Below the pieces are notes generated by a model, which searched no databases, had not been told where the DNA came from, and saw only the letters and a list, made by a program, of their open reading frames with translations. From the NCBI GenBank assembly GCA_026414185.1, contig JAOAJL010000008.1, forward strand, positions 1 through 53,717: DNA of 53,717 bases, written 5' to 3'. Made by a program: the position numbers and the translations under genes. Below are positions 1 to 53,717 of the stretch, piece after piece (position 1 is the first letter of the stretch; the number at the start of each line of letters is the position of its first letter). This DNA comes from Microcaldota archaeon. Lineage in GTDB: Archaea; Micrarchaeota; Micrarchaeia; Anstonellales; Anstonellaceae.

Positions 1-19
1 AGATGTGTATAAGAGACAG
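1..19. other. Tn5/Nextera mosaic-end adaptor remnant
   Basis: The first 19 bases are exactly the transposase mosaic-end sequence used in tagmentation libraries (AGATGTGTATAAGAGACAG). It is a sequencing artefact and not genomic DNA. The reading frame of the first gene is open from just after it, so the true sequence continues beyond the contig edge. Confidence 0.97.
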
Positions 20-21
20 CC

Positions 22-2763
22 CCAATCCCCCCGCCATCCCTTGTAGTTTGGAACTACACCCCGCCATCTCCAAATGACACCAACGATATAACTTGCTTCA
101 CCTACTGGAATTCCACGGTTGACCTTTCAAAAGCCTACATAAACTTCACCTCAAGAGCCTACCTCTTCCAGCAGGAAAGGGCTCTGAATGCCACCTCAAC
201 TTGGGTAAATCAGACCTTCAACTCCTCCTATATGCAGGCAGGGCCTGCCCAGTGCAACATAACCGTGCAGGACGTTTTGGGTCAGCAGACAGTCTCTTCA
301 ATAAACTTCACGTTGGCGGACAGGAAGCCGCCGGTTCCCTATGCAATCTACTACGAGCCAAACACATCTGCCTCGCTTGACCCGAACGTGACAATAAACG
401 TTTCTGCCAACCTCACGGAATATACGGATGTTGACGCGGCAATCCTGTATTATTCTTCTGACGGAATAACCTACCTTGCCGTCCCGATGGCAAGGGTTTC
501 AAACTCGTCAGACTGGTTCTTGTACAGGGCAAGCTTCACCCCCGAGGAAGAGGCAAACTACTCAATAAAGGTCTATGCCAACGACACTCTTGGAAATGCC
601 AACACAAGCAGCCCAATCAAGATACCCGTGTTCTATGACTGGACATGGGAGCGGTCCCCCGCCTCATTCGGCTCTGTCGGCACCACTCCCGGAAACAACA
701 CTTCCCTTATGAACCTGGCAATCCACGTCACAGGAGACAGGGGGCTTTCCTTCCGCGTGAAGTCTGACTACGGTTCGGCGGACGGCGGCAGGATATACTA
801 CAACGGAACGCCGGAGGACACCCTGCTTGGCTCTCCCCTCTACAACATAAGCGCAGGGCAGTCAATAGTCATCCCGATAAGCGCAACAGCCCGCCTGACA
901 GGAGGGGTAATCCCGATAACCTTCACAATAACGGCGCAGAACTCTTCTGCAACTCCGCTTTCCAACACGACAACAGGGACTCTTGTTTCAACAAACGAGT
1001 CCATCTTCCTTTTCGCAGAGTTTGTAAGCCCGCCCACTTCCGTGGTGCAGGGGCAGACTGGGGTAAGCATAACCTCAAAGGTCACAAACTACGGGCTTGA
1101 TGGAACTGCCACAGGCACAGCACTCTTGTGGACACTGCCATCCGGCTGGAGCACATTTGAGCCTCTGACAATCAACATAGGAAATCTTGCCCCAAGCACA
1201 AGCTACACCTCAACACTCAACCACATCTCCATAGACTCAGCCGCACCGGCAGGAAGCCAGCCTGTTTCAGTGCATACTACCTGCAATGAAAACAGCAGCT
1301 ACACTGCCATCACCTATGTCAATGTCGTCTCCACGGGCCCGGGACCATCCCCCGGACCTTCTCCAAGCCCCGGAGGCGGCGGTGGCGGAGGAGGCGGCGG
1401 GGCGCCGGCGCCATCCACAGCCCCTGCAAACATCACTCCAAAGAAGGTGGAAAAGCCGCTCACGAAGGAGCAGAAGAGCCAGCTTTTCTCCACCCTTGCC
1501 ACCTATGAACTGGTGAGGGGCAGGGACTCCACCTTTGACCTCGTGATAGCCAATCCCCTCCCCTCCACGCTCTACAACGTCACCATAAATGTCTCAGGCT
1601 ATCTCTACCAATATCTCCGACTTGACCCCTCCTTCATCCCAGCCATACCGGCAGGGGAAAACAGGACGGTCAAGATATACATAGAGGCGCCGAAATACTT
1701 CTCGGAAGGGACATTTACCCTCTACTTTGACATAAGCGGCTTCTCAGTCACCCAGGATGAATCCACCATTACCACCACAAACATAAAGGAAAGGAGGACC
1801 GTTGAGCTTAAGATACTGGAAATGACGCGCCAGCAGGCTTACGACCTAATCTCAGAGGCATACAAGATAAAGAAGCAGCTTGAGGAAGCTGGCGTCTTCA
1901 CAGGGCAGGTAGTCAATCTCTTTGAGGACAGCATTTCTGCCTATTCATCGGACAAGTTCGCCACCCTCTCCTCAAACCTCCAAAAGATGAAAAGTATAAG
2001 AAACGCAGCCATCGTGGCAAAAGAGCGGCTTGCCCTCCTCAAGGAGAAGATTGACATGGCTGAGTCGGAGGACATAAGGGTTCCGCAGTCCACGAGGCTC
2101 TATTCTCTTGCAGCAGCTGCGTTTGAAAGGGGAGACTATGAAAGTGCCATGATGAGGATAAGCGAGGCGGAGCTGACTTACGCCCTTGAAACCAACCAGG
2201 GCTTCTCCCTCTCCGCATTTCTCAAGCGATACTGGGTGCAGATTTCAACAGGCTTTGTCATCCTAATCGCCATCAGCTTCATAGTATTTGTGGATGTGAG
2301 GTTCTGGATGATAGACAACGAGCTTTCGCAGCTCACAAACGAGGAGAACATCGTCCTTGGGCTGATAAAGGAGGTTCAGAATGACTACTTTGAGAAAGGC
2401 AAGCTTTCCACCTCTGAATACACCTCATCAGTGCAGCAGTATGATTCCCGGCTTTCCAAGATAATTGAGAGAAAGGTGGAGCTTGAAACCTTGAAGAAGA
2501 ACTACTTCAACCTGAAAAGCAAGGCTGCGCGGAGGCTTGACGAGAAGGCTCGGCTTGAGGAGCTGATAAAGCAGCTTCAGAAAGACTACCTTGAGGAGGG
2601 CAAGATGGACACCCGGGTTTATGAGAACCGGATGAGAAGCTACCTGGCAAGACTCTCGGAAGTTGAGGAGCAGATTGCGGTAAGCGAGGCAGAAGAGAGG
2701 ATAAAAAAAGAGACAAGCTGGCTTGACGTCTTCAAGAAAGCGCCACCCGAGGCAGGCGCGTGA
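22..2763 (+). CDS. Large secreted/membrane-anchored surface protein with Ig-like repeats (5' partial)
   Basis: The frame is open from the adaptor junction, so the N-terminus and any signal peptide are missing; the first in-frame ATG (232) is simply internal. The visible ~914 residues are beta-rich, Ser/Thr/Asn-rich Ig/CARDB-like domains with many N-x-S/T sequons. A Pro/Ser/Gly linker with a run of about ten glycines follows (near 1330-1420), then another Ig-like domain near 1500-1800. Next come a helical segment, one transmembrane helix near 2230-2300 (VQISTGFVILIAISFIVFV) and a cytoplasmic tail of about 150 residues predicted to be coiled coil. The architecture suits an S-layer-associated or adhesion protein exposed outside and anchored near its C-terminus. 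The exact family is not recognised. The downstream gene is convergent. Confidence 0.8.
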   Translation, partial: PIPPPSLVVWNYTPPSPNDTNDITCFTYWNSTVDLSKAYINFTSRAYLFQQERALNATSTWVNQTFNSSYMQAGPAQCNITVQDVLGQQTVSSINFTLADRKPPVPYAIYYEPNTSASLDPNVTINVSANLTEYTDVDAAILYYSSDGITYLAVPMARVSNSSDWFLYRASFTPEEEANYSIKVYANDTLGNANTSSPIKIPVFYDWTWERSPASFGSVGTTPGNNTSLMNLAIHVTGDRGLSFRVKSDYGSADGGRIYYNGTPEDTLLGSPLYNISAGQSIVIPISATARLTGGVIPITFTITAQNSSATPLSNTTTGTLVSTNESIFLFAEFVSPPTSVVQGQTGVSITSKVTNYGLDGTATGTALLWTLPSGWSTFEPLTINIGNLAPSTSYTSTLNHISIDSAAPAGSQPVSVHTTCNENSSYTAITYVNVVSTGPGPSPGPSPSPGGGGGGGGGGAPAPSTAPANITPKKVEKPLTKEQKSQLFSTLATYELVRGRDSTFDLVIANPLPSTLYNVTINVSGYLYQYLRLDPSFIPAIPAGENRTVKIYIEAPKYFSEGTFTLYFDISGFSVTQDESTITTTNIKERRTVELKILEMTRQQAYDLISEAYKIKKQLEEAGVFTGQVVNLFEDSISAYSSDKFATLSSNLQKMKSIRNAAIVAKERLALLKEKIDMAESEDIRVPQSTRLYSLAAAAFERGDYESAMMRISEAELTYALETNQGFSLSAFLKRYWVQISTGFVILIAISFIVFVDVRFWMIDNELSQLTNEENIVLGLIKEVQNDYFEKGKLSTSEYTSSVQQYDSRLSKIIERKVELETLKKNYFNLKSKAARRLDEKARLEELIKQLQKDYLEEGKMDTRVYENRMRSYLARLSEVEEQIAVSEAEERIKKETSWLDVFKKAPPEAGA

Positions 2764-2852
2764 TTCATAAAAAGAAAAGGGAGAGAGGCGGGCTTTCTGT
2801 CGGTTTTCGGCAGGCGCCCTTTTTGCCCTGCCTTGCGCCTCCTCATTCAGAT

Positions 2853-3041
2853 TCAGTATTTCCGATGCTTCGGAAAGCAGTCTCTGCAATAGACAGGCCT
2901 TCCTTCCGTCGGCTTGAACGGGACTTCGCACTCCTTGCCGCAGTCACTGCAGATTGCCGGGTGCATCTCTCGCGGGGCTCCGTATCCGCCTCGCCTTCCG
3001 CCTTTTCCTCCGTATCTGTCCCCTTCGTCTCCGTAACCCAT
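2853..3041 (-). CDS. Small zinc-ribbon protein of the CxxC-x17-CxxC type
   Basis: This 62-residue protein has a Gly/Arg-rich N-terminal tail (GGKGGRRGGYG) followed by a zinc ribbon, CSDC-x17-CRDC, with a PFKPTEGRPVYC core. This is the signature of the small CxxC-x17-CxxC family common in DPANN archaea and CPR bacteria. The RGG-like tail suggests nucleic-acid contact, which is inference. The start is an ATG with AGGTG five bases upstream. A TATA-like box (minus CTTTATAAAT, around 3155-3163) lies about 115 nt upstream, so the transcript would have a long leader. Two overlapping longer minus frames are shadows. Confidence 0.8.
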   Translation of the reverse strand: MGYGDEGDRYGGKGGRRGGYGAPREMHPAICSDCGKECEVPFKPTEGRPVYCRDCFPKHRKY

Positions 3042-3191
3042 TTTTTCACCTATTTTTTTGTTTTCCGGGAATTCTCTCGCTCAAAGCACCGCTTAGAACA
3101 AGTTTGGGTTTGTGCCCCCATTCTATCCCGGCATATAGGCTTTGAACTGACCGATTTATAAAGTATTGTCCTTTTGCGCAAGGCGGCACAG

Positions 3192-4079
3192 TCAATTCTG
3201 GGAGAATCCGCCCCCCATCATTTCCATAAGAGCCGCTGCCATTGCCTTCTTGTGATACTCCTCTGCCTTCGCCTCGTCACCTATCTGCTGGAAAATTTTT
3301 CCCAAAGTAATCAAAGCCGTCGAATCCGCAGCACCGAGCCTTTCTATATGCAAAAAGTCTTCAGCCGCTTGCCGCAGATAGCCGGTTGCCTCGCCTTGGC
3401 CGGCTTGCTCCGCCAACTGCAAGCTTGTAAATGCGCGGGCAAACCGATAGGACGGCTCGTCCGTGTTCAGCCTAATTGCCTCTGAAAGAAAGGTGTGCGC
3501 ACCCTTGAAATTTTCCAGAAACAGCTCAGTAATCCCTGCCTCGTAGTGCACTTCCGGATCACTGGGAAGAAGCTCAAGAGCCTTTCTGAATGCCTCCCGC
3601 GCCTTCTCATAGTTTTTCTGCATAGCCGGTGCCTTGCCTTGTCTCTCAAAAATTATAGCCAGCTGTGTGCACACGTGCCCAAGCGTCCTGTAGCATTCCG
3701 CAGTAGCAAAGCCGTTTTTTATTGCGTTTTCAAAAAAGGATGCTGCGGAAAGGAAGTGCTCTGCAAGCTCATCGTGCGTTTTTGACTGCCATAGTCCAGC
3801 CTTCAAGGCGACAATGCCCATGCAGTAGGAAATCTGCGCCTTCTCATAGAGCTCTCTTGCCTGCTTCTTTTCCTTCTCAGTGGCATTCAGAGGCGGCTTG
3901 AAGTCGTCTTCCACCTTAACTTCAAAAAAAGTCAGCTCCTTTACGCCGTTTCTTTCAAGCAAAACGGGAAAGCGGAGAACCCTTTCTTTCCTCTGCCCAC
4001 TGCCATCTGGCGGTTTTTCCATCCCTTTTTGCTTCATGTTATTCAATATGGGGGCAGGCGAATATAAATCAATGCTCAT
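3192..4079 (-). CDS. Tetratricopeptide-repeat (TPR) protein
   Basis: This is a 295-residue soluble helical protein. Several degenerate TPR units run from about residue 60 to the C-terminus; the clearest contain [39 protein letters not shown] and [16 protein letters not shown] arrays act as protein-protein scaffolds; no catalytic domain is visible. The chosen ATG overlaps the stop of the upstream yjbQ gene as ATGA, suggesting translational coupling. However, a TATA-like TTTATATT lies inside the first codons, so an internal leaderless start at 4037 or 4022 is possible. Confidence 0.75.
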
Positions 4080-4510
4080 TCGCCGATAATCTTTATTATG
4101 ACCCTTTTCTTTCTCTGCCCATCAAACTCCCCGTAGAACACCTGCTCCCACGGACCCAAGTCGGGCTTCCCGTTGGTGATGGGAAGGATCACCTGATGCC
4201 CCAGCAGAAGGCGCTTAAGGTGCGCATCCGCGTTGCTTTCGCCGGTATGGTGGTGCAGGTAGTGCGGATTTTCCGGGGCAATTTTCTCGCTCCACTCCAT
4301 TATATCAGCCCAAAGACCCGCCTCGTAGTCATTCACGAAAACCGAGGCGGTTATGTGCATGGCTGAAACAAGGCAGAAGCCCTCCTTTACCCCGGATTTT
4401 TCAACGGCGGCAAAAACAGCATCGGAAATAGGCACTATCTCCTTGCGCTTTTTCGTGTTCATCCACAAGTATTCCGTGTAGCTTTTCACATCCACCACCC
4501 GATTAGCCAT
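4076..4510 (-). CDS. yjbQ: YjbQ/UPF0047 family protein (secondary thiamine-phosphate synthase-like)
   Basis: The 144-residue length is normal for this single-domain family. Conserved blocks are present: the [12 protein letters not shown] segment, [20 protein letters not shown], and the [21 protein letters not shown]-terminal block. YjbQ proteins are small beta-sandwich enzymes with weak thiamine-phosphate synthase activity in E. coli; the true physiological role is unsettled. Its stop overlaps the start of the TPR gene. The start lies only a few bases from the divergent mscS region, so the two promoters must overlap. Confidence 0.9.
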
Positions 4511-4553
4511 CTACCGCTTGCTTATTATTTTTTATCTTGCCATCATTAGCCTT

Positions 4554-5558
4554 ATGCTTGATTCAGCGCTTGTCAACTACTGGGGCTTTATAGCGCTTCT
4601 TTTCGCGCTTTCGGTGGCAGTGGGCAAGGTGGCGGGCCCAATCTTCGTCAGGATTCTTGAAAAGGCGGCAAGCAGGACAAGAAGCACCCTTGACGACAGG
4701 ATAATTTCGTCAATAAAGGGGCCAATAGAATCCTTCTTCTTCCTGGTAGTCTTCTACTTTCTCCTCCACTACTTTCCCCAGCTTTCCGAAGCGGCGGCTT
4801 TCCTTGAGCGCTATACCTATGCGATACTGCTGGTCATCACCACCTACCTTCTCTCCGAGGCGTCTGGTGCGGTGATAAGGTGGTATTACGAGGAGGGGCA
4901 CAAGACAAGCCACTTGAAATTTGACCTGTCGCTTCTCCCGTTCGTCCGCAAGGTTACGAAGCTGCTGATATATCTTATCGGGCTTACCGCAGCTCTCTCC
5001 GCAACCGGCTTTGATGTCACCGGGCTAATCGCGGTCACATCAATCGCAGGGCTGATTATCGGTCTTGCAAGCCAGGAAACCCTCGCCAACATATTCGCAG
5101 GCATCGCCCTCCAGCTTGACCGGCCTTACCGCTATGGGGACTATATCCGCCTGCCGCCTCCGTCAAATGATGTTGCCATAGTCCGCAAAATCGGCATGCG
5201 CTCCACGCGGCTTGAGGACATGTTCCACAACACGATAATAATCTCAAATTCAGAATTTGCGAAAATGCGCGTGACGAATTTCTCCCTTCCTGACGACGTG
5301 CTAATTCTGCCGGTGCAGGCGGAAGTCCCGACCGGCTGCGACCTTCAGAGGCTCCACAAAAAGATAGCGGCGGCTTTCGCAAAGGAAAAGCCGGAGGGGC
5401 TTCTGTCCGACAGGAAGCACACGATAACTGTGGATGCGGTGCGCGGCGGAACAATGACGATAACCGTTTCCATCTGGGCGAGAGGCTACCAGAACACCCC
5501 GCGGATAAGGCATATCGCGAACTTGGCGATAGCGGACTTCTTAAGCGGAAGAAAGTAG
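4554..5558 (+). CDS. mscS: MscS-family small-conductance mechanosensitive channel
   Basis: The protein has four or five N-terminal transmembrane helices, the pore-lining helix with small residues (VTSIAGLIIGLASQETLANI), then the soluble MscS beta domain (LDRPYRYGDYIRL, IGMRSTRLEDMFHNTIIISN) and an alpha/beta C-terminal cage of about 80 residues. It releases solutes on hypo-osmotic shock. An upstream TTG at 4518 is in frame but sits seven bases from the divergent yjbQ start. The ATG at 4554 is preferred because an AT-rich TATA-like element (4521-4531) lies about 27 nt upstream, as for a leaderless gene. The DMT transporter follows 9 nt downstream, probably in the same transcript. Confidence 0.9.
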   Translation: MLDSALVNYWGFIALLFALSVAVGKVAGPIFVRILEKAASRTRSTLDDRIISSIKGPIESFFFLVVFYFLLHYFPQLSEAAAFLERYTYAILLVITTYLLSEASGAVIRWYYEEGHKTSHLKFDLSLLPFVRKVTKLLIYLIGLTAALSATGFDVTGLIAVTSIAGLIIGLASQETLANIFAGIALQLDRPYRYGDYIRLPPPSNDVAIVRKIGMRSTRLEDMFHNTIIISNSEFAKMRVTNFSLPDDVLILPVQAEVPTGCDLQRLHKKIAAAFAKEKPEGLLSDRKHTITVDAVRGGTMTITVSIWARGYQNTPRIRHIANLAIADFLSGRK

Positions 5559-5567
5559 GTCATCAAC

Positions 5568-6473
5568 ATGGAGGGCTTTGCCTTTCCGCACAAAAGAAAG
5601 CTACAGGGAATTCTCCTTCTTCTGCTTGCTGCGACTGTCTGGGGCTCAACCTTTGCAGTGGTGAAAAGCACCCTCTCATCTTTTCAAGCCTTTGCCCTCC
5701 TTGCCATGCGGTTTTCGCTTGCCACGGCTCTTCTTGGCGCGTATCTTGCCCTGCGCAAGAAAAAGCCAGAAACTGCGGATTTGAAGCGCGGGGCAGTGCT
5801 TGGGGTTTTCCTCTTCGCCGGCTACTCTGCGCAGACAGTCGGGCTCTACTTCACCACCGCCACAAACAGCGCATTCATCACCGGATTGATTGTCGTCATA
5901 GTCCCCCTTCTTTCCGCCGCCGTCCTGCGGAGGATGCCAGAAAAACAGGTCTGGGCTGCCGCTCTGCTTGCGCTTGCCGGACTTTATTTTCTTGCCGGTG
6001 TGGAAACGACAAATGCGCTTGGCGATGCCATAACCCTGCTTTGCGCCCTGGCATTTTCCTTCCACATACTCTATACTGGTAAATGGGCCGGCTCTTCTTC
6101 TCCGCTTTCCCTTCTTTTCGCCCAATTTTTCGTCACTTCCCTCTTTTCCTGCGTAGCGGCAGGTGCTCTTGGGGAATTTCCGCAAGCCTATCCGCTGGGG
6201 GCGGTGGGCGCTATTGCCTTTCTTGCCATCGCGGCAACCATCATTGCGCAGTGGGCGCAGCTTAAGGCGCAGGCGCTCATAGACGCGCCGACAGTGGCAA
6301 TCCTTCTTCTTTTTGAGCCCATCTCCGCGGCAGTTTTCGGATTTCTGCTTCTTGGGGAAACTCTCAGCGCCGCGAAATCCGCAGGCGCCCTGCTGATACT
6401 GCTTGCCATGCTTCTTGCCGGGCTTGGGACGAATAAGAAAAGGATTTTAAAGATTAAAAAAGGGAAACTGTAG
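5568..6473 (+). CDS. DMT-superfamily transporter (two EamA domains)
   Basis: This 301-residue protein has about ten hydrophobic helices in two homologous halves. The first half shows the EamA signature AATVWGSTFAVVKS near the N-terminus and the TTATNSAFITGL block. The second half contains LLFEPISAAVFGFLLLGETL near the C-terminus, the usual EamA ending. Members export or import metabolites such as amino acids or nucleotide-linked compounds; substrate cannot be read from the sequence. The tail is basic. It follows mscS with a 9-nt gap. Confidence 0.88.
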   Translation: MEGFAFPHKRKLQGILLLLLAATVWGSTFAVVKSTLSSFQAFALLAMRFSLATALLGAYLALRKKKPETADLKRGAVLGVFLFAGYSAQTVGLYFTTATNSAFITGLIVVIVPLLSAAVLRRMPEKQVWAAALLALAGLYFLAGVETTNALGDAITLLCALAFSFHILYTGKWAGSSSPLSLLFAQFFVTSLFSCVAAGALGEFPQAYPLGAVGAIAFLAIAATIIAQWAQLKAQALIDAPTVAILLLFEPISAAVFGFLLLGETLSAAKSAGALLILLAMLLAGLGTNKKRILKIKKGKL

Positions 6474-6497
6474 GATGATGGGATATGGGGTGATTCT

Positions 6498-9008
6498 TTG
6501 CTTTTGTTCCAAACTCATAAAAAGGAAGAGAAAAAAGACCCGCTATTCAACATAGTTCCGATAAAAAAGCAGAACGTTGTTGGGTTGGAACTTATACCGG
6601 GATGGAATGCGTCTTCTTCAGGGGATTACGGGATAGATCTGGGCTCAAAGTTCTTCGTTAAGTATGGAGATGCGTATATCAGCGCAAGTCCGGTCGTGAA
6701 GATAGCCAAAGGGGGGAAGGTGGAGCTAACCGGCCTTTTTTGCCTTTCTCTGCCGACAGGAAGTCTCATTGTTGACTACAGCAAGCTTGCCGGGGTTGGA
6801 ATAACTTTAAAGTCAAACACCGGCATAGGAATCACCTATTCCAAAAGGTTGGATGAGATACTGACTGGAAACTATCACTTTGAGGTTTCTGGTCTTGGCG
6901 GGCCGGCGGGAGATGTATATTCCATTGCAAAGCTTTTCAAAGCACTCAAGGCCGGCGGCGCAAGCATTTCTACTTGGATTTCTGGCTTAAAAGGAATAGC
7001 CGATTTTATCTACTCCATCTTCAAACCGATTGTTGAGTCAATAGGCTCGTTTATAACCGAAAAACCCGCCCCTCCATCCAAAGAGACCCTTGACAAGCTT
7101 CATAATCCTTCGGACAGCAATCCGCTGACCATAACGGAGTGCCTTTCCATTCTCCAGTGGGAAGGCTGTTCCAAAGAAGACAGAACCGATGCCGCCACAA
7201 TGCTTTCCGTGCTTCTTATGGCAGACCTCTATAACTTAGGAAGCGGAAAAGACAGCAAGCTGTCGCTTTCGGATTGGGACAAGCTCATGCCAATCCTCCA
7301 GAAAAACAGGGAGTTTTTTGGCTCCTCGCTTGGAGAAATAGAACAGGTTTTGGATGCAATTAGGCTGGGAGCCCCATCAGGAGCGGCATTTACTCCATTC
7401 AGCGGGGGTCTTGTAGGGAACATAGCAAACGCTCTGCTTGGAAGCATTTTCAACGTGGAAGAATACACCCTTGTCCTTCCACGTCTTTACAAGCTTTTGA
7501 ACCTCTTTGACGGCGTTTTCAGTTTCAGAAATACAAAAAATGCAGAAGGCTTTTTCGGCAAAATAGGCGGATTTTTTTTGGATGTCATTAATATGCCCCT
7601 GCAGCTGGCAAGCAACCTGTGGTCAGCCGTAAGTCCGTTGCAGAGAAAAAGCGACGTACGGGCGGACAAGGTCAAAGAAAACATTAGAAGCAAACTTGAG
7701 TGGAACGAAGCCACGCTTAGAAAAGGCGGCGAGAAGATAACCGAGCAAGAGCGCATCCAGCTTTACAGCAATCTCATTTACCTTACAAACATGCTCCCCC
7801 TTCTTGCGACATCCGGCGATTCGCAGCTTGAAGAGCTGGCTGAAAGGATAACAAAGCACATCACAGGCGACAAAAAGAACTCTACATTCTATAGCGTGCT
7901 CATGGCTCGCATGACGCGGGCAGAGATAGGGACGGAGAAGGAAAAGGGTTCCCTCATGTGGAAGCTTGCCAATGCCAAAACAGACAAGGAAAAGCAAGAT
8001 GCTATTGACAAACTTAATAGTGCTTTCACCTCTCTCAACAATATCTACCTGAGGCTCCAAAGTATAGGATACGAAGGCTTGGACAAGAGCCTGGCAATTG
8101 AGCTTGCAAGGGAAAAAATGTTTATAAGGCGCCATCTTGAGTATCTGAACAAGATAAGGAAAAAAATGAAGCTTGAAGATCAAATTCCTGATTGGAAGGA
8201 AGTGGGCAACACCCTCAAAAATTTCTATAATGACTTGCAAAGCGGAAAGGCAGCTGAAATGTGGAAAAAAGTCGCAAATATCTTCAAATCAGGCAACTTT
8301 TACAGCTCCACGCTTACGAAGGAGGAAGAGGAAGCAATGACGTATGTCATGTCTCTTGCCGCCTATGCTGAAAAATACAGCGTTCTTGGGGATCTTCTTG
8401 AAAGCTGGTCGGGCAAGCAGGACCAAAACCTTGCCAAGCAAGCTTTCAATTCACTGATAAAACTCATTGAAAGCGAGGCAAAGGAGGGGAACTTTGAACA
8501 TCTGTTCTATTTGCAGGCTTTTGACAAACTCTTCCCAAACATAGTCAAAAATTATGAGGGCAGTGAAGTGCTGGAAGATGCGATTGAAAAGTATGTAAAG
8601 GACATGACGGTTTCGGCAGGCGACCTGAAAAGCCAGGATGCGCGCCAGCTTTTTTTCAACGGATTTTATCTCTCATTGAATCTCATCTACGGGCTATGCC
8701 AATTTACAAATTTCAGCGCAATTGACAACAAAACTCTCAAGGAATGGGCAACGGAAAAACTGCCCGATGCACTGCGGACGCTTTACGAAGTTATCAAATC
8801 ATCAAAAGACGCAGGCAATAGTTCCGATTATGATGCAGCGTGCAGTTTGCTCTACAATGCGACCATGGTTGCACAGCCAATAGCAAACAGATACGGCGTG
8901 AATATCTTCAGCGGCTTTAGCGGATCTGAACTGACGATGCTCAGAAATGAGATTGGCTATTGGATAGCTGCCAAAACGAAAAGCTTGCAGGAGCAGTCCA
9001 AAAAATGA
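6498..9008 (+). CDS. Unrecognised 836-residue protein
   Basis: I do not recognise this family. The first ~130 residues look beta-rich with alternating hydrophobic/glycine strands (for example GKVELTGLFCLSLPTGSLIV and GVGITLKSNTGIGITYSK). The rest is largely alpha-helical and charged, with many Leu/Lys/Glu segments and no convincing signal peptide. A moderately hydrophobic stretch lies near residues 290-320. The start is a TTG with GGGGTG five bases before it; two nearby ATGs (6475, 6478) are out of frame. Codon use is somewhat AT-richer than the neighbouring glycan genes. It lies directly upstream of the GT2 gene on the same strand (45-nt gap), so a surface or glycan role is possible but unproven. 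Confidence 0.75.
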   Translation: MLLFQTHKKEEKKDPLFNIVPIKKQNVVGLELIPGWNASSSGDYGIDLGSKFFVKYGDAYISASPVVKIAKGGKVELTGLFCLSLPTGSLIVDYSKLAGVGITLKSNTGIGITYSKRLDEILTGNYHFEVSGLGGPAGDVYSIAKLFKALKAGGASISTWISGLKGIADFIYSIFKPIVESIGSFITEKPAPPSKETLDKLHNPSDSNPLTITECLSILQWEGCSKEDRTDAATMLSVLLMADLYNLGSGKDSKLSLSDWDKLMPILQKNREFFGSSLGEIEQVLDAIRLGAPSGAAFTPFSGGLVGNIANALLGSIFNVEEYTLVLPRLYKLLNLFDGVFSFRNTKNAEGFFGKIGGFFLDVINMPLQLASNLWSAVSPLQRKSDVRADKVKENIRSKLEWNEATLRKGGEKITEQERIQLYSNLIYLTNMLPLLATSGDSQLEELAERITKHITGDKKNSTFYSVLMARMTRAEIGTEKEKGSLMWKLANAKTDKEKQDAIDKLNSAFTSLNNIYLRLQSIGYEGLDKSLAIELAREKMFIRRHLEYLNKIRKKMKLEDQIPDWKEVGNTLKNFYNDLQSGKAAEMWKKVANIFKSGNFYSSTLTKEEEEAMTYVMSLAAYAEKYSVLGDLLESWSGKQDQNLAKQAFNSLIKLIESEAKEGNFEHLFYLQAFDKLFPNIVKNYEGSEVLEDAIEKYVKDMTVSAGDLKSQDARQLFFNGFYLSLNLIYGLCQFTNFSAIDNKTLKEWATEKLPDALRTLYEVIKSSKDAGNSSDYDAACSLLYNATMVAQPIANRYGVNIFSGFSGSELTMLRNEIGYWIAAKTKSLQEQSKK

Positions 9009-9053
9009 ATCCTCTGCTTTGGCCTGCCGAATCTCCAACCAGGTGCTTATCCA

Positions 9054-9794
9054 ATGACCGACATCACCATCATCCTTCCGACCAAAAACGAGGCGGGCTG
9101 CATAAGCAAGACTCTTGAGAGGCTCGCCCAAGAGCTTTCCCCAAGCGGGCTTGATTACGAAGTTTTGGTTGTTGATGACGAAAGCACAGACGGCACGCAG
9201 GAAGCGGTTGAGAAATTCGCGCAAAAGGACTCGCGGGTCCGGCTAATCCGCCATCCGGCGCCACACGGCTTTGGATATTCGGTCCGGGATGCCTTGCAAG
9301 CCGCAAAGGGCAGGCTTGCGGTAATAATGATGGCTGACCTTTCAGACGACCCAGCTTTCATTCCGCCCATGTGGGAAAAGCACAAGGAAGGGTATGACGT
9401 GGTGGTCGGCTCGCGCTTCATGAAAGGCTCAAGGCTCCGCAGCTACCCGATTTTGAAGCTGATTTCCAACCGCCTTTTCAACATTGCGGTCATGGTCGCC
9501 TTCCTCACCCCGATTTCGGACACCTCAAACAACTTCAAGGCTTTTGATGCGCAAAAGGCAAGGCAGATTGCCTTGGAGTCGCAGGGCTTTGAGGCGGGGG
9601 CGGAGCTTATGCTCAAGATGCTTCTTTCAGGAGCGAAAATCGCCCAGATACCGGTAAGCTGGTCTGACAGGTCTGACGGAAAAGCGAAATTCAGGCTTTC
9701 AGGCGTGTTTTTAAAGTATTTTCTCCTATTCCTCAAAATGCTCAAGCTTGCGTATGTTGACAGGCTGGTGCTTGGCAGGAAAGTGGTCGCATGA
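9054..9794 (+). CDS. Family 2 glycosyltransferase (dolichyl-phosphate mannosyltransferase-like)
   Basis: This is a 246-residue GT-A protein. It begins ITIILPTKNEAGCISKTL, followed by the nucleotide-binding VLVVDDESTDGT and the metal-site region MMADLSDDP; VVGSRFMKGS is the usual DPM1-like motif. A hydrophobic stretch near residues 140-160 and the basic C-terminus suggest membrane association. DPM1-like enzymes transfer a sugar from a nucleotide donor to a polyprenyl phosphate on the cytoplasmic face. It heads an operon with the dehydrogenase, whose ATG overlaps its stop by four bases. The sugar is not determinable. Confidence 0.88.
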   Translation: MTDITIILPTKNEAGCISKTLERLAQELSPSGLDYEVLVVDDESTDGTQEAVEKFAQKDSRVRLIRHPAPHGFGYSVRDALQAAKGRLAVIMMADLSDDPAFIPPMWEKHKEGYDVVVGSRFMKGSRLRSYPILKLISNRLFNIAVMVAFLTPISDTSNNFKAFDAQKARQIALESQGFEAGAELMLKMLLSGAKIAQIPVSWSDRSDGKAKFRLSGVFLKYFLLFLKMLKLAYVDRLVLGRKVVA

Positions 9795-10996
9795 AACTCT
9801 GTGTCGTCGGGATAGGCAGGGTCGGACTGCCTCTCGCCCTCTATTTTGCCGCTCACGATGTTGAAACAATAGGGCTTGACATAGACAGGGAAAAGATAGA
9901 AAAGCTGAAGGCTGGGAAGATGCCATTCTTGGAAGAGGGGGCGCCGGAAATCCTCAAAAAGACTGTCGGCAAGACCTTCTTCCCCACTGATGACTTTTCC
10001 AGCATAGCAAAATGCGACGCGGTGATACTCACCCTCGGCACTCCGGTTGATGAGTTTTTGAATCCGGACTTTTCGCAGATACAGGCATCGCTTGACAGCA
10101 TGCTCCCGTTTGTCAAGAAAGGGCAGACTCTCATCCTGCGGAGCACTGTTTCTCCAGGCTCAACCGAATACGTCCGGTCATATATAGAGAAAAAGACGGG
10201 CTTTGAGTGCGGAAGGGACTTTTACCTTGCCTTCTGCCCGGAGAGGATAGCGGAGGGCAAAGCTATGCGCGAGCTTGAGGAGCTGCCGGAGATAGTCGGC
10301 GGGATTGACGAAAAAAGCGCGAAGAAGGCGATGGAAGTTTTCAGGTCAATAGGGAAGGAGGCATATGAAACCACGGCGCTCAATGCGGAGCTGCTGAAGC
10401 TTTTCACCAACATGTACCGCTATATCAATTTCGCAATAGCAAATGAGTTTATGGTAATCGCGGAGGAGTGGGGGGCGAATATTTACGAGATTGTTGAGCT
10501 TTCAAACCGCAACTACCCGCGCGGCGGCCCGCGGCAACCCGGCTTTGCGGCCGGGCCCTGCCTCTTCAAAGACGGCTTTTTTCTTATGGAAAAAATACCG
10601 TTCCCTGACCTGATTTCAACCGCTTGGAAGGTGAATGAGGGGCTGCCCGCCTACCTCGTGGCGAAAGCAGCCAAGTTAAAATCTATAAAGGGAAAAAAGG
10701 CGGCGATACTGGGGATGTCGTTTAAGGCAAACAGCGACGATACGCGCGCCTCGCTTTCCTACAAGGTCAAAAAGCTTTTTGCCAAGGAGATGGCAGAGGT
10801 GCGGACGCACGATGTCTATATAGACGGACCGGATTTTGATTCCGCGATAGCCGGCGCGGACTTCCTTGTCATCGCAACTGCGCACAACGAGTATCGCAAG
10901 CCTCTTGAGCATTATCGGAAGCTTCTTGCCAAAAATGCGGTCATAATAGACATCTGGAATGTCTTTGGCAGAAAGTCAGTGGTTTTCCAAATTTAG
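9791..10996 (+). CDS. UDP/GDP-sugar 6-dehydrogenase family protein
   Basis: The 401-residue protein has an N-terminal Rossmann domain (VVGIGRVGLPLALYFA), TLGTPVDEF, the STVSPGSTE segment and FCPERIAEGKA, then the central helical domain and a C-terminal UDP-binding domain (GMSFKANSDDTRASLS). The catalytic cysteine is present, but its motif reads PGFAAGPCLFKDGFFL instead of the more usual G-x-G-G-x-C-x-x-K-D. The enzyme oxidises a nucleotide hexose to a uronate, or an N-acetyl-mannosamine to its uronate. The ATGA overlap with the GT2 gene and the short gap to the epimerase gene indicate one glycan operon. Confidence 0.9.
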   Translation: MKLCVVGIGRVGLPLALYFAAHDVETIGLDIDREKIEKLKAGKMPFLEEGAPEILKKTVGKTFFPTDDFSSIAKCDAVILTLGTPVDEFLNPDFSQIQASLDSMLPFVKKGQTLILRSTVSPGSTEYVRSYIEKKTGFECGRDFYLAFCPERIAEGKAMRELEELPEIVGGIDEKSAKKAMEVFRSIGKEAYETTALNAELLKLFTNMYRYINFAIANEFMVIAEEWGANIYEIVELSNRNYPRGGPRQPGFAAGPCLFKDGFFLMEKIPFPDLISTAWKVNEGLPAYLVAKAAKLKSIKGKKAAILGMSFKANSDDTRASLSYKVKKLFAKEMAEVRTHDVYIDGPDFDSAIAGADFLVIATAHNEYRKPLEHYRKLLAKNAVIIDIWNVFGRKSVVFQI

Positions 10997-11005
10997 GGTG
11001 TTGTG

Positions 11006-11980
11006 ATGGCGCGGGTTTTGGTCACAGGCGGAGCCGGATTTATCGGCAACAATGTCGTGCGGCGGCTGCTGGAGCAGGGGCACGACGTGGCAGTTGCGGA
11101 CAATCTCTCCAAGGGCGACATCGCCAATGTGGATACTGCAAAAGTGAGGCTGATAAAGGCGGACCTGTGCGACGCCTCTCAGGTGCGCGGCATCCTTTCG
11201 GACGTTGAATACTGCTTCCATTTCGCCGCAAAAATAGGCGGAATAGGCTACTTCCACAAATACCCAGCTGAGATAATCCGCGACAACACTCTGATGTATT
11301 CCAATCTGCTGGACGAGGCTCTGCGCTCAAGGTCTTTCAAAAAGATGGTCTACATCTCCTCCTCCATGGTCTTTGAGCGCACAAGGCGTTTTCCCTCAAA
11401 AGAAGAGGACATCTTTGCCTCTCCGCCGCCGATAACGCACTACGGCTTTTCAAAGCTCATAGGGGAGTATTACTCAACGGCATATCAGCTCCAATACGGG
11501 CTGAAATACACCATCTATCGCCCCTTCAACGCATACGGGCCGGGCGAGGTGCCAGAAAAAGAAGTCGGAATTGCGCACGTAATTCCGGACCTGATAAAAA
11601 AGGTGGCGATTGACCGCCAGTATCCTGTTGAGATACTTGGCAGGGGGGACCAGGTGCGCGCATACACCTACGTCACGGACATTGCGGATGCGATTTCCAC
11701 CCTCACATTTGACAGGCGCACGGACAACAGTGACTTTAATGTCGCAAACCCGAAAGCCTACACGGTGCTTGCGCTTTTGAGGAAAATATGGAGGATGTGC
11801 GGGCAGAAGGGCAAGCCGCTTAAAGTCAGGCACCTGCCCGCTTTCAAGGACGACGTGAAAAAGCGCATCCCTTCCGCGAGGAAGATTTTCGCGCTTGGCT
11901 GGAAGCCAAAGGTTGAAATTGACGAGGGGCTGCGAAGGACATACGAGTGGATAATAAGCAGGCAGAGGAAGTCGGGCTGA
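11006..11980 (+). CDS. NAD-dependent nucleotide-sugar epimerase/dehydratase
   Basis: This is an extended SDR enzyme of about 324 residues. It contains the glycine-rich VTGGAGFIGNNVVRRL, the Ser of YISSSMVFE, the catalytic YGFSK (Tyr-x-x-x-Lys), and RPFNAYGPGE, which is typical of GalE/RmlB-like epimerases. The likely product is a UDP-hexose 4-epimerase or related enzyme supplying sugars to the neighbouring transferases. A GTG immediately precedes the chosen ATG. The gene is nine bases downstream of the dehydrogenase. Confidence 0.9.
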   Translation: MARVLVTGGAGFIGNNVVRRLLEQGHDVAVADNLSKGDIANVDTAKVRLIKADLCDASQVRGILSDVEYCFHFAAKIGGIGYFHKYPAEIIRDNTLMYSNLLDEALRSRSFKKMVYISSSMVFERTRRFPSKEEDIFASPPPITHYGFSKLIGEYYSTAYQLQYGLKYTIYRPFNAYGPGEVPEKEVGIAHVIPDLIKKVAIDRQYPVEILGRGDQVRAYTYVTDIADAISTLTFDRRTDNSDFNVANPKAYTVLALLRKIWRMCGQKGKPLKVRHLPAFKDDVKKRIPSARKIFALGWKPKVEIDEGLRRTYEWIISRQRKSG

Positions 11981-12015
11981 AAAGGCTAGTGCTTGGCGGC
12001 TTGGCTGCCCGGGCG

Positions 12016-13857
12016 ATGGCTGGATTTATGGAATATGCTGAAAAGATAAGGCAGAATGCAGGGACAGTTCTCTTTGCCCTTGTCTCCATCTTCATCCTCT
12101 ACTCATCATCCGCATTTCTCTCCAAGCTTCAGCAAATCCCTTCTCCCCTTTATGGCGGCGACTACTATAATGGGCTTGGCGGCGTGATTCACATTGTTGA
12201 CGGCGGAAACCCGCTGGAATCAGCGCAGATGGCAGGGCAGGTTCCATGGGTGCCTTGGCTCTATCACCTCTGCGTTGCCATTTTTGCGAAAATCAGCTCC
12301 CTTCCGCCGATGAGGGCGCTTATTGATTTTGCCCTCGTCATTGACGTGCTTTCGCTTGTTGCGGTCTATCTTGTCGTGCGCGAATTTTCAAAGAATCCCT
12401 ACCTTCCCGCCGTTTTTGCCCTCCTTTATTTTTCCTTAGGGCATCATCCTTCATTCAAATACTCCTCCTTCTCCTTCCTTGTCATCATGCCATTTTTCGG
12501 GCTTGCCCTCTTCCGATTTGCCAAAGAGCCGTCGCTTGGGAGGGCTGCGCTGGCAGGCGTCTTTCTCGGGCTTGCCGCGCTTTCAAACACTCAGGCTTTT
12601 TTTGCGGCTTTCCTGCTTTTTTCCTGCTGTGCTTTGCTTTTCCTTGCCCCCCGCCTTGCATCCTTCAAGCCCCTGCGCCTAAATCCGGACAGGCAGAGCC
12701 TCGCCGCCGCGAAGCTGTGGGCAGTAGTCTTCATGCTCGGCTTTGCGATTTCCCTTCTTTTCTGGTTCAAGCCGATATTCGTCTACCGCGGGAACACGCC
12801 AAACGACATACAGAACATAACTACGCCGGACGTGCGGAACCCGGCGATTCTCTGGTCCAGCATCCAAAGCTATGTCTTTTTGGTGCTCCTGCCCTTCCAG
12901 TCGGGCTACCTCTGGATTTTTTCCCTGCTCAGTCTGGCAGGCATCTACCATGCCTACGGGCACAGAGGCGAAACTGAATCCAAATTTGCCCTCGCAGTTC
13001 TTGTCGCATGGCTTTTCGCGATTATCCACCCGATCTTCACGCTCCCCCTCCTGCAGATGCATTTTGTCAACTTTATGCTAAGCGACCAGATTTACCCCTT
13101 TGCGGTTCTTGTGCTTCTTTCCATCGGCGCCGATGCGATTTTCCAGTATGCGAAAGGAAAGGGCGCCCTCCTGCCCCCGGCAATCCTCGCGGCGCTATTT
13201 CTCGCCGCTTTCCTATCATACACTGGCTATATGCAAGCCCGCCAGGACGACCAGTGGAGCAGGGTTGGCATGACGCCTCTTTCGCCCCCCTTTGTGGAGC
13301 TTTCAGACTGGATTCGCTCCAACACCGATGTGAATGACGTATTCCTCACCAACAACGAGGAAGGGTTTGCCATGAATGCGCTTTCAGGAAGGAAGGTAGT
13401 CGCCTACCGGCGCACTCACGCAAGCCCGTATGTGAACATGAACGAGCGTATGGCTGATGTCGCAGTGATGGCATACGGCACCAATGACGCAGTCCGCCTC
13501 TCCTTGCTTGACAAATACGGCGTCAGATACCTGCTTTGGAGCGCAAACTGGGTGCGTAACGAGTTTTCATTTGACTCAAACGGGCAGCTTGTGGGGTTCT
13601 TTGACCCGCTTTCCATACCAGCAAATTCCACAAACCGGCGCTATTGGGATGAGAATGGCGTTAAGTATATTGAATATGCCTTTCCGATGGACCCGGCCCC
13701 CCGCCAGGGCGTGCCCGTATATAATCAGCTTGTTGCGCTGCCTGCCAACTTTTCCTCCCAGCCCCTCTCCCCGCAAATCTACTCGCATTTCACTCTCGTA
13801 AAGACCATCAGCGCAGACGGGCAGGACATCTTCAGGATTTACGAGAGGAAGAAATGA
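12016..13857 (+). CDS. Polytopic membrane protein, GT-C glycosyltransferase-like
   Basis: About 613 residues with roughly eleven to thirteen transmembrane helices, followed by an extracytoplasmic C-terminal domain of ~200 residues with Asn-rich sequons. An early loop carries the acidic motif YGGDYYNG, where GT-C enzymes often hold a catalytic Asp. WSRVGMTPLSPPFVELSDWI and TNDVN-like segments in the distal domain resemble archaeal GT-C proteins (STT3/ArnT/DUF6541 type). A role in transferring lipid-linked sugars outside the membrane is inferred from topology and operon position. A GTG at 11947 would overlap the epimerase by 34 nt; ATG 12016 or 12028 is preferred, without a clear ribosome-binding site. 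Confidence 0.75.
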   Translation: MAGFMEYAEKIRQNAGTVLFALVSIFILYSSSAFLSKLQQIPSPLYGGDYYNGLGGVIHIVDGGNPLESAQMAGQVPWVPWLYHLCVAIFAKISSLPPMRALIDFALVIDVLSLVAVYLVVREFSKNPYLPAVFALLYFSLGHHPSFKYSSFSFLVIMPFFGLALFRFAKEPSLGRAALAGVFLGLAALSNTQAFFAAFLLFSCCALLFLAPRLASFKPLRLNPDRQSLAAAKLWAVVFMLGFAISLLFWFKPIFVYRGNTPNDIQNITTPDVRNPAILWSSIQSYVFLVLLPFQSGYLWIFSLLSLAGIYHAYGHRGETESKFALAVLVAWLFAIIHPIFTLPLLQMHFVNFMLSDQIYPFAVLVLLSIGADAIFQYAKGKGALLPPAILAALFLAAFLSYTGYMQARQDDQWSRVGMTPLSPPFVELSDWIRSNTDVNDVFLTNNEEGFAMNALSGRKVVAYRRTHASPYVNMNERMADVAVMAYGTNDAVRLSLLDKYGVRYLLWSANWVRNEFSFDSNGQLVGFFDPLSIPANSTNRRYWDENGVKYIEYAFPMDPAPRQGVPVYNQLVALPANFSSQPLSPQIYSHFTLVKTISADGQDIFRIYERKK

Positions 13858-13867
13858 AAGCAAAAGG

Positions 13868-13975
13868 AAGAGATGGGGCGCCCTCTTCCGCCCTGCAAAG
13901 CGTTTTGCTCAGAAGCTACTCCGCCGGGTCATCGCCTCGCGGCTAACCCACTGGAGCGGTATCATCATTGCGAAC
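13868..13975 (-). ncRNA. Candidate structured non-coding RNA between convergent genes
   Basis: The 139-nt space between two convergent stop codons is unusually GC-rich and full of perfect stems. On the minus strand, in order, there are: a CCGC/GCGG helix (13956-13959 with 13921-13924) enclosing GGGT/ACCC and GCC-GCGA-GGC, a GNRA tetraloop hairpin (13926-13949); then GCAAA-ACGC-TTTGC (13895-13908); then GGGCG-N8-CGCCC (13876-13893) followed by a pyrimidine-rich tract. An ATGATGA at 13962-13968 and CTGA near 13910 could be C and D boxes of a guide sRNA. No known RNA family was recognised. The strand is inferred from the trailing pyrimidine tract. Confidence 0.4.
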
Positions 13976-13996
13976 TTCCAATGAGACGGGAAGAAT

Positions 13997-14791
13997 TTAA
14001 TACAGCACTATGACCGGCTCGGTGTATCTCCTTATTGAGCCTTCATTCAGCCTTCTTCTGAGCATCTCATCCATCATCTGCTTGCAGACATCCGCCGGCT
14101 CGGCAAGCCATCCCAGATGCAGATTCAGGCGGATTATCCTGTCGGGCACCATGTGCCGCGTGCTTTTTGGGGGCATCAGCCTGCCTGCAAGCGTTTCTTC
14201 CACTATCTCCCTTTTCGTGTATAATCTGCGGTAAAACGCCGCATAGCCTGCATCCAGATACTCTTCCACCCGGTCGTCCGCGATATACTGGACGCCCTGA
14301 CCGTTGAGCGAAGCCATGAAAGCCCGCTGATGCGAAATCACGGATGAGAGCTTTCGCTCCGTGGAGTTGTACAAGAAGCAGATTCTTTTGCCATTGTTTT
14401 TCTTCACATACATGAAAGTGCCGTTCAGTGCCTCAAGCTCGCGAATGCCCGTTTCAAAATCCACAGCCTCAGGCTTGAAGCCAGCTATCTCCGCTGGCTG
14501 GATGGCTTTGCTTACCGGGAACCAGCTTCCGACTTTTATTGAGTCGCTTTCATAGTCTATAATCTGGCAGGCGGCATTTGGGCATTTTATTGTGTCAAGC
14601 ACCCTCTTGCGGTGGTTGCCGTCAATAACGATGTAGTGCTTCCTTTCCACTATTATCGGGTCAACAAGCCTGCCCATGTTGAGCATTGCTTCGCGAAGCT
14701 TCTGAAAATTGTAAGGGATTGTTTCCTCGTGCTGCTTCAGCTTTTCCGTCTCTACTATCTGGAGCCTGGATATTATTTCCTCTGCCAGCAT
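13997..14791 (-). CDS. ParB/Srx-fold protein, possible SerK-like free-serine kinase
   Basis: A 264-residue protein with a ParB-like N-terminal half. It contains LREAMLNMGRLVDPIIVERK followed by VIDGNHRKRVLD, the D-G-N/H-H-R motif of the ParB/sulfiredoxin fold. Archaeal SerK and bacterial SbnI have this fold and phosphorylate free serine; assignment here is inference from the motif. The frame runs back to 14872, but the start at 14791 is preferred. It has GGAGG seven bases upstream and a TATA box (minus ATTTAAAA, 14827-14834) about 40 nt upstream, inside the longer frame. It is transcribed divergently from riboflavin kinase. Confidence 0.65.
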   Translation of the reverse strand: MLAEEIISRLQIVETEKLKQHEETIPYNFQKLREAMLNMGRLVDPIIVERKHYIVIDGNHRKRVLDTIKCPNAACQIIDYESDSIKVGSWFPVSKAIQPAEIAGFKPEAVDFETGIRELEALNGTFMYVKKNNGKRICFLYNSTERKLSSVISHQRAFMASLNGQGVQYIADDRVEEYLDAGYAAFYRRLYTKREIVEETLAGRLMPPKSTRHMVPDRIIRLNLHLGWLAEPADVCKQMMDEMLRRRLNEGSIRRYTEPVIVLY

Positions 14792-14826
14792 TTTGCGCCT
14801 CCCACTGCCCCAAATTCGGGGATGAC

Positions 14827-14834
14827 TTTTAAAT
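14827..14834 (-). promoter_or_regulatory. TATA box of the ParB/SerK-like gene
   Basis: Minus-strand ATTTAAAA lies 36-43 nt before the ATG at 14791. That predicts a leader of about 12 nt carrying the GGAGG ribosome-binding site. It is the argument for rejecting the longer start at 14872. Confidence 0.55.
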
Positions 14835-14928
14835 ACCCCACGTTTTGCCTCAGCCGCTGTTAACCACATCATCTTTTCATCAGCGGTTGTTCATCTCCTC
14901 ATAGGCAGTTCTGATTTGGGGCAAGCAA

Positions 14929-14936
14929 TTTAAAGA
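14929..14936 (+). promoter_or_regulatory. TATA box of riboflavin kinase gene
   Basis: AATTTAAA lies about 42-47 nt upstream of the ATG at 14976. This leaves room for a short leader containing GGGAGGTG. The TTG at 14946 would lie too close to this box to be a start. Confidence 0.5.
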
Positions 14937-14975
14937 CACGCCGGCTTGTTCAATCCAGTAGCGGGAGGTGGGCGG

Positions 14976-15608
14976 ATGGTCTCAGAGCTTATATTTTATC
15001 TTCTCAAGGCAGGCGCGCATAAGGAGCCGAAGAAGATAACCACCGTTGAAGTTGCCGAAGCGCTTGGCATATCCCAGCAGACCGCAAGCCGCAAGCTCAT
15101 CGCGCTTGAGAAAGCCGGGGAAATTGTCAGGCAGGGTGGGAAAATAGCCATGACCGAAAAGGCACTCGCCTCTGTGCGCCGCTGCGTCGCGGAAGCGATT
15201 TCCGCCCTTGAAGGCTCAAGCATCGTCTTCAACGGCAAACTCACCCACGGCGTAGGCGAGGGCGCCTATTACTGCAGCCAGGAAGGGTACGTGCGGGGAT
15301 TCAGGCAGAAGCTTGGCTTCAAGCCATTTCCAGGCACGCTGAACGTCATCATACCGCCCGAGGAGATAGAAAAGAGAATCAACCTTCGCCTGCAAAAGCC
15401 GATAGAGATAGACGGGTTCAAGAAGGGCAACAGGACATTTGGGAAGATAGCTGCTTACCGCTGCACCATAAACGGCTTGCCGGGAGCAATAGTCTTCCCC
15501 GAGCGCTCGCTTCACGGCTTGCAGGTGCTTGAAGTGGTTTCAGAGCACAACCTCAAAAGGAAGCTGGGGATTGACGAGGGGGCAAGCGTGCGGATTGAGG
15601 TTGTCTAA
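14976..15608 (+). CDS. ribK: CTP-dependent riboflavin kinase with N-terminal winged helix
   Basis: This archaeal enzyme makes FMN from riboflavin using CTP (EC 2.7.1.161 family). Residues 1-80 form an HTH domain (TTVEVAEALGISQQTASRKL). The catalytic RibK domain starts at GKLTHGVGEGAYY and contains GFRQKLGFKPFPGTLNV, IDGFKKGNRTFG, and the GAIVFPERSLHG and LEVVSEHNLKRKLGI blocks. Two-domain RibK is known from several euryarchaea, where the HTH may self-regulate. The ATG at 14976 is chosen for its GGGAGGTG site. The 3' end overlaps the convergent FEN-1 gene by four bases. Confidence 0.92.
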   Translation: MVSELIFYLLKAGAHKEPKKITTVEVAEALGISQQTASRKLIALEKAGEIVRQGGKIAMTEKALASVRRCVAEAISALEGSSIVFNGKLTHGVGEGAYYCSQEGYVRGFRQKLGFKPFPGTLNVIIPPEEIEKRINLRLQKPIEIDGFKKGNRTFGKIAAYRCTINGLPGAIVFPERSLHGLQVLEVVSEHNLKRKLGIDEGASVRIEVV

Positions 15609-16630
15609 GACCAGGAATCAAGCCTTGTCTGAGCCCCTGCCTCCTCCATCCTCTTGCGCACGCTTTCGCAGGTGCGGCGCACTCTCTCTTCGGAAAAATC
15701 GTGCCTCTCCACAAGGAATCTGACTATCTTCTCCTCGTCTGGCTTGCCGAAGGCGACTTTCACGCCCTTTTCAGCAGGGGGGTTGAGAAAGAAATGCTCA
15801 ACAGACTCAAAAAGCGGAAGCTTCTCTTGAGCCCCCGCCTTCCCAACAGCCTCGGCAAGTGAGCTGCTTTCCCTGACTATCTTGAGGGCTTTTTTCGGGC
15901 CTATGCCGTGCACGCCCTCGTCAAAATCCGTGCCTGAGAGAATGCCCATCCAGACAAGTTGCTTTCTTGTTATCCCCAGGAAAGAGAGAACCTCGGAAAG
16001 CGAAACAAACTCAGGCTGAACATCAATCCATTCCTGCCTGCCTGAAATCTTCCTCCTTCCGCCGACAGAGAGGTTGCGAAGCAAAAGCGGCGCGCCGAAA
16101 AGGAGGCAGTCGTAGTCCTGTGAAGCGACGGCATCCGCGCTTCCCTCAATCACCATCTGCGACGCCTGCGCTTCCCCTTCCGAGGGCGCATCAACGACAG
16201 GGATGCCCATATAGGAAAGAAGCTCCTTTGCCTCCTTTGCCATCTTTTCCGTAAGCCTGCTTGTAGCCTGCGCCGCCTTTCTTGCTTCCTCCAAATTCCC
16301 CTTTTCCAAAGCCGCCCTCCACCGCGCCTCAGCTTCAGTCTTGCGCTCTTTGCGCTGGTCCAAAACGCCCCTCTTTTCCTCAGGGGGCTTGCCGTCAAAA
16401 ACATAGATTGGGCGTATGCCGTTTTCCAGCAGGCGCGCGTTTCTGTAAAAAATGCCTGCCAGATGCCCTGTCACCTCTCCCTTAGAGTCCATAAGCGGAG
16501 TGCCGTCCGGCTGGCGTATTGAAGACAAAAACTGGTAAATAGTGTTGTAGGCGTCAACGGCAAACTTCTTTCCTGAAAGTTCAGGCAACGAAGCGGTTTT
16601 CCTCGGAACCTCGCCCAAATCCACTCCCAC
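15605..16630 (-). CDS. fen: Flap endonuclease 1
   Basis: The 341-residue length is typical for archaeal FEN-1. It starts with GTG as MGVDLGEV, the conserved N-terminus needed for activity. The XPG-N block includes FAVDAYNTIYQFLSSIRQ and YVFDGKPPEEKR. The XPG-I block contains GIPVVDAPSEGEAQAS and ASQDYDCLLFGAP, which hold the metal-binding acids, and GTDFDEGVHGIGPKKALKIV is the H3TH. It removes 5' flaps in Okazaki-fragment maturation and repair. The C-terminal PCNA-binding element is degenerate: TRLDSWS in place of Q-x-x-L-x-x-F-F. Convergent with ribK. Confidence 0.97.
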   Translation of the reverse strand: MGVDLGEVPRKTASLPELSGKKFAVDAYNTIYQFLSSIRQPDGTPLMDSKGEVTGHLAGIFYRNARLLENGIRPIYVFDGKPPEEKRGVLDQRKERKTEAEARWRAALEKGNLEEARKAAQATSRLTEKMAKEAKELLSYMGIPVVDAPSEGEAQASQMVIEGSADAVASQDYDCLLFGAPLLLRNLSVGGRRKISGRQEWIDVQPEFVSLSEVLSFLGITRKQLVWMGILSGTDFDEGVHGIGPKKALKIVRESSSLAEAVGKAGAQEKLPLFESVEHFFLNPPAEKGVKVAFGKPDEEKIVRFLVERHDFSEERVRRTCESVRKRMEEAGAQTRLDSWS

Positions 16631-16745
16631 TGCAAAACCCCCACGCTACACTGAAAGCGGGTTTTCGCTCTTTCCTCCGTACGCCAACCCAAGCATTTTT
16701 CCAAAACCCCCTGCTGTCATGGAAGGCGTTGGGCTTTTGATCTTG

Positions 16746-17048
16746 TCACCCCTTTGGCGCAAGTGGTTTAAAATTGGCTACGAGAAGCGCGGCGAGCCAG
16801 ACAAAGAAAACCGCCGCAACCATCGCAGCACCAAGCAGTGCGCTGTCTTTTATCATTCCGTCCGTTTCCTCGCTTATAAGGGGTTCGCCTCCAAGATAAG
16901 CCAAGCCCTTGTCAACAGCAACGAGGATTGCCGCGCCCCAAAGCATCAGGGCAAGCAGCGAAAGCTTCCACTTTTTTCTCTCCGCAGGAAACGCAAGATA
17001 AGCCGCAGAGGCGACAAGGGCGGCTATGAAAATGACTGCAAGCCACAT
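16746..17048 (-). CDS. Small membrane protein, about 100 residues
   Basis: Three hydrophobic helices are visible (MWLAVIFIAALVASAAYLAF, LSLLALMLWGAAILVAVD, and GAAMVAAVFFVWLAALLVANF). The longer frame to 17144 adds a non-hydrophobic tail that overlaps the upstream gene, so the ATG at 17048 is chosen. It begins five bases after the stop of the other small membrane protein, so the two are probably made together. Family not recognised; conserved His residues are few, so a metal role is not supported directly. Confidence 0.6.
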   Translation of the reverse strand: MWLAVIFIAALVASAAYLAFPAERKKWKLSLLALMLWGAAILVAVDKGLAYLGGEPLISEETDGMIKDSALLGAAMVAAVFFVWLAALLVANFKPLAPKG

Positions 17049-17052
17049 GCCA

Positions 17053-17400
17053 TCATCCCGGTGCGCCGGCGGCGGCTCCCACGCCGAGCCTGCGCGGCAC
17101 ATCAGTCCGGTTGTAGATGTAAACCAGCGCCCCCCATGCGACAATAAGCGCCGCCGTCATCGGCAAGCCGACAGCGACCATCTCTGAAAGCATCGCAGCA
17201 GTGTCTGCAGGACTGCCCATCGCGGTTAGGAAGGGTGGCCAGGGCACTATCTCGCCGTGCGCATAGTGCTCAACGGCAAGAGCAACCGCGCCGCCAAGCA
17301 CCATGGCGCTTAGCCACTCCACATGAGCCCAGAGCGGAAACCTCTTTCTTTGCGAATGCACGCCAATCCCGACAATCGTCGGCACGAGAAAGCACGCCAT
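17053..17400 (-). CDS. Small membrane protein with four hydrophobic segments
   Basis: About 115 residues with hydrophobic segments around FLVPTIVGIGV, LSAMVLGGAVALAVEHYAH, MVAVGLPMTAALIVAWGALVYIY and a Gly/Ala-rich tail. Histidines occur in HSQ, HVEW and HYAHGE. The start region has three ATGs in tandem. GAGGTGAT matches the anti-Shine-Dalgarno and is best spaced for the third ATG at 17400. The protein is paired with the downstream 100-residue membrane protein. Function unknown; the nearby metal genes suggest, but do not show, a transport role. Confidence 0.6.
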   Translation of the reverse strand: MACFLVPTIVGIGVHSQRKRFPLWAHVEWLSAMVLGGAVALAVEHYAHGEIVPWPPFLTAMGSPADTAAMLSEMVAVGLPMTAALIVAWGALVYIYNRTDVPRRLGVGAAAGAPG

Positions 17401-17454
17401 CATCATCACCTCTCTCAGATGCTTCTGGACAGATTAAAAGTCTTTTCCCCTTGC

Positions 17455-17838
17455 CTATGGAACAAACACCTTCACATACTCCACGCCCTTCGTGCTTTGC
17501 ATCTTCGCCAAAAACTCCCTTGCCAGCTCCGCACTCCCATCAAGCACGAATATCTCAAGGCACTTGCCGCGCCGCAGGTTTCCGTGCATCTGAGTCGCGA
17601 TTATTTCCTCAAAGCCGTGCTTTATCTCATTTGTCCTGCTTTCGGCATCCTCGCTATGCACCGCAAGCACCACCGCCTTTATCTGCCCGGAGAGCTTTTT
17701 TCTCTGTTTGTTTTCGGCAATAAAGGCGGAGATTGCCGAGCGAATCGCCTCGCTTCTTCCTGAAAATCCAAGCTCTTCTTCCAGTTCGCAAAGCTGCCCG
17801 AGGGTTTTCTCGTCAAGCGAAACCGAGATTATCGGCAT
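17455..17838 (-). CDS. NikR/CopG-type ribbon-helix-helix metal-responsive regulator
   Basis: The 127-residue protein has an N-terminal ribbon-helix-helix (PIISVSLDEKTLGQLCELEE, FSGRSEAIRSAI) and a C-terminal ACT-like NikR domain with CLEIFVLDG. Aligned by eye with NikR (NEIKHGFEEII then ATQMHGNLRRGKC), ligand positions His-76, His-87 and Cys-95 are kept but the His-89 position is Asn. The metal specificity may therefore differ from nickel. The ATG at 17838 lies one base after the stop of the ZIP gene; the longer frame into the ZIP gene is rejected. It probably regulates the ZIP gene. Confidence 0.8.
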   Translation of the reverse strand: MPIISVSLDEKTLGQLCELEEELGFSGRSEAIRSAISAFIAENKQRKKLSGQIKAVVLAVHSEDAESRTNEIKHGFEEIIATQMHGNLRRGKCLEIFVLDGSAELAREFLAKMQSTKGVEYVKVFVP

Positions 17839-17839
17839 A

Positions 17840-18598
17840 TCAAGCACCGTGCCCCACAACGCGCGAAACGAGCCAGATTGCCAGCACACCGCAGAGAATC
17901 GCGGCAAGCTGAAGGGCGGATTTTTTCACAGTCTTCTCCTTGTGTATTTCGGGCAGCAAATCCACCGCCGCGATATAGATGAACATCCCGCCTGAAAAGG
18001 CAATCGCATAGCCCTCTATCCAGTCAGAGAAGCCTGAGAAGTAATAGAATATGAGCCCTCCAGCCAATGCGAAAAGCGCGGAAAGGAGGTTGAAAAGGAG
18101 GGCTTTGCTCCTGCTGAAGCCGGAATATAGAAGAAGCCCGAAGTCCCCGATTTCCTGAGGAATTTCGTGCATGGCTATCGCAAGCGTCGTGGTGATGCCA
18201 AGCGCAGGGTCAAGCACAAAGGCTGCGGCGATGGCAACCCCGTCAAAAAAGTTGTGCAAAGCATCCCCAAAAAGCGCCAGCGCGCCCATCGGGTGGATGT
18301 GCTCCGCTTGGCTTGCCGCATGGTGATGGTGCCAATGCACTATCTTCTCTATCACAAACGCGAAGAGAATGCCGCCAAGCACGATTTCAAGGGCGGGATG
18401 CGCACCCAGCATTTCCGCCGATTCGGGCAGAAGGTCAAAAAACGCCGCTCCAAGCATGGTTCCTGCTGAAAAGCTCACTGCGTAGAAAAGGATTGCGTCC
18501 GCCCTCCTTTTTCCAAGCCCGAAAACAACTATGCCCACAAGCGATATGAGGCTCACCGCAACGGTCGCCGCGATTATCTGGAACAGCGCCCCTTCCAT
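17840..18598 (-). CDS. ZIP-family divalent metal transporter
   Basis: A 252-residue protein with eight hydrophobic helices and the His-rich cytoplasmic segment VHWHHHHAASQAEHIH between TM3 and TM4. The binuclear-site motifs are HNFFDGVAIAAAF in TM4 and HEIPQEIGDF in TM5. ZIP proteins carry zinc, iron or manganese into the cytoplasm. It is translationally coupled to the downstream NikR-like regulator. An imperfect inverted repeat lies upstream and could be its operator. Confidence 0.92.
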   Translation of the reverse strand: MEGALFQIIAATVAVSLISLVGIVVFGLGKRRADAILFYAVSFSAGTMLGAAFFDLLPESAEMLGAHPALEIVLGGILFAFVIEKIVHWHHHHAASQAEHIHPMGALALFGDALHNFFDGVAIAAAFVLDPALGITTTLAIAMHEIPQEIGDFGLLLYSGFSRSKALLFNLLSALFALAGGLIFYYFSGFSDWIEGYAIAFSGGMFIYIAAVDLLPEIHKEKTVKKSALQLAAILCGVLAIWLVSRVVGHGA

Positions 18599-18629
18599 CC
18601 GACCACCGCCCTCTCTTCACATGGAATAT

Positions 18630-18658
18630 TTATTAACTATTGCCATGAAGTTTAATAA
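18630..18658. promoter_or_regulatory. Inverted repeat upstream of ZIP gene, candidate operator
   Basis: TTATTAAC and GTTTAATAA face each other across 12 bases, about 32-60 bases before the ZIP start codon and inside the AT-rich promoter. The dyad is perfect apart from one inserted T. It is a plausible site for the NikR-like repressor encoded by the same operon, but the spacing and half-site differ from the classical NikR operator. Confidence 0.4.
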
Positions 18659-18723
18659 CAATCCTGCAAAGGCGCGGCGGGCTTTCAGCAACAAGGAAAA
18701 AAGAAAAAACCGGAAAGGAAAAT

Positions 18724-19212
18724 CTAAATCATCTTTATGTCCTGCTCCAAGTCCTGCAAGTCCTGCTCGTGCTTGACCTCGTCTTGCAGTATCTTTCGGA
18801 CAAGATGGAAGGTCAGAGGGTCTTTCAGCCCCTTTATTCTCTCAAGCATTTCGCTGTAAGCCATTATCGCGCACTGCTCTCCCTTGATATTCTGCGCAAG
18901 CACCTTCAGCACGTGCGGGTCTTTCGGCTCGTCGTAGCCGCATCCGGACTTCTTCACCCAGTCGGCAGGGTTGAGGATTGGCGTGCCGCCAAGCTCTATT
19001 ATCCTGTCCGCAAGCATCTTCGCATGCCCAAGCTCCTCGTTCGCATGCTCTGAGAGCTCATCCTGGACATTCGGGCGCATCGGTCCCCTCACGACAAGCG
19101 CGCCAATCCAGTATTGGTAGTAGGCGAGCCATTCGTCCGCAAGCGCCCTATTTAGCATATCAATTATCTCCTTTGCTCCTTTGCCGACTATCTGCGTCCC
19201 TTTTGTTCCCAT
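18724..19212 (-). CDS. Dps-like ferritin (DPSL/thioferritin type)
   Basis: About 162 residues forming a four-helix ferritin fold. Metal ligands are recognisable in ALADEWLAYYQYWIGA, ELSEHANEELGHAKML, GEQCAIMAYSEML and LQDEVKHEQDL. Two cysteines, in SGCGYDEPKDPH and GEQCAIMAY, match the Cys pair seen near the di-iron site in archaeal DPSL proteins. Such proteins store iron and consume peroxide. GGGGGG six bases before ATG 19212 supports this start, though ATG 19218 and a longer frame exist. Flanked by two ZIP transporters on the same strand. Confidence 0.85.
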   Translation of the reverse strand: MGTKGTQIVGKGAKEIIDMLNRALADEWLAYYQYWIGALVVRGPMRPNVQDELSEHANEELGHAKMLADRIIELGGTPILNPADWVKKSGCGYDEPKDPHVLKVLAQNIKGEQCAIMAYSEMLERIKGLKDPLTFHLVRKILQDEVKHEQDLQDLEQDIKMI

Positions 19213-19281
19213 TTTCATCCCCCCAAACCTGTTAGAGTTAGGCATCAATTGGCTATGAGGCTTAAAATCCTTTCCACTTTC

Positions 19282-20118
19282 CTAAAGCAGATGGAGGCTT
19301 GCAGCCATCAAAGCCATGCCGATAATTATCCCAATTATTGAAAAATGCCCGCTGCGCCTGCCTTCAAAGCAGATTGGAAGAAGCTCGTCAAAGCTGATGA
19401 ACACCATTATGCCCCCTGCGAACGCCAGGGAAAGCGAAAGCAGCTGTGGGTTCATGATTGGCAGAAGGAAAAGGGCGCCCAACACTGCGCCAATCGGCTC
19501 CGCAAATCCAGCCGCGAAGGAGCAGAGGAACGCTTTAAGCCTGCTTTTCGTTGAGTAGTAGACGGGCAGGGCGATGGCAACGCCCTCCGGTATGTTGTGC
19601 AAGGCGATTGCAAATGCCAAGGCAATCCCAAGCGAAATGTCGGAAATGCCGCCGAGAAATACCGCAACACCCTCAGGAACGTTGTGGATTGCTATGCCAA
19701 GCGCTACAAGCGCCCCTGCCACCGCCAGTCGCCTTTCGAATGTGCCCCCCTTCTGCCTCTTGCCGGAAGCATAGGCGTTCCAGCCGGCATTGCGGCACTC
19801 TTGCCAGCCCCCGCAGACTTTCTCGGCGATGTAAAAATGCGGGATAAGGAAATCGGCGAGCATTATTACAACCATCCCGCCGAAAAAAGCCGCGTTTGCC
19901 CGAAAAAAGCCAGCCTGCGCGATTGCAGATGCCAAAAGCTCCGTGAAGGAAACGTAAATCATGACCCCCGCGCTCATGCCAAGACCGAACGCAAGCAGGC
20001 TCCGGTCAAATCTCCTGACCGCAAGGCAGGCAAGCCCCCCTATTGAAGTTGAAATTCCGGCAAGAAAGGCCAGAAGCAGCGGAAAAAGAACCTGCCAAGA
20101 TTCCATGCCGATTTCCAT
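19282..20118 (-). CDS. ZIP-family metal transporter (ZupT/GufA-like)
   Basis: About 278 residues with eight helices. It has IHNVPEGVAVFLG and LHNIPEGVAIALP motifs, the paired H-N-x-P-E-G sequences characteristic of the ZupT/GufA branch. Two Cys in KVCGGWQECRNAG lie in a loop after TM3. The likely role is uptake of zinc, iron or manganese. The frame extends to 20205 (TTG) and overlaps the upstream gene, but the MEIGMESW start at 20118 is preferred since the added residues are hydrophilic and atypical. It ends an overlapping gene row aMBF1, thioredoxin-CcdA fusion, ZIP. Confidence 0.9.
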   Translation of the reverse strand: MEIGMESWQVLFPLLLAFLAGISTSIGGLACLAVRRFDRSLLAFGLGMSAGVMIYVSFTELLASAIAQAGFFRANAAFFGGMVVIMLADFLIPHFYIAEKVCGGWQECRNAGWNAYASGKRQKGGTFERRLAVAGALVALGIAIHNVPEGVAVFLGGISDISLGIALAFAIALHNIPEGVAIALPVYYSTKSRLKAFLCSFAAGFAEPIGAVLGALFLLPIMNPQLLSLSLAFAGGIMVFISFDELLPICFEGRRSGHFSIIGIIIGMALMAASLHLL

Positions 20119-20198
20119 GTTGATGCGCAGGCTGTTGGCAAGGCAAGGAATAAAACCGCTTCGCTCCGACGCCACGCCCTTCCCACCATGCGATTTTC

Positions 20199-21425
20199 CT
20201 ACCAAAGAAGCTTTGGGGCAAAAAGGAGAAGGAGTCCCAAAACAAGCATCAGCGCCCCCCCGGCAAGCTTGGAAAGCTCGGCGTATCCGTGCCCCACGCT
20301 TTCGGAAATGGTCAAGGCGGCAAGCCCCAGTATAATCATATCATCCAGCATGAAAAAGACGTCATAAAGCAGGATGTATGCGTAGTAATCCAGTGGAGGA
20401 AGCTGCCGCAGCGCAAGTATCTGGGTGAAGACCGCCGGTATCGCGGATGAGCAGACAAACTCCACGGAATTTACCACGAAAGCAAGCGCTATTATGGCAA
20501 AAAACAAGGCAAGGCTCATCGGTGCCGCGGCAATCTCCCTTGCCTGCGCAGCCATGCTAGCGTGCATCTTCGCATCCCCAACCTTGCATTCCACGCCTCC
20601 GCCTCTTTTTGCCTTCCAGTATTCCCGCAGGTTCAGAATCCCCGCCAGCATAGCGACCATGCCGACCGCAACCGTGATAGCCCTCAGATAGCCGACAAAC
20701 AGAAAAGCGTTGAGCCAGGCTGACATGAAAAGGAAGTAAAGCACGCCCGAGGCGAAGACAAAACAGCCGGCAATCAGCAGGACTCTCCTGCGGTCATTCA
20801 TCACCATCGCAAGGGAAATGAGATAGACCAGAACCCACATTGCGCAGGGATTGAACCCGTCAATCAGCCCAAGCACGACTGCAAGCGCCGGCAGCGAGGC
20901 GGTCTTCGCATCCACCTGCCCAAGCAGCGGCAGTTCAAATGTTTCTGCAGGGCTTTCCTTCTTGCCTGCCAAGCCAAGCGGGCTTTCGCACCCTTCCTGA
21001 ACGCATTTCGCGACGGCTGCCCTTATCTGCCCGCCTATTTGCTTGTTGTAGCCGAAAAAAGCCTCGCCGCCGACCAGCGTCGTTGGGACGCCGCCTGGAA
21101 AGCCCCGCTCCCTGCGCAGCCTCTCAAAAAGTTCCTTTTCGGTGGGGGCGGCAATCTCATGGTAGGCTATTGTTAGGTTGAACTCCTTTTCCAGCTGAGG
21201 ATGGAGGGAATTCATCTGCTCTTTGCAATGCGGGCAGGAGGAGAGGTAAAAGAAATGGTAAAAGGTTTGCTTCCCCTCGCTTTTTGTCGGGAGAGCTGCC
21301 GCCGCAGGCTCAATAACAAAAGCCAGCGCCCCAAGCAGGAGGACTGCGGCAAGCGCGGCTTTGTTGAAGTCGTCTTCCAAAAACCGGCGCAGCCAAGAAA
21401 AAAATCCGTAAAGAAGCCCCATCAT
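20199..21425 (-). CDS. Thioredoxin-domain/CcdA (DsbD-like) membrane fusion protein
   Basis: The 408-residue protein has an N-terminal membrane helix (ALAAVLLLGALAFVIEP), then an extracytoplasmic thioredoxin/glutaredoxin-like domain with the redox site SSCPHCKEQ and cis-Pro GGVPTTLVGG. A CcdA/DsbD-like bundle of about six helices follows, with the redox Cys in GFNPCAMWVLVYL and a second in EFVCSSAIP. Such fusions move electrons across the membrane to extracytoplasmic thiols. Its ATG overlaps the aMBF1 stop, and its 3' end abuts the ZIP gene. Confidence 0.87.
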   Translation of the reverse strand: MMGLLYGFFSWLRRFLEDDFNKAALAAVLLLGALAFVIEPAAAALPTKSEGKQTFYHFFYLSSCPHCKEQMNSLHPQLEKEFNLTIAYHEIAAPTEKELFERLRRERGFPGGVPTTLVGGEAFFGYNKQIGGQIRAAVAKCVQEGCESPLGLAGKKESPAETFELPLLGQVDAKTASLPALAVVLGLIDGFNPCAMWVLVYLISLAMVMNDRRRVLLIAGCFVFASGVLYFLFMSAWLNAFLFVGYLRAITVAVGMVAMLAGILNLREYWKAKRGGGVECKVGDAKMHASMAAQAREIAAAPMSLALFFAIIALAFVVNSVEFVCSSAIPAVFTQILALRQLPPLDYYAYILLYDVFFMLDDMIILGLAALTISESVGHGYAELSKLAGGALMLVLGLLLLFAPKLLW

Positions 21426-21895
21426 CCTCCCTTCGCCGGCTTCTTTTTCTCTATTTCTATTATGTCGCCGAGCGTGACGCCCCCAGCGCTCTTTTTGCTC
21501 TCCGCGGTTCCGGACGAAACGGCGGGCTCAAGAAGTCGGATGTGGAGCTCCTTTTCCAGCTTGCGGCAGAGCTTTTCATCCGGCAGGGTCTTTTCGTGCT
21601 CCACCCTCTCCAAAAACGAAGCCTTCTCGTTTATGCGCTCTGCGAGCACTTCAAGCGGCAGACCCATCTTTTTTCGCGCCGAGGAGATGATGGAGCCGTA
21701 GCCTTCCACCACTTCAAGCTCCTGCCTGCCCTCTGCAAGACTGCCATCCTGCTTAACCCCTGCCTTCTGCGGCTTTGGGGGCGGTCCTGCAAGAAGCCTG
21801 CCGGTGTCGGAGCAGTCGCGGCACACCCTCAGCTTCGCTCCCTCAACCTGTATCAAATACTCCGCTTCTGCAGAGCCGCAAATCTCGCACTCCAT
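21422..21895 (-). CDS. mbf1: Archaeal multiprotein bridging factor 1 (aMBF1)
   Basis: About 157 residues. The N-terminal zinc ribbon reads MECEICGSAEAEYLIQVEG then LRVCRDC; a Pro/Lys linker and a Cro/C1-type HTH follow (SIISSARKKMGLPLEVLAER, NEKASFLERVEHEKTLPDEK, then LCRKLEKELHI). This matches the TIGR00270-type archaeal family, associated with ribosomes or transcription. ATG 21895 is chosen over GTG 21904. It shares an AT-rich intergenic region with the divergent site-2 protease. Confidence 0.93.
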   Translation of the reverse strand: MECEICGSAEAEYLIQVEGAKLRVCRDCSDTGRLLAGPPPKPQKAGVKQDGSLAEGRQELEVVEGYGSIISSARKKMGLPLEVLAERINEKASFLERVEHEKTLPDEKLCRKLEKELHIRLLEPAVSSGTAESKKSAGGVTLGDIIEIEKKKPAKGG

Positions 21896-21978
21896 CCCCA
21901 ACACCCCAAACTGCGTCCGATGCCCTTTCTACTCAGCCGACAAACCCTTTTATTTATTTGCAGTTCATCAGTGGCTTT

Positions 21979-23199
21979 ATGAAAACCGCAAGGCAAAAGG
22001 CAAAGCCCTCGGTGAGTTGGCTTCCGCAGGTTCCGAGGGAGTGGAGGACGCCCCTGTCGGCAATAGCCATCCTTGCAAGCGCCGCATCTTTCTTTGCGGT
22101 TCTGGGCTCCGCGCTTCCCGCGGTTGCGAAGTTTGTGCTCTGCGTCATCTGCCTTGCCCTCTGCGGAAGCGTGGTTGCATATGCCTATGGCATGCCTTCA
22201 GTGGCCGGCATAATCCTCCTCAAAAGCCAAAGGGGCCTCCAAACGCTTGACAGGGTTGCGAAAGAGCATTCCGCGCTTGCGCAAAGATTTGCCGAAATCG
22301 GCATGGTTGTGGGGTTCGGCTCGCTTTCCTACTTCCTGCTGGACAGGAAAAAGCCCCTCTGCCAGCGGCTTCCCACTGTGATTGTCGGCACGTTCTTCCT
22401 CGTCCTCGTCTCCTCCCTCCTTCCTGTCGCGACGGTCGCCCTGCTCTCAATGATGAGCGGCGGCGGGGAGTTCCTTTCTGCAGGAACAAGGATGCAAAGC
22501 GACATGGGCAAAACCGAATTTTACAAATACGCCTCGCTCGCCCTTCTTGTGTTGGGCGGGATTGCGCTTGCTGTGGCGGCAAGCGTGATTGCCTACGCGG
22601 GAATTGTGGCAAGGGCAATCGCAGAAGCTCTGCTGGGGAATGCGGCGGCGCTTGCCCAGACTTCGCCGGGCGGAGTGCCGATACTGCCGGGCATAAACCT
22701 GGACTTGGTGCAGGGGATTGTTGCGCTTGCGGTGGTTCTCGTGGCTCACGAGGCGATGCACGGCATCCTTGCCCGCTCATACAGGCTACCGCTCAAATCG
22801 GCGGGCTTGGTGATGTTCGGCTTTCTTCCTTTTGGCGCCTTTGTTGATATTGACGAAAGGAGGCTTTTTGAGCAGCGCAAGGAGAAGCAGAATGCGGTTT
22901 TCGTCGCAGGCACGGCTGCAAATTTCCTCACCGCAATTTGCTTTTTCTTCCTGTTTGCAGCCTATGTTCTGCTTGGAGCCGCACTGCCGGCGTTGCAGTT
23001 CTCCTGGGTGGCAAGGCTCTTTGCCCTCATCTTCGCGCTGAACTTGGTGGTGGGCGCGATAAACCTTCTTCCCCTCCCGTTCTTTGACGGCTACTACATC
23101 ATGAAAAACGGCGTCGGAAATGAGCTTGCGGAAAAGGCGATTTCCTACGTTGTGGGGCTTTCCTTCCTCCTCACGCTTTTCCCGTGGGTGCTTCGCTGA
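21979..23199 (+). CDS. Site-2 protease (M50) intramembrane metalloprotease
   Basis: About 406 residues with eight or so membrane helices. The zinc-binding motif HEAMH is at about residue 257, and INLLPLPFFDGYYI near residue 370 supplies the third ligand Asp. These are the two M50 signatures. The family cuts transmembrane segments of regulators or signal-peptide remnants. The long upstream frame to 21775 is a shadow across aMBF1. The ATG at 21979 has TTTTATTTATTT about 27 nt upstream, consistent with a leaderless transcript. Confidence 0.92.
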   Translation: MKTARQKAKPSVSWLPQVPREWRTPLSAIAILASAASFFAVLGSALPAVAKFVLCVICLALCGSVVAYAYGMPSVAGIILLKSQRGLQTLDRVAKEHSALAQRFAEIGMVVGFGSLSYFLLDRKKPLCQRLPTVIVGTFFLVLVSSLLPVATVALLSMMSGGGEFLSAGTRMQSDMGKTEFYKYASLALLVLGGIALAVAASVIAYAGIVARAIAEALLGNAAALAQTSPGGVPILPGINLDLVQGIVALAVVLVAHEAMHGILARSYRLPLKSAGLVMFGFLPFGAFVDIDERRLFEQRKEKQNAVFVAGTAANFLTAICFFFLFAAYVLLGAALPALQFSWVARLFALIFALNLVVGAINLLPLPFFDGYYIMKNGVGNELAEKAISYVVGLSFLLTLFPWVLR

Positions 23200-23253
23200 G
23201 GCGGTTGGCTTGCGGCTCCCTTGGGTGCTACTTTGGTTTACTGTATAAGTAAT

Positions 23254-23260
23254 CTATAAA
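23254..23260 (+). promoter_or_regulatory. TATA box of the HTH gene
   Basis: CTATAAA is centred 28 nt before ATG 23285, so the mRNA probably begins at or very near the start codon. Confidence 0.55.
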
Positions 23261-23284
23261 AACCCCAATTGCGATGCCGTATCC

Positions 23285-23836
23285 ATGGCGCCAGATGAGG
23301 CAGAAGAAAAGCAGGATGGGAAAGAAGGCGCAAGCGCGCAGCAGGCAATCGCCTCCCGCGGCATACCCTCAAAGGATTCGCTTTACCTTCCTCCCTACAA
23401 CTCCCCAGAGCTTCGCTCCTTCCAGGACTCAAATGAAAACCCCACCCGCAATGTCTGGTCGCTTGAAGAAGTGATAAACTTCGTCTTCCCGAAAAAATAC
23501 CAGCAGAGATACAACGAGGTCGCCCTTTCTTTTATGAGGCTTGTAATTGAGCAGGGCACGCTCTCAGGGGAGCAGATAGGCAGGTTCGTTTCCGAAAGCG
23601 GTGCCTCAAAAGCGACATTTTACAACCGAGTGCTTCCGCGGCTCAAGCGGGTGGGCATGCTCAAAGTTGAGAGGCAGACCGTGGTTGCGCTTGAAAGCAG
23701 GCGCAAGTTCCGCCCAATGACCATTTCGCTCTCAAAGAGCTTTGGCAACTACCTCACGAAGATAGGGGACAGCTGGCTTGCCATTGTTGATGACGCCCGC
23801 TCGCGCCGAAGGCAGGAGGAGAGAAAAACCCCTTAG
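23285..23836 (+). CDS. Winged-helix-like DNA-binding protein
   Basis: The 183-residue protein has a charged, disordered N-terminus (about 55 residues), then helical segments. An HTH/winged-helix is visible in GTLSGEQIGRFVSESGASKA-type sequence followed by TFYNRVLPRLKRVGMLKVE, where the last strand is the wing. A basic tail ends the protein (SRRRQEERK). It is likely a transcription regulator; no ligand domain is evident. Leaderless start inferred from the TATA box. Its 3' end overlaps the convergent KaiC-like gene by four bases. Confidence 0.7.
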   Translation: MAPDEAEEKQDGKEGASAQQAIASRGIPSKDSLYLPPYNSPELRSFQDSNENPTRNVWSLEEVINFVFPKKYQQRYNEVALSFMRLVIEQGTLSGEQIGRFVSESGASKATFYNRVLPRLKRVGMLKVERQTVVALESRRKFRPMTISLSKSFGNYLTKIGDSWLAIVDDARSRRRQEERKTP

Positions 23837-24669
23837 TCTTCCTTCTCCTTCACACTGTAGAAGATGTTCTCGCCAGGATAGACGCGGATTCCCTCCCCGT
23901 CAACAAACTCAAAAGGCACAAGCTTTTCCGAGTGCTTGCTGCCCCTCATTTTGAGCACTTCAAGGGCGCGGTAGCGGACTGACTGGTAGCGCGGGTGGTG
24001 CAGGAGGATTACGGTGTCTGTCAGGTACTCCATGCCAGTGGTTATCCTGAAAGTGTCCGTGTGCAAGCCCTCGCCTGAAAGCATGGTGGTGCACTGCCAC
24101 TTGTGGAGAAGGTCAAAAAGCGCAAGCTCCGCCTCGCGCGCCTGATAATGCGACTCAAAAAGCATGGCATAGGAAGTAAGCGAGTCAATCGCCAGCCTCT
24201 TGGCGCCAAGCGAGGAGATGGTGTCCCAAATGAGCCCGCCGCCTTCATCCACAAGCTTCTTTACCTCGTGCGGCCGGTAGTTTATGGAGGCAAAGAGGTT
24301 TTGCTCCTCAAGAGCCGCAAAATCAAACCCGTACTTTTGCATATGGCGCATGATGGAGACGGAAGGCTCCTCAAAGGACAAAAGAACGCCAGGCTCGCCA
24401 TAGTCCGTTGCGCCTTTGTATATGAATTGCGCCAGGAAAGTGGTTTTGCCGCATCCTGCCTCGCCCATCACAAGCGTTGTGGAGGACGGCTCAAGCCCGC
24501 CTCCCAAAAGCTCATCAAGCCCAGCTATGCCGGTAGGGCACCTGCCCTCCCCGGCCTGCGCTTGGGGCGCTTGCAGGGGTTGCTTCTTCCCCTGAGTCTC
24601 CTCCCCTCTTCTTATTGGCTGGACTGCCGGCTTCAGCTTTGCCCCCTCTTTCTGCGGAACTGCGCCCAT
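23833..24669 (-). CDS. KaiC/RadA-like ATPase, single domain
   Basis: A 278-residue protein with a Pro/Gln/Lys-rich N-terminal stretch, then one KaiC domain: CPTGIAGLDELLGGGLEPSS, Walker A GEAGCGKTTF, LLSFEEPSVSIMRHM, Walker B RLAIDSLTSY, and DTVILLHHPRYQ. Archaeal single-domain KaiC proteins are signalling ATPases of mostly unknown output. The start 24669 is favoured over 24708 because TTTATAAA is centred about 27 nt upstream (leaderless). It is divergent from a second KaiC-like gene. Confidence 0.87.
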   Translation of the reverse strand: MGAVPQKEGAKLKPAVQPIRRGEETQGKKQPLQAPQAQAGEGRCPTGIAGLDELLGGGLEPSSTTLVMGEAGCGKTTFLAQFIYKGATDYGEPGVLLSFEEPSVSIMRHMQKYGFDFAALEEQNLFASINYRPHEVKKLVDEGGGLIWDTISSLGAKRLAIDSLTSYAMLFESHYQAREAELALFDLLHKWQCTTMLSGEGLHTDTFRITTGMEYLTDTVILLHHPRYQSVRYRALEVLKMRGSKHSEKLVPFEFVDGEGIRVYPGENIFYSVKEKED

Positions 24670-24691
24670 GCTTTGGGCTTCGCAAAGAATC

Positions 24692-24699
24692 TTTATAAA
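24692..24699. promoter_or_regulatory. Symmetric TATA box between divergent KaiC-like genes
   Basis: The palindrome TTTATAAA is the only clear TATA element in the 70-bp space. It lies about 27 nt from the minus-strand start at 24669 and about 44 nt from the plus-strand GTG at 24740, so it could be used in both directions. Confidence 0.45.
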
Positions 24700-24739
24700 T
24701 CTGCACAAGCCTTACTTCACGTCGGAAAAGTGTGATTGC

Positions 24740-25441
24740 GTGGCATCCGATTTGTTGCTTCCGACAGGCATAAAAAGCCTTGACGACATACTCGGCGGCG
24801 GGCTCCCTGTCGCCGGCAACGTCCTTCTGTATGGGGAGCCGCTTTGCGGCAAAAAGCCACTTATGATGCAGTTTGTCTGGGAGGGCTTGCGCATGAACAT
24901 CCCGGGCATTTTCGTGCTTACCGACTACGGCTTTGCGGAGTGGAAAAGCATGATGGAGGGCTCGGGCTGGTCAATTGCGGAATATGAACAGAACGGCTTG
25001 CTTCAGGTGATTGACTGCTATTCCAAGCAGTTCAACCCCTCCCTTGTGGATGAGGGGATAGTGACCTATGTGAACGGCTCCACGGACCTTTCCGCAATCT
25101 CAATGCAGCTTTCCGGCTTGCAGGACCAGATTGTCCAGATTGCAGACAACCACCGCCTCGGCTTCCATTCGCTTTCCTCCCTGCTGGAAACGAACTCGCC
25201 CGAATCGGTCTTCCGCTTCATGCAGTTTGTCACAGGCAAGTTCCGACGCTACGGCTGCATCGCGATGTACGCGATGGAGAAGGGGATGCATGAGGAAAAG
25301 CACGTTGCGATGATAGAGCACCTGATGGACGGAGTTGTGGAATTTTCAGAGGAAAAGCTGCGCGTGCGCGGGCTTATTGGAGCCTCGCCGTCGTGGCACA
25401 AGTATGAGGTAGGCGCCAGCGGGGTTGAGATAAAGGTTTAA
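24740..25441 (+). CDS. KaiC-like protein with degenerate ATP site
   Basis: A 233-residue protein beginning (GTG) ASDLLLPTGIKSLDDILGGG, a clear KaiC start. The P-loop reads GEPLCGKKPLM, with Lys replacing the Thr/Ser that binds Mg-ATP. The Walker B region reads RLGFHSLSS, where the partner protein has RLAIDSLTS, so the acidic residue is His. ATP hydrolysis is therefore unlikely. Length, divergence and spacing suggest it works with, or regulates, the active paralogue next door. The frame extends upstream to 24668 but crosses the promoter. Confidence 0.75.
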   Translation: MASDLLLPTGIKSLDDILGGGLPVAGNVLLYGEPLCGKKPLMMQFVWEGLRMNIPGIFVLTDYGFAEWKSMMEGSGWSIAEYEQNGLLQVIDCYSKQFNPSLVDEGIVTYVNGSTDLSAISMQLSGLQDQIVQIADNHRLGFHSLSSLLETNSPESVFRFMQFVTGKFRRYGCIAMYAMEKGMHEEKHVAMIEHLMDGVVEFSEEKLRVRGLIGASPSWHKYEVGASGVEIKV

Positions 25442-25469
25442 AGCGGCGCGGCGGGTGGCAGGAGTGGCA

Positions 25470-25952
25470 GTGGCAAAAGGCAGGGATGCGCGCTTCATGC
25501 GGATTGCGATAAAAAAGACAGTGGAGGGCATAAAGGACGGGCAGACTCCGTTCGGCGCGGCAATTGTGAAGGACGGAAAGCTCATCTGCGCCGCTCACAA
25601 TGTCGTGTGGGACACGATGGACATAACCGCGCACGGCGAGGTGAATGCAATCAGGATCGCGTGCCGGCGGCTTGGCACGATTGACCTTTCCGGCTGCACG
25701 ATATACTCCACCTGCGAGCCATGCCCCATGTGCTTCAGCGCGATACACTGGGCAAAAATCAGCAGGATTGTCTTCGGGGCGACGATTGCCGATGCCAAGT
25801 CAGCCGGCTTTCGCGAGCTTGAGATAACCAATGCTCAGATGAAGAGAATGGGGAAAAGCAAAATAAAAATAAAAGGCGGGGTGCTTCGGAGCGAGTGCCT
25901 GCGGCTTTTTGCGCTTTTCCGAAAGCACGAGGGAAGGAAAAAGCTTTATTAA
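25470..25952 (+). CDS. Zinc-dependent nucleoside/guanine deaminase family protein
   Basis: About 160 residues of the cytidine-deaminase fold. It has TPFGAAIVKDGKLI, the zinc motif HGEVNAIR (His plus catalytic Glu) and STCEPCPMCFSAIHWAKI (the two Cys ligands). The block IADAKSAGFRELEI resembles guanine deaminase (GuaD) more than TadA. It would convert guanine to xanthine or a related base; substrate is an inference. GTG 25470 is chosen for the GGAG five bases upstream; GTG 25455 and 25464 are alternatives. Confidence 0.85.
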   Translation: MAKGRDARFMRIAIKKTVEGIKDGQTPFGAAIVKDGKLICAAHNVVWDTMDITAHGEVNAIRIACRRLGTIDLSGCTIYSTCEPCPMCFSAIHWAKISRIVFGATIADAKSAGFRELEITNAQMKRMGKSKIKIKGGVLRSECLRLFALFRKHEGRKKLY

Positions 25953-25975
25953 ACAGTTTCCACAAAATACCACAT

Positions 25976-26536
25976 ATGCTCTTGCGGGGGGCTCCAAGGA
26001 AAAAGAAGATGGCGCTTGAGCAGCTGGTACTCAGCACGCCTCACTACGATAGGCTGGAGCAGGCGCATTACCTTGACAGGCGCGGCTTTTACCGCCAAGC
26101 GTGGAAGCAGAGGTTTGAATGGGGCGTCAGGCTGAAAAAGGCAAAGAAGGGCGATGTCGCCTTCCTCCATACCCACGTGCTTTTGGAGCCTGCAAAAGAC
26201 GCGAATGCCTGCCTTCCTTCCTCCGAGGATATCGCGCATTCTGCCAAAAATGCGGCAAAGCGCGGCGTGCGGCACTACAATATCGCCTGCATAGACGTGG
26301 ATGGGAAGATAATTGGCGTTTTTGAATACGAGGTGGACGGCAAGCTTTGGGAGCTGCTTGATTGGAGCTGCGGCAAGCCGGACGCACGCGAAATAATGCG
26401 CGCCGTGGAAAGCCGCATAACCATGGATACCATCAGCCTGCTTGAGAAAAAGGGGCTTTTGCGGTGGAGAGCCGTCCCAGCCTCCGGCTACAAGTTCAGC
26501 ATACGCAGGGGCATGTTCGTGCCCTCGGAAGAATGA
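25976..26536 (+). CDS. Conserved-looking protein with a JAMM-like HxH...SxxD motif
   Basis: The 186-residue protein is not a family I recognise with certainty. The segment FLHTHVLLEPAKDANACLPS then SEDI gives His-x-His, about ten residues, then Ser-x-x-Asp, the spacing of JAB1/MPN/JAMM zinc sites. It is followed by beta strands (YNIACIDVDGKIIGVFEYEV) as in that fold. The early Glu expected for catalysis is unclear. If correct, it could be a ubiquitin-like-protein or peptide isopeptidase. An AT-rich TATA-like segment around 25939-25950 precedes the ATG. It lies 152 nt upstream of the proteasome gene. Confidence 0.55.
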   Translation: MLLRGAPRKKKMALEQLVLSTPHYDRLEQAHYLDRRGFYRQAWKQRFEWGVRLKKAKKGDVAFLHTHVLLEPAKDANACLPSSEDIAHSAKNAAKRGVRHYNIACIDVDGKIIGVFEYEVDGKLWELLDWSCGKPDAREIMRAVESRITMDTISLLEKKGLLRWRAVPASGYKFSIRRGMFVPSEE

Positions 26537-26541
26537 ATACC

Positions 26542-26549
26542 TATATAAG
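26542..26549 (+). promoter_or_regulatory. TATA box upstream of proteasome beta gene
   Basis: TATATAAG stands right after the preceding stop codon and about 145 nt before ATG 26689. If it drives psmB, the transcript has an unusually long leader (about 120 nt) containing a GGGCA...TGCCC pairing near 26634-26676. Confidence 0.45.
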
Positions 26550-26688
26550 CCTTTGTTTTCCTTATAGAGAGCAGTTTGTCCTTCTGTCTCTTGATTTGCG
26601 ACCTAAGAGCTGAAAGGCTAAACAGATTTCTTTGGGCAGGCGGCAACAACTTGGCTGTTTTGCCTGGCTTTGCCCAGGAGGCGAGCGT

Positions 26689-27327
26689 ATGGCTTCTGAA
26701 GAGCACGAAACAAAGGCAAAGGGCCTTTCCACAGGGACGACGACCGTTGCCATTGCCTGCGCAGACGGCGTGGTCATGGCTTCTGACAGGCGCGCAACCA
26801 TGGGCTACTTCATAGCCAACAAAGACATCCCAAAGATTTACCAGCTGGATGAGAGGCTTTCCATGACGATTGCGGGCGGGGTCGGCGACGCACAGGCACT
26901 CGTGCGGCTGATGCAGGCGGAGGCGGCGCTTTACCGCTTCAAGCACGGCAGGAGCATCGGCGTGAAAGCCGCAGCCACCCTCCTTTCAAATCTGCTCCAG
27001 GGCTACAAGCTTTTTCCATTCTATGTCCAGCTGATTGTGGGCGGGATGGACGAGAAGGCAGAAATTTACAACCTTGATGCGCTGGGGGGCATGACGGAGG
27101 AGAAATTCGTTTCCACCGGCTCCGGCTCCCCAATCGCATACGGGGTGCTTGAGGAGAATTATAAGGAAGGCAGCACCGTAAAGGACAATCTGCGCCTGGC
27201 TGCGCGGGCTGTCGCTGCCGCCATGAAGCGCGACGCCGCATCAGGCGAGCACGTTGACCTGGTGAGCATCACCAAGGCAGGCTTCAAGCGCTATGAGAAA
27301 TCAGAAGTGGAAAAGCTGCTGCAATGA
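26689..27327 (+). CDS. psmB: Proteasome beta subunit, catalytic
   Basis: This is the 20S core peptidase subunit. A 16-residue propeptide ends STG, and the mature chain starts TTTVAIACADG with the nucleophile Thr-1. Asp-17 and Lys-33 equivalents occur in ACADGVVMASDRRATMGYF and NKDIPKIY. SMTIAGGVGDAQ, LLSNLLQGYKLFPFYVQLIV and STGSGSPIAYGVLE are standard blocks. GGAGG before the ATG sets the start; the longer frame is leader sequence. No alpha subunit or PAN ATPase lies in the window. Confidence 0.96.
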   Translation: MASEEHETKAKGLSTGTTTVAIACADGVVMASDRRATMGYFIANKDIPKIYQLDERLSMTIAGGVGDAQALVRLMQAEAALYRFKHGRSIGVKAAATLLSNLLQGYKLFPFYVQLIVGGMDEKAEIYNLDALGGMTEEKFVSTGSGSPIAYGVLEENYKEGSTVKDNLRLAARAVAAAMKRDAASGEHVDLVSITKAGFKRYEKSEVEKLLQ

Positions 27328-27409
27328 CGGAATGAGAATCAAAAGGGCAAGGAAGGCGATTGCCAAAAAAGCAAGACCGATTTGCTTAGGCTAAAAAGAG
27401 GCGACTTTC

Positions 27410-29305
27410 TTGGACTTAAAAGAGATAGAGAAGAAAGTTGAGGAGCTTGTCCCGCCAGAATGCAGGCTTACGAAAGTTGAGGCGGAAGGGCTTGACATAG
27501 TCATCTACCTCAAGGACATCCGCGCATTCTACGCAAACGACCAGCTCATCCGCAAGATAGCAGGCGCGATAAGAAAGCGGATACTGGTGAAGTCGGACCC
27601 ATCCTCCCTCATGCCTGTTGAAGAGGCGATGGCGGCGATAAAGGAGATTGTGCCTGCAGAGGCTGGCGTTTCCGAAATAAGGTTCAATCCCGAATTTTGC
27701 GAAGTGAACATAGAGGCGCTAAAGCCGGGGCTCGTTATCGGGAAGGGAGGGGCGACGCTGAAAGCCATAATAGAAAAGACCCGCTGGGCGCCGGTTGTTT
27801 TGCGCACGCCGACAATGCCTTCATCCACGATAAAGGGCGTGCGCTCCACCATGCTCAAGGAGGCGGCAGCCAGAAAGAAGTTCCTCATCGGGCTTGGAAA
27901 GGAGATATGCTCTGCGCCTCAGGCAAAATCAGACTGGGTAAAGGTGACTGCGCTTGGCGGTTTCAATGAGGTGGGTAGAAGCTGCGCGCTCGTGCAGACG
28001 CCAAACTCCAACGTGCTGGTGGACTGCGGAATAAACCCAGAAACCTTTGAGCCTTCCAAGGCATACCCCTACCTCAACGCGATGAACCTTGAGCTTGACC
28101 AGCTTGACGCCGTGGTGCTGACGCACGCGCACATGGACCACTGCGGCTTCATACCCTATCTTTATGCCTACGGCTATGACGGGCCAGTCTATTGCACCAC
28201 CCCCACCCGCGAGCTTGCGATACTCTTGCAGATGGACTTCATATCAATCGCCAACAAGAACTCAAACTACTCCGCGCCTTACGGCATAAAGGACATACAA
28301 AAGGAGCTTTCCCACATGGTCACGGTTGATTACGGCGAGGTCATTGACATCACGCCGGAGATAAAGCTCACCTTTTACAACGCAGGGCACATACTCGGCA
28401 GCGCGATGGTGCACCTGCACATAGGGGAAGGCTTGCACAACCTTGTTTTTTCCGGCGATGTGAAATACGGCTTCACCAAGCTGTTTGACCAGGCAAATGC
28501 CGCTTTTCCGCGCGTTGAGACGATGTTTCTTGACTCAACTTACGGCGGGAGGAACGACAGCCAGCCAAACCGCCACGAAGCAGACAAGAGGCTGATTGAG
28601 CTTGCCACTGCCACCTGCCAGCGCGGCGGCAAGGTGCTCATCCCCTCATTCGCAGTGGGGCGCTCGCAGGAAATAATGCTTGTCTTTGAGGAGCATGCGG
28701 GCAAGAACAGGGACTTCAACTACCCGGTTTATCTTGACGGCATGATACTGGAGGCATCGGCGATTCACACCGCCTATCCGGAATACCTGCGGCACAATGT
28801 CCAGCGCAGGATTCTCTCAAATGACTCGCCCTTTGAAAGCAGGATATTTGAGCCTGTGAAAAAGGACCGCAAGGAGATTGCAGAGGGCGAGCCGGCGATA
28901 ATAATAGCCCCCTCCGGCATGCTTTCGGGCGGTCCCTCCGTTGAGTACCTCAAGCTTCTTGCCGACGACCCCAAAAACTCCCTTTTCTTTGTGGGCTACC
29001 AGTCAGCCCTTTCGCTTGGGAGAAAGATACAGCGCGGAGTCAAAGAAGTGCCGATGGTCGGGGACGACGGGAGGGCAACCTCGCTTAAGATAAACATGGA
29101 AGTCGCAACCGTGGAGGGCTACTCGGGACACTCCGACCGCTCCCAGCTCCTTTCGCTCATCAGAAACATGAGGCCCAAGCCCGAAAAGATATTCACTCTG
29201 CACGGCGATGAAACGAAGTGCGAGGACCTGTCGCGGACAATTTCCCACCAGATGCGCATTGACAGCCGCGCACCGATGAACCTTGATGCCATCAGGCTGA
29301 AATAG
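27410..29305 (+). CDS. fttA: aCPSF1/FttA: KH-domain beta-CASP ribonuclease and transcription terminator
   Basis: The 631-residue length is as expected. Two KH-type domains fill residues 1-150 (with ALKPGLVIGKGGATLKAIIE). The metallo-beta-lactamase domain follows, with the zinc motif HAHMDHCGFIPY, then GHILGSAMVHL, SGDVKYG and FLDSTYGGR. The beta-CASP domain ends with EGYSGHSDR and LHGDETKCEDL. In archaea this protein cleaves nascent RNA at U-rich sites and terminates transcription by RNA polymerase. The start is TTG with GAGG upstream. Confidence 0.96.
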   Translation: MDLKEIEKKVEELVPPECRLTKVEAEGLDIVIYLKDIRAFYANDQLIRKIAGAIRKRILVKSDPSSLMPVEEAMAAIKEIVPAEAGVSEIRFNPEFCEVNIEALKPGLVIGKGGATLKAIIEKTRWAPVVLRTPTMPSSTIKGVRSTMLKEAAARKKFLIGLGKEICSAPQAKSDWVKVTALGGFNEVGRSCALVQTPNSNVLVDCGINPETFEPSKAYPYLNAMNLELDQLDAVVLTHAHMDHCGFIPYLYAYGYDGPVYCTTPTRELAILLQMDFISIANKNSNYSAPYGIKDIQKELSHMVTVDYGEVIDITPEIKLTFYNAGHILGSAMVHLHIGEGLHNLVFSGDVKYGFTKLFDQANAAFPRVETMFLDSTYGGRNDSQPNRHEADKRLIELATATCQRGGKVLIPSFAVGRSQEIMLVFEEHAGKNRDFNYPVYLDGMILEASAIHTAYPEYLRHNVQRRILSNDSPFESRIFEPVKKDRKEIAEGEPAIIIAPSGMLSGGPSVEYLKLLADDPKNSLFFVGYQSALSLGRKIQRGVKEVPMVGDDGRATSLKINMEVATVEGYSGHSDRSQLLSLIRNMRPKPEKIFTLHGDETKCEDLSRTISHQMRIDSRAPMNLDAIRLK

Positions 29306-29319
29306 TAAGATGCCGGTGC

Positions 29320-30744
29320 CTAAGCCGGCGGCTGAACCGGCGGCGGAACGGGCTTTTTCTTCTCCAAGCGCTGGAAAATCTGGCGGAGGTATTCCGAGAT
29401 GAACCTTATTGCCCGCCCCAGATAGCGCCTGCCGAAAATGAATACGGAAAGAAAAGCGACGACAATCCCAAGCGCCAGCACGGAGAGGATTGCCTCGCCT
29501 GCCTCCTTGCCGCCAAACCCGCTTTCCCTCTTTTCCCCCTGCTGCGCCCAGCTGGCGTTGCCTGCCTGCGAGGCGGGCTTGGCAGGCTGCGGGCGCACGA
29601 AGGCAAGCGCAACCACCTCCTCCGCAGTTTCATACTTGTTTTTTGCCACCAGCCGCACCTGCGTGTCCGAGCTTATGCAGATTCTGCCCATGAAAAGCCC
29701 CTGCGGTGTGAGCGAGACTTCCAAGGGTGCCTCGGCGGCAGGCCCGTGCCTGCTCATGCGCACGTCAAGGGGAAGGTGCAGGCGCGGGTCGGTGATGTTG
29801 GCAAGCAGGACATAGCAGTTCTGACTTTCTGGTTTCGCAGTGAAGCTGTTTATTTTCAGCAGGTTGCCGAGGGTCAGCCGCTCCTCTGCGGACTTGTTGA
29901 CGGCAAATTCAAAGGAATACGGATACTCGTTTCTTTCGGCAACAAGCCTGAGAACTGCCCCTGCCTTTGGAATCCTTACCTCTACCGCCCCGCTTTCATC
30001 TGTCAATACGGTGCTGTTGTTGCCTTCCAAGAATATCCGGACAGCCTGCCCTGCCAAGATTTCCCCCTTCTGCCCAAAGAAAACCGCCCTCAAGACAATC
30101 CCGGAGCCGCTTTTGCTCTGCCAGCTGGGCAGGGGAGCCTGCGGCAGCTGGACCTTTATGAAGTCGCCGTCCGCCCCTTTCCGAAGCTCATCGGAGGAGA
30201 AACTCTTGGAAAGGTTGCCGTGTGCCGCATAGCCGCTGAACTGCAAGCCGGAAGGAAGCAAAAAGAGCGCAGTTCCGCGCTTTCCGGTTCTTTTCAGCAT
30301 TCCGTAATCTTGCAGGAAGACAGAGGCATTCTCCACCCCGAAGTTTGAGGAATTCACCACCCAGATTACTACCTTTTCAAGCCGGACCGGAACAGTGAAA
30401 TTCAGAAGGGTGTAGGTTCCGTTGGCAAAGCCGCTTTTCTCCTCGCCCTCCCAATAGGGTGTTGAAACGCGGACCTTGAAGGTGCGAATCTCGTAATCCT
30501 TCGGCACGATATTGGAGAGATTGGCGAGGAAAAAGCCGTTCGGCTCGGTATAACCCGAAATGGAGCCGTCACTTTCGCTGACGGCGCTTGCATTCTGGAA
30601 GCGGACTTCCACAAGGGCGCGCTCAACCGGATTGCCTTCCAGGTCAGCCGCCTGGACATAAAGCTGCTGCACCCACAAAGAAAATGCCGGCTGGCACAAG
30701 AAAAGCACCGCGATTGCAGCCAACGCCGATTTTGCTCCCGCCAT
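29320..30744 (-). CDS. Secreted, C-terminally membrane-anchored surface protein
   Basis: This 474-residue protein has a signal peptide (KSALAAIAVLFLCQPAFS). Extracytoplasmic beta-sandwich segments of the carboxypeptidase-regulatory/Ig type follow (AADLEGNPVERALVEVRFQN, GQAVRIFLEGNNSTVLTDES) with several N-x-S/T sites. A transmembrane helix comes near residue 425 (AILSVLALGIVVAFLSVFIF), then a basic cytoplasmic tail ending in a proline run. Its ATG follows the LysW-like stop by one base, so the two are translationally coupled. It is convergent with fttA. Function unknown. Confidence 0.8.
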   Translation of the reverse strand: MAGAKSALAAIAVLFLCQPAFSLWVQQLYVQAADLEGNPVERALVEVRFQNASAVSESDGSISGYTEPNGFFLANLSNIVPKDYEIRTFKVRVSTPYWEGEEKSGFANGTYTLLNFTVPVRLEKVVIWVVNSSNFGVENASVFLQDYGMLKRTGKRGTALFLLPSGLQFSGYAAHGNLSKSFSSDELRKGADGDFIKVQLPQAPLPSWQSKSGSGIVLRAVFFGQKGEILAGQAVRIFLEGNNSTVLTDESGAVEVRIPKAGAVLRLVAERNEYPYSFEFAVNKSAEERLTLGNLLKINSFTAKPESQNCYVLLANITDPRLHLPLDVRMSRHGPAAEAPLEVSLTPQGLFMGRICISSDTQVRLVAKNKYETAEEVVALAFVRPQPAKPASQAGNASWAQQGEKRESGFGGKEAGEAILSVLALGIVVAFLSVFIFGRRYLGRAIRFISEYLRQIFQRLEKKKPVPPPVQPPA

Positions 30745-30745
30745 C

Positions 30746-30898
30746 CTACTCCTCCTTTACGGCTTCAAAAACTGGCGGAAAATCGCTGACCAGCTTGAGC
30801 AGCGCTCCGCAGTCCGGGCAGTTGATTATGTCCCCCACCGCGATGTTTGGCGGAAGGGGGATGTGGTAGGTGCATTCCGGGCATTCCGATATTGCCAT
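30746..30898 (-). CDS. LysW-like zinc-ribbon carrier protein, 50 residues
   Basis: A short gene below usual ORF cut-offs. It encodes MAISECPECTYHIPLPP followed by VGDIINCPDCGALLKL and ends EAVKEE. CPEC and CPDC form the zinc ribbon, and VGDII-CPDCG is the hallmark of LysW, the amino-group carrier of lysine/arginine biosynthesis. A C-terminal Glu, the usual attachment point, is present, but the conserved EDWGE ending is not. No LysX/LysZ/LysY/LysJ is in the window. The stop TAG precedes the surface-protein ATG by one base. Confidence 0.75.
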   Translation of the reverse strand: MAISECPECTYHIPLPPNIAVGDIINCPDCGALLKLVSDFPPVFEAVKEE

Positions 30899-31002
30899 GC
30901 TGAGCCTTCGAACTCAAATATTAAGAAGGTTGGCAGTTTGAGGCGGCTATTTTCTTGCCCTCTTGCCGCCGCGCTTGTGCTGGGGCAAAGCCGCCTGGCA
31001 AA

Positions 31003-31033
31003 AGGTTTAAATCCTCCTCATTTATAGGTAATT
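31003..31033 (+). promoter_or_regulatory. Promoter region of the toroid/dynamin cluster
   Basis: GGTTTAAAT (31003-31011) and AATTTATAG (31029 on) are two TATA-like elements upstream of ATG 31110, giving a leader of about 50-75 nt. The rest of the 211-nt space holds no other feature I can support. Confidence 0.35.
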
Positions 31034-31109
31034 TATAGATAAGCGCATTAGAAACAAGAGGCGATGAAGCTCGCCCAGGCGCAACGCCGAACCGCCCGCC
31101 AAGAGGCTG

Positions 31110-32033
31110 ATGGCTTCTACTTTTAGGCAGGTAATGCAGATGGAAACCTGTGCTTTGATAGACACCGATAAGCTTGCCTCGTTCATAGGGAACAGGCTGA
31201 ACTCCGACGGCGGATACGGCTTTGCTCGCAGGCTTTACGGCTTTGAGTTCCCATCCAGCATCTCCGAGACCTATTATGCGCTTGGAGCCCTGTCCTTCTG
31301 CGGTTGCAGAATTCCATCAAAAGCAAAGACGGTTGCTTATTTGGAAAGGAGCGGGGTTCTGGATTGCGCCAAGTGCCTTCCTTCAGCCGCATTCCATACG
31401 ATAGGGGCATTTCTTTTGCTTGGGAAGAAGCCCGATGCCAATCCCGAGCTTGTGGCGTTTCTGGAAAGGAACATCGGGGAAAAAAGCATTCTCTGCGGAA
31501 AGCACCGCTCTTTTTGGCTTTCTGCCGATTATGGCGCCGCAGACTCCCCATTCAGCCGCATTTTCTACTCTGCAAACGCCCTTAGGATGCTTGGCAAAAA
31601 AGCCGCGGGCGCAGCTTGGCTTGTGCGCTGCCTTCAACGGGAAGGCGGTTTTGGGGCTGGAAGGGCAGATGTCGTTTCAACCTACCATGCACTTTCAGCC
31701 CTCTTATGCGCGGGCGGCTTCCTCCCCGACCCGAAAAAAACTGCGGATTTTGTGGAAAGGTGCTCTGTAGCCAGCGGAGGCTACTCCATGGCGGCTGGGG
31801 GGGCGCCTGCGTTTGTTGAGACAACCTTCTTCGCCCTCTTTTCGCTTGCCATGCTTGGTGAAAAGCCGAAAAGCCCGGAAAAGCACATCCGCTTCATTGC
31901 AAGTCTGCAAAATTCTGACGGCGGTTTTCGGCGCTCTGCGGAGATGGGTGTTTCCACCCTTGCCAACAGCTACTACGCTGTTGGAGCATTGGAGTGCCTG
32001 TCAGGTGATTGCCATAGCAAAACACACATATGA
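31110..32033 (+). CDS. Alpha-alpha toroid protein, prenyltransferase/terpene cyclase-like
   Basis: The 307-residue protein is built from repeats with aromatic Asp-Gly-Gly motifs: NSDGGYGFARR, REGGFGAGR, VASGGYSMAAG, QNSDGGFRRS. Each is preceded by a helix such as YYALGALSF or TYHALSALL. This is the toroid of protein prenyltransferase beta subunits and squalene cyclases. The usual FTase/GGTase zinc ligands (Asp-x-Cys...His) were not found, nor was a DXDD cyclase motif, so catalysis is uncertain. It is 13 nt upstream of a dynamin-like GTPase, suggesting a shared operon. Confidence 0.75.
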   Translation: MASTFRQVMQMETCALIDTDKLASFIGNRLNSDGGYGFARRLYGFEFPSSISETYYALGALSFCGCRIPSKAKTVAYLERSGVLDCAKCLPSAAFHTIGAFLLLGKKPDANPELVAFLERNIGEKSILCGKHRSFWLSADYGAADSPFSRIFYSANALRMLGKKAAGAAWLVRCLQREGGFGAGRADVVSTYHALSALLCAGGFLPDPKKTADFVERCSVASGGYSMAAGGAPAFVETTFFALFSLAMLGEKPKSPEKHIRFIASLQNSDGGFRRSAEMGVSTLANSYYAVGALECLSGDCHSKTHI

Positions 32034-32046
32034 GAGCAGAAAGAAA

Positions 32047-33768
32047 ATGCTTCTGGAAGCGCTTTCGTGCCTTTCCAGGATTGAGCCCTCCTGGGCCGGA
32101 CGGGCGGAGAAGATAGGCGAAAGCCTTGAAGGAGGGTTCTTCACCCTCGCAGTGATGGGGCAGGTCAAGCGCGGCAAGACAACGATAGCAAATGCGCTTC
32201 TTGGCGAGCCGCTTCTGCCGGTTGACACGCTTCCCCTCACCTCCATAGTCACCTGCATAAGATACGGCAAAGGCAAAAGATTCACAGTGTCCTTTGCCGA
32301 CGGAAGCAAAAGGGAAATAAGCGCTGCGCAGATTACCGACTACATTACTGAAGACAAAAACCCGAAAAATGAAAAGAAGGTGGAGAGGGTTGAAATTGAG
32401 CACCCCTCCGCCTTCCTCTCGCTGGGAGTCATGCTCGTGGATACCCCTGGAATAGGCTCTGTGCATCTGCACAACACCGAAATAACCCACCGCTTCCTGC
32501 CCGAAGTGGATGCGGCTCTATTTACCCTCTCGCCCGACCCGCCGATAACGGAGGCGGAATGCGCATTTCTTGCTGAAAGCGCAAAATTCGCCTCCAAGTT
32601 CTTCTTTGCCCTCACAAAATCAGACTACCTGCCGAAAAAAGAGCTTGCCAAGCTGGTGGCTTTCAACCGGAGCATGATTGCGCAGAAGATAGGCTTGGAA
32701 AAGCGGAAGGTGAAGCTTTATACTTTCTCAGCCAAGCAGGCACTTGAGGCAAAGAAAAGGAGCCAGAGGGCTTGGCTTGCAAAAAGCGGCTTTAGCCGAT
32801 TTGAAACCGCACTGAGAAATTTTGTGGTGCGGCAGAAGGGCTGGCTGGTGCTTGGCTCATCAGCCGCAAAGACCGCCCATCTTGCGCAGGAAACGCTGAA
32901 TCAGAGGCTTATTGAAAAAAGCTCCATGTGCGCCTCTGCCGAGGAGCTGGAGGGCAGGCTTAGGCGCTTTGAGGCGGAGCTCCAGCGCGCGCATTCCCTC
33001 AAAGAGAAGCTTGACGGCCTAATTGAGCTTGAACAGCGCAAAATAATGGAGGGTCTGGATGAGGATTTGGAAGGGTTCAAGCGCACGCAGGCTCCGCTGA
33101 TTGTTGAGAAGGTTCTCAGGTATGCGGAGGGGATTGGGGACTGCGGCAACGAGGAATTCAACCGCGCAGTTGAGGAATTCCGCTCGCAATGCGTCCTTGA
33201 AGCCCTCGGCTCTTTTAGGGATTTGCAGGAGCAAAAAATATCGCAGGAGTTTTCAAGGCGCATCGGCGCTTACTCCGCTTCCGTGGATGAGATAATAGCC
33301 GGCATGGAGAAAGCCGCTTCTGAAATTTTCAAGGTTAGGATAAGAAGCGCGGCAGGGGGCGAACGACTGGCACTTGAAAGCAATTTCTATTTCAAGCTCT
33401 CTCGGGAGGGGCAGGACACTGACTCGCCGGGCATTGAGCTTGCGCTTCCTCGCTTCATGTTCAGAAAAAGGAAGATGCAGAGGGTTGAAAGGCAGGTGAG
33501 GGAGGATTTGGAGATAAACGCCGGCAGGATGCGCTATGACTTCCTGTCGCGCATGCGCAAAAGCGCCGATGCCTTCAAGTTCAGGCTTTCGGACAAGATA
33601 GATGCGGTTGCAGACGGCATCCGCCTGGCAAGCAGGCGCGCGCTTGAATCGCAGAAAGAAGGCGGAGAAGGGGCGCAAAGAAGGCTTGAAAAGATTGACA
33701 GGGACATTTCCGAGCTTGGGCGCCTCATTTCAGTGTGCCGGAAGATAGAAAGCGAGGTTAAAAAATGA
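32047..33768 (+). CDS. Dynamin-like large GTPase
   Basis: The 573-residue protein carries a GTPase domain with P-loop GQVKRGKTTIANALL, switch-I Thr in LPLTSIVTCIRYG, G3 DTPGIGS, and G4 TKSD, then a long helical region with coiled-coil character (residues about 290-573) resembling the bacterial dynamin-like stalk. No obvious transmembrane helix is present; a basic segment RFMFRKRKMQRVERQVRED may touch lipid. Family members remodel or repair membranes, and some act in phage defence. The frame extends upstream to 31813, but that part overlaps the toroid gene, so ATG 32047 is used. Confidence 0.85.
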   Translation: MLLEALSCLSRIEPSWAGRAEKIGESLEGGFFTLAVMGQVKRGKTTIANALLGEPLLPVDTLPLTSIVTCIRYGKGKRFTVSFADGSKREISAAQITDYITEDKNPKNEKKVERVEIEHPSAFLSLGVMLVDTPGIGSVHLHNTEITHRFLPEVDAALFTLSPDPPITEAECAFLAESAKFASKFFFALTKSDYLPKKELAKLVAFNRSMIAQKIGLEKRKVKLYTFSAKQALEAKKRSQRAWLAKSGFSRFETALRNFVVRQKGWLVLGSSAAKTAHLAQETLNQRLIEKSSMCASAEELEGRLRRFEAELQRAHSLKEKLDGLIELEQRKIMEGLDEDLEGFKRTQAPLIVEKVLRYAEGIGDCGNEEFNRAVEEFRSQCVLEALGSFRDLQEQKISQEFSRRIGAYSASVDEIIAGMEKAASEIFKVRIRSAAGGERLALESNFYFKLSREGQDTDSPGIELALPRFMFRKRKMQRVERQVREDLEINAGRMRYDFLSRMRKSADAFKFRLSDKIDAVADGIRLASRRALESQKEGGEGAQRRLEKIDRDISELGRLISVCRKIESEVKK

Positions 33769-33798
33769 AGCCCAAGAAAGCCAGCAACTGGCTTAGAG

Positions 33799-34050
33799 AT
33801 GAAAGTTTGCGCCCAAAAACAGGTTGATTGGATGCTTAGGCAGTCCTGGGAGCTTGCAACGGCGGTCTCGCTTGCCTTCGCTGTGCCATTCTGGCTGATG
33901 GTATTTGCCAACACCTACCGGCACTTTCCAAAGATGGAGCCGAAAAAGAGGCTTTCCATGAGCATCAGGCAGGCAACCGCGCTTTCCCTTATTCTTCTTG
34001 CCATAGTGTTCATCTCCCTCTGGGCGCTGATGGACTTTGTCGCAAGATGA
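33799..34050 (+). CDS. Small two-helix membrane protein
   Basis: 83 residues with two hydrophobic helices (AVSLAFAVPFWLMVFANTY and ALSLILLAIVFISLWALMDF). The start could instead be ATG 33832, which has AGGT seven bases upstream and would give 72 residues. It is 30 nt downstream of the dynamin-like gene on the same strand. It may provide the membrane anchor that the GTPase lacks; this is inference. Confidence 0.6.
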   Translation: MKVCAQKQVDWMLRQSWELATAVSLAFAVPFWLMVFANTYRHFPKMEPKKRLSMSIRQATALSLILLAIVFISLWALMDFVAR

Positions 34051-34162
34051 CGGCGAACGGCTTTGCATCGCGTGTCGGCAAGACGTCGCCGCGCTTTTTC
34101 TTGGCAGGCAGGATGCGCCCCCTATTTTGGCATCCCGCAAATCCTCCAAATAAAGCCAAAAA

Positions 34163-34193
34163 TTTATACCAAAAGAGATAATATTATAAATTA
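34163..34193 (+). promoter_or_regulatory. AT-rich promoter of the secreted-protein gene pair
   Basis: TTTATACC (34163-34170) and ATTATAAATTA (34183-34193) are TATA candidates within an AT-rich patch after a GC-rich spacer of about 110 nt. The leader would be about 60-90 nt to ATG 34284. Confidence 0.45.
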
Positions 34194-34283
34194 TACTGAT
34201 TAGAACAATTTCGCATAGAGCTGCGAACTGGGCAGTAGGTCTTCGCAGGATCTATGAAAGCAAAAAGTGGGAGGAATGAGAAA

Positions 34284-34838
34284 ATGGGGATAAGAGAGAG
34301 ACTCGGTAGGCTGAGTGCCAAAACTCTGGGGGTAATAGCCGCCCTCGTTGTCTTGGCAACTGCCGCCACCGTGGGGTACCTGTCAAACATGGCAACTGTG
34401 AGTGCCACTGTGACGAGCCCCTTTGAGATAAAGACCGAAAGCACGACTATGGGAACGTGCACCGACACTTCCTGCACAATTACCGGATTGCATGGAGGCG
34501 ACAGCTTTACCGTTGTCGGAACGCTGGAAAACAAGGCAAACAATCCGATACCTGCCTCAACTAAGGTGATCTGTGAGGACGGGCTCGGAACGATGAGCTG
34601 TGCGCAGATGGAGTTGAGGCACAGCTTTGTCGTGATCGGCGGTCCTAACACGGGATACGAGCACGACGACGGTGCTCTGCCTTGCACGGACGTGTCTGGG
34701 ACTGCAGTATACACTGTCCAGCCAGGATACACCTTCCCGGTTGGGCACAAGTCGCGCGATACGTTTGTCGCCACTGTAGTGCCGACGTTTTTCGGCGACT
34801 TGAACTGCAGGATACAGGCGCTTCCGATAAGCAGCTGA
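34284..34838 (+). CDS. Secreted single-domain surface protein
   Basis: About 184 residues. The N-terminus (MGIRERLGRLSAKTLGVIAA then LVVLATAATVGYLS) is a signal or anchor. The mature part is beta-rich with six or more cysteines (GTCTDTSCTITG, VICEDG, MSCAQM, LPCTDV, DLNCRI), suggesting disulfides, consistent with the thiol-redox gene elsewhere in the window. The signal region resembles TasA/camelysin-type filament proteins, at low confidence. GGGAGG nine bases upstream favours ATG 34284 over 34254. A hairpin with a T-tract follows directly. Confidence 0.7.
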   Translation: MGIRERLGRLSAKTLGVIAALVVLATAATVGYLSNMATVSATVTSPFEIKTESTTMGTCTDTSCTITGLHGGDSFTVVGTLENKANNPIPASTKVICEDGLGTMSCAQMELRHSFVVIGGPNTGYEHDDGALPCTDVSGTAVYTVQPGYTFPVGHKSRDTFVATVVPTFFGDLNCRIQALPISS

Positions 34839-34849
34839 AAGCGAAAGCC

Positions 34850-34880
34850 AAGGGGGGCTCAACACCCCCTTTATTTTTTT
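34850..34880 (+). terminator. Hairpin plus T-tract (intrinsic-type terminator or attenuator)
   Basis: A perfect 7-bp stem AAGGGGG/CCCCCTT (34850-34856 with 34865-34871) with an 8-base loop is followed by TATTTTTTT. It lies between two same-strand surface-protein genes, 12 nt after the first stop and 18 nt before the next start, so it may trim rather than fully stop transcription. Confidence 0.7.
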
Positions 34881-34897
34881 GAAGGGGAGTGGTTTTC

Positions 34898-35620
34898 ATG
34901 AGGCAATGCGTGTTTGTGCTTATGCTATGCGCAAGCCTGGCTGCCTTGCAGATAGATGTCCTCACCCCCTTTCCGAAAGACATGGTGGGGGGCTCAAAAT
35001 ATTTTGCCGAGTATAGATTCATAAACAACGTTGAAACTCCCTATTATGCTTATGTGCTGATAAGCAATTCTTCTTGCGAGGAGATTGCGGTTGCCTTGGA
35101 GGGTGGAAGCTGCACCTGCACAAAACCGAATTACAACATATGCACCAAAGCCACTGTGATTGGCGAGAACAGGCCTAAGATATGGATAAGCCTCCTCCCA
35201 AACGTGTCGCCGGGGCAGTATCAGATAGATGTAAATTTTTCCGGAGAATATGACTACCAGGTCCAAACTGGAAGCGGCATTATGCGCACTTCCAGCAACA
35301 GCGGCGGAGGGGCTGTTTTTTATCAGCCGACCCAGCCGCCCGCCCCAACTGGAGAAGTGCCGCAGGAGCCCCAACTTCCCCCTGTAGAAGAGCCCAAGCA
35401 AAACCTTCCAGCGCCTGCTCCGCCAGCCCCTCAGCCGAAACCCGATAATCTTCCCTCCGGCGCTCCTGCTAAGACGGAAAGCCCAACCCCGCCGATTGCC
35501 GCCGCGCTTGTCGGAGAGAAGCTTGACATTAGCTCGCTATACCTCATAGGCAGCGCCCTGCTGCTGCTTGGCTTGGGGGGAGCAGCCATGCTGTTGCTCA
35601 AAAGAAGGAATGCGAAGTGA
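34898..35620 (+). CDS. Secreted protein with Pro-rich linker and C-terminal membrane anchor
   Basis: 240 residues. The signal peptide is MRQCVFVLMLCASLAALQ. A beta-rich domain of about 120 residues with cysteines (SNSSCEEIAVALEGGSCTC, KPNYNICTK) follows. Then come a Pro/Ala/Gln linker of ~70 residues, a transmembrane helix (LYLIGSALLLLGLGGAAMLL) and a short basic tail, LKRRNAK. Stalk-plus-anchor layout is typical of archaeal surface proteins. ATG 34898 has GGGGAG nine bases before it. Function unknown. Confidence 0.75.
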   Translation: MRQCVFVLMLCASLAALQIDVLTPFPKDMVGGSKYFAEYRFINNVETPYYAYVLISNSSCEEIAVALEGGSCTCTKPNYNICTKATVIGENRPKIWISLLPNVSPGQYQIDVNFSGEYDYQVQTGSGIMRTSSNSGGGAVFYQPTQPPAPTGEVPQEPQLPPVEEPKQNLPAPAPPAPQPKPDNLPSGAPAKTESPTPPIAAALVGEKLDISSLYLIGSALLLLGLGGAAMLLLKRRNAK

Positions 35621-35743
35621 AGGAGGAGCAGGCGTTGAATACCGTCCGCCTAACCCGAAAAATAATGCGGCTCTCCGCAGTTTTAGTTGCGTGGGTATCC
35701 ACAACAACTATAAACCTCTTTTCCTGAATTGCGGCAGATTGAA

Positions 35744-36928
35744 ATGAAAAAGCCCAAATGGCTCAACCGCACCGTGCTTGGCGCAGGTCTGGCAAGCTTC
35801 TTTTCCGACTTGAGCCACGAAGCCGTGACGGCTCTTCTTCCTTCATTCATGGTCGTGCTTGGCGCACCTGCCTATGCCCTCGGCATAATTGAAGGGGCAA
35901 GCGATGCGCTTTCCAGCTTTGCCAAGCTCTTTTCCGGCTATTATTCCGACAAACTTGGCAGGAGAAAGGAATTCGCCTCGCTTGGCTATGCGGCGACAGC
36001 CATTTTTCCCGCCATTATCGCGGTTGCAAGCAACTGGCATTCTGTCCTTTTCGGCAGGGCTTTCGGCTGGCTTGGCAGGGGCATGCGCGGTCCGCCGCGC
36101 GATGCCATACTCGCAAAATCTGTCGCCAGGCGCGACTTGGGCAAGGCATTTGGCTTCCACCGCGCAGGAGACACGCTGGGCGCCATAGCAGGGCCTGTTG
36201 CGGCATTTGCAATCCTTGGCACAGGGGCATTTGCAATTCGCGAGATATTCTGGCTGGCGCTTATGCCAGGCTTTCTTGCCCTTGCCGCCTTCTGGCTTTT
36301 GGTGAAGGAAAAGCGCCCGGCATCCTTTGGCGCAAAAAAGCCTTTTTTGGCATCCATCTCAGCCCTGCCTCCGGCTTTCAAATCCTTCCTTGGAGCAGTG
36401 CTTGTTTTTGGAATGGCTGATTTTTCCCACACTTTGCTTATCGCCTTTGCTGTGGCTGCCCTTTCGCCCTCCCTTGGCTTTGCCGGCGCAACCACGGCGG
36501 GCGTTGCGCTTTACACTATCAGGAACGTATCCTACGCCGCCTGCTGCTACCCATTTGGCGCATTGGGAGACCGGTTCGGAAGGAAGAGGATGCTTGCGGC
36601 TGGCTACCTTCTTGCAGTTTTGACCTTTGTCGGATTCATGCTCTCGCCGCCTGACCTGCTTGTTTATGCCGCGCTGTTTGCGATGGCTGGTGCCTTTATT
36701 GCCGCCGAGGACACCCTTGAAGGCGCAGTTGCGGGGGAGCTTGTTGCGGAAAAAAGGAGGGGGCTTGGCTTCGGGGCGCTTGCTGCCGCAAACGGAATGG
36801 GGGATTTCGTTTCCAGCGTTGCGGTGGGCGCACTCTGGTCTGCATTCGGGTTTTCCGCCGGCTTTGCCTTCTGCGCCGCGCTTGGAGCCTTGGGAGCACT
36901 GATGCTTATGTACACAGGCGGAAAATGA
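35744..36928 (+). CDS. Major facilitator superfamily transporter
   Basis: About 394 residues with 12 helices. The loop 2-3 motif GYYSDKLGRRKEFASLGY and its second-half counterpart PFGALGDRFGRKRMLAAGYL are the MFS signature. The helix-5 region (WLGRGMRGPPRDAILAKSV) resembles putative drug/metabolite efflux MFS proteins found in many prokaryotes. Substrate unknown. TATAAACC (around 35708) lies about 34 nt before the ATG; an upstream TTG at 35729 is rejected because it is too close. Confidence 0.9.
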   Translation: MKKPKWLNRTVLGAGLASFFSDLSHEAVTALLPSFMVVLGAPAYALGIIEGASDALSSFAKLFSGYYSDKLGRRKEFASLGYAATAIFPAIIAVASNWHSVLFGRAFGWLGRGMRGPPRDAILAKSVARRDLGKAFGFHRAGDTLGAIAGPVAAFAILGTGAFAIREIFWLALMPGFLALAAFWLLVKEKRPASFGAKKPFLASISALPPAFKSFLGAVLVFGMADFSHTLLIAFAVAALSPSLGFAGATTAGVALYTIRNVSYAACCYPFGALGDRFGRKRMLAAGYLLAVLTFVGFMLSPPDLLVYAALFAMAGAFIAAEDTLEGAVAGELVAEKRRGLGFGALAAANGMGDFVSSVAVGALWSAFGFSAGFAFCAALGALGALMLMYTGGK

Positions 36929-36967
36929 GGGTGGCGCTGTTAAAATGGTTGGCGCCTTTATACAATC

Positions 36968-37390
36968 ATGCCGCGCATATTTATTGAATTCAGGTATGTG
37001 GACAGGAAAACGTGCAGCCGCTGCAAAAAAAGCTGCGAAAACGTCAGGAAGGCGTGCTTGCGGCTTGCGCGGGACTTAGCAAAGGCTGGTTTGAAAATCA
37101 TTTTTAAGACTAAGAAATTGCCCCTCTCAAAGCTTCCGCAGTCAAATTCCGTTCTTATCAACGGAAGAGATTTGGCTGCCGTATTGAACGGAAGGGAAAA
37201 GCCTCTCAAAACCAGATGCGGCGGCTGTTCCAAGCTTATGCGAAAGCCGTGTGAGTGCAGAGCATACAGCCACCGCGGGCGGAAAAGCGCAAGCATAACC
37301 GCTCGCATGATACGCGAGGCAGTAATGGCTATTGCGGAAGAGCAGGTGCGGAAAGGCGGACCGGCTTTCCACGCGGCTGGTGCGCCTTAG
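36968..37390 (+). CDS. DUF2703-family protein
   Basis: The 140-residue protein follows the DUF2703 plan. It has IEFRYVDRKTCSRCKKSCEN (thioredoxin-like strand and Cys pair), VLINGRDLAAVL, then TRCGGCSKLMRKPCECRAYSHRGRK (cysteine cluster) and a C-terminal helix IREAVMAIAEEQV. The fold is thioredoxin-like and metal or arsenic binding has been suggested, but no function is established. TTAAAATGG about 27 nt upstream suggests a leaderless start. Confidence 0.8.
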   Translation: MPRIFIEFRYVDRKTCSRCKKSCENVRKACLRLARDLAKAGLKIIFKTKKLPLSKLPQSNSVLINGRDLAAVLNGREKPLKTRCGGCSKLMRKPCECRAYSHRGRKSASITARMIREAVMAIAEEQVRKGGPAFHAAGAP

Positions 37391-37408
37391 GGGTGGAAAA
37401 AGAGCCAG

Positions 37409-37525
37409 TGCAGGGGGAGGGATTTGAACCCACGAACGGCTAACCGACAGGATTTCCAAAACCCCCATCACGCCGACAGGGGTTATCTGAGTCCTGCGCC
37501 TTTGACCAAGCTTGGCTACCCCTGC
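37409..37525 (-). tRNA. tRNA-Leu (anticodon CAG) with a 32-nt intron
   Basis: On the minus strand the acceptor GCAGGGG pairs with CCCCTGC, discriminator A. The D-arm is GCCAAGCTTGGTCAAAGGC, the anticodon stem CAGGA/TCCTG, the anticodon CAG is at 37487-37489, and the T-loop TTCAAAT follows. There is a long class-II variable arm (GTCGGTTAGCCGTTC region). Between position 37 and 38 an intron (37454-37485) forms AACCCC/GGGGTT, consistent with a bulge-helix-bulge splice site. CCA is not encoded. Confidence 0.93.
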
Positions 37526-37592
37526 TTGCTTTACATCGGTTTGTGGAGAAGCTGATTAAAAACTATTCCCTCGGCTTGCCGCACAGAGCCTT

Positions 37593-38360
37593 TCAGCTCT
37601 CAATGCGCTCGAAAAGATGAATTGCGGCTGAGGTTGAGAGCAGGAAGAACGCCGCTATCACGGCAAGGCAGAGCCCAAAGCCCATTGAGGACTTGCCAAT
37701 GGCAAGATGGCGAAGCGCCTCAACAGCATAGGTGAGCGGGTCAAGGTATGAGGCGATGCGGATTGGCTCAGGCGCGGAGGAGAGGGGGAAAAGCGCCCCT
37801 GAGAGAAAGAAAAGGGGCATGATGAAGAAATTCATAACAAGCTGGAAGCCGTGCATGTCTTCCATCACAGAGGCGACCGCTATCCCGAAAGAAACAAACG
37901 AGGCGGAAATCAGAAACATCAGCAGTAGAAGCATAAGCCAGCTTGAAGGATGGACGCCTGCGCCGAGGATTGCGGCGAAGAAGAGGATGAGAAGCCCCTG
38001 AAAGACCGCCGTAGTCGCCCCGCCGAGGGATTTCCCGATCACTATGCTTGACCGTCGCACAGGAGCCACGAGAGTTTCCTTCAAGAAGCCAAACTGCCTG
38101 TCCATTATTACGATTGCGCCTGAGAAAACCGAAGCCGTCATGAGAACCATGGCAAGTATGCCCGGGGTGATAAAATCAAGGTAGCTTCCCCCAAGACTGC
38201 TTGAGCGAAGGGCGCCTTCCAGACCCATGCCGAAGATGGCAAGGAAAAAAAGCGGCATCCCCAGGCTTCCTGCAATCCTGCTTTTTGAGCGCAAAAAGCG
38301 GATAATCTCCCGCTTCCAGATGAAATATGCGGCAACAAGCTCGTGGTTTTCCGTTTTCAT
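37593..38360 (-). CDS. ABC-2 type permease (DrrB-like)
   Basis: About 255 residues with six helices. AYFIWKREIIRFLRSKSRIA opens it, typical of DrrB/ABC-2 permeases; RQFGFLKETLVAPVRRSSIV is the conserved cytoplasmic segment and LSGALFPLSSAPEPIRIASY the signature before TM6. It exports lipid-like or drug molecules with its ATPase. The ATG at 38360 overlaps the DrrA stop (ATGA). Last gene of the six-gene operon. Confidence 0.9.
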   Translation of the reverse strand: MKTENHELVAAYFIWKREIIRFLRSKSRIAGSLGMPLFFLAIFGMGLEGALRSSSLGGSYLDFITPGILAMVLMTASVFSGAIVIMDRQFGFLKETLVAPVRRSSIVIGKSLGGATTAVFQGLLILFFAAILGAGVHPSSWLMLLLLMFLISASFVSFGIAVASVMEDMHGFQLVMNFFIMPLFFLSGALFPLSSAPEPIRIASYLDPLTYAVEALRHLAIGKSSMGFGLCLAVIAAFFLLSTSAAIHLFERIES

Positions 38361-39352
38361 CTGCCTCGCCCCCAAGCCCTCCTTCTTATGCGCAGGGAGT
38401 CCTTTGCGGACGCCGGCTCGTCGCGCATGCTCCTGCCAGTGTAGTGCAGGAACACGTCGTCAAGGCTCGCCTTGCGGATTTCAAGCGAGCGGATTGCAAC
38501 TTTGGCTTTGTTTGCGATTGAAACGATGGCTGGCATTTTTCTGCCTGCATCGGAAACGCGCAGCTCCAGCCTGCCGCCAGCAACATCAGCCTTGAGAATG
38601 CCATCCTGCCCCCACACAGCTCTTTTCAGCCTTGCAGGAAAGCGGCAATGGATGGTCACCCTGTCGGCAGAAAGCTTGCCTTTGAGCTCGGCAGGCTTTC
38701 CCTGCGCAACTATCTTCCCCTGGTCAATTATCGCAATCCTGTCGCATACCAAATCCGCTTCATCAAGGTAGTGGGTGGTGAGAACCACCGTTATGCCGTT
38801 TTTCTCCCTCAGCTTCCTCACGTAGTCCCAGATGTGCGCGCGCGTCTGCGGGTCCAGCCCCAGCGTCGGCTCATCAAGGAAGAGGACTTTGGGAAAGTGC
38901 ATAAGTCCGCGGGCGATTTCAAGCCGCCTCCGCATCCCGCCAGAGAAAGTCTTGACCTGGTCCGAAAGCCTGCCAGACAGCTCCACCATCTTTGCCACTT
39001 CTTTTATGCGCGCCTCCCGCTGCTGCCCCGGGATGCCATACATCGCGGCGTGGAGCTCAAGATTTTCGGAGGCAGTCAGCTCCTCATCAAGCGATGGGTC
39101 CTGGAACACAATCCCGATGCTTCTCCGCACATCGCCGGGGTTTTTGACAACGTCAAAGCCGGCAACGGTTGCAGAGCCGGAGGTGGGCTTTCTCATGGTG
39201 ACAAGCATTGAGATGAGGGTTGTCTTGCCCGCGCCATTCGGACCGAGAAGGCCGAATATTTCGCCTTCCCTCACTGACAGGGACACGCTGTCAACAGCAG
39301 TCAGGTCGCCGAACTTCTTTGTGAGGCACCTTGCCTCTATCGCATATCCCAT
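38357..39352 (-). CDS. ABC transporter ATPase (DrrA-like)
   Basis: 331 residues. It has Walker A GPNGAGKTTLI, Q-loop FQDPSLDEELT, signature SGGMRRRLEIARGL, Walker B VLFLDEPTLGLD and the switch His in TTHYLDEAD. A C-terminal domain of ~100 residues ends with KASLDDVFLHYTGRSMRDE, the DrrA-type ending. It powers the DrrB permease encoded with a four-base overlap. Confidence 0.95.
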   Translation of the reverse strand: MGYAIEARCLTKKFGDLTAVDSVSLSVREGEIFGLLGPNGAGKTTLISMLVTMRKPTSGSATVAGFDVVKNPGDVRRSIGIVFQDPSLDEELTASENLELHAAMYGIPGQQREARIKEVAKMVELSGRLSDQVKTFSGGMRRRLEIARGLMHFPKVLFLDEPTLGLDPQTRAHIWDYVRKLREKNGITVVLTTHYLDEADLVCDRIAIIDQGKIVAQGKPAELKGKLSADRVTIHCRFPARLKRAVWGQDGILKADVAGGRLELRVSDAGRKMPAIVSIANKAKVAIRSLEIRKASLDDVFLHYTGRSMRDEPASAKDSLRIRRRAWGRGR

Positions 39353-39373
39353 CCCAACGCGCCCTCCAAGAAA

Positions 39374-40597
39374 TCATTCATACCTCAGAGCATCAACTGG
39401 GTTGAGCTTTGCCGCCATGCGCGCCGGAATCCAGCCGGAAGCCACGCCCACTGCAAAGGCGAAGAGAACGCCGAAAAGCGGAATGGCGATTCCGAAAGCC
39501 GCAGGCAAGCCGAAAAAAGTCCCAACATACACAAGCAGGAGGGCAAGCAGCGTCCCAGAAACCCCGCCGACAGCGCCAATCAGCCCAGCCTCAAAGATGA
39601 AAATCGCAAGTATGTCGCCCTCGGTTGCACCGACCGCCTTGAGTATCCCTATCTCGCGCGTCCGCTCCAGAACAGAGGTGAACATGTTGTTCATTATTGA
39701 AAGCCCGCCAACTACAAGCGAGATTGCGGCTATCGCGCCGAGGAAGAGGGTGACAAGGGACAGGATGGAATTGACCGAGCGCATTATGGTTTCCGGAGTT
39801 ATCACCGTGTAGTCTCGCTCTCCCTCGCGCACCTTGTGAGCGGCGTCAAGCTCCACCTTTATCGCCTCTTCAACGGAGGCTGAGTCTGAGCCAGGCCGGA
39901 GAGTGACTGCGATTGTGTCCATCTCATCCGGCGCTATGCTGCCCTTGAAAAGCTCGCGCGACTCCTCAAATGGGATGAGGATTATGTTGTCAAGCTCGGT
40001 GCCGAAGGTGCTTCCTGCTTTCTCAATGATGCCGATGACGCGGAATTTCACGCGGTTTATTTCAAGGTAGCTTCCCACCCCGACTTTTTTCGGCTTGAAG
40101 ACCTCTGTAGCGACATTTGAGCCAATCACCGCCGCCCGCCTGTCGCCGTTCTCAAGAAACCTGCCTTCCGCCATCCCGATGCTTGTTGTCTTCTCAAAAA
40201 CGCCGGGCTCAATACCGTCAATCAGCGCGGTTATCTCCTTGTCCTTGAACTTCACGCTTGCCCGCCTTTCAATCACCCGCGAGATATCCTGGATTTCCGG
40301 GATTCTCCTGAGGCGCGAGGCGTCGCTGTCTGTGAGCTTTCCGGCGGAGGCAGGCATCATTCCGCCTGAGGAGAAAGCGGAGGAGAGGCTCCCTTCCGCA
40401 ATCGGCACTATGTATATCACGTCAAAGGAGAGCTTTTTGAACTCCGCGTTTATGGAGTCTGAGAAGCCCTGCCCGATTGTGAGGAGAGCCACCACGGAGG
40501 CGATGCCGATGACTATGCCGAGGATGGTGAGCCATGAGCGAATCTGGCGATGGCGCAAGCCGTTTAACGTGTAGCGGAAGATGTCAAGAAGCCTCAT
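39374..40597 (-). CDS. MacB/FtsX-type ABC permease
   Basis: About 407 residues. The order is TM1 near the N-terminus (SWLTILGIVIGIASVVALLT), a large extracytoplasmic MacB periplasmic-core domain, then three C-terminal helices (SLVTLFLGAIAAISLVVGGL, GLIGAVGGVSGTLLALLLVY, FGIAIPLFGVLFAFAVGVAS). TREIGILKAVGATEGDILAI is the conserved FtsX-family motif. It pairs with the LolD-like ATPase two genes upstream. MacB-type machines push substrates or mechanical force across the membrane without transporting through a pore. ATG 40597 is preferred to 40615. Confidence 0.92.
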   Translation of the reverse strand: MRLLDIFRYTLNGLRHRQIRSWLTILGIVIGIASVVALLTIGQGFSDSINAEFKKLSFDVIYIVPIAEGSLSSAFSSGGMMPASAGKLTDSDASRLRRIPEIQDISRVIERRASVKFKDKEITALIDGIEPGVFEKTTSIGMAEGRFLENGDRRAAVIGSNVATEVFKPKKVGVGSYLEINRVKFRVIGIIEKAGSTFGTELDNIILIPFEESRELFKGSIAPDEMDTIAVTLRPGSDSASVEEAIKVELDAAHKVREGERDYTVITPETIMRSVNSILSLVTLFLGAIAAISLVVGGLSIMNNMFTSVLERTREIGILKAVGATEGDILAIFIFEAGLIGAVGGVSGTLLALLLVYVGTFFGLPAAFGIAIPLFGVLFAFAVGVASGWIPARMAAKLNPVDALRYE

Positions 40598-40642
40598 TGC
40601 AAACCAACCTGCCAAGGAAAAAGGGAAGGGGGGCTTCCTGCC

Positions 40643-42163
40643 TCATCTTCCCCGCCCGCTTTCGGCTGATGCCTTCCCCTTCTCCCTCCTCATCCTGAAA
40701 TACCAGTAGCCTGCGCCAAGCGCCAAAACTGCCAAAACTGCGGCAGGCAGGAGGATGCCCGTGCCGTTTGCTGGCGAGACCTCCTCAGGCGAGCGGACGT
40801 TTATCTGCAGTGGGTAGTCCTTGCTGACCCACACGCCCGACTGGTCCTTGTAGCGCACCTTCACCAAAAGGGGATAGGAGCCGGAGGCAACTTTGTTGAA
40901 GCGCACCTTGTATTGCACTGTGGAGAAGTCATCCGCCTCCAGCCCGCCTATATACTGGCTTTTCTGCGCATTGAGCACCTGGAAGGCTGGGCTGTCTGCA
41001 AGCTCAACCTCCACGTTGAGTATCTTGTAGGAGCCGATGTTTGAGACAAGCACGGAAAGGGTGTGCTCGCCGCCTGCAATGATGGGCGCCGGCTTGGCGT
41101 CTATGTAGATTGCGGCATCGGCATCAGAGGTGACCACTATCGGAACGCTGACTGTCTCTTCCTTTTCCACCCCGCCCTCGCTCCACACCAGCCTCAGCTT
41201 CGCATCGCGGACCCCGGGGGCGGCATCGGCGCGCACCAGGAAAGTTGCCTGCGCCACTGCGCCTGCAGGCAGTTCGCCAAGCTTGACCTGGTTGCTCTCC
41301 TTTGCCTTCAGCTCATCATCTTCCCAGAATATTCTGAAATTTGAGAGCGGTTTCCCGTTGTTCTTCACACTCAGTTGCAGAGTGTTGTCCTGCGAGGCAA
41401 TTACCTTGCTGATTTGAGAAAACACCAGCTCCTCGCTTTCCTTTTTCACGGAGAAGGCAAGATATTTCGTCACGTTTGCCTGCTCGCCGCCTTCCTGCTG
41501 GTAGGAAAACTGGAACGGGACCTGGTTTAGCCCGGAGCTTGCGCCAGAGGCATCTATCGGCACCTCCACCGAGAGTGTGCCTGCGATTGTGCCTATGTAA
41601 ATCTGGCTTGAGCCTATAAGCGAAAAGCCGCTGCCCGAGGGGATTGAGAGGGTGGCGCGCTCAGCCTTCCCTCCGTCATTTTTTATGGTCAGAAGCACCC
41701 TGTCTGTTGAGAGAAGCGTCTGCTTGTCCGAGCTTATTGTTATGACCGCTGGGTTGGAGATTGCGATTACGGCGACGACCGTTTTCAGCTCAGGGCTGTC
41801 CTTTTCTGAAACGTAAAGCGGAACGCCAACCGTCCCGCCTTTTGCGGTCGGCAGGACTTTGAATGGGATGGAAACCGGTATTGAGGCGCCGCTTGAAACA
41901 GTGCCGACTACCACCGGGCTTTGGACTGTGAACTGGATGCCCTCAACTGCCGCAAAATACACCTGCACGCTTTGGAGGGCGGAGGTTGAGGCAGAAGTGC
42001 TTGTTGAGGAAGGGGTGTTTGTTATTGTCATTGTTATCACCCCTGTTTCTCCAGGCTTTAGGACAGAGGGCGAGACGCTTGGAGCCCCCACGGAAAGCGC
42101 GGGGAACGAAAGAGCCACCATCAGCGCAAGCGCAAGCCCGAATACCGCGTAATTCTTCACCAT
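40643..42163 (-). CDS. Secreted CARDB/NEW3-type surface protein with C-terminal anchor
   Basis: 506 residues. The signal peptide is MVKNYAVFGLALALMVALS. Four or so beta-sandwich repeats of the CARDB/NPCBM-associated type follow (for example VLKPGETGVITMTITN and AKPAPIIAGGEHTLSVLVSN), then a C-terminal transmembrane helix (GILLPAAVLAVLALGAGYWYF) and a basic tail. AAAGGAGG ten bases upstream fixes ATG 42163. Its place between the LolD ATPase and the MacB permease suggests it is the extracytoplasmic partner of that transporter. Confidence 0.83.
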   Translation of the reverse strand: MVKNYAVFGLALALMVALSFPALSVGAPSVSPSVLKPGETGVITMTITNTPSSTSTSASTSALQSVQVYFAAVEGIQFTVQSPVVVGTVSSGASIPVSIPFKVLPTAKGGTVGVPLYVSEKDSPELKTVVAVIAISNPAVITISSDKQTLLSTDRVLLTIKNDGGKAERATLSIPSGSGFSLIGSSQIYIGTIAGTLSVEVPIDASGASSGLNQVPFQFSYQQEGGEQANVTKYLAFSVKKESEELVFSQISKVIASQDNTLQLSVKNNGKPLSNFRIFWEDDELKAKESNQVKLGELPAGAVAQATFLVRADAAPGVRDAKLRLVWSEGGVEKEETVSVPIVVTSDADAAIYIDAKPAPIIAGGEHTLSVLVSNIGSYKILNVEVELADSPAFQVLNAQKSQYIGGLEADDFSTVQYKVRFNKVASGSYPLLVKVRYKDQSGVWVSKDYPLQINVRSPEEVSPANGTGILLPAAVLAVLALGAGYWYFRMRREKGKASAESGRGR

Positions 42164-42188
42164 GCCAATCAACCTCCTTTTCCAGCAT

Positions 42189-42869
42189 TCATCCTTTCTC
42201 AATTTTGCCGTCAACCACCCTTATGGTCCGCTGGGTTATTTTCGCAACCCCGCTGTCATGGGTGACTATGATTATCGTCCTGCCCTGCTTGTGAAGGGAG
42301 TGGAACATGGACAGGACTTCCTGCCCTGTCTTCGTGTCCAGGTTTCCCGTCGGCTCGTCGGCGAGTATTATCTCCGGGTCGTTTATGAGCGCCCTGGCAA
42401 TCGCCGCCCTCTGCCTCTGCCCGCCGGACAGCTGGCTTGGGTAGTGGTGGAGCCTCTCCCCCATCCCTATGCCGTTGAGAATCTCAATAGCCCTTGCCTC
42501 CGCCTCCCTGTGCGAGCGCTCGTATATTATGGCAGGCAGGGTGACGTTCTGCAGAACGGTCATTGAGGGGATGAGGTTGAACATCTGGAAGATGAAGCCT
42601 ATTTTCTTTCCGCGCAGATTGGCGCGCTGGCGATCGTTGAGCTTGTGCACCTCCACCCCGTCAAGATAAATCCTGCCCCTTGTGGGCTCGTCAAGCAGTC
42701 CCAGGATGTGAAGAAGGGTGGATTTTCCGCTTCCAGAAGGACCGAGGACGGAAAGGAACTCGCCGCGCCGTATTGAAAGGTTGACGTCGCAAAGGGCGTA
42801 GAGCTTGCTTTCGCCCATCTCGTATATCTTGCAGACGTCCTCAAGGCGCATCACTTCATTTTCCCTCAC
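42189..42869 (-). CDS. LolD/MacB-type ABC ATPase
   Basis: 226 residues. Walker [17 protein letters not shown]-loop [14 protein letters not shown], signature [15 protein letters not shown], Walker [13 protein letters not shown] and switch VTHDSGVA are all intact. LolD-like spacing and the NLIPSMT motif place it with MacB/LolCDE ATPases. The GTG start overlaps the PadR stop by four bases (GTGA). It presumably energises the downstream FtsX-type permease. Confidence 0.95.
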
Positions 42870-43192
42870 GAAACCATCTCCAGCACGAACTGGCGGAGCA
42901 GCCCGCGGAAGCCCTTCTTGCCCTCCTCAAGCTGCTTCCTGCCTTTCCTGGTCAGGACATACAGCTTGCGCACGCGCTTGCCGCTTTTCTCCTCCCTCTG
43001 GGAAATGAGGCCCTGCCGCATCATGTCATTCAGGATGGGGTAGAGCCTGCCTGCCGAGGCAGGAATCTGCCCGTCCTCCTTGAGAGCTTTGAGAATCTCG
43101 TAGCCGTGCATCTTCCCCCTGCTTATCATCCACAGGAGGAAAAGGTGCATCTTCCTTACAAGGTGGGGGTGCGCACACTGGCTGAGCTTCAT
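42866..43192 (-). CDS. PadR-family transcriptional regulator
   Basis: 108 residues with the PadR winged helix: FLLWMISRGKMHGYEILKAL, SAGRLYPILNDMMRQGLISQ and KLYVLTRKGRKQLEEG, then a short C-terminal helix for dimerisation. It heads the ABC-transporter operon and is expected to repress it. ATG 43192 has GAGG seven bases upstream; the longer frame to 43276 runs through the promoter. Two inverted repeats directly upstream are good operator candidates. Confidence 0.9.
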   Translation of the reverse strand: MKLSQCAHPHLVRKMHLFLLWMISRGKMHGYEILKALKEDGQIPASAGRLYPILNDMMRQGLISQREEKSGKRVRKLYVLTRKGRKQLEEGKKGFRGLLRQFVLEMVS

Positions 43193-43218
43193 TCCGTCGC
43201 CTCGCTTTCCCTGGCTAA

Positions 43219-43236
43219 ATATCCGATTTTGGATAT
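43219..43236. promoter_or_regulatory. Inverted repeat ATATCC-N6-GGATAT, candidate PadR operator
   Basis: A perfect 6-bp dyad located 27-44 bases upstream of the PadR start codon, at the expected transcription start. It partly overlaps the second repeat. Confidence 0.5.
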
Positions 43237-43254
43237 ATCTTATTTGTGATATAT
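43233..43254. promoter_or_regulatory. Inverted repeat ATATATC-N8-GATATAT, candidate PadR operator and promoter
   Basis: A perfect 7-bp dyad overlapping the TATA region (minus TTTAAATATATC) of the PadR operon. Its AT-rich half-sites resemble known PadR boxes (ATGT/ACAT-like dyads) in style only. Occupation would block TBP. Confidence 0.5.
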
Positions 43255-43299
43255 TTAAATAGCTATTTACCCGCACTTTTTGCTTTTGGCAGCAAACGC

Positions 43300-43306
43300 T
43301 TTAAAT
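43300..43306 (+). promoter_or_regulatory. TATA box of the M29 aminopeptidase gene
   Basis: TTTAAAT is centred about 24-27 nt before ATG 43327, predicting a leaderless transcript. It is 46 nt from the nearer inverted repeat, so the gene need not share PadR control. Confidence 0.55.
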
Positions 43307-43326
43307 GGCGCGGCAGAACTTTCCCC

Positions 43327-44448
43327 ATGCCAGCTGCGCTGGAAGACGAAATGAGGCTGATGGGGCTCCTTGAGCAGACCGCGCGCCCGCAGAAGGGGGA
43401 GCGCGTGCTTTTCCTTTCCGACTACTCCTCAGGCAAAAGCAGCGCCGGGAGGGTTTGGAGATGGGAGCTTGTGAAGAAATGGCACAGGGCGGCATCTCTG
43501 CTTTCGCAGAGGAGCGGCTTCCGCCTCCTGCCAATAGTGCGCTACCAGGAAACCGGCAGGAACAACGCCGAGCTCCCTAAAACCGCCTCCACGCATGACG
43601 GCGGGCACGTGAATGACCTTGCCGAGCTTGTGGCAAGCGCAAATGTGGTGCTGGCTATAACCGAATATTCTGCTTCAGCCCCCCTCCGCAACCTGATTGC
43701 CCGCGCCCCCTCCCTGCGCGCAATCTCCATGCCTGGCGTGAGCCCTGGGATGGAGGGGGCGATGTTTGCGGACTGCAAGGCGATGCAGGAGCGGGGAAGG
43801 CGGCTTTTGGCAATCGTTTCGCCGGCAGACGGCTTTGAGATAGTCTTTGACGGCGAGGGCGTCCCGCGGGGCACAAGGCTGTTTATTGACACGCGGGCGA
43901 ACAACTGGATTTTGGAGGCAGGGGACTGCACCAAGCCCGGTGATTTCATCAACCTGCCGACAGGCGAGCTTTTCACCCCGCCCTACGAGGGGGTTTCGCC
44001 AGAGGGCAGGAGCCGGCTTGGAGAATCGCGAACGGAAGGCGTGCTTCCGGTCCATTCGCCCTCGGACGGGAGGGTTGCCTTCCTGAAGATACAGAAAAAC
44101 CGCATAGTGAGGGTTCAGGGCGACTGCGAAGCCGCAAAGCGCATCATTGAGGACATCGCGCAGGATGAGAACAACGCAAACATCGCGGAACTGGGGATTG
44201 GAATAAACCCCATGGCAAGAAGCGCCGCAGGCGTGCCTGTGCTGGAAAGCGAAAAGGCGGGTCCGCACATCGCCTACGGGAGAAACGACCACTTCGGGAC
44301 GCCCCTCAGCCTCGCGGGAAAGGTTCGCGCCTTGCTGCACCAGGATATTGTCTATGCGAAGGACTCGCCCATAAAAGCCACCATCCATGCAGTCTATCCC
44401 AGCGGAAAGAGGGTGCTTGTTGCCGAGCGCGGCAGGGCGGTGGTCTGA
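43327..44448 (+). CDS. M29-like (leucyl) aminopeptidase
   Basis: 373 residues of the COG2309 aminopeptidase family. Recognisable blocks are ISMPGVSPGMEGAMFADCK, RGTRLFIDTRANNWI, GDFINLPTGELFTPPYEG (metal-binding Glu), NIAELGIGINPMA and HIAYGRNDHFGTPL near the C-terminus. These supply the two-metal site (Glu, His, Asp). It trims N-terminal residues from peptides, possibly downstream of the proteasome. The start is set by the TATA box; the longer frame to 43246 is rejected. Confidence 0.85.
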   Translation: MPAALEDEMRLMGLLEQTARPQKGERVLFLSDYSSGKSSAGRVWRWELVKKWHRAASLLSQRSGFRLLPIVRYQETGRNNAELPKTASTHDGGHVNDLAELVASANVVLAITEYSASAPLRNLIARAPSLRAISMPGVSPGMEGAMFADCKAMQERGRRLLAIVSPADGFEIVFDGEGVPRGTRLFIDTRANNWILEAGDCTKPGDFINLPTGELFTPPYEGVSPEGRSRLGESRTEGVLPVHSPSDGRVAFLKIQKNRIVRVQGDCEAAKRIIEDIAQDENNANIAELGIGINPMARSAAGVPVLESEKAGPHIAYGRNDHFGTPLSLAGKVRALLHQDIVYAKDSPIKATIHAVYPSGKRVLVAERGRAVV

Positions 44449-44504
44449 GGGGCTTCAGAAAGCCACTTAAATGCATGCTATAAAAAGAAGGCAGAGGTGA
44501 GCGC

Positions 44505-44738
44505 GTGGCATCGCAGAAATTCGCGAATGGGAAGCCAAACGTCTTCCTGACCAAGAAGGAGCAAAGGCAGGTGAATGAATTTTGCAAAAACTTCCATCCT
44601 GCAAACAAGAAAGACAAGAACTGCCTCGCCTCGCATGACAGCGACTGCCGCTTCAAAATGGAAAACGGAAACGGCGCATCATGCGCAAAGAGGAAACCGC
44701 CCATTATTGAGCAGATTATCAGGAAGTTCCACCCCTGA
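44505..44738 (+). CDS. Small Cys/Lys-rich protein
   Basis: 77 residues starting with GTG (GAGG upstream, CTATAAAAAG about 30 nt before). Four cysteines occur in EFCKNFHPANKKDKNCLASH, DSDCRFKM and GASCAKRKPP, with several His residues, so a metal-binding or nucleic-acid role is possible. The N-terminus KFANGKPNVFLTKKEQRQ is basic. No family recognised. It is convergent with argS, three bases from its stop. Confidence 0.65.
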   Translation: MASQKFANGKPNVFLTKKEQRQVNEFCKNFHPANKKDKNCLASHDSDCRFKMENGNGASCAKRKPPIIEQIIRKFHP

Positions 44739-44741
44739 GGG

Positions 44742-46553
44742 CTACATCCTCTCAAGCGCCTCAATCCCAAGCAGGCAAAGCGCGTTTTTGAGGGTGCAAA
44801 GAGAAGCGAAGTTTATCGCCAGCCTGTTGCCTTTTGCCTTTTCATCCTCGCAGGAAAGCACGGGGCAGGAGTTGTAGAACTTGTTGTAAAGCGCCGCGAG
44901 GTCAAGGCAGTACTCGCAGAGAATGTGCGGGCGCAGGTGCAGGGCTGCCTGCTGCACTGCCCACTCAAAGAGCATTATCTGCTTGAGAAGCCCCCTTTCA
45001 GCCTCCCCAAGCGCCATGCGCTGCGCCTTGCCCGCCCCGCCCTTCTCAAATATCTTGTGCGCGCGGGCGTGCGCATAAATCACGTAGGGCGCAGAATCCC
45101 CCTCAAGCGAGAGCGCATCGTCCCAGTTGAATATTATCTTCTTCTCGGGGGTGGTGCGCAGGAAGGAAAACCTTATTGCGCCTGCCGCAACTGCCTGCGC
45201 GATTTTCCGCCTCTCCTCCGCTTCCGCGCCCTCTTTCACCCTTTCCATGGCGCGCTTGACACCCTCCTCGTAAAGCTCGTCCGCGGTGTAGCCAATCCAC
45301 GTGCCCTGCCTGCCTGAGAATTTCTCGTCCTCAAGCCAGACGTGCTCGTAGGCAAGATGGATTGAGTTTTGCGCTTGGCGCTCGTAGCCCATGCTCCGAA
45401 GTATCTCAGAAATCACCTTCTGCGGATATGCCTGCTCCATGCCGATTACATTCACGACCCTGCCTGCCTTGCCGTATCTGCCTTTCCTGCCTTTTGCGCA
45501 GCTCATCAGGCATTCCTTGCCATTGGGCTGGAGCATGAACCTGCAGTAGGAAAAGTCGTTTTTGAGCAAGCCGAACTTCCAAAGCTGGAAAATGACGTCT
45601 TTGCCGGTGTAGGTGGCGGTGCCGTCGCTCCTTATGAGAACCTTGTCGGGGCTTTCCATCTCCGCAAACTCCGCGCCCTTCATCTTCGCAACAAAGCAGC
45701 CGGCGTTCTTGCCCTCGGTTTCCTTCACTATCGCTCCGTTCTTTTTCAGCTTCTCAATCCCCTCGCCGAATATCTCCCTCACTATGTCGGACTCAAAAAT
45801 CAGCGCGTCGTGCCAGATGCCGAACTTGAAGGCGGTTTCATACTGCGCTCTGACGCACTCTTCAACAAGCTTGCGGCACTCCTGCGCCTCCTTCCCAGCC
45901 CCCTCCTCCATCTTCCGCAGGATTTCCCGCACCTGCCTTTGCACTTGCCCGTCCTGCTCAAAGCGCCTGCTGACTTCCACATACTGCTTGCCAAGCCACA
46001 AGTCAAGCTTCCCCCGCGGCTTTTCCCCGAGGCTTTTGTAGCCCCAATAGGACTGGGCGACCTGCAAGCCCAGGTCGTCTATGTAGTCGATTCTCTCAAC
46101 CTCTGCCCCTGAGAACTCCAGTATCCTTGCGACCGCGTCCCCCAAAAGCGCGTTTCTCAAATGCCCGATGTGCCATGGCTTGTTGGGATTCACGGAAGGG
46201 AATTCCACTATGGTCTTGCCCTCTTGCCAGCCGCCCCTGCCCCATTCGCCTCTCTTTTTGGCAACCTCGCGCAGAAGCTCTGCGTAGAATTCTTCCGAGA
46301 GGAAGAAGTTGAGATAGGGTCCTGTTGCCTGGACCCTTTCCACCCACGAGGGCAGGCTTATGCCAGCCGCGATTTGCCTGGCAAGCTCAGCCGGGCTCCT
46401 TTTCCTTTCCTTCGCAAGCAGAAAGCAGACGGAGCTTGCGATATCCCCAAACTGCCCCTTGGGAAGCTCCACTGAGCGGTTTGCCTCCTCAGCCGAGACA
46501 CCCGCAGCTTCCGCAATCGCAGCCGCCAGCCTTTCCCGCAGGGAAAAGAACAT
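44742..46553 (-). CDS. argS: Arginyl-tRNA synthetase
   Basis: 603 residues, class I synthetase. The N-terminal additional domain (Add1) covers residues 1-90. The HIGH motif is in VNPNKPWHIGHLRNALLGDA, and GIEQAYPQ-like and IGYTADELYEEG follow. The C-terminal DALR anticodon-binding domain begins near SAPYVIYAHARAHKI. It charges tRNA-Arg. GGAGGAG directly upstream sets ATG 46553; the longer frame runs through the cas1 promoter. It is divergent from cas1. Confidence 0.96.
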   Translation of the reverse strand: MFFSLRERLAAAIAEAAGVSAEEANRSVELPKGQFGDIASSVCFLLAKERKRSPAELARQIAAGISLPSWVERVQATGPYLNFFLSEEFYAELLREVAKKRGEWGRGGWQEGKTIVEFPSVNPNKPWHIGHLRNALLGDAVARILEFSGAEVERIDYIDDLGLQVAQSYWGYKSLGEKPRGKLDLWLGKQYVEVSRRFEQDGQVQRQVREILRKMEEGAGKEAQECRKLVEECVRAQYETAFKFGIWHDALIFESDIVREIFGEGIEKLKKNGAIVKETEGKNAGCFVAKMKGAEFAEMESPDKVLIRSDGTATYTGKDVIFQLWKFGLLKNDFSYCRFMLQPNGKECLMSCAKGRKGRYGKAGRVVNVIGMEQAYPQKVISEILRSMGYERQAQNSIHLAYEHVWLEDEKFSGRQGTWIGYTADELYEEGVKRAMERVKEGAEAEERRKIAQAVAAGAIRFSFLRTTPEKKIIFNWDDALSLEGDSAPYVIYAHARAHKIFEKGGAGKAQRMALGEAERGLLKQIMLFEWAVQQAALHLRPHILCEYCLDLAALYNKFYNSCPVLSCEDEKAKGNRLAINFASLCTLKNALCLLGIEALERM

Positions 46554-46640
46554 AACTCCTCCTTTGCGCAAATAAATAATATAAGTTGCGGGTATTGGCG
46601 ATGCCACCTGTGCCAGTAGCGGAAATGACCCCTGGAAAGC

Positions 46641-46650
46641 TTTATATATA
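46641..46650 (+). promoter_or_regulatory. TATA box of cas1
   Basis: TTTATATATA is centred about 28 nt before the cas1 ATG and there is no ribosome-binding site, so the cas transcript is probably leaderless. The 119-bp divergent space with argS shows no CRISPR repeat. Confidence 0.6.
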
Positions 46651-46672
46651 AAACCAGAAAAAACCACTCCTC

Positions 46673-47656
46673 ATGCAGTTGATAATTGACGACTACGGCG
46701 CATATATAGGGCAAAGGGACAACTTGTTTGAGATACGCCGCAAGGATGGGACAAAGGAGGAGTATTCCGCGGACAAGCTGGAGCAGATAATAATCGTGAA
46801 AAACGGCTGCATATCAACCAAAGCGGTTCTGCTTGCGGCTCGGAACAACATAGACGTGGTTTTCATAGGGAAATTCGGCATGCCGGAGGGAAGGCTGTTC
46901 CCTGCCGCGCTGGGAGGCGCCAACCTCATAAGGCGCAAGCAGCTTGAAGCCGCCCAAGGCGCCCGCGGAACCGAGATAGCGGTAAAACTCGTCTGGGCAA
47001 AAATGAAAAACGAGGAATTTTTCCTTAAAGCCCTCCAAAAAAGCAGGGAAGGCGATTTTCTCCTGCTTAAGGCAGAGGAAATTTCCAGGCTTGCCTTGCA
47101 GCTGCGCAAAATGCTTGAGGGCGGCTTTGACGCTGAGAGGGTTTTCGGGCTTGAGGGCATGGCGGCGGCGCACTATTTTGCCGGCTTGGCTGAGGTGATG
47201 CCGATAAAAAAGCGCGACCAGGAGGGCAAAGACGAGCCGAATGCCCTTCTCAACTATGGCTACGGCATCCTTTATGGGGAGATAGAGAGGGCGTGCCTGC
47301 TTTGCGGTCTTGACCCCTATCTTGGCTTTCTGCATGCCGACCGCTATGGCAAGCCTTCCCTGGTGCTTGACTTGATAGAGGAATTCCGCCCAGTGATAGT
47401 TGACAGGGCGATAGTCACCCTCTACGCTCAAAGGCAGGTTCTTCCCTCTGACTTTGAATACGGGGGCGAGAAGGTGTTTCTCTCCAAAGAGGGGCGCAAG
47501 AAGGTTGTGGAGGCGGTAATGGGGAGGCTCCACACCGAAATAACGAGCGATGGCAGGAGGCTTGAGCTTTGCGCCGTCATACAGGAGCAGGCGCGGCGCA
47601 TTGCGTCATTTGCTAAGGGAGAAGGCGGCTTTGAGCCTTTTCTATACAGGTGGTGA
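46673..47656 (+). CDS. cas1: CRISPR-associated endonuclease Cas1
   Basis: 327 residues. The N-terminal beta domain (LIIDDYGAYIGQ, LEQIIIVKNGCIST) is followed by the helical catalytic domain, with metal-binding Glu in GLEGMAAAHYF, His in LGFLHADRYGKPSLVLDL and acids in IEEFRPVIVDRAIV. Cas1 integrates new spacers with Cas2. It is first of a cas operon and leads into cas2 with one intervening base. Codon use is GC-rich like the host chromosome. Confidence 0.97.
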   Translation: MQLIIDDYGAYIGQRDNLFEIRRKDGTKEEYSADKLEQIIIVKNGCISTKAVLLAARNNIDVVFIGKFGMPEGRLFPAALGGANLIRRKQLEAAQGARGTEIAVKLVWAKMKNEEFFLKALQKSREGDFLLLKAEEISRLALQLRKMLEGGFDAERVFGLEGMAAAHYFAGLAEVMPIKKRDQEGKDEPNALLNYGYGILYGEIERACLLCGLDPYLGFLHADRYGKPSLVLDLIEEFRPVIVDRAIVTLYAQRQVLPSDFEYGGEKVFLSKEGRKKVVEAVMGRLHTEITSDGRRLELCAVIQEQARRIASFAKGEGGFEPFLYRW

Positions 47657-47657
47657 G

Positions 47658-47963
47658 GTGTTCTACTGGATAATTTATGACATTTCTGACAACAAAAGGC
47701 GCGACAGGGTTGCCCGCATATGCAAGAACTACGGCTTCAGGCGGGTGCAGAAAAGCGCCTTTGCGGGCGAAACAACACAAAACAGGCTTGAGATGCTGGA
47801 GCTGGAATGCAAGGAAGTGCTGGAAAGCGGGCAGGACGGCGACTGCCTTTTTGTCCTTCCTGCCTGCTCCTCCTGCTTCAACAGCAAAAGGATAACGATG
47901 GGCTCGATTGACGAAAGAAAAATAAGGGATTGCGGCTATATGTTTGCGGGTGGGAGCGTATGA
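47658..47963 (+). CDS. cas2: CRISPR-associated protein Cas2
   Basis: 101 residues starting GTG as VFYWIIYDISDNKRRDRVAR, the ferredoxin-like first strand with its conserved Asp. YGFRRVQKSAFAGETTQ follows, with DCLFVLPACSSC strand 4. Cas2 bridges two Cas1 dimers. The frame extends to 47550 across cas1, but that part is a shadow. The stop overlaps the cas4 ATG by four bases. Confidence 0.95.
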   Translation: MFYWIIYDISDNKRRDRVARICKNYGFRRVQKSAFAGETTQNRLEMLELECKEVLESGQDGDCLFVLPACSSCFNSKRITMGSIDERKIRDCGYMFAGGSV

Positions 47964-48565
47964 ACCGGCTGGGCATCATCAGCATAAGGGATATCCTCAA
48001 TTACAACTATTGCCCGCGCATTCCCTATTATGAATACGTCCTTCGCCGCCCGCAGGCGAGGACGCCGAAGGAAGACAAGGGGCTAGAAATGCACGACTCA
48101 TTCGTTCCGCGCGCAAAGCGCAACAGGATGGTCAAGGCGCTTTACTATGACAGGAAGCTGTTCAACCTGCCCCTCTACTCGCCAAGGCTCAACCTTCAAA
48201 CACGGGTAGACTGCGTCCTGATGAACACGCGCGACAGGATTGCCGTTCCGATGCAGTTCAAGCACGGCAAGGCGCCAAGCTGCCTTTATCGGACAATGAG
48301 ATACCAGCTTGTGGCGGAGGCGATGCTCATTGAGGAGGAATTCGGCTTTTCCTGCCCCTACGGGCTGGTGAAGTTTTTGCCGGAGGAGAAAACTATCAAA
48401 ACAAATATAAATATTAAAGACAAGGAAGAATTAGTGTGGCAGGTGGAAAAGATAAGCAATATAATAAGGTTTGAACAATACCCGGAAGGCCCCAGAACAA
48501 AAAACTACTGCACGGACTGCTGCTATTACAGGAAGATATGCGGCGGTTATATGAGAGGCGAATGA
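47960..48565 (+). CDS. cas4: CRISPR-associated exonuclease Cas4
   Basis: 201 residues. The iron-sulfur Cys ligands are NYNYCPRIPYYEY at the N-terminus and YCTDCCYYRKICGGYM at the C-terminus. The RecB-type nuclease core carries TRVDCVLM (Asp) and AVPMQFKHGKA in place of the usual GDEK. It trims prespacers and selects PAM orientation. ATGA overlap with cas2. The base composition changes abruptly to AT-rich inside this gene near 48390. Confidence 0.92.
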   Translation: MNRLGIISIRDILNYNYCPRIPYYEYVLRRPQARTPKEDKGLEMHDSFVPRAKRNRMVKALYYDRKLFNLPLYSPRLNLQTRVDCVLMNTRDRIAVPMQFKHGKAPSCLYRTMRYQLVAEAMLIEEEFGFSCPYGLVKFLPEEKTIKTNINIKDKEELVWQVEKISNIIRFEQYPEGPRTKNYCTDCCYYRKICGGYMRGE

Positions 48566-48566
48566 C

Positions 48567-50243
48567 ATGCTCGCATACGAGCTGTTCTTGAAAAACAGAA
48601 AAACGGATTTTTTCAAAACAAACCCAAAACTATCTGGCACTTACGTGAGAAAGGTCTATGTAGCGATGGATAAGGGCAAATATAGAGCAGAGTTAGACGA
48701 CGCTTTGCCGGCGGAGGTGGGAGCTGCCGATAATCCACTACGCTTGATTCCGGGCGATGCTGCTGGTCTGCCTGACAGAGGGACTGGCAGCAACTCACCG
48801 AAACCGTATGTGCTTTTAGATGTTAAAATAAATAAAAAACAGCTACAGATCAGTTTCAAAGATTTTAGAGCAACGTTTTCTTTTGAAGACAAAAAAGAGC
48901 AGATAAAGAAAGGTAATAGCATAAGACAAAAGATGGAGAAGGAGAGAGTGTTCCTAAACGGCAGGAGGCTTTATGATTTATACGTCCAGAACAAGATATT
49001 AGAGGAAATAGATGGAAAAACATATGTTAATCAGGATGCACTGGAGGCATCTGCGAGAGCATTTTTTAAAGCTGTGGAGGCGGCATGGACCGCAGATAAA
49101 ATGGAAAAATTCAAGAAAGTTAAGCTTTGTATTCTCCCCGAAAAGGGGAATTTGGATTATAAGGCGGCAGCCGACAGGGCAGCGGACAGCAATGAAGAGA
49201 AGTGGTTCATAGATAGTTTTGGTAACCGTTGCAGCAAAACTGCCGATTCCACTACTCTGACTGCAAAATTCTTATCTTATGACGACCCTATTTTTACTCT
49301 CAATCTGCGCTCAAAAAGGGAATACTACGATAACCTTGGAATAGGAATGGAAAGCCTTGAAAAAATAGAGCTTCCAAAAGGCTTCAAAATTTCTGGGTTG
49401 ACCTTCATTTTCTATGATATTGACAATCCAGACAAAAATTTTGAAAAGAAAGAAGGCTACAGTTATGATTGGATTGGTTTTTATAATCACCTACTTAACA
49501 TTTACAGGGAGATGGACAAAACCAAACAGCCAGCTAAGAGGGGCCAGCTCAAGACCATAGTTCTCAAACCGGATAGAGCAAAGTTGGAGGTTCTTATTGA
49601 CAGCAACCTTACATTTGACCAGCTTGGCGAGATATTGGGGCCATCGCCACAACCCTGTCCAGACCTATTTGAACAGTTGATAAACAGGGATGGAAAAAAT
49701 GTCCTGTGGAATGACTACATCTGGGCAATACGGAGCTTTCTTTCGCTCCATCCGGTAAAAAAAGATACGCTTATCGCCAAACTTCTTTTTCATTTGAAAA
49801 GAAAGAGGCAAGAATTTATTAAAAATGAGGGTGGAAGATTTGTGAATGCTGCGAGTGCCAGGGAATTTTTCTCCAAAAACCAAAATCTCATAAAGATACT
49901 GTGTAGAGGTGATGGGATGGCTGAATTAACCAGTGATGAGAACTGGGCATACATAATCGGTCAAATAACGGGAAAATACATATCATTCAGGAAAAGGGCC
50001 GGTGAAGCTTCCAAATCGCTGACTGATATACTCACATATTCAAAATATGATGAAGAAAGACTAAAGCACGTATTTAATCGCATATCTGCGGGCATATCCA
50101 TATCAAACGCAGATGAAACGAGCAAGGCTGCCGTGCAGAAGTTTATAAAAGAACGCTGTGAAAATGCTCCCCTAAAGCTTGAAAAACCTTATGAGGATTA
50201 CTCCTACTTTTTTTACCGCGGAGTATTTGAAACAATTGAGTGA
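48567..50243 (+). CDS. cas8b: Cascade large subunit, Cas8b/Csh1-like
   Basis: A 558-residue divergent large subunit placed directly before cas7 and cas5, as in type I-B. Recognition is mainly by context, length and Csh1-like segments (RKVYVAMDKGKYRA, SFGNRCSKTADSTTLTA, ILGPSPQPCPDLFEQLI). It should recognise PAM and recruit Cas3. A GC-rich, low-complexity stretch (48706-48815; DALPAEVGAADNPLRLIPGD onward) stands out against the AT-rich gene body. Its ATG is two bases after the cas4 stop. Confidence 0.8.
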   Translation: MLAYELFLKNRKTDFFKTNPKLSGTYVRKVYVAMDKGKYRAELDDALPAEVGAADNPLRLIPGDAAGLPDRGTGSNSPKPYVLLDVKINKKQLQISFKDFRATFSFEDKKEQIKKGNSIRQKMEKERVFLNGRRLYDLYVQNKILEEIDGKTYVNQDALEASARAFFKAVEAAWTADKMEKFKKVKLCILPEKGNLDYKAAADRAADSNEEKWFIDSFGNRCSKTADSTTLTAKFLSYDDPIFTLNLRSKREYYDNLGIGMESLEKIELPKGFKISGLTFIFYDIDNPDKNFEKKEGYSYDWIGFYNHLLNIYREMDKTKQPAKRGQLKTIVLKPDRAKLEVLIDSNLTFDQLGEILGPSPQPCPDLFEQLINRDGKNVLWNDYIWAIRSFLSLHPVKKDTLIAKLLFHLKRKRQEFIKNEGGRFVNAASAREFFSKNQNLIKILCRGDGMAELTSDENWAYIIGQITGKYISFRKRAGEASKSLTDILTYSKYDEERLKHVFNRISAGISISNADETSKAAVQKFIKERCENAPLKLEKPYEDYSYFFYRGVFETIE

Positions 50244-50252
50244 GGTGTGAAT

Positions 50253-51218
50253 ATGGAAAAAAACGAAAGGAAAGAGTTTTTGTTCTATTATGAATCGAGG
50301 CAAAACCCGAATGGAGATCCTGGTTTTGAAAATCAACCGCGTCTCCTGCCGGATGGACGTATTTTAGTAACTGACGTAAGAATAAAGAGGACGATACGCG
50401 ACTATGCCAAAAAGAAATTCGGTAAGGTGCTTTTTGTAGATTTTGGAGACGATGGAAATCCGGTAAAAGCTGACAAGAGGGCAAAGGAAATTTTGGGGGA
50501 AACAAACGATTTCACCAAGCTTCTGACTGAAACATTCGATGTGCCCCTTTTTGGCGCCCTGGTACCCATCCCAAAAAAAGGAAAGAAAGACGACGCCGAG
50601 TCAGAGGGAGCTGGCGGCGCTTCCTTTAAAGTGACTGGCCCTATACAATTTTCTTTGGGCAGGAGCGTTAATCAGCCAGAGATACTAAACCCCATCATCA
50701 GCAGCCATTTTGTAGGTAAGGAAAAGGGTGGAGAACAAGAGCACGGTACTTTCGGTAGATTCTATTCGGTTGATTATGCCTTGATAAAATTCCAAGGAGC
50801 GATTAACCCAAATAATCTTTCAGAGTATTGGAGTAAAGAAAAAGGGGATAAGGCGTGGAAAGCATTCCAAGAAAATGAAAAAATATTCTTTGATTGCCTC
50901 TGGAATGGAACGAATGAGTTAACTACGCGCTCAAAATACCCTCAAAGGAGTGTCTTTTATTTTGAGGTCACATATGATGGCGTATGCTATAATGACCTTG
51001 ACGTGCTTGTCAGAGAAAACGAAAACTTGAAATCCAAGATTACAGAACTAAACCCCGCTGGCTTTGATTTTTCAAGACTTATCAAAGCAATGGAAAAGCG
51101 CAAAGGGAAAATTAAGAAAGTCGCATTAGCTGCCTGCGAGGAACTTGAAGACGTTGCTCGCGACCTATCCAGCAGTCTCAAAAAAACTGGGCTGGAAATA
51201 GAGTGGAGAAAATGCTAA
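50253..51218 (+). CDS. cas7: Cascade backbone protein Cas7 (Csh2, type I-B)
   Basis: 321 residues. YYESRQNPNGDPGFENQPRL is the Csh2/Csd2 signature after the first RRM strand; VTDVRIKRTIRDYA, FDVPLFGALVPIPK, SFKVTGPIQFSLGRSVNQPE and EHGTFGRFYSVDYALIKFQG follow the family pattern. Multiple copies coat the crRNA. A short acidic/Gly insertion (KKDDAESEGAGGASFKV) lies in a loop. GAGGTG five bases before the ATG chooses this start over GTG 50247. Its 3' end overlaps cas5. Confidence 0.93.
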   Translation: MEKNERKEFLFYYESRQNPNGDPGFENQPRLLPDGRILVTDVRIKRTIRDYAKKKFGKVLFVDFGDDGNPVKADKRAKEILGETNDFTKLLTETFDVPLFGALVPIPKKGKKDDAESEGAGGASFKVTGPIQFSLGRSVNQPEILNPIISSHFVGKEKGGEQEHGTFGRFYSVDYALIKFQGAINPNNLSEYWSKEKGDKAWKAFQENEKIFFDCLWNGTNELTTRSKYPQRSVFYFEVTYDGVCYNDLDVLVRENENLKSKITELNPAGFDFSRLIKAMEKRKGKIKKVALAACEELEDVARDLSSSLKKTGLEIEWRKC

Positions 51219-51931
51219 TCCAGAGCTTTGAGATAGCTGCTTCCTTTGCTCTATTTCGCGATCCCACCGTCACCACTTGCCCGACTTCATATACAATCCC
51301 TCCGAAAAGCGCAATTATCGGATTGATCTCAAGCTTTATCGGTTTTCCAAGAAGCCCGAAAGAAGACTATTCAGAAGATTACTGTGATCTGCTCTCCAAA
51401 ACAAAGGTAGGTGTCGAGTTACTTTTTAACCCTGCGAAGACGACTATGTTTATCAATCATATCGGACTGAAAGTTGGGAGAAAACCGATGAAAATGGAAT
51501 TCCTAATAGAGCCGAAATATAGGATATATTTGTCAACCAACGACGCTCGATATGCGGAAAAAATCGGAAATGCGCTCACCGATAATGCGTTTGTATACAC
51601 ACCTTATCTCGGACACAGCTACTGTCTCGCCAGAGTGCACGACTATAAATTCTGCGAAGGAAAAGAAACAAGAGAGAAAAGCTTTAGAACAAAAACAGTG
51701 GCAGTCGAGAAGAAAGGCGAGTTGAACAAGCCGGCGCTGAGTGTCCTTAGGGTCGGTGCAACCAGATTGATAATTGAACGCCACCTTTTCCACGAAATAG
51801 TCGATGGGCGGTTGAAAAAAAGCGTGCTTAAGCACTACGCGCCCGTAAACGGCGAAATTAAGATTGAGCTTCAAGACGAAAGCAGGATGACAATAGTCAA
51901 CGCAGAAGGGGAAAACATATGCCTCTATTGA
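51212..51931 (+). CDS. cas5: Cascade protein Cas5 (type I-B, Cas5h-like)
   Basis: 239 residues. MLIQSFEIAASFALFRDPTV begins the RRM-like domain, and SYTIPPKSAIIGLISSFIGF is the helix of the Cas5 signature, with a glycine-rich loop following. Cas5 caps the 5' handle of crRNA. The ATG lies inside the last codons of cas7. AT-rich codon use is shared with cas8b, cas7 and cas3. Confidence 0.9.
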   Translation: MLIQSFEIAASFALFRDPTVTTCPTSYTIPPKSAIIGLISSFIGFPRSPKEDYSEDYCDLLSKTKVGVELLFNPAKTTMFINHIGLKVGRKPMKMEFLIEPKYRIYLSTNDARYAEKIGNALTDNAFVYTPYLGHSYCLARVHDYKFCEGKETREKSFRTKTVAVEKKGELNKPALSVLRVGATRLIIERHLFHEIVDGRLKKSVLKHYAPVNGEIKIELQDESRMTIVNAEGENICLY

Positions 51932-51935
51932 GGGT

Positions 51936-53717
51936 ATGGGCGTGACTTTTTTTTCCCATCCAGCAAAAAATGACGATAGGCCTTTCCTATCAACCCACCT
52001 ACTGCAAGTTGCAGGTTACACATCGGAATTAATTAGACAGATAGGCGGCGAATACGAAATTGCCTATGTTGCAGGTTTGCTCCATGATGTTGGGAAGCTA
52101 AACCCGCATTATCAAAAGCCATTCTCCAAAGGAGAACCGCCTTGTCCTGATTGTAGATATGTAAAGAGCCATTCCATTTTTTCCGCCTTTGCCTGCGACC
52201 AAGCATTGTTGAATCTCGAAAAACGAAACTGCAAAACGATGGCGACGATCTGTATTTATGGGCATCATTCGTCGCTAAAGCCGATTAGCATGCTACCTAT
52301 CGGTTTCAAAGATAACAAAAAGGAAGAGATTGATCTTACTATAAAAGCCATAAACGAAAGTTTGCCAGCGCTTCTCGAAGAACTAAAAAGGGACGAACAA
52401 GCAAAAAAAATTTTGCCGAAATCCATAGAGATTGAGCAAATGGATTTCTCTGACGGATCGGATGAGACAGACAATATAGAACCTTTTTTTGAAACCAGTT
52501 GCATTTATTCAGCTTTGCTACAGGCAGATCGCGGCGCCGTTTCAGAATGGAGAGAGAAGATAACTAATCCGCTTTTCTCCTTTCATTTTGACACGCGGCG
52601 GATGATCCAAAGCACAAACAACATTTTGGCGTCCTACCGCGACAGCTACTATCAATCAATTTTCAATGGAAGAGATTTTGATGGCAATTTCATGATACTC
52701 TGCGCGCCGACTGGAATAGGAAAGACGAGAATATTCCTTGACATTGTTAACAAGCTTGCCTCAAAAAGAAAGTTTGAGAGAGTTTTCTATTTTTCCCCTC
52801 TTTTGGCGTTGACGGAAGATTTTGAGGATAAAATTGAATGCATAATACGAGAAGAAGAAAAGAGCAGGATATTGAAGTATGACCATACGTTCAAAGGATC
52901 ATTAGAGAAAGAAGCAGAAACTGCAAAAGATGACTATGAAGAAGAATATGAGGAGTGGAATTTCAACGTTGAAAGCTTTAATTATCAGATGATTATCACA
53001 ACGCCCCAACGTTTGCTCTACACGTTGTTTTCTGACAGAGCCGCCGATAAAATAAAATTATTGTCTTTGAAAAATTCTGTTTTGATCATAGACGAGATTC
53101 AGACGTTACCCAGAGGGTTGCTTATACCCACGATAAAGCTCCTAGAGTTAATAAGCCGCAGGATGAATTCTGTAGTCATAATAGTTAGCGCTACGATCCC
53201 CTATGAGGTAAGAAGCTTAGAGCACGCTCACAAAGTAGAGGGCGATGAGGAGATCAATCGCAAATACCTAAATTTGACCAAAAAAACAGTAAGGTATGTG
53301 CCGAACAACCCTACCTTTGAGGATGAAAAGGGAAGGCGCCTGAAAATGTTCAACACGAGAGCGGAGGCTGCCAACAATGCAAACTCTGCTGATTATTATC
53401 TAACGGCCGGATTGACTAAAAAGGACAGGCTTGAACGCTTAAAAGAAATAAAGAACAAATGTGATTGTTTTGTTGTATCCACGCAAGTCCTTGAAGCGGG
53501 TGTTGACGTCAGCTTTGACCAGATATGCAGGCAGCTTGCACCGCTTGACAACATGGTCCAAACGCTAGGGCGGCTCAATAGAGAGTGTGAAAGAAGAGAG
53601 GCTCTATTGATAGCATTCGACTGGAGTATCAATGGGCAACTCTCATATGTGCCTTATGGACAGCTAGAATTTGAACTTTCGCGATCTTTCTTTAAGAAAA
53701 AACAAAACACGGATTCT
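51936..53717 (+). CDS. cas3: CRISPR-associated nuclease-helicase Cas3 (3' partial)
   Basis: 594 codons are open to the window edge, so the C-terminus is missing. The N-terminal HD nuclease has FSHPAKNDDRPFLSTHLLQV, LLHDVGKLNPHYQK and YGHHSSLKP. The SF2 helicase then has Walker A CAPTGIGKTRI (about 52707-52740), DEIQTLPRG as motif II, IVSATIPYEV as motif III and VQTLGRLNRE as motif VI. It unwinds and degrades target DNA recruited by Cascade. ATG 51936, four bases after the cas5 stop with GAGGGT upstream, fits best. Confidence 0.95.
   Translation, partial: MGVTFFSHPAKNDDRPFLSTHLLQVAGYTSELIRQIGGEYEIAYVAGLLHDVGKLNPHYQKPFSKGEPPCPDCRYVKSHSIFSAFACDQALLNLEKRNCKTMATICIYGHHSSLKPISMLPIGFKDNKKEEIDLTIKAINESLPALLEELKRDEQAKKILPKSIEIEQMDFSDGSDETDNIEPFFETSCIYSALLQADRGAVSEWREKITNPLFSFHFDTRRMIQSTNNILASYRDSYYQSIFNGRDFDGNFMILCAPTGIGKTRIFLDIVNKLASKRKFERVFYFSPLLALTEDFEDKIECIIREEEKSRILKYDHTFKGSLEKEAETAKDDYEEEYEEWNFNVESFNYQMIITTPQRLLYTLFSDRAADKIKLLSLKNSVLIIDEIQTLPRGLLIPTIKLLELISRRMNSVVIIVSATIPYEVRSLEHAHKVEGDEEINRKYLNLTKKTVRYVPNNPTFEDEKGRRLKMFNTRAEAANNANSADYYLTAGLTKKDRLERLKEIKNKCDCFVVSTQVLEAGVDVSFDQICRQLAPLDNMVQTLGRLNRECERREALLIAFDWSINGQLSYVPYGQLEFELSRSFFKKKQNTDS

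Follow-up and report, generated by a model that had tools for sequence, protein, structure and literature searches.

A major theme in the evolution of CRISPR systems is that adaptation and effector modules are shuffled, which is usually inferred from trees. In situ replacement of an effector module beside a retained adaptation module is already known (Hudaiberdiev et al. 2017, PMC5704561; updated classification of 2025, PMC12669027). As far as these two accounts describe such events, adaptation genes and flanking synteny are kept, effectors are replaced and boundaries lie near gene ends, the exchanges being between Class 1 subtypes or of cas9 within II-C. The locus analyzed here lies at the 3′ end of a 53,717-nt contig of a Microcaldota archaeon (contig C33 of genome G000, taken as a whole and referred to as the window). 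It is alike in all these features, but the exchange would run from Class 2 (V-F) to Class 1 (I-B) and would include the array, with V-F repeats left behind. What is unusual is the passage from Class 2 to Class 1 together with the array relics, in situ effector replacement itself being known; published supplements may already have a cross-class replacement on record.

Two kinds of locus serve as references. The type V-F (Cas12f/Cas14) loci of G034 and G024, two genomes of the same order, share with the present locus cas1, cas2 and cas4 (63-77% identity), gene order and a 37-base repeat (3/37 bases differ), and have cas12f where the window has cas8b-cas7-cas5-cas3. Type I-B loci of Thermoproteota (L124-L137) share the order cas8b-cas7-cas5-cas3, the protein clade and the 3′ two thirds of the repeat; their operon starts with cas8 and continues after cas3 with cas6-cas1-cas2-cas4-array, whereas here V-F-type cas1-cas2-cas4 precede cas8b (Table 1). 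Most probably, a V-F locus exchanged its effector and most of its array in situ, across classes, for those of a type I-B system.

Table 1. Features of the CRISPR-Cas locus and its left flank in the window.
Feature	Position	Strand	Basis
Conserved host gene, left anchor, argS partner in congeners	43246..44448	+	50-71% identity; adjoins argS in six congeners
argS, left host anchor	44742..46667	-	NCBIfam arginine--tRNA ligase; neighbour of marC-like gene in several congeners
cas1, V-F-type adaptation module	46673..47656	+	TIGR00287 E=1e-77; 77%/69% to Cas1 of G034/G024 Cas12f loci; tree
cas2	47658..47963	+	TIGR01573; about 63% to V-F loci; GTG start 47658 is our reading, ORF open from 47550
cas4, host-like part (143 codons, GC3 0.76)	47960..48388	+	Codon usage; identity by part
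Compositional breakpoint	48374..48389		Maximum likelihood: codon usage 48374, GC 48389
cas4, AT-rich end (58 codons, GC3 0.48), V-F-type with C-terminal cysteine cluster	48389..48565	+	Break scans, homology
Family-level junction: V-F-type cas4 end / type I-B cas8b start codon	48548..48567		Cas4 homology to residue 207 of P0003; conserved Cas8 start MLAYEL at 48567
cas8b (Cas8b1)	48567..50243	+	PADLOC PDLC01110 E=5e-97; 31-35% to cas8 of Thermoproteota loci
cas7b	50247..51218	+	Pfam PF05107, Csh2; 49-59% to Thermoproteota clade
cas5b (ATG 51212 also possible)	51203..51931	+	TIGR02592; 34-40% to Thermoproteota clade of cas7b matches
cas3 (HD + helicase), truncated by contig end; lacks about 140-150 C-terminal residues	51936..53717	+	TIGR01587/TIGR01596; 41% to L124 Cas3 over 607/747 aa

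Ancestry of the adaptation and effector genes

Sequence comparison indicates that cas1-cas2-cas4 is of type V-F origin, a type whose effector is the miniature nuclease Cas12f. Its nearest relatives are the modules of G034 and G024 (69% identity for Cas4), in both of which a Cas12f gene lies directly downstream; the G034 effector is Cas12f/Cas14b according to PADLOC (E = 1e-167 and 2e-148) and matches the Cas12f1-like family of Pfam as well as Cas12f chains in the PDB. In the Cas1 tree, the window protein groups with those of G034 and G024 (support 96/99), and an AU test rejected joining it to the Cas1 proteins of the type I-B clade (p = 6.8e-5). Type I-B effectors usually, if not necessarily, come with adaptation genes of their own clade; here, Cas1 is V-F-type. 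Nine congeners lack the adaptation module, and the window Cas1 shows greater similarity to its counterpart in another family than do argS or aCPSF1 to theirs, which argues that the module is itself a lateral acquisition. A tblastn search of the archaeon's own genome for cas12f, using G034 Cas12f or the TnpB-like protein of G011, yielded no match, and the assembled genome (a MAG in 35 contigs, 87% complete, contamination estimate 0.49%) contained no second cas1, cas2 or cas4.

The genes that follow are type I-B. The PADLOC Cas8b1 match spans 555 of 558 residues and identifies the large subunit, for which Pfam and NCBIfam returned no match, and Cas7b, Cas5b and Cas3 are encoded in the same operon. 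All four proteins affiliate with one type I-B clade from Nitrososphaerota, Bathyarchaeota and Methanomethylicus: Cas7 is 49-59% identical to members of this Thermoproteota clade and at most 38% to the next group, and the clade receives an SH-aLRT support of 100 in both the Cas7 and the Cas3 tree. The GC content of the segment (0.417) falls within the range of Bathyarchaeal type I-B loci (0.37-0.42; host, 0.537). Three Cas6 proteins of the clade found no match in the assembled genome, the contig ending in cas3 and so before the place where cas6 is expected.

The closest donor candidates known reach 59% identity for Cas7 and 35% for Cas8. A donor within the phylum was considered and rejected, as a Cas7 search of 301 genomes led to a single genome with matches of 27-38%. 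A Cas8 pattern scan of genome contigs and searches of viral contigs with Cas7 and Cas3 gave no match, and plasmids gave distant Cas7 matches only, with no Cas8. In the locus with the best Cas7 match (L123), the end of an unrelated gene, not a V-F cas4, lies upstream of cas8, and its genome contained no Cas4 match; L123 therefore provides no ready-made hybrid donor.

The first-pass annotation had proposed that the interference genes arrived recently by transfer beside an older adaptation module. Separate phylogenies of the two modules support the transfer, the Cas1 tree being incongruent with the Cas7 and Cas3 trees. The different ancestry of the adaptation genes holds as well; "older" needs qualifying, the adaptation module also being a lateral acquisition. 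The V-F origin of that module, the exchange of the array and the V-F repeats surviving on the far side go further than the proposal did.

A compositional break and a family-level junction

A single-breakpoint likelihood scan of GC placed the break at 48,389 whatever the left start (30, 40, 44 or 46 kb); lnL rose by 53 to 151, and the 3-lnL intervals all lay inside 48,285-48,407. GC was 0.54-0.56 to the left and 0.417 to the right. In the GC3 scan the position was the same (0.68 on the left, 0.44 on the right) and the interval, 48,362-48,606, was wider, taking in the cas4/cas8 border. A codon-usage scan, which considers codon choice given the amino acid and used 482 host ORFs as the host and cas8/7/5/3 as the foreign reference, peaked at 48,374, with a posterior of 0.95 for a break inside cas4 and the cas4/cas8 border 4.85 lnL worse than the optimum. 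Since 2.4% of 58-codon host pieces were empirically as foreign-looking as the cas4 end, placement of the break within cas4 is moderately, not overwhelmingly, supported. Ranked by GC3 among host genes, cas1, cas2 and cas4 fall between the 61st and 83rd percentiles, and cas8, cas7, cas5 and cas3 between the 0.6th and 2nd. No other 5.3-kb stretch of the 0.96-Mb genome has a GC content as low as that of the AT-rich segment (0.425 for 48,001-53,300; next-lowest outside the CRISPR locus, 0.459; whole genome, 0.537). Thus, the sudden change that the first-pass annotation had noticed near 48,390 is confirmed as a drop in GC from about 0.55 to 0.417, placed alike by the GC and the GC3 scan, and the GC3 percentiles agree with the host-like codons it saw in cas1, cas2 and most of cas4 and the A/T third positions in the effector genes. 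That the change falls inside cas4, as it also claimed, is borne out by the codon posterior and tempered by the GC3 interval and the similar host pieces.

The gene families meet further right. The AT-rich end of Cas4 aligns to V-F Cas4, and the type I-B relatives carry their cas4 a long way downstream of cas8, sharing only some 24% identity with that of the window. Both observations place the family-level junction at the cas4 stop and the cas8 start. With just one base between them, V-F cas4 and type I-B cas8b read as one operon. Between the compositional break and this junction to its right are about 160-180 bases; one clean swap would not be expected to leave such an offset, which counts against it.

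We also considered Cas4 as a protein chimera. Its last 58 codons show identities of 0.49 and 0.55 to the two nearest V-F Cas4 proteins (control pair, 0.55) and its N part 0.78 and 0.74 (control, 0.79), so that both parts behave like the control pair (circular-shift p = 0.52, at the low power of a short C part) and the candidate was rejected. Recombination within cas4, suggested earlier, is accordingly not established, both parts relating alike to V-F Cas4, a comparison in which 58 codons carry little power.

An origin in two steps would nevertheless account for the break inside cas4: a hybrid operon of V-F-type cas4 and type I-B genes would have formed in another, AT-rich archaeon, and homologous recombination within cas4 would then have carried the cas4 end and cas8b-cas7-cas5-cas3 into a resident GC-rich V-F locus. 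It is a refinement of the swap, no alternative to the swap itself, and draws further support from the GC3 of cas4, which falls by 0.28 between its N and C parts here and by only 0.07 in Cas12f loci. Yet no hybrid donor appeared in the 301 phylum genomes or the genome contig scan, and the matching relations of the two Cas4 parts, for what this short C part can tell, speak against it; we see the two-step course as a serious possibility that falls short of the one we would favour.

Relic repeats beside a host anchor gene

In several congeners argS lies close to a marC-like gene, and these congeners lack this cas1, this cas4 and the V-F repeat. Here, argS flanks the locus in the window, and the marC-like gene is found on a separate contig (C18) with host genes and host GC. 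Adjoining the marC-like gene, the end of C18 carries one degenerate and one intact V-F repeat, followed by two type I-B repeats. The intact V-F repeat differs from the G034 array repeat, which appears as a V-F1 repeat in PMC10606334 (Table 1 therein), at 3/37 bases, as noted above. The type I-B repeat ends ATTGAAAC; its last 24 bases are identical at 23/24 positions to a Bathyarchaeal type I-B repeat, and it occurs in none of the other genomes among the 301 of the phylum. The flanks are syntenic on both sides, and synteny together with the matching repeat types suggests that C33 continues into C18 through an unassembled gap, which would link these repeats to the window. The few recovered spacers, compared with the loci under study, showed no foreign match, and no second contig independently carrying the left (cas4-cas8b) junction was found.

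A probable effector replacement across classes

Evidence for the replacement comprises family identities, incongruent trees, the GC and codon break, and V-F beside type I-B repeats at a host anchor. Against it count the gap between C33 and C18, bridged by synteny and repeat types, the 87% completeness of the MAG, the offset of the compositional break from the gene junction and the distance to the nearest donor candidates. V-F adaptation genes, type I-B effectors and the C18 repeats beside the argS-neighbour gene together argue that the effector was replaced in a V-F locus which lay between argS and the marC-like gene. In a first step, a cas1-cas2-cas4-cas12f-array locus would have entered the archaeon's lineage between these two genes. 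In a second, an AT-rich type I-B operon (cas8b-cas7-cas5-cas3, probably then cas6) of a kind found in Thermoproteota would have replaced cas12f, bringing its own repeats; the array would have been exchanged except at its trailer end, where the V-F repeats stay.

Alternatively, a complete type I-B system, its cas6-cas1-cas2-cas4 now hidden in the assembly gap, might have been inserted into the V-F locus, with V-F cas1-cas2-cas4 as a passenger or second module. The gene order after cas3 in Thermoproteota and the contig break just ahead of the expected cas6 fit such an insertion, but neither cas6 nor a second cas1, cas2 or cas4 is present in the assembly at its 87% completeness, and we regard it as doubtful. 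Much less probable is an assembly or binning chimera, in which C33 would fuse two organisms at cas4/cas8: a metagenome assembly in 35 contigs, an abrupt change in composition and a contig end within the foreign part could raise this suspicion, yet C18 independently records the passage from V-F to type I-B in the array, the junction leaves cas4 intact and cas8b exactly started, and estimated contamination is low. That selection or local mutation bias made the effector genes of a single co-evolved locus AT-rich is scarcely credible, for although Cas12f of the relatives also lies below its flanks in GC (0.36-0.37), the effectors are of a different class with Thermoproteota affiliation, the trees conflict, with the AU test on Cas1 already contradicting this reading, and there are two repeat families.

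Following effector replacement, the V-F-derived Cas4-Cas1-Cas2 would now supply spacers to the type I-B array, and interference would be carried out by Cascade/Cas3. The type I-B repeat of C18 begins GTTGCA, as does the resident V-F repeat; seven repeats of the clade have other bases at positions 3-5 and resemble it over the remainder. We tentatively raise a working hybrid, in which the V-F enzymes write into a type I-B array whose repeat acquired the 5′ end of the V-F repeat. If true, the repeat specificity of the adaptation enzymes would have outlived the exchange of effector class.

Here, module shuffling has left physical traces. The former adaptation genes lie on one side and trailer repeats of the former array on the other; these V-F remnants enclose the new effector genes with their new repeats, and are themselves bracketed by host anchor genes. 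The locus points to a Class 2 adaptation module being able to pair with a Class 1 effector, and makes it testable whether a Cas8b complex can obtain spacers with the motif it requires from the Cas4-Cas1-Cas2 of a Cas12f system.

Base composition across the cas locus

The cas locus closes the window, which is a whole contig (C33, 53,717 bases) of an assembly of 0.96 Mb in 35 contigs (87%-complete): argS on the reverse strand is followed by cas1-cas2-cas4-cas8b-cas7-cas5-cas3, and the contig stops inside cas3. In a breakpoint likelihood test, a GC break at 48,389 raised the likelihood strongly, bearing out the sudden change near 48.4 kb described in the first-pass annotation. The AT-rich segment is the lowest-GC 5.3 kb of the genome; its genes rank within or close to the lowest 2% of host GC3, while cas1, cas2 and cas4 are ordinary for the host. 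Amino-acid-corrected codon choice broke at 48,374, with a posterior of 95% for a break inside cas4.

Origins of the adaptation and interference modules

The closest Cas1 proteins in 147 related genomes were those of G034 (77%) and G024 (69%), both from other families of the order, with Cas2 (~63%) and Cas4 (69%) next in the same order in these loci. The gene after cas4 there encodes a Cas12f-like protein, 544 aa long in G034 and truncated in G024, where the contig stops. The G034 effector matched Cas12f/Cas14b profiles (E = 1e-167 and 2e-148), Pfam Cas12f1-like TNB and PDB Cas12f chains, and the G034 array repeat is GTTTCAGCGCACGAATTAACGAGATGAGAGATGCAAC, the reverse complement of which has been printed as a V-F1 repeat (contig DALG01000019.1; PMC10606334). 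Window-type Cas1 was absent from 9/9 congeners; as sampled, the adaptation module is not ancestral to the genus. As ArgS and an aCPSF1-like protein are only 55% and 71% identical to their G034 counterparts, compared with 77% for Cas1, the adaptation module, too, probably moved laterally.

The window's Cas8b (P0004) is a Cas8b1 (PADLOC E = 5e-97). No Cas7 relative closer than 38% was present in 301 genomes of the phylum; across GTDB genomes, the nearest relatives (49-59%) stood clearly apart from all others (≤38%). This group comes from Nitrososphaerota, Bathyarchaeota, Methanomethylicus and one unclassified MAG, and its loci also carry cas8, cas5 and cas3 matches ordered as in the window. Cas7 and Cas3 trees placed the window inside this Thermoproteota-type I-B clade (SH-aLRT 100 in both). 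The clade's own Cas1 formed a separate, fully supported group in the Cas1 tree, and forcing the window's Cas1 into it was 50 lnL worse (AU p 6.8e-5). The trees of the two modules are thus incongruent, and the earlier reading that the interference module was transferred beside the adaptation module stands.

Cas4 is of V-F type over its whole length, both halves being related to V-F Cas4 as expected from the G034-G024 control, and type I-B operons of the clade start with cas8 and carry at the far end a cas4 ~24% identical to that of the window. On this sequence comparison, therefore, the family-level join is placed at the cas4 stop/cas8b start. The ~160-180 bases by which the moderately supported compositional break lies left of the join may stem from passage through an intermediate host whose V-F cas4 was AT-rich, or may be due to chance, with 2.4% of host pieces scoring as foreign-looking.

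Repeats on the far side of the locus

In several congeners a marC-like gene adjoins argS or lies one gene away; in the window's genome it is at the end of another contig, C18. Straight after its stop codon come one degenerate and one intact V-F repeat (read toward marC, GTTGCAGCGCCCGAATTAACGAGATGAGAAATGCAAC); a spacer of 38 bases separates these from two type I-B repeats (GTTGCATAGGCTGATCCAGTAAAACAAGGATTGAAAC; Rfam CRISPR-DR7), of which the second is truncated where the contig stops. With ≤3 mismatches, the V-F repeat occurred only in this genome, G034, G102 and G126 (147 genomes). The type I-B repeat was absent from all others of the 301 genomes, and its last 24 bases match a Bathycorpusculum repeat at 23/24. 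The orientation of C18 fits argS-cas1-cas2-cas4-cas8b-cas7-cas5-cas3-[gap]-type I-B array-V-F trailer-marC.

A random misjoin in assembly is not expected to leave cas4 intact and cas8b correctly started with one base between, or to produce the V-F to type I-B repeat change on a second, independently assembled contig bearing host genes. No contig of another sample with the left junction was found, and the case is an argument, not proof.

Coordinates of further features in the window and related genomes
Location	Feature	Remarks
Window 6498-9008	836-aa ORF	GC 0.456 (background 0.53); second AT-rich patch of the window
L024:9320-12927 (G011:C15, window genome's family)	Diverged cas1-cas2-cas4 (Cas1 46%), then TnpB/Cas12-like protein (518 aa) and CRISPR array	Possibly another type V locus
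L022:14776-18655 (G119:C20)	cas1-cas2-cas4, no effector adjoining	Near AbiEi/AbiEii-like pair (putative, by reading sequence), GC ~0.43 (most neighbours 0.52-0.58)
L048:5303-5411 (C18)	Type I-B and resident V-F repeats, both beginning GTTGCA	Positions 3-5 differ in seven repeats of the clade; the type I-B repeat may be chimeric or adapted, or the shared bases may have served recombination as microhomology
L115/L118 (G102:C14:19119-19230)	Orphan V-F-type repeats (G102 and G126: 1-3 copies, intact or degenerate)	Genome of the class, no matching cas1; likely remnant of a lost V-F locus
L116 (G126:C7:6670-6706)	As for G102	As for G102
L065:9890-10060 (C1 end)	Second CRISPR array of the window's genome, split by assembly	No cas genes nearby
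L038:13600-13905 (C8 end)	Other part of the split array	No cas genes nearby

Precedent and proposed function

Loci that kept their adaptation module while the effector genes next to it were replaced are on record (PMC5704561, PMC12669027). An exchange of Class 2 V-F for Class 1 I-B with an array of two repeat types, as proposed for the window's locus, was not met in the passages of these papers that were covered.

No separate type I-B adaptation set was found in the assembled genome (87%-complete, gap after cas3). In the proposed mechanism, Cas4-Cas1-Cas2 would supply the type I-B array with spacers, capturing and trimming prespacers before inserting them; crRNAs would be made by Cas6, whose gene should lie in the assembly gap; and Cas8b-Cas7-Cas5 with Cas3 would destroy the targets. 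By reading of the sequence, the C-terminal cysteines of Cas4 and the HD, Walker A and DEIQ motifs of Cas3 are present. The repeat of the split C1/C8 array (GTTAGAAAAGTAGTTTCAGCAAAACAAGGATTGCTAC) has a core, CAGCAAAACAAGGATTG, equal to that of type I-B family repeats, and thus the same type I-B effector may serve this array as well.
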